Source: Ruminococcus sp. (GTDB lineage Bacteria; Bacillota; Clostridia; Oscillospirales; Ruminococcaceae). Taken from it: a stretch of 14,562 bases of DNA. How positions within the stretch are numbered: position 1 is the stretch's first letter; each line of letters begins with the position of its first letter. Below the pieces are notes generated by a model. The model had not been told where the DNA came from. It searched no databases and saw nothing but the letters and a program-made list of their open reading frames with translations. Location: the NCBI GenBank assembly GCA_017544125.1, contig JAFYET010000297.1:1-14562 (forward strand), written 5' to 3'. Below, in pieces: positions 1 through 14,562 of this stretch. A program made the translations under genes and the position numbers.

Positions 1-1
1 C

Positions 2-490
2 TCACGAAATATAAACAGCCTGGCAGCCACAGCAATAAGCGCAAATATCACCCCCTCGACTATCTCCGGCAGCACCCTTACCTATGCCGACCTTGCGACC
101 TTCTGGGCATCAATGACCGATGCCAATATGGACGTTATGCTCTGCAGCCCCGCAGTTATGGCAAGCATTCTCGCCCTTGATGAGATGAAGACCACCGTCG
201 CCGACCTTATGAAGAGCGGCCGTGCGGTTACTCCCTTCGGCGTTACCCTTGTCAAGTGCCCCTCGCTCACCGCATCAGGCGATATAATCGGCATCGACTC
301 GTCAATGGCAGCCGAGGTCATCTTCGGCGGCGATGTGATAGTCGATATCGACAAGATATTCTCAAACCAGAACCACGAGGTAGCCTGCTCCGTCCTCATC
401 GGCGTTGCCAGGATCTACGATAAGGCGGTCAAGGTGCTCAAAACGACCTCTAACGTAAGCGCACCTGCTTCCTCAAAGAATAAGGAATAA
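2..490 (+). CDS. Phage major capsid protein, C-terminal part (5' end outside window)
   Basis: An open frame runs in from the left edge and ends at TAA 488-490, giving about 162 residues of a longer protein. The C-terminal part alternates hydrophobic strands with short turns (VTLVKCPSLTASGDIIGID, then FGGDVIVDIDKIF) and ends in a strand-rich segment plus a short polar tail, which fits the P/A-domain region of HK97-fold phage major capsid proteins. The following small phage-like genes on the same strand support a structural role. The N-terminus, delta domain or scaffold region cannot be seen. It is probably the first visible gene of an operon continuing to 2664, although a strong hairpin and repeat (521-575) interrupt it just downstream. 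The capsid assignment comes from recognition of sequence style and context, not a search; another structural phage protein is possible. Confidence 0.6.
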   Translation, partial: SRNINSLAATAISANITPSTISGSTLTYADLATFWASMTDANMDVMLCSPAVMASILALDEMKTTVADLMKSGRAVTPFGVTLVKCPSLTASGDIIGIDSSMAAEVIFGGDVIVDIDKIFSNQNHEVACSVLIGVARIYDKAVKVLKTTSNVSAPASSKNKE

Positions 491-520
491 CGAACGCCGG
501 AGCGATCCGCCTGCGTCAAT

Positions 521-575
521 GCCCCCTCCGCCCTTTTGGCGGCGGAGGGGGCTGTTACCTCTTATATCTTACGTC
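521..575 (-). repeat. Heptamer/hairpin repeat element, class B copy 1
   Basis: A perfect 12-bp hairpin (521-532 with 541-552, arm GCCCCCTCCGCC, 8-nt loop) is followed by three 7-bp units at 555-561, 562-568 and 569-575 (TTACCTC, TTATATC, TTACGTC). It therefore reads heptamers then hairpin on the minus strand, against the operon. The last unit ends 2 nt before the AAAGGAG ribosome binding site (578-584) of the next gene. It could act as a partial attenuator between the capsid gene and the downstream genes; there is no good T-tract on the plus strand. Confidence 0.7.
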
Positions 576-591
576 TGAAAGGAGAATGATA

Positions 592-966
592 ATGGTCTAC
601 ATAGACAGAAACAAAGTCATGGCGCTGTTTTTAAGACTAAGCAAAATACCCGATGAGCAGCGGCATGACTATGACGATATGATAGAAAATGCGAGCTTTT
701 ATGTGGCAAGGCACGCCGTCGAGCCTGTGCTCGTCACCGACCTTGAAAGGCTCGAATTCGCCGCCGCAGCAGTGGCGGTCTACGATAATACTATGATGAA
801 GCTGATAAACGATAAGACCCTCTGCACAGCCGACGGCAGACAGACGCTGAGCTTTAAGGACAGCGATTCCTATAAATATGCCCTTAAACTGCGTGAGCAC
901 GCAATAGCCTGCGTTAGTGATATCTGGGTCGATGATAGTTTCAGCTTTGCAGCAGCAGAGGGGTGA
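592..966 (+). CDS. Phage head-tail connector-like protein (124 aa)
   Basis: Small, mostly helical protein; its place directly after the capsid gene and its size fit a head-completion or head-tail connector protein of the gp6/gp15 adaptor kind. An upstream in-frame ATG at 586 lies only 1 nt after the AAAGGAG box (578-584), so the ATG at 592, with a 7-nt spacing, is the better start. The sequence has predicted helices around residues 5-40 and 80-115 and an Ala-rich middle (EFAAAAVAVYD). No catalytic motif is seen. The stop at 964-966 is 5 nt from the next start, so translation is probably coupled. I cannot name the family from sequence alone; the role is inferred from order and length. Confidence 0.5.
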   Translation: MVYIDRNKVMALFLRLSKIPDEQRHDYDDMIENASFYVARHAVEPVLVTDLERLEFAAAAVAVYDNTMMKLINDKTLCTADGRQTLSFKDSDSYKYALKLREHAIACVSDIWVDDSFSFAAAEG

Positions 967-971
967 TCAGA

Positions 972-1370
972 TTGCAGAGTATCATATCATCGGTCACGCA
1001 GATACTTGTGCAGGCGGGCTTTTTAGCCCCGGGCATATGCGTCACGCTCACGGGCGGCGCTTATAAAGATGAGTATATCGCCCTTGTGACCCTTAAAGAG
1101 ATCAGACATACCGAAACGGGCTTTCACTTTCTCTCGGGCAGCAGAGAAAGGCACTATGAGTATAAGCTCGAGTGCAGGCTTTTGGGTAAGCAGGGCGATT
1201 GCTCTGACAGAGCCACGCTGCTTGCAAAGGCAGAATCTGCAAGAGAAGCCCTCATAACATCAGGCTTTGAAGTCACCCTTGCCAATGACAATAAAATAGA
1301 CGGCACACTTTCCCGTGCCGTCTGTACGCTGAATGTCACCAAGGGCGAGATAAAACAGATAGGGGAGTGA
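972..1370 (+). CDS. Phage tail-completion / minor structural-like protein (132 aa)
   Basis: This 132-residue protein has an N-terminal helix followed by alternating strands with YKLECRLLGK, then a helix rich in Ala/Glu (LLAKAESAREAL) and a final strand (RAVCTLNVTKGEI). This alpha-beta pattern, length and position resemble tail terminator/completion proteins of long-tailed phages. I chose TTG 972 as start because AGAGGGG (957-963) is 8 nt upstream; a GTG at 963 overlaps the previous stop but falls on the ribosome binding site itself. The gene ends at 1370 and the next ribosome binding site AGGGGAG overlaps its last codons. Function is inferred. Confidence 0.45.
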   Translation: MQSIISSVTQILVQAGFLAPGICVTLTGGAYKDEYIALVTLKEIRHTETGFHFLSGSRERHYEYKLECRLLGKQGDCSDRATLLAKAESAREALITSGFEVTLANDNKIDGTLSRAVCTLNVTKGEIKQIGE

Positions 1371-1375
1371 ACAGA

Positions 1376-1714
1376 GTGAAAAACGAATTTACAGTGACCC
1401 TCGGCTTAAAGACGCTGACACTTTATAGCCTTACCTTTCGTACAGATACTAAGACCGCCGAAACAGCCACGGTTGACGGCTTTGTGATAAGGCGGCTCGC
1501 AGGCAGGCGCAAGAATTTCTATACCCTTAAAGGCAGAACGCCCTATGACGGCTTTCTTGCATTCTGCGCCTATATAAACGCCAATATCGGCAGTGCGGTA
1601 ACGCTCACCGTCGGCACGGCGCAGACATCGCTTGTTTTCACTAAAGGCGAGTGTACAGCCTGCGAGCAGGGAATGTGCGAATATGTGATAGAGCTTGAGG
1701 AGGTGACGGATTGA
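1376..1714 (+). CDS. Small tail/baseplate adaptor-like protein (112 aa)
   Basis: A 112-aa, strand-rich protein. Near its middle is LKGRTPYDGFLAFCAYINANIG, and it ends in a YVIELEEV strand. This style (a short beta protein with an internal helix covering 'find the column' positions, ending in an ELEEV-type strand) resembles the small adaptor proteins that precede baseplate hubs in PBSX-like modules. GTG 1376 is preferred over GTG 1367 because AGGGGAG (1361-1367) is then 8 nt away. Its TGA (1712-1714) overlaps the TTG start of the next gene (TTGA), so the two are translationally coupled. Two Cys (TACEQGMC) near the C-terminus are unusual for such a protein. Family not identified with certainty. 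Confidence 0.4.
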   Translation: MKNEFTVTLGLKTLTLYSLTFRTDTKTAETATVDGFVIRRLAGRRKNFYTLKGRTPYDGFLAFCAYINANIGSAVTLTVGTAQTSLVFTKGECTACEQGMCEYVIELEEVTD

Positions 1715-2664
1715 GCACCGACAGCTTTACCATACAGCTAAAAAACGCCTCGGGCAGCGTTATATCCATGTTTCAGAGAATAGTATCCCTCACCCTTGTT
1801 AAGGAGCGCTACACACCCTACTTCACCCTTGAATTCACCACCGATGCCATATATCATCAGGGCTTTGACACAAAGGATTTCACCTCGGTCAAGCTGATCT
1901 ACGGGCAGAATGAGCTGTTCTTCGGCAGGGCATCGGGCATCAGCCTTAAATACACAGCGGGCAGAAAGTTGCTCACAGGGCGTGCCTACGGCTATACCAA
2001 GACGGTTGGCACCTGCGATGCCGTGCCGGGGCTCATGAGCAACTGCACCCTTGCCGATATAGCTTCTGCCAACACCTATATGCCGAATGTGAGCTATCAG
2101 CAGATATCAGACAGCGCCAACTACATCTACGTCAAGGAAACAGACACTATCTGGGACGCGATAGCCGCCCTTTCCATAAAGCTCTATGAAGAGTACCCCT
2201 ACATCACGGGCATGAACACGGTAAATATCAAAAAGCAGGGGCAGATACGCCGCACCTATAACTCGGTGAATATAACCGAAACAATAAACGGCAATAATTT
2301 CTCAAACGCCCTCTCACGCATAAATATGCAGGGCACACAGGGCACCTACGAGTATCACTGCGACGATGCCGAGGCGATAAGGCGTGGCATCATGCGTGAG
2401 CGCTATATGCCCCTTGACAGGCAGTGGCTCTCATCGCCCTCGCTGGGGCTTAAGCACAAGCTGTATTTTGCAAGGCGTGGCGGCGTTTACAAGGGCTTCA
2501 CCTACGAGGGCTTCAGAAACGAGAAGCTGTGCGACAAAGTCGAGATAAGTGCCGCCGGGATCGAATATCTGGGCGAGGTATCAAAGCTGATACTCCACGC
2601 CGACAAGCGGGGAGTGTTCACAACGCTTATTTCCTATGATGACGGGTATAGTAGTATTAGTTAA
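1711..2664 (+). CDS. Phage baseplate hub-like protein (gp44/late-control-D type), 317 aa
   Basis: Starts at TTG 1711, 7 nt after GAGGAGG (1697-1703), and overlaps the previous stop. The N-terminus (residues ~1-100) consists of strands typical of hub proteins that describe 'what is attached' (VSLTLVKERYTPYFTLEFTTD, then KLIYGQNELFFGRASGISL). A helical insert follows (TIWDAIAALSIKLYEEYPYI), then a strand-rich C-terminal half (NGNNFSNALSRINM, LYFARRGGVYKGF). Length and layout fit Mu gp44 / XkdQ / gpD baseplate hubs, which cap the tail tube of contractile phages and PBSX-like particles. The stop codon abuts a heptamer repeat, so the 3' end may have been altered by insertion of that element. No sheath, tube or tape-measure gene lies between the capsid gene and this gene. 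Confidence 0.5.
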   Translation: MSTDSFTIQLKNASGSVISMFQRIVSLTLVKERYTPYFTLEFTTDAIYHQGFDTKDFTSVKLIYGQNELFFGRASGISLKYTAGRKLLTGRAYGYTKTVGTCDAVPGLMSNCTLADIASANTYMPNVSYQQISDSANYIYVKETDTIWDAIAALSIKLYEEYPYITGMNTVNIKKQGQIRRTYNSVNITETINGNNFSNALSRINMQGTQGTYEYHCDDAEAIRRGIMRERYMPLDRQWLSSPSLGLKHKLYFARRGGVYKGFTYEGFRNEKLCDKVEISAAGIEYLGEVSKLILHADKRGVFTTLISYDDGYSSIS

Positions 2665-2727
2665 TGCATAATGCATAATGAATAATGCATAATTAAGGAG
2701 TCCGCCTTGCGGCGGACGGATTTTAAA
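2665..2727 (+). repeat. Heptamer/hairpin repeat element, class A copy 1
   Basis: Begins on the base after the hub stop codon. Four 7-bp units TGCATAA, TGCATAA, TGAATAA, TGCATAA (2665-2692), a short link TTAAGGA, a perfect hairpin GTCCGCC-TTGC-GGCGGAC (2700-2717) and the tail GGATTTTAAA (2718-2727). The inverse copy at 9376-9438 differs at only a few positions over the whole length. The hairpin plus TTTT may end transcription of the phage operon. Confidence 0.85.
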
Positions 2728-2745
2728 AAGTACAGTGGCGGGCAG

Positions 2746-2780
2746 AGAAAACAAAAAGCCCGGAATGATCTCCGGGCTTT
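2746..2780 (-). terminator. Rho-independent terminator of the rsmD-coaD operon
   Basis: A perfect 10-bp stem AAAGCCCGGA/TCCGGGCTTT (2755-2764 with 2771-2780, 6-nt loop). On the minus strand it is followed by TTTTTGTTTT, 17 nt beyond the stop of the coiled-coil gene. It may also act weakly on plus-strand read-through from the phage operon. Confidence 0.9.
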
Positions 2781-2796
2781 GATGTATCATAGCTTA

Positions 2797-3330
2797 TCAG
2801 TTGTTCTTGGGTGAAGCGATAGAGAGAACTGCTGCCTTTGTTCTCTGAACGTCCTCAAGGTTCTGTGTAAGAACGTTCTCGGCGTTGGTGAGTGTCTTTT
2901 CAAGGTCATCAGCAAGCATCTTTCTTATCTGTGTGTCCTTGTCGATTGCGTCCATAACTATCTGCTCTGCCTTGATGTTTGCAGCCTTTATGGTCTCCTC
3001 AGCCTCAGCGTTGGCGTTTGCCATTATCTCATCTGCCTGAGCCTGAGCCATCTTAACAAGCTCGCTCTCCGAGGTTATCTGCTTAGCCTTTTCCTTTGCA
3101 CGGTTCACAAGATCCTCAGCCTGTGCGTTTGCATCGGCTATTATCTTTCTCTTGTTGTCCTCAGTGTCCTTGGCTTTCTTTAACTCCTCGGGCATATTGT
3201 AGCGCAGCGTGTCGATATACTCTCTCATCTGCTCTGCGTCGATCTGCTTTTTGTTGGTAAAGGGAAAGGAGCTTGCTTCGTCAAGAAGCTGATCCATGTG
3301 CTTTAAGATGTCGTCGATTTTCATTGCCAT
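2797..3330 (-). CDS. Coiled-coil protein, DivIVA/V-ATPase-subunit-H-like, 177 aa
   Basis: The start is set at ATG 3330 (MAMKIDD), 9 nt after GAAAGGA; a TTG at 3339 lies on the ribosome binding site. After about 45 residues of short helix the rest is one long charged helix with heptad character, including the imperfect internal repeat ANAQAEDLVNRAKEKAKQI / ANAEAEETIKAANIKAEQIV. No signal peptide or membrane segment is seen. Similar Ala/Glu/Lys-rich proteins next to coaD in Clostridia are usually annotated as ATPase-like or DivIVA-like coiled coils, suggesting a cytoskeletal or cell-division scaffold, but that function is inferred. It is the last gene of the rsmD-coaD operon, 30 bp after coaD, and ends at a strong terminator. 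Confidence 0.75.
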   Translation of the reverse strand: MAMKIDDILKHMDQLLDEASSFPFTNKKQIDAEQMREYIDTLRYNMPEELKKAKDTEDNKRKIIADANAQAEDLVNRAKEKAKQITSESELVKMAQAQADEIMANANAEAEETIKAANIKAEQIVMDAIDKDTQIRKMLADDLEKTLTNAENVLTQNLEDVQRTKAAVLSIASPKNN

Positions 3331-3360
3331 AATAAACAATCCTTTCGTATATATAATATA

Positions 3361-3852
3361 TTATTTTTTATTTCCTGTTAAGCGCTCGTAGATAAAGTCA
3401 TGTATCTCGGGCGATACAAAGTCAGCTATCTCGCCGCCGAATGACGCAAGCTCTTTGACCAAGCTCGATGAGAGGTACATATTCTCGCCCCTTGTGGTTA
3501 GAAACACCGTCTCAGCGCCGCTGTAGAGCTTTTTGTTGGCAAGCGCCATCTGAAACTCATACTCAAAGTCAGACACAGCCCTCAGACCCTTGACGATAGC
3601 GCAAGCCCCCGTCATTTTAAGGTAATCGGCAAGCAGACCGTTGTAGCAGTCAACTACCACGTTGTCTAAATGCTCGGTGACTTTCTGTATCATCTCCATG
3701 CGCTCGTTTACCGAGAAGACCGCCTTGTTCTTTGCGGGGTTGAATGATACCAGCACTATTACCTTGTCAAAAAGGTTAGACGCACGCTCGATTATGTCAA
3801 GATGACCGAGCGTTACCGGGTCAAAGCTGCCCAGGCAGACTGCAATTCGCAT
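3361..3852 (-). CDS. coaD: Phosphopantetheine adenylyltransferase
   Basis: Cytoplasmic enzyme transferring AMP from ATP to 4'-phosphopantetheine to make dephospho-CoA, the penultimate step of CoA synthesis. The 163 aa match the usual family length (~160). Visible signatures: GSFDPVTLGH at 8-17 (the T/HxGH nucleotidyltransferase motif), SFNPAKNK at 36-43, the substrate-binding KGLR at 88-91, and YLSSSLVKE at 126-134 (the ISSSxVKE ATP-binding motif). The ATG immediately follows the rsmD stop codon, and the GGAGGAAGAATAA ribosome binding site sits within the rsmD 3' end, so the two are co-transcribed and likely translationally coupled. All key residues appear intact. Very secure. Confidence 0.97.
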   Translation of the reverse strand: MRIAVCLGSFDPVTLGHLDIIERASNLFDKVIVLVSFNPAKNKAVFSVNERMEMIQKVTEHLDNVVVDCYNGLLADYLKMTGACAIVKGLRAVSDFEYEFQMALANKKLYSGAETVFLTTRGENMYLSSSLVKELASFGGEIADFVSPEIHDFIYERLTGNKK

Positions 3853-4404
3853 TTATTCTTCCTCCAAAGCAGGCTTTTGGTAGACGGTAAGTGCTATCTT
3901 GCCGTATTTGTAGCGCTTGTGCTGCTTAAGCGAGCCGAACTCTTCAGGCAGTGTCAGCTCATTTTCATGCTCGCAGACCACGATGCCGCCGTCGTTTATC
4001 TTGTCGGGCAGCCGCTCCATTACCTTTTGAATAAGCCCCTGCTCATAGGGCGGGTCAAGCAGCGCTATATCAAAGCCCTTTTTCGCCGTGAGCAGATAGT
4101 CATAGCTGTCGGCAGTGAGTATGCGTGCCTGCTTTAAAAAGCCGCAGGTCATCACATTTTCACGCACAAGGGCGACAGACTCTGCACGCTTGTCAACGAA
4201 AACGCAGTGGTTAGCCCCACGGGAAAGCGCCTCGATCCCCAGCTGACCGCTGCCTGCGAAGAGGTCAAGTACATCAGCCCCCGGAATATCGAACTGTATG
4301 ATAGAGTAGATAGCTTCTTTTACCATATCGGAGGTAGGCCTTACATCGCTGCCCTCGGGGGTCTTCAGCTTTCTGCCCCTTGCCGAGCCTGTAATAACTC
4401 TCAT
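3853..4404 (-). CDS. rsmD: 16S rRNA (guanine(966)-N(2))-methyltransferase
   Basis: SAM-dependent methyltransferase that modifies G966 of 16S rRNA in the small subunit. At 183 aa it matches the family (~185-200). It begins with the family signature MRVITGSARGRKL; SAM motif I is DLFAGSGQLGIEAL (47-60), the acidic residue binding SAM ribose is D71 (VFVDKR), and the catalytic DPPY is at 117-120. The start at 4404 is supported by GGAGG (4411-4415) with 6-nt spacing; an upstream in-frame ATG at 4434 lacks one and lies near the promoter. First gene of the rsmD-coaD-coiled-coil operon. Pairing with coaD is common in Firmicutes. Confidence 0.97.
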   Translation of the reverse strand: MRVITGSARGRKLKTPEGSDVRPTSDMVKEAIYSIIQFDIPGADVLDLFAGSGQLGIEALSRGANHCVFVDKRAESVALVRENVMTCGFLKQARILTADSYDYLLTAKKGFDIALLDPPYEQGLIQKVMERLPDKINDGGIVVCEHENELTLPEEFGSLKQHKRYKYGKIALTVYQKPALEEE

Positions 4405-4443
4405 AACACCCCTCCGTCTTGCTAAATAATTCAATACACATAT

Positions 4444-4472
4444 ATTATACTATATTTTTTCAGCTTTGTCTA
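4444..4472 (-). promoter_or_regulatory. Sigma-A promoter of the rsmD operon
   Basis: On the minus strand, TAGACA (4472-4467, five of six matches to TTGACA), a 17-nt spacer and a perfect TATAAT (4449-4444), about 40 nt before the rsmD start. Confidence 0.85.
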
Positions 4473-4499
4473 TACCCAAAAAGGAAATTTTTTTGAAAA

Positions 4500-4576
4500 A
4501 ATGCGACCTCTCGGGCGCAAGCCCCCCACCGCCGCCTGCAGCGGCTTCTTACCTCTTACCTCTCACCTCTTACATC
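4500..4576 (-). repeat. Heptamer/hairpin repeat element, class B copy 2
   Basis: Four 7-bp units TTACCTC, TTACCTC, TCACCTC, TTACATC (4549-4576), then on the minus strand a GC-rich hairpin GCCGC/GCGGC (4531-4535, 4541-4545), a further G/C tract and the palindrome GGGCGCAAGCCC (4513-4524), which recurs at 13844-13855. It follows the surface-protein terminator and runs in that gene's direction. Confidence 0.75.
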
Positions 4577-4578
4577 TA

Positions 4579-4614
4579 AAAAAACGGCATGGACTTTCGC
4601 CCATACCGTTTTTG
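4579..4614 (-). terminator. Rho-independent terminator of the surface-protein gene
   Basis: On the minus strand a stem AAAAACGG-ATGG/CCAT-CCGTTTTT with one mismatch around an 8-nt loop (GCGAAAGT), followed by a T7 run (4579-4585 as A on the plus strand). It starts about 20 nt after the stop at 4635. Confidence 0.88.
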
Positions 4615-4634
4615 GAAGTCATATCAAGAAAGAA

Positions 4635-5579
4635 TTATCTCTTCTTGGAAACAACTACTGCTGCGCCTGCGAGTGCAAGACCTGCAAGAGCAAGACCAGC
4701 GGAAGCACCTGTGTTGGTGTTTGCGCCTGTTGTTGTAGTTGTGCCTGTAGTTGTAGTAGTTGTAGTTGTTGTGTCTGTTGTAGTTGTTGTGTCAGCAGGA
4801 GTATCTGTTGTAGCAGCAGATGTATCCTCAGCGGGTTTCTCCTCAGCAGGCTCTTCAGCGGGCTTCTCCTCTTCCTTGCCGTTTACGCCTGTGATAGTGA
4901 ATGTTACCTCGAGATTCTCGAATTCAAGCTCACCGGCTGCTGTCTTTATAGCCTCGGGTGCAAGACTCTCTGTAACGGTAGGACCGTAATTGTTGAAAAG
5001 CTCAATTCTGATCTTGCCGTTACCTTCGATATCAGCGAAAAGAATCTCCTCTGGCTTGTACTCATAAACAACGTTACCGTCAGCCTTGAGTGTAAGAGCC
5101 GTTACGTCAAGACCTTTGGACTTAGCATAAGACATCTTATCCTTACCCGTAGCCTTCTTGGGCTTGATGCCGAGCGTGTCTGTGCAGTAATCATCCCAAG
5201 CGTCCTCACCTGTGGAGCAGCCGAGCTTGTCAGCAAGACCTTCGATATCAACGTTAAGAACCATAAGACCGAAAGCAGGATCGCCAACTACCGCATCCTG
5301 ATGAGTATCAGGGTTTGCGACAGCGTCGATCTCGTTAAAGCAAGCAACGCAGTCAGCAAGGTTTACGTCAACGGTGTATGTGCCGTCCTCTGTTACCTGA
5401 ACTGTCTTACCGCCTGTAGGGAGTGTGAAGCCAAGCTCATCCTTGTTCATGTTCTGATATGTCCAGTTGCCGTCAGCCATCATAAGGAATGTATCACCTG
5501 TCTCAGCAGAAGCTGTGATAGCCATTGTAGCTGCTATAGCAAGTGCAGACATACCTGCAAAGATTTTTCTGAGTTTCAT
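4635..5579 (-). CDS. Secreted Thr-rich surface protein with sorting-like C-terminus (314 aa)
   Basis: The first 25 residues are a clear signal peptide (MKLRKIF + hydrophobic core + TASA|E). Residues ~26-230 form an all-beta-looking ectodomain with conserved-looking Cys at 77, 80, 121 and 132; possibly an ice-cream-cone/jelly-roll module but I do not recognise the family. A Pro/Glu linker (235-252) and a Thr-rich stretch (253-289, with runs of up to nine Thr) follow, as in Ruminococcus cell-surface proteins. The end is NTNTGA, a hydrophobic segment (293-310) and SKKR, shaped like an LPXTG-type sorting signal but lacking the Leu-Pro. It has its own promoter (5616-5644) and terminator, so it is a single-gene unit. 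The ATG follows AAGGAAG. Role unknown; wall or membrane attachment is inferred. Confidence 0.85.
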   Translation of the reverse strand: MKLRKIFAGMSALAIAATMAITASAETGDTFLMMADGNWTYQNMNKDELGFTLPTGGKTVQVTEDGTYTVDVNLADCVACFNEIDAVANPDTHQDAVVGDPAFGLMVLNVDIEGLADKLGCSTGEDAWDDYCTDTLGIKPKKATGKDKMSYAKSKGLDVTALTLKADGNVVYEYKPEEILFADIEGNGKIRIELFNNYGPTVTESLAPEAIKTAAGELEFENLEVTFTITGVNGKEEEKPAEEPAEEKPAEDTSAATTDTPADTTTTTDTTTTTTTTTGTTTTTGANTNTGASAGLALAGLALAGAAVVVSKKR

Positions 5580-5615
5580 AGTAAAAACTTCCTTTCCAGA
5601 ATTAATCGTACCTAC

Positions 5616-5644
5616 ATTATAACCGATTTGTAACCAAAAATCAA
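5616..5644 (-). promoter_or_regulatory. Promoter of the surface-protein gene
   Basis: On the minus strand TTGATT (5644-5639), a 17-nt spacer, and TATAAT (5621-5616), about 37 nt before the start codon. Confidence 0.78.
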
Positions 5645-5671
5645 TATGCTTTTTAACTAAATCGGCTATAA
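5617..5671. promoter_or_regulatory. Inverted repeat overlapping the surface-protein promoter (candidate operator)
   Basis: Arms TTATAACCGATTT (5617-5629) and AAATCGGCTATAA (5659-5671) are complementary at 12 of 13 positions and bracket the -35 and spacer. The left arm covers most of the -10. A further AAACCGAT half-site lies at about 5751-5758. This geometry fits a repressor binding two half-sites, though it could also form a hairpin. No regulator is identified. Confidence 0.45.
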
Positions 5672-5764
5672 CTTATTAGTCAATTATCACAATTTCACCA
5701 AAGAAATTACACATTTGGATAGCCTGTGAACGCAAAAATGCAAATAAATTAAACCGATATGGCA

Positions 5765-6529
5765 TTATTTAACTTTCTTTGTCTGGAACGAGTTGGCGGC
5801 TTTGAGATACAGCCTTGTGGGGATAAAGCGGCTTGCTGCCACCCCTGCCTTGATGCCTGCACCGGGAACTATCACAAGCTCTCGTGAAAACATTTTCCTT
5901 ATTGCATATTTTGCACAATACTCAGCCGATATGCCCGATATCGAGAACGAAGCATCAGCCACCTCGTTGAATTCTGTATCGACAGGTCCGGGGCACAAAG
6001 TGCAGACCCATACCCTGCTGCCTTTTTGTTTAAGCTCCTCATTTATGCCGAGGGTAAGGCTCTTGACATAGGCTTTTGTAGCGTAGTAGGTGCTCATCAT
6101 AGGCCCTGCGGGCAGCAGCCCTGCGGTGGAGGCAACATTCAGGATATAGCCCTTGTTCCTCTCCTCAAAGTCGTGAAGAAAGAGCTTTGTGAGAATGTGT
6201 ACGCTCCTTACGTTCACATCTACCATATCAAGCTCACGTTCAAGGGGCGTTTCGTCAAAAAAGCCCACCTGCCCGAAGCCTGCATTGTTTATAAGCACTA
6301 TTACATCTTCTCTGCCCTTGTAGGCATCATACAGGCGGCGGCACTCTTCTGCTTTTGAAAGGTCACACTCAAAGACCTCGGCGTGGTGCCGCAGCTCCGC
6401 TGAGAGCTTTTGCAGCCTGTCAGCCCGCCTTGCCACCAACACGGTATCAAACCCCCTCTGGTCAAGGTCGATAGCCATCTGCCTTCCTATCCCCGAGCTT
6501 GCGCCCGTGATTATTGCTGTTTTCTTCAT
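5765..6529 (-). CDS. Short-chain dehydrogenase/reductase (SDR), 254 aa
   Basis: Classical cytoplasmic SDR oxidoreductase. NAD(P)-binding GASSGIG is at 9-15, NNAG at 81-84, the structural Asn at 106, catalytic Ser134 (NVAS) and YATK at 149-152 (Tyr149, Lys153-type relay as Y-x-x-x-K with K152/153 region), followed by a PGP motif around 186-188. Arg residues after strand 2 (VARRADR) suggest NADPH preference. The substrate is unknown; DltE/YqjQ-like SDRs are the closest style. The start is ATG 6529, about 10 nt after AAAGGA; an upstream ATG at 6538 falls 1 nt after that box. No clear promoter is visible directly upstream, so it may be read through from the EAL gene across a 99-bp hairpin-rich gap. 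Confidence 0.9.
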   Translation of the reverse strand: MKKTAIITGASSGIGRQMAIDLDQRGFDTVLVARRADRLQKLSAELRHHAEVFECDLSKAEECRRLYDAYKGREDVIVLINNAGFGQVGFFDETPLERELDMVDVNVRSVHILTKLFLHDFEERNKGYILNVASTAGLLPAGPMMSTYYATKAYVKSLTLGINEELKQKGSRVWVCTLCPGPVDTEFNEVADASFSISGISAEYCAKYAIRKMFSRELVIVPGAGIKAGVAASRFIPTRLYLKAANSFQTKKVK

Positions 6530-6567
6530 TGGTCTCATATCCTTTTATCATTGTGTGCTTTGGCAGA

Positions 6568-6628
6568 ACCCCTCCGTCACTCGCAGAGTGGCGGTGGCGG
6601 AGGGGTCGCCCCCCACGTCGGGGTCGCA
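6568..6628 (-). repeat. GC-rich hairpin block between EAL and SDR genes
   Basis: Arms ACCCCTCCGTCAC (6568-6580) and GTGGCGGAGGGGT (6594-6606) pair at 12 of 13 positions, with a second small hairpin in the loop (ACTC/GAGT), and a second imperfect C/G hairpin at ~6609-6625. The ACCCCTCCG arm recurs at 9352-9360, and the hairpin of 521-552 is related. The minus-strand ATGCGACC beside it also occurs at 4501-4508. It carries no T-tract, so it is unlikely to be a full terminator; it may tune SDR expression or mRNA stability. Confidence 0.55.
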
Positions 6629-9208
6629 TTACTTATTTATGCTTATATCCTTGCGGCAGTCGATCACATCGAGCTTGCCGTTCTTGCTGCCAAGCCCTAA
6701 GCCCTCTGCTGTGCGGAACTCAATGCAAAGCTCGCTCTCGGTGATGCGTACATCGCCGTCACCCTCGCTGTCGCCTATGCCCGAGATGTTGCCGCCCTCG
6801 CAGTAATACTTGATAGCTGCGTGGTTTACATTTACAGCCATATTGCCCTCACGAGTGCCGAGACAGTTTATCTGCCTGCCCGACATATTGCATTCCATTC
6901 TGCCGTTTGAGAGGGTAACGCTGCCTGTGCCGCCCTTTGACGAGCCAACGCCGCAAAGGTTCATGCCCGAGAGGGCGTTTGATATGAATATGTTTTCAAG
7001 GTTTATGTTGGCTTCACCCTCGAGAGCACCGATGGCTGTGCATATTGCCGAGGATATCTCGACATTCACGCCGCAGTCGCTCATGACAAGGTTCGCAGGC
7101 CCCTCGTGAATGCCTATGCCCACGCAGGTGCCGCCCGAGCAGTTGACGCTTATATGCCCTGCAAAGAGCTTTATCGAGTTGCCCTCATCGTTCCTGCCGC
7201 CGCCTATGCCGACGCTGTTGTCGCCGTTTGCTTCAACTATCAGCTGACCGTCAATAAGCGATGTTATATTGCCGCAGGGGGTGTTTATGTCAGTGCCTAT
7301 TGCGTATGCGCTTGCAGCCTCTGCCTTTACGTGCAGAGTGCCCTCGCCCGTAAGGGTAAGGTCAGCCGACGAGGGAACGTAGATGCCCTTTGACATAAGC
7401 TCGTTGCGCCCGTCGATATTGAGCGTTACCTTGCTGCCCTCGCCGAGGGATATCAGGGGGTTATCCTTATCCATCGTGAGCAGGCAGCCACGCAGCGTCA
7501 GCTTGCATTTGAGCCCGTCCTTGACGATGATGTTCATATTCACCTGGTTCTTGCCGCCGCCCTCGATGAGCACCTGCTCGGTCTCAACGAAGATAACGGT
7601 GTAATGCTCGCTGGCTATCTTTACAAGGTCTACCGTCTCGCTGTTCTTGGGGTGGTAGATCTTCTCGATGTCGGAGGAGAATTCGAGGTTTATCTTGACT
7701 ATCTCATCTCTTATGGTGTCAGACACTTCATAGAGTATAAAGGGCTTGGGCTTTGATGTATAGAAGCCCTGTATAAGGTCGCAGCCGAGCCCTATGCAGG
7801 TTCTCAGCTCGGCAGAGGTCTCAACCCCCTCAGCAAGTGCCTTGAAGCCGTTGCTGTGAACATACTCAACTATCGAGGATACCAGCTTCTGCATCTTGAT
7901 ATTGCTGTCGATATTAGCTATGAGCTGGCGGTCTATCTTGATATATGAGGGGTTATAGCGCATCAGGTTTGATGTGTTTGAATAGCCCGTGCCGTAGTCG
8001 TCTATGGCAAGCTCCATATTCGAGTAGGCTATGCGGTTCTTGACCGTTTCGAGCTGTTCATCGGTTATTTCCGACTGCTCGGTAAGCTCTATTACCACCT
8101 TTTCAAGCAGCTCGCCGTAATCGGAAAGCAGCCTGTCCCAATCCTCCTTGGTGAGTATATGGTCGGAGATGGAGTTTATAAACAGCTTCTTTGACGAGAA
8201 CTGCTGCTGGTTTTCCGAAACTATATGCAAAGCGTTAAAGAAGGTGGCTTTTTCGATATCGTAGAGCCTGTCATATTTCTTTGCATAGTCAAGTATCTCC
8301 AGCGGGAACATTTCGACACCGCCGCCCGAGCGCATAAGCAGCTCATACGCCACTATCTCGCCGGTATGGGCTGAGATTATGGGCTGGAAGTGGTAGCGGA
8401 ACATATTCTGATCAAGAAGTGATGAGAACTGCTCGATGCGGGCAAATTCGTTTTTCTTATCTTCATACCTGTCAACAGAGTAGGCAAGTATAGTGCCGAA
8501 GCCCCTTGCCGATGCCTCGAAGAGGGTGAATTTCGCGGTATTCATTCTCTGCACGGGTGAGGAGAGGGAAGCAGCACAGCCTGCGGTGAATGTCACCTTG
8601 CCGTCGCCGTTCTTGCCGAGGGAGGTGAGGTTATAAGCCTCGACCTTGCGCTTTACCTCGGTGAGGTATAGCACATCATCGCCCGTAAAATCGGGGATAT
8701 ACAGCCACAGCTTGCCCTGCCCGAGGCTGCATATGAGCGAATCGTTGGGAACTGATTCCATTATAACGGTAAGTATCTCATAAACGTGCATATCCGAAAG
8801 AGCGTGCCTGCCTGTCTTCTCTTCAAGCTGGATAAGGGCAAGCAGCGAGCGTGACTGTGCCTGCGACATAGCCGTGATAAGGCGGTTGACGGTACACAGC
8901 GACAGGGTGTTTGTCGAAAGCTCGTTTTTCTGGTAGATATAGCCCACCACAGTGGCGCTGTCTTCAAAAAGCTGCTTGACACCCACATGGGCGGCAGTAT
9001 CGCCCTTTAATTGCTTCAGCAGCGAGGCTACCAGGTCATAAGAGGGCGTGCCCTCAAAGCCTGTGAGCCTTTTTGCGTTATTATCCAGCTCATATGACTT
9101 GCTGTCCTTAAAAAGGGCATACCTGCCCACATCGGGGGCGAGCTCTGCCATTTCGTTCCACGCCAGACCGAAGTATTTTTTCCAAAGAATCGCATCTTTT
9201 CCAAACAT
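6629..9208 (-). CDS. c-di-GMP phosphodiesterase: degenerate GGDEF + EAL + C-terminal solenoid (859 aa)
   Basis: Predicted cytoplasmic enzyme hydrolysing c-di-GMP to pGpG. Residues ~1-115 are an unrecognised N-terminal segment. Residues ~118-243 fold-match a GGDEF domain but the signature is degenerate (SLGQGKLWLYIP at 161-172), so cyclase activity is unlikely. The EAL domain (~258-495) keeps the metal- and substrate-binding set: E289 in AYELLMR, N345, E374, DDYGTG with D403/D404, K424, E460 in LAEGVET and Q480. Residues ~535-845 form a beta-solenoid of about eight repeats, each with an [AGC]-[ILV]-G-x-x-x-G corner at 636, 667, 697, 725, 753, 782, 810 and 838 (period 28-31), like carbohydrate-binding beta-helices of gut Firmicutes. 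There is no signal peptide or membrane segment. ATG 9208 follows GAGGGA with 6-nt spacing. It is expressed from a perfect promoter. Confidence 0.88.
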   Translation of the reverse strand: MFGKDAILWKKYFGLAWNEMAELAPDVGRYALFKDSKSYELDNNAKRLTGFEGTPSYDLVASLLKQLKGDTAAHVGVKQLFEDSATVVGYIYQKNELSTNTLSLCTVNRLITAMSQAQSRSLLALIQLEEKTGRHALSDMHVYEILTVIMESVPNDSLICSLGQGKLWLYIPDFTGDDVLYLTEVKRKVEAYNLTSLGKNGDGKVTFTAGCAASLSSPVQRMNTAKFTLFEASARGFGTILAYSVDRYEDKKNEFARIEQFSSLLDQNMFRYHFQPIISAHTGEIVAYELLMRSGGGVEMFPLEILDYAKKYDRLYDIEKATFFNALHIVSENQQQFSSKKLFINSISDHILTKEDWDRLLSDYGELLEKVVIELTEQSEITDEQLETVKNRIAYSNMELAIDDYGTGYSNTSNLMRYNPSYIKIDRQLIANIDSNIKMQKLVSSIVEYVHSNGFKALAEGVETSAELRTCIGLGCDLIQGFYTSKPKPFILYEVSDTIRDEIVKINLEFSSDIEKIYHPKNSETVDLVKIASEHYTVIFVETEQVLIEGGGKNQVNMNIIVKDGLKCKLTLRGCLLTMDKDNPLISLGEGSKVTLNIDGRNELMSKGIYVPSSADLTLTGEGTLHVKAEAASAYAIGTDINTPCGNITSLIDGQLIVEANGDNSVGIGGGRNDEGNSIKLFAGHISVNCSGGTCVGIGIHEGPANLVMSDCGVNVEISSAICTAIGALEGEANINLENIFISNALSGMNLCGVGSSKGGTGSVTLSNGRMECNMSGRQINCLGTREGNMAVNVNHAAIKYYCEGGNISGIGDSEGDGDVRITESELCIEFRTAEGLGLGSKNGKLDVIDCRKDISINK

Positions 9209-9285
9209 AAGTCTTCCCTCATTTTATGTGTTAAAACGTTGTGTTAAGTTTATAACAAAGTAATTTGCATAATTTATTCACTGAC

Positions 9286-9314
9286 ATTATAACATTTTTT
9301 GAGCATATTGTCAA
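9286..9314 (-). promoter_or_regulatory. Perfect-consensus sigma-A promoter of the EAL gene
   Basis: On the minus strand TTGACA (9314-9309), a 17-nt spacer and TATAAT (9291-9286), with TG one base before the -10 (TGTTATAAT). All twelve hexamer bases match consensus. The untranslated leader would be about 70 nt. Confidence 0.93.
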
Positions 9315-9318
9315 TATG
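9304..9318. promoter_or_regulatory. Palindrome on the -35 of the EAL promoter (candidate operator)
   Basis: CATATTG-T-CAATATG, a perfect 7+1+7 inverted repeat, is centred on the -35 hexamer. A repressor bound here would block sigma-factor contact, which makes sense for a promoter that is otherwise at full consensus strength. No regulator is identified. Confidence 0.5.
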
Positions 9319-9375
9319 GAATAAAACTATTTTAAGATTTTTTCACAGTTGACCCCTCCGCCGCCGTGCAAGCTG

Positions 9376-9438
9376 TTTAAAATCCGTCCGCCGCAAGGCG
9401 GACACCTCAATTATGCATTATGAATTATGCATTATGCA
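9376..9438 (-). repeat. Heptamer/hairpin repeat element, class A copy 2
   Basis: On the minus strand: four 7-bp units (TGCATAA, TGCATAA, TTCATAA, TGCATAA; 9438-9411), link TTGAGGT, hairpin GTCCGCC-TTGC-GGCGGAC (9403-9386) and tail GGATTTTAAA (9385-9376). It is near-identical to 2665-2727 along its full 63 bp. It lies beyond the esterase terminator in that gene's direction. The ACCCCTCCG motif (9352-9360) lies just past the tail. Confidence 0.88.
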
Positions 9439-9440
9439 TT

Positions 9441-9467
9441 AAAAAAGCCGCCCCTGCGGGCGGCTTT
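9441..9467 (-). terminator. Rho-independent terminator of the CE2-like esterase gene
   Basis: A perfect stem AAAGCCGCCC/GGGCGGCTTT (9444-9453 with 9458-9467, 4-nt loop). On the minus strand it ends in TTTTTT, immediately next to the first heptamer of the repeat. Confidence 0.92.
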
Positions 9468-9471
9468 GAGA

Positions 9472-10782
9472 TCAGCCTCGTGCTTTTTTAACAGCAACTA
9501 TAAGTATCATAATGCCGCCCATCATTATGAAGGGAACGGCGGTGTTTTTGAGCAGGCTGTCGGACTTGCTGCTGTCATCTGACGAGCTGTCGGCGTTTGA
9601 TGACTTATCATCGGCGGGGGCGGTCATGGCGGGGTCGTGGTCTGACCAGCCGTAGAGCTCCTCTATCTTCTTGATAAGGGTGCCTGCCGCACGCTCGTGG
9701 GAGGCTTCCTTGGGGTGGTAGTCAGAGCCGTAGCCGTCGGCTGACGAGTCTATCTTATCAAGCTCACAGAAGTTTATCTTGTTATCGCCCGTCTCTGACT
9801 TATAAGCGTCTATGACTTCGTTTATCGCAGGGGCGAGGTCGTTGCCCATAAGACCCATCACACAGAGCAGCTCGCTGTCGGGGTTCTTGGCTCTTATCTG
9901 CTTTAAAAGGTCGGTATAGGCGGCTTTGAACTCATCTATCCTGTCAGCCTTGCCCTTGGTGTAGGAGCTGTCGTTGGTGCCTATGTTTATAACGATAAGC
10001 TCGGGGCTCGTCTTGAAATCCCAAGGGATATCGTCAAGGCGCTTGCCGCCCTTGTTTGAGTAGCTGTGACCTGTGTTTTCGTAGAAATCCTTCATAAGGT
10101 TATCGGTGTTCTTTTTGCCGTTGCCGGTATAGCCGGAGACAGCGCCGCAGCCGCTGTATGACACCATACTGTAATCGGCATTGAAATGCTCGGCGGTCTT
10201 GAAAGCATAGGTCTTTGTGCCGTCCTCGGTGGAGGTGACGAAGTGCTCCTGCTCGTTCTTGCCGTCAACGCCATAGCCGCAGGTGATAGAGTCGCCCACA
10301 AACTCAATGGTATGCGAGCCGAGGGCAGAGGGCTTGATGCTGTCGCCGTCTATGAGGATATTTTCAAGCTGCACGGTGCTGTTGGCACACTCGGAGGCTT
10401 TGAGCAGCTTTACCGTATGCTCGCCGCTCTCGTCAAAGTCAAAGCTGATATTCTCGATAGGCGATTCGCTGAGGCACTGGTCATAGACCACCTTATCATC
10501 GGCGTAGACCTTGATGCGTGCGCCGTTTTGCTCGCCGAATGCGGCGTTATCGCCCATAAGGTTCATCTCGACGTGCTTGCCTGTGAAGTCGAAGGATATG
10601 CCCGAGCAGGTAAGCCCGAACCACAGCTCGTCCTCCTGATAGACCGAGCGCCCGAGGTATTTGACATACTTGCTTTCGGGCTTGAATTCTTTTAAAGCAT
10701 CGTCAGCGCTGACAGGCGCACAAAGCGCCGAAGCTGCCACGGCAGACGCTGCAAAAGCGGTTATAAGACGTGATAGTTTCAT
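9472..10782 (-). CDS. CE2-like SGNH carbohydrate (acetyl-xylan) esterase, membrane-anchored, 436 aa
   Basis: Secreted esterase likely to remove acetyl groups from plant polysaccharides such as xylan or mannan. Residues 1-26 are a signal peptide (AAVAASALCAPVSA|D). Residues ~30-150 form a beta-sandwich (CE2 N-terminal type). The SGNH catalytic domain (~158-378) has EFVGDSITCGYG with nucleophile S165, GCGA at 211-214, GTND at 268-271, and the Asp-His pair in SDYHP (D354, H356). A Ser/Asp-rich linker (388-409) leads to a hydrophobic anchor (415-431) followed by KKARG, so it stays on the cell surface. ATG 10782 follows AAAGGA. A likely promoter (11138-11166) is ~350 bp upstream, with two repeat elements lying in the leader. 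CE2 is favoured over plain GDSL lipase because of the two-domain layout. Confidence 0.85.
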   Translation of the reverse strand: MKLSRLITAFAASAVAASALCAPVSADDALKEFKPESKYVKYLGRSVYQEDELWFGLTCSGISFDFTGKHVEMNLMGDNAAFGEQNGARIKVYADDKVVYDQCLSESPIENISFDFDESGEHTVKLLKASECANSTVQLENILIDGDSIKPSALGSHTIEFVGDSITCGYGVDGKNEQEHFVTSTEDGTKTYAFKTAEHFNADYSMVSYSGCGAVSGYTGNGKKNTDNLMKDFYENTGHSYSNKGGKRLDDIPWDFKTSPELIVINIGTNDSSYTKGKADRIDEFKAAYTDLLKQIRAKNPDSELLCVMGLMGNDLAPAINEVIDAYKSETGDNKINFCELDKIDSSADGYGSDYHPKEASHERAAGTLIKKIEELYGWSDHDPAMTAPADDKSSNADSSSDDSSKSDSLLKNTAVPFIMMGGIMILIVAVKKARG

Positions 10783-10834
10783 AGTGGGTGGTTCCTTTCT
10801 TTTATTTATATTTGGGGGAACAGGCGTTATTTTT

Positions 10835-10910
10835 AGGTAACAGGCGTTTATTTAGGTAACAGGTAACAGGTAACAGGTAAGGTGTCGCCCTGCGGGCGAC
10901 GGATTTTAAA
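10835..10910 (+). repeat. Heptamer/hairpin repeat element, class B copy 3
   Basis: Units AGGTAAC x3 and AGGTAAG (10854-10881), preceded by a looser AGGTAAC-AGGCGTT block (10835-10848) that also occurs as CAGGCGTTA at 10821-10829. Hairpin GTCGCCC-TGC-GGGCGAC (10884-10900) and tail GGATTTTAAA (10901-10910). It shares the hairpin-and-tail plan with class A but has different heptamers. Confidence 0.82.
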
Positions 10911-11020
10911 TGTCTTTGGATAGTGAACGTGCTTACGGCGAGCATACGCTTCAAAGACTCTTGGTACGGAACAGGCTTTCCTTTAGCGAACATCGTTCGA
11001 TGACCACGCCCGAATGGGCA
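10911..11020. other. Structured core between two inverted repeat elements
   Basis: This segment carries several inverted pairs: GTCTTTG (from 10912) with CAAAGAC (near 10953), CATCG/CGATG around 10991-11002, and GCCC-GAAT-GGGC at 11009-11019. The 14-mer CGCCCGAATGGGCA (11007-11020) occurs in reverse at 12509-12522. No open reading frame of note. With its flanking inverted copies it looks like one ~250-bp folded or mobile unit. Confidence 0.45.
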
Positions 11021-11085
11021 TCCGTCCGCCGTAAGGCGGACACAATACCTGTTACCTGTTACCTATTCCCTATTACCTATTACCT
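11021..11085 (-). repeat. Heptamer/hairpin repeat element, class B copy 4
   Basis: On the minus strand: units AGGTAAT x2, AGGGAAT, AGGTAAC x2 (11085-11051) plus a partial AGGTAT unit, then hairpin GTCCGCC-TTAC-GGCGGAC (11041-11024) and GGA, after which it diverges from the usual TTTTAAA tail. It faces copy 3 tail-to-tail. Confidence 0.82.
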
Positions 11086-11137
11086 GCTGTATCTTCTGCC
11101 AACCGTTCATTAGGTTAATATATTGACATATACACCA

Positions 11138-11166
11138 ATTATATCAGGAAAATATGAACAAATCAA
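11138..11166 (-). promoter_or_regulatory. Probable promoter of the CE2-like esterase gene
   Basis: On the minus strand TTGATT (11166-11161), a 17-nt spacer and TATAAT (11143-11138), the same pair of hexamers as the surface-protein promoter. If it drives the esterase, the leader is ~350 nt and includes both repeat hairpins. It is back-to-back with the cyclase promoter. Confidence 0.6.
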
Positions 11167-11167
11167 C

Positions 11168-11196
11168 TTGACAAAGGGGAGAATTTATTATAAAAT
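11168..11196 (+). promoter_or_regulatory. Promoter of the diguanylate cyclase gene
   Basis: TTGACA (11168-11173), 17-nt spacer, TAAAAT (11191-11196; five of six). The predicted start is about 35 nt before the coding region. Confidence 0.8.
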
Positions 11197-11212
11197 GTTA
11201 ATAAGGTGACGT

Positions 11213-11242
11213 TTGAGTACAAACTGCCATAGTTTACCATGA
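11213..11242 (+). CDS. Possible 9-codon leader ORF upstream of the cyclase
   Basis: TTG at 11213 opens nine codons whose TGA (11240-11242) overlaps the ATG of the cyclase (ATGA). AAGGTGA at 11203-11209 lies 3 nt before it, while the cyclase itself has no good ribosome binding site and an in-frame stop 9 nt upstream. Translational coupling would explain how the cyclase is started. The spacing is short and a nine-codon frame can be chance. Confidence 0.25.
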   Translation: MSTNCHSLP

Positions 11243-12369
11243 AAGCGAAGCGAGAGAGAATGCCAAAGGAACAGAGCTACGAAAAAGACCTGCAATTCAT
11301 TGAAAAAATAGACAAGCTCGTTTCACGCAAGGTGGAGTTCATGGCGTATTTCTTTTCACTGGCAGCGTGTCTGGCGGCGCACACGCTTTACCTGATACTC
11401 TTTGCGATGGCGGGGGTATGGGCTATGGTGATATTCAACATATTCAGCGTATGTTTCTACGCAGGCACGATAATCGCTGTACGCCATGTAAAGGGAAAGA
11501 CAAATCTGGTATACGCTTCCCTTGGTGAGATAGTTGTACACGCTGCGGCGGCGACATTATGTGTGGGCATTCAGGCTAATTTTACAATGTTTCTGCTGAT
11601 GATAATACCGCTGGCGTTCCTGATGCCTAACAAGAACCGCTATGCGCCCTTTGTGGTTATGTTCGTATCCGTTCCTTTATACGGGCTTCTGAACTTTACT
11701 TACCTTAAGCCGGGGCATGAGCTTTATCACATTGAGAATACGATATCCCCGACGGTGTTTTATGTTATAAACATACTGGTAGGATCATTTGTTTTAATGT
11801 ATGTAGCTACCATTTACACGGTAATAAACCGTTACACCGGCTGCAAGCTGAGGGTGCAGAACGAGCAGCTGAGGATACTGGCTTCCACCGACCCGCTGAC
11901 AAAGTTCGAAAACCGCCGTGTCATGAGCAGAAGGCTTACAGAGACGGCAGCCGCCAGCGAAAAGACGGGCGAGAGCTACATCGTGGGCATAGGTGACCTT
12001 GACGACTTCAAGCGAGTCAACGACAGCTTCGGGCACGACATGGGCGACCATGTGCTTGAGGCGGTGGCAGGTGTTATAACCTCGGCACTGCCCGACGGCG
12101 GGTATGCTGCAAGGTGGGGCGGCGAGGAGTTTTTATTCGTTCTGCCGGACACCGACACGGCGCAGGGCGTGATAATGGCTCAGGAGATGATACACGCTGT
12201 AAGCGAGCTGAAACTCACCTGCGACGGTGAGACCGTAAGGATCACGATGACGGTAGGCATATGCGAGGGTCAGCCGGGCGACGACCCCGAAAAGGTGATA
12301 AACCGTGCCGACAGCAGGCTTTACAAGGGCAAGCACGGCGGCAAGAACAGGGTGGAGTTTACCGACTGA
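11239..12369 (+). CDS. Membrane-bound diguanylate cyclase (6 TM + GGDEF), 376 aa
   Basis: Makes c-di-GMP from two GTP at the inner face of the membrane. Six hydrophobic segments are visible at about 35-55, 59-81, 90-111, 115-130, 135-153 and 172-196. A short helix with DPLTKFENRR (218-227) opens the GGDEF domain, which has GDLDDFKRVNDSFGHDMGD (252-270) and an intact GGEEF at 294-298 (ARWGGEEFLFVLP). The residues where an inhibitory RxxD I-site would sit (PDGG, 285-288) do not match, so product inhibition is probably absent. The start must lie at ATG 11239 or later because TAG at 11230 is in frame; an ATG at 11260 is the alternative. There is no strong ribosome binding site. Its own promoter precedes it. 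Confidence 0.93.
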   Translation: MKAKRERMPKEQSYEKDLQFIEKIDKLVSRKVEFMAYFFSLAACLAAHTLYLILFAMAGVWAMVIFNIFSVCFYAGTIIAVRHVKGKTNLVYASLGEIVVHAAAATLCVGIQANFTMFLLMIIPLAFLMPNKNRYAPFVVMFVSVPLYGLLNFTYLKPGHELYHIENTISPTVFYVINILVGSFVLMYVATIYTVINRYTGCKLRVQNEQLRILASTDPLTKFENRRVMSRRLTETAAASEKTGESYIVGIGDLDDFKRVNDSFGHDMGDHVLEAVAGVITSALPDGGYAARWGGEEFLFVLPDTDTAQGVIMAQEMIHAVSELKLTCDGETVRITMTVGICEGQPGDDPEKVINRADSRLYKGKHGGKNRVEFTD

Positions 12370-12373
12370 GCAA

Positions 12374-12429
12374 TGCATAATGCATAAATGAACGCATTAT
12401 CCGCTTTCAGCGGAAAACGCTGTGCATAA
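12374..12429 (+). repeat. Class A heptamer copy 3 with small hairpin
   Basis: Two TGCATAA units (12374-12387), hairpin CCGCT-TTC-AGCGG (12401-12413), then a further TGCATAA (12423-12429). It starts 5 nt after the cyclase stop, in its direction. The GTCCGCC hairpin and GGATTTTAAA tail are absent; a different hairpin series follows at 12442. Confidence 0.65.
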
Positions 12430-12441
12430 TTATTGTATATT

Positions 12442-12530
12442 GTATTATCCGCTGTGGCGGATAATACGAAAGTTTCGCTTCGCAAAACTTTCCCTTTGGG
12501 CGATGATATGCCCATTCGGGCGATATGGGC
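12442..12530 (+). repeat. Series of three adjacent hairpins ahead of the amidohydrolase
   Basis: Perfect 11-bp stem GTATTATCCGC/GCGGATAATAC (12442-12452, 12457-12467); 8-bp stem GAAAGTTT/AAACTTTC (12468-12475, 12485-12492); and GCCCAT/ATGGGC (12510-12515, 12525-12530), where GGGCGAT occurs twice and allows competing pairings. It ends about 5 nt before the AAAGGA ribosome binding site. ATTATCCGCT is repeated from 12396. It may be repeat-derived debris or a folded leader; no known riboswitch is recognised. Confidence 0.6.
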
Positions 12531-12549
12531 AATAGAAAGGAAAAACGTT

Positions 12550-13842
12550 ATGATAAGGTTTAAAAACGCACGGATAATGACAATGGCGGGGGAGAAGCCC
12601 TTTGAGGTCAAAGAGGGCGAGGTCTGGACGGATAAGGACAGAATAGCGCTTGTGGGAGCGCCCTCGCAGGAGGAGCTTTCGGCGGCGGAGTTTGAGCGTG
12701 AGGTAGATGCCAAAGGGAATCTCATAATGCCATCGTTCAAAAACGCACACACCCACTCGGCAATGACCTTTCTGCGGTCATATGCTGATGATCTGCCCCT
12801 GCAGGATTGGCTTTTCAACAAGGTATTCCCCTTGGAAGCGAAGCTCACGGGGGAGGACGTTTATTACTTTGCGAAGCTGGCGAACCTTGAATACCTGACA
12901 AGCGGCATTACGGCGAGCTTTGATATGTATTTTGAGCTTGACGACTATGTAAAAGCCTGTACGGAAATGGGCTTTAGATCGGTGTTATGCGGCGCTGTTT
13001 CGGGCGATGAGAGCAATTCTGAGAGGCTGGAGGGAAACTACCTCAAATACAACGGGCTTGACCCGCTGATTACGTTCAGGCTCGGCTTTCACGCTGAATA
13101 CACCTGCGATATTAAGCTGCTTGAACGGATAGGGGCGCTTGCCGAGAAATACAAAGCCCCCGTTTCGACACACAACAGCGAGACGGCAAAGGAAGTACGT
13201 GAGTGCGTTGAAAAATACGGCAAAACGCCCACCGAGCTGTTTGAAAGCCTTGGCATATACAACTACGGCGGTGCGGGCTTCCACTGCGTACACATGAGCG
13301 ACAATGACCTTGACATTTTCAAAAAGCGTGGGGTATGGGCTGTACACAACCCAGGCTCGAACTCAAAGCTCGCAAGCGGCATTGCAGACATTAAGAAAAT
13401 GCAGGATAAGGGCATAGGTCTTGCGCTTGGTACAGACGGCCCTGCAAGCAACAACGCCCTTGATATGTTCAGGGAGATGTATCTGATGTCGGGGCTTTCA
13501 AAGCTGAAAGAGAATGACGCTGCTGCCTGTGATGCAAACTCGGTGCTCTATGCTGCCACCGTCGGCGGTGCAAGGGCTATGGGGCTTAATGATTGCGACA
13601 CATTGGAGGCAGGCAAGCAGGCAGACCTTATAATGATAGACCTTTATCAGCCGAATATGCAGCCCTTCAACAACATAGGCAAAAACATTGTATACAGCGG
13701 CAGCAAGGCAAATGTTATACTTACCATGTGTGCAGGAAAGGTGCTCTACGAAAAGGGCGAATTCCTGACAGCGGACGCTTTTGAGATATACGAGGGTGCG
13801 CAGGAAAGGGCGAAGAGGATACAGGAATCAGTTAACGGGTAA
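12550..13842 (+). CDS. mtaD: Amidohydrolase, 5'-methylthioadenosine/S-adenosylhomocysteine deaminase-like (430 aa)
   Basis: Cytoplasmic metal-dependent deaminase of the MtaD/TrzN/SsnA branch, likely converting MTA, SAH or 5'-deoxyadenosine to the inosine form in purine/SAM salvage. Metal and catalytic positions: HTH at 67-69, H181 (FHAEYTC), HNSE with H208 and E211, HCVHMS at 245-250, and D296 in LGTDGPASNN. A ribosome binding site AAAGGA lies 8 nt before ATG 12550. An in-frame extension to 12433 is rejected because it would translate the hairpin series. The closing segment (LEAGKQADLIMIDL) is the usual composite-domain strand of this fold. Exact substrate is uncertain; guanine or atrazine-type deaminases share the fold. 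The gene ends at a terminator (13919-13957). Confidence 0.85.
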   Translation: MIRFKNARIMTMAGEKPFEVKEGEVWTDKDRIALVGAPSQEELSAAEFEREVDAKGNLIMPSFKNAHTHSAMTFLRSYADDLPLQDWLFNKVFPLEAKLTGEDVYYFAKLANLEYLTSGITASFDMYFELDDYVKACTEMGFRSVLCGAVSGDESNSERLEGNYLKYNGLDPLITFRLGFHAEYTCDIKLLERIGALAEKYKAPVSTHNSETAKEVRECVEKYGKTPTELFESLGIYNYGGAGFHCVHMSDNDLDIFKKRGVWAVHNPGSNSKLASGIADIKKMQDKGIGLALGTDGPASNNALDMFREMYLMSGLSKLKENDAAACDANSVLYAATVGGARAMGLNDCDTLEAGKQADLIMIDLYQPNMQPFNNIGKNIVYSGSKANVILTMCAGKVLYEKGEFLTADAFEIYEGAQERAKRIQESVNG

Positions 13843-13843
13843 C

Positions 13844-13914
13844 GGGCTTGCGCCCTTAATGAATAATGAATAGTGAATAATTGAGGAGTCCGCCTACGGC
13901 GGACGGATTTAAAA
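13844..13914 (+). repeat. Class A heptamer/hairpin element copy 4
   Basis: Begins with GGGCTTGCGCCC (13844-13855), the inverse of 4513-4524; then TGAATAA, TGAATAG, TGAATAA (13860-13880), link TTGAGGA, hairpin GTCCGCC-TAC-GGCGGAC (13888-13904) and tail GGATTTAAAA (13905-13914). It starts 2 nt after the mtaD stop and runs in its direction. Confidence 0.82.
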
Positions 13915-13918
13915 TGAG

Positions 13919-13957
13919 AAACGGCAGTGATCTCGCTTTTGGCGGGGCTGCCGTTTT
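13919..13957 (+). terminator. Rho-independent terminator of the amidohydrolase gene
   Basis: Stem AAACGGCAG/CTGCCGTTTT (13919-13927, 13948-13957), with an inner CTCGC/GCGGG pairing. The T-tract is short (TTTT). It lies just past the repeat element. Confidence 0.78.
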
Positions 13958-14093
13958 ATGCGCTTTGTGGTGGAAGTGAATTATTGCTGCGTGAATAATT
14001 CTTTAACAGCGTATCATAATCACCATATTAAGGGGTTTTTTGCGGGCGTGTATGTGCAAAGTTCTGATTTTTTGCAGGATTTGAAAAAATAAC

Positions 14094-14122
14094 TTGCAAA
14101 ATTCTTTGAAACAGTATAGAAT
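14094..14122 (+). promoter_or_regulatory. Promoter of the aminotransferase gene
   Basis: TTGCAA (14094-14099), a 17-nt spacer and TAGAAT (14117-14122), about 74 nt before the start. Confidence 0.65.
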
Positions 14123-14136
14123 GTCATAGGTGACAT
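14121..14136. promoter_or_regulatory. Palindrome ATGTCA-TAGG-TGACAT at the likely transcription start
   Basis: A perfect 6+4+6 inverted repeat touching the -10 end and spanning the expected +1, suited to an operator for a dimeric repressor or a small leader hairpin. No regulator identified. Confidence 0.4.
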
Positions 14137-14149
14137 GATGAAACAATAA

Positions 14150-14170
14150 TTATGCATTATGAATTATGAA
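14150..14170 (-). repeat. Class A heptamer run without hairpin
   Basis: TTATGCA, TTATGAA, TTATGAA: three units inside the 5' leader of the aminotransferase, 12 nt before GGAGGA. No GTCCGCC hairpin is attached, so it is a bare or eroded copy. Confidence 0.65.
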
Positions 14171-14195
14171 TTGATATGTGGTGGAGGAATTACTT

Positions 14196-14562
14196 ATGCT
14201 GATGACTCAGATGACAAAGGAACAGCTCGAGCAGGTGCTCGCAGAGGCAAAGAGCGAATACGAGGGCTACAAGGCTTTAGGTCTTGCGCTCAACATGGCA
14301 AGGGGCAAGCCCGCAGCAGACCAGCTCTCGCTCACAAAGGATATGCTCGATGCAGTTAACTCTTCAAGCGACTGCAAGGCAGCTGACGGCACTGACTGCC
14401 GCAACTACGGCATTCTTGACGGCATAAAGGAGACCAAGAAGATATTCTGCGATATGCTGGGCGTTGCTGACGAAGAGCTCATCGTAGGCGGCAATTCATC
14501 GCTCAACCTTATGTATGATACTATTGCAAGAAACTATATGTTCGGCGTAAGCCGTGAGAGCA
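14196..14562 (+). CDS. Aspartate aminotransferase, class Ic-like, N-terminal part (3' end outside window)
   Basis: Pyridoxal-phosphate aminotransferase; only about 122 residues are visible. ATG 14196 is 7 nt after GGAGGA. The N-terminal signatures of the subgroup Ic aspartate aminotransferases (about 420-430 aa) are present: LNMARGKP at 32-39, DGTDCRNYG at 64-72, a helix LDGIKETKKIFCDMLGV and GGNSSLNLMYD at 98-108, which forms part of the PLP phosphate site. The catalytic lysine lies beyond the window. It probably interconverts aspartate and 2-oxoglutarate with oxaloacetate and glutamate. Its promoter region includes a palindrome and a heptamer run. Confidence 0.88.
   Translation, partial: MLMTQMTKEQLEQVLAEAKSEYEGYKALGLALNMARGKPAADQLSLTKDMLDAVNSSSDCKAADGTDCRNYGILDGIKETKKIFCDMLGVADEELIVGGNSSLNLMYDTIARNYMFGVSRES

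Follow-up and report, generated by a model that had tools for sequence, protein, structure and literature searches.

The 63-bp repeat at positions 2665-2727 of the window, the 14,562-nt stretch of Ruminococcus DNA analyzed here, is probably the A end of an undescribed interspersed element that is modular, palindromic, non-autonomous, and moved in trans. The preliminary description had treated the 63 bp as a composite repeat, which is correct, and as the whole unit, which is not, given that the 63 bp form the end module of a larger element. It had missed that whole elements are inverted pairs, that the heptamer varies between copies and species, and that similar elements occur outside the phylum. 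The genome from which the window derives, a 2.4-Mb draft, is referred to below as G000, and the six other genomes of the same genus as G001-G006. The relevant features of the window are the following.

2661-2730, plus strand: single A-type end, from the repeat-arm search and the own-genome blastn search; heptamers at 2662-2693 (TAATGCA twice, TAATGAA, TAATGCA, TAAT), link at 2694-2699, hairpin at 2700-2717, GGATTTTAAA at 2718-2727

4553-4576, minus strand: short TAAGAGG-type array (another heptamer dialect) beside GC-rich palindromic sequence

9373-9442, minus strand: single A-type end, 93% identical to the end at 2661-2730

10839-11085, no strand assigned: full element with both ends, lying between the divergently oriented CE2/GDSL esterase and GGDEF genes; left half with an array at ~10853-10880 (TAACAGG), the A hairpin at 10884-10900, and GGATTTTAAA at 10901-10910; middle with an interior containing hairpins and then the second hairpin (hp2) GCCCGAATGGGC at 11008-11019; right half with the B hairpin at 11024-11041 and an inverted array at 11042-11085

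12371-12522, plus strand: C-type mosaic, related to the element; a hairpin nested among the heptamers, a TTATTGTATATTG link, the hairpin GTATTATCCGC-TGTG-GCGGATAATAC, and then more hairpins

13857-13914, plus strand: single A-type end with TAATGAA/TAGTGAA heptamers, from the own-genome blastn search

14147-14172, minus strand: lone TAATTCA/TAATGCA heptamer array without the A/B hairpin

The order of parts reported earlier is seen in both 63-bp copies (2665-2727, and 9376-9438 on the minus strand), namely four 7-bp units, a TTAAGGA or TTGAGGT link, the hairpin GTCCGCC-TTGC-GGCGGAC, and GGATTTTAAA. The two repeat arms, at 2661-2730 and 9373-9442, are 93% complementary over 70 nt, and the 9376-9438 copy was recovered by the 63-bp query in the own-genome blastn search with an E value of 8.4e-24. 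These two copies had been listed correctly; the features at 10839-11085, 12371-12522, 13857-13914, and 14147-14172 were absent from that finding. The two-ended element at 10839-11085 carries TAACAGG arrays on either side, unlike the heptamer of the 63-bp copies. Parts of the 12371-12522 repeat are found at 86-94% identity at other sites in G000, and this region is another interspersed repeat; it has hairpins of its own and also one nested within a heptamer array. The TAA at 2662-2664, inside the array of the first end, serves as the stop codon of the ORF at 1711-2664. The segment at 1-2664 is prophage-like: its ORF at 113-490 matches the major head protein family phrog_3922, and its final ORF terminates within the first heptamer of the element. 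No Rfam family matched the window at the gathering score.

The overall architecture of the whole element is a heptamer array, a link, and a hairpin, followed by a variable interior and then by a hairpin, a link, and an inverted array. Among the 107 neighboring pairs of ends in the stretches read, 44 face inward, 23 face outward, and 40 point in the same direction (matches below 13 bits were ignored in the pairing counts and in later computations). Four of the inward pairs abut or overlap, 27 are 25-109 bp apart, nine are 227-479 bp apart, and four are separated by more than 2 kb; the minimum spacing of the outward pairs is 256 bp. At distances below 250 bp there are 32 inward pairs, no outward pairs, and seven same-direction pairs. 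From this inward pairing it follows that the unit is a two-ended element, with some clustering. The inverted ends are ~55 bp long and share a TTRAGGTG-like link consensus. In the A end the hairpin is followed by GGATTTTAAA, and in the B end by a second hairpin of the GCCCATTCGGGC type. Several of the variable interiors carry a CCCCGAGG-type hairpin and then a run of T's, which by eye is a terminator, and the longer elements of G005 contain several additional palindromes there. Recurring palindromes such as GGGGGGCTTTCCGGTCGCCCCCC characterize the long G005 elements, those with interiors of 227-479 bp (L096, L140, L153, L154, and L155), which are possibly a separate family. When folded as RNA the 10839-11085 element has a z-score of -8.26, and the copy in the atp operon, folded as DNA, has one of -11.79 with its two arrays paired with each other. 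Single ends also occur, as at 13857-13914, and ends lacking a recognizable array account for 10/75 in the G000 stretches, 4/72 in those of G005, and 24/104 in those of G006.

The repeat had been proposed beforehand to be one of many copies of a small interspersed element of this lineage in which tandem heptamers are joined to a hairpin, with a genome-wide copy count as the test. A blastn search of G000 with the 63-bp query gave at least 59 matches (best 40 of 154 candidates scored). A covariance model trained on 57 copies of the link, hairpin, and tail located at least 146 ends in G000 (149 candidates scored). In the other genomes, with no more than 149 scored candidates apiece, it located at least 144 ends (G006), 116 (G003), 116 (G005), 90 (G001), 26 (G004), and 25 (G002). 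Only a few copies in the genome, or no recurrence in relatives, had been named as the contrary outcome; neither is seen, because the copy number is high, far above chance, and all six of the six other genus genomes examined contain matches. With the same model, one of 18 genomes from other genera of the family was positive (G021), as were four of 16 from other families of the order (21 matches in G037 and one in each of the three others). A wider draw of the order gave at least 13 positives in 197 genomes, G000 included, at a stricter E value and with 31 candidates scored per genome. The element is, then, abundant within one Ruminococcus genus and patchy across the order. Densities of copies are biased upward, because many of the stretches were picked for holding copies. 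The 57-row alignment (A1) left out profile matches below 33 bits, identical segments, five copies missed by the link pattern, and four C-type rows, and had the window end at 10869-10916 added. One copy (G005:C1:1896-1963) lies on the smaller of the two G005 contigs, possibly a plasmid. Plasmid and phage records yielded no match spanning most of the query.

Pairing in the hairpin stem is well preserved. Standard pairs occupy 91.6% of the stem cells in the 57 copies, versus 70.7% after shuffling, and the stem covariation score is 0.457, versus 0.152 for shuffled and at most 0.094 for slid alignments; none of 500 shuffles reached either observed value, with the proviso that both controls leave the kinship among the copies in place. 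Two of the five covariation measures were unremarkable, namely pairs with two-sided changes (61/500 shuffles as high) and further pair types (127/500). The stem exists in a handful of versions altered on both sides, and thus pairing appears to outweigh sequence.

Among tandem arrays, a period of 7 is the only one that stands out. The 190 kb of G000 analyzed contained 51 such arrays, in stretches largely picked for holding copies, and the 380 kb of G005 contained 20, in 19 stretches of which 18 were evenly spaced and one was chosen. For G000, periods of 4-6, 8-11, and 13 gave none, 12 gave one, and 14 (twice seven) gave 33; across G000 and G005, each period of 4-6 and 8-13 gave 0-2 arrays, and single-base shuffles gave none. 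The exact TAATKMA array pattern, in which one four-unit array counts as two matches, occurs 162 times in G000 (reversed control 0), 116 times in G006, 54 in G005, 14 in G003 (control 2), and 9 in G041; it was not found in G001, G002, G004, G021, or G037. On chromosome C2 of G005 these exact arrays are not evenly spread, clustering at ~0.84-0.91, 2.39-2.76, and 3.08-3.22 Mb. The heptamers form dialects: mainly TAATGCA in G000 and G006, with CAATGCA also in G006; TAATGCA, TAACAGG/T, and TAGTGAA in G005; CAATGCA and TAATAGG in G001; and CAATGCA, TAATTAA, and TAATGAA in G003. One type of link and hairpin is found after arrays of several different heptamers.

Many bacterial genomes contain heptamer repeats in excess (PMC4679880, PMC4692102), and it might be supposed that ordinary slippage-made repeats here simply adjoin ordinary terminator hairpins, the two being unrelated. 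Both the lone array at 14147-14172 and the ends without a recognizable array would fit such a supposition. It is nevertheless hardly credible: the same link and hairpin follow several different heptamers, the ends pair inward, and the copies align through array, link, hairpin, and tail, a fixed order across many copies that contradicts it. Both arms of an element share one dialect in 47/63 cases versus 43.2 expected (within-genome permutation, 125/2000 as high; 83 element pairs less the 20 in which an arm scored below 16 of 21). The agreement is thus not clearly beyond composition, and the arms are not clearly kept complementary; the idea that they co-evolve to preserve a stem was set aside as not significant.

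Orthologous sites in related species are filled, damaged, or empty; in the comparison of such sites that had been suggested, both filled and empty ones are found between species. The atpG-atpD spacer contains a nearly identical full element in G000 and G005, has lost the A half in G006, holds diverged versions with other dialects in G001-G003, and measures ~20 nt in G004. At the flank-matched sites of G000, the profile finds no end at 9/20 in G006 and at 5/12 in G005, and some of these retain short remnants by eye. For the 9373-9442 site, G006 has no end by profile and a short hairpin with TATGCATC, perhaps a remnant, and G005 has a larger mosaic. At the position of 13857-13914, G001, G002, G004, G005, and G006 carry an open frame of 134-139 codons after the amidohydrolase gene; G000 has no frame longer than 53 codons at 13842-14130, but fragments of its relatives' 134-139-codon sequence lie beside the element. 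The counterpart of 10839-11085 in G006 is an element with a short TAACAGG array on the left, a single TAATGCA unit on the right, and both ends of B type. The two elements differ in the type of both arms, so that a separate insertion and an exchange of arms are equally likely.

One element has been inverted in place. The stretch at 10577-10800 of L114 aligns in the opposite orientation with G006 over 145 bp at 90% identity, the first 95 nt being identical, between collinear flanks (85% and 88%), and the inversion ends at the loops of both end hairpins within ~3 nt. Because the inverted stretch is more identical than its flanks, recent exchange or reinsertion is possible. A second inversion, suggested by marker order (L106 versus L162), was rejected when the uninverted global alignment proved better (151/221 versus 118/224). 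In the comparison of L126 (9551-9790) with L171, the A end and the second hairpin of the B end are the same, and the end hairpin and outer heptamer differ. Rewriting of the heptamers alone was considered for this pair; the end hairpin changed along with them, so that whole-arm exchange is the better reading, and this one clean case suggests that such exchange occurs. At 3872-4071 of L157 (G005), compared with L156 (G006), the same intrinsic terminator lies on both sides of a three-ended cluster and is single in the empty site.

Elements of this kind might instead be classical MITEs, deletion derivatives of an insertion sequence with a DDE transposase, these terminal inverted repeats, and short target duplications. 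The inverted ends of ~55 bp, the small size, the mostly intergenic location, and the high copy number agree with that description, and terminal inverted repeats are indeed present. Target duplications are not seen, however: the longest direct repeat common to the flanks averages 5.17 nt versus 5.16 nt for shuffled flanks in the 82 elements flanked on each side by 40 nt or more. (Of L155 and L157, which have 4.5 kb in common, L157 does not enter the spacer, dialect, and gene-edge counts and is included in this test and in the site comparison.) Furthermore, in the four inward pairs more than 2 kb apart, one of which is the 2665-2727/9376-9438 pair, no gene-carrying element or transposase was recognized, and by reading they enclose apparently ordinary chromosomal genes. 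A MITE origin is consequently rated distinctly improbable. That the element moves, by an enzyme and through a single-strand step, is something we infer, because one genome was compared per species and target duplication is absent; the species differences could in part be losses.

By simple ORF calling, 218/250 ends lie outside called ORFs and 32/250 inside. Array edges are in excess at gene 3' ends. They lie within 6 nt of a 3' end or overlap it in 23/36 cases in G000 (14.3 expected), 42/55 in G006 (23.9), and 8/30 in G005 (4.1), the expectations being those of uniform placement. At gene 5' ends, which are rough because gene calling simply took the longest ORF, the corresponding counts are 7/23 (4.6), 7/33 (7.0), and 2/17 (2.4). 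In several cases the stop codon is the TAA of the array, as in the ORF ending at 2664. Spacers with elements divide into tandem, convergent, and divergent as 23/11/6 in G000, 25/10/4 in G005, and 34/17/8 in G006; for spacers without elements (gap of at least 30) the numbers are 51/10/15, 166/48/57, and 81/19/28. Stop codons in all frames were considered as the general reason for TAANNNN heptamers, an idea that fails for CAATGCA, which is common in G001 and G003, although they may explain tolerance at gene ends.

The abutment of arrays on stop codons beyond uniform placement could also mean that the repeats are not mobile at all, being functional 3'-end signals (a frame-independent translation stop plus hairpins) that are selected and were multiplied by duplication. 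Consistent with this, two orthologous spacer pairs that carry the same element show higher identity than the sequence on either side (223/237, 94%, versus 90/83%; and 249/262, 95%, versus 91/89%), but a third pair shows lower identity (212/250, 85%, versus 89/88%). Further points against it are that copies are also located in tandem and divergent spacers, including one inside the atp operon, that orthologous sites are empty in relatives, and that CAATGCA arrays no longer supply the stops. We regard this explanation as unlikely.

The search for a mobilizing enzyme centered on Y1 genes, IS200-like by size, which are present in four of the seven genus genomes; G001-G003 gave no match, but these genomes are incomplete. 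Five of the eight genus Y1 loci were checked, and no arrays, ends, or link motif were found near them. Three of four Bacteroidales Y1 loci have one or two link-like 8-mers, without an array. An IS200/RAYT enzyme as mobilizer was set aside as unlikely: Y1 genes exist, and no ends lie beside the five of eight genus loci checked. BIMEs consist of inverted pairs of hairpin units and also occur as singles, and their stems vary with pairing kept. Inverted doublets are likewise found here (44/107 neighboring pairs inward). Were the element a REPIN or BIME proper, mobilized by a RAYT (REP-associated tyrosine transposase), its paired inverted hairpin units and singles, its stem covariation, and its lack of target duplication would all be accounted for. 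Yet in the 57-row alignment the stem is preceded by an AAGGTG-like link and followed by GGAT, and the hairpin foot has no GTAG or CGTC tag of REP/REPIN sequences, and the Y1 loci checked lack ends. Long tandem-repeat arms outside the hairpins are foreign to the family as excerpts of PMC3733652 and PMC3116915 present it. Such membership is quite unlikely, even though the inverted pairs of hairpin units, the singles, and the stem variation with pairing kept resemble the REPINs and REPs of the same excerpts (PMC3116915, PMC3733652).

Related sequences extend beyond the order. A pattern scan of a species-genome collection gave 26 loci in Ruminococcus and Ruminiclostridium MAGs, in R. flavefaciens ATCC 19208, and in two Bacteroidales MAGs, one of them labeled as yak rumen. 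TAATKMA array matches number 159 in the Bacteroidales genome G042 (reversed control 3) and 20 in G043 (control 0). SusD matches number 13 in G042, nine in G043, and none in G000, and contigs C41 and C118 of G042 carry both SusD and the element, so that bin contamination does not explain the Bacteroidales copies. The Bacteroidales element is a compact palindrome about a TTAGGCGTCCGCCGGATGGC-like core. Because the likeness of this core was partly imposed by the search pattern, its common descent with the Ruminococcus element is no more than possible. Scans of viral contigs with four patterns gave 1, 4, 0, and 2 stretches. An IMG/VR phage contig of 35.8 kb encodes terminase, portal, protease, and head proteins and contains four single ends between genes, with heptamer arrays and the hairpin separating several of the head genes, and three of the four have a TAACAGT-type array ahead of a TAGTGAA-type one; a second IMG/VR contig repeats part of it, with two sites in common (stretches L236, L237, and L238). 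The L239 prophage contig and the prophage of the window have a head-protein family in common, as well as a protein at 64% identity, and L239 has a two-ended element at the prophage edge, between the phage genes and a host-like gene. A broader and quite tentative idea, which we would not favor, is that a single system spreads horizontally across Bacillota, Bacteroidota, and phages, the heptamer arms being dialect cassettes that can be swapped while the hairpin core is conserved, and a hairpin-recognizing activity moving, inverting, and shuffling the modules at the loops.

Among known systems, the element is closest to BIMEs, BOX elements, and REPINs, and is best read as a modular element of that general kind, not described before and equipped with heptamer arms; it works like them and shows the defining features of none of them in full. 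No description of it was found among the literature matches listed, chiefly open-access. A MITE containing a minisatellite has reportedly been described in Porphyromonas gingivalis (PMC4596501); it too is a small element combining inverted ends with a tandem repeat, whereas the repeat there reportedly lies inside the MITE and the Ruminococcus arrays form the outer arms. The BOX elements of Streptococcus pneumoniae, in the parts of PMC3049150 available, are modular, with fixed ends, a variable middle, predicted stem-loops, lengths of 67-637 bp, and 125 copies in the genome studied, and are reported to cause target duplications. The likeness is architectural only and by description (a modular composite, fixed ends, a variable middle, and stem-loop folding); heptamer arms are not among the BOX features given there, and no target duplication is seen in the Ruminococcus element. 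The heptamers belong to the broad TAANNNN class, whose well-described example, as far as the available text of PMC4679880 goes, is TAACTGA. Direct repeats of TAACTGA are reported there for Beggiatoaceae, Cyanobacteria, and Bacteroidetes with no evident transmission mechanism; in the main genome studied they lie mostly just upstream of start codons, related heptamers are rarely repeated, and no particular RNA structure is predicted. As in that class, the units here are over-represented TAANNNN tandem 7-mers that are mostly intergenic, patchy across phyla, and a source of stops in three frames in the forward reading. Unlike the TAACTGA repeats of that text, the Ruminococcus element has several dialects joined to a hairpin module and an excess at gene 3' ends.

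If the element is mobilized in trans, as we favor, its arms would pair in single-stranded DNA or RNA, and copies would arise through an activity that recognizes the hairpin more than the hairpin sequence. Candidates for this activity are single-strand transposition of the HUH type and template switching at hairpins, and insertion would leave no target duplication. Copies would persist mainly after stop codons because, as we propose, most dialects stop all frames and the 3' ends of mRNAs tolerate hairpins or benefit from them, a host role there being plausible. Points against this proposal are the CAATGCA dialect and G005, where only 8/30 arrays abut the stop. Seen as the arms of a modular element whose sites can be filled, empty, or inverted in related species, the heptamer repeats yield a concrete unit. 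The testable question is what moves a hairpin element that duplicates no target and has no transposase linked to it. The elements add structured sequence downstream of many stop codons, including within the ATP synthase operon.
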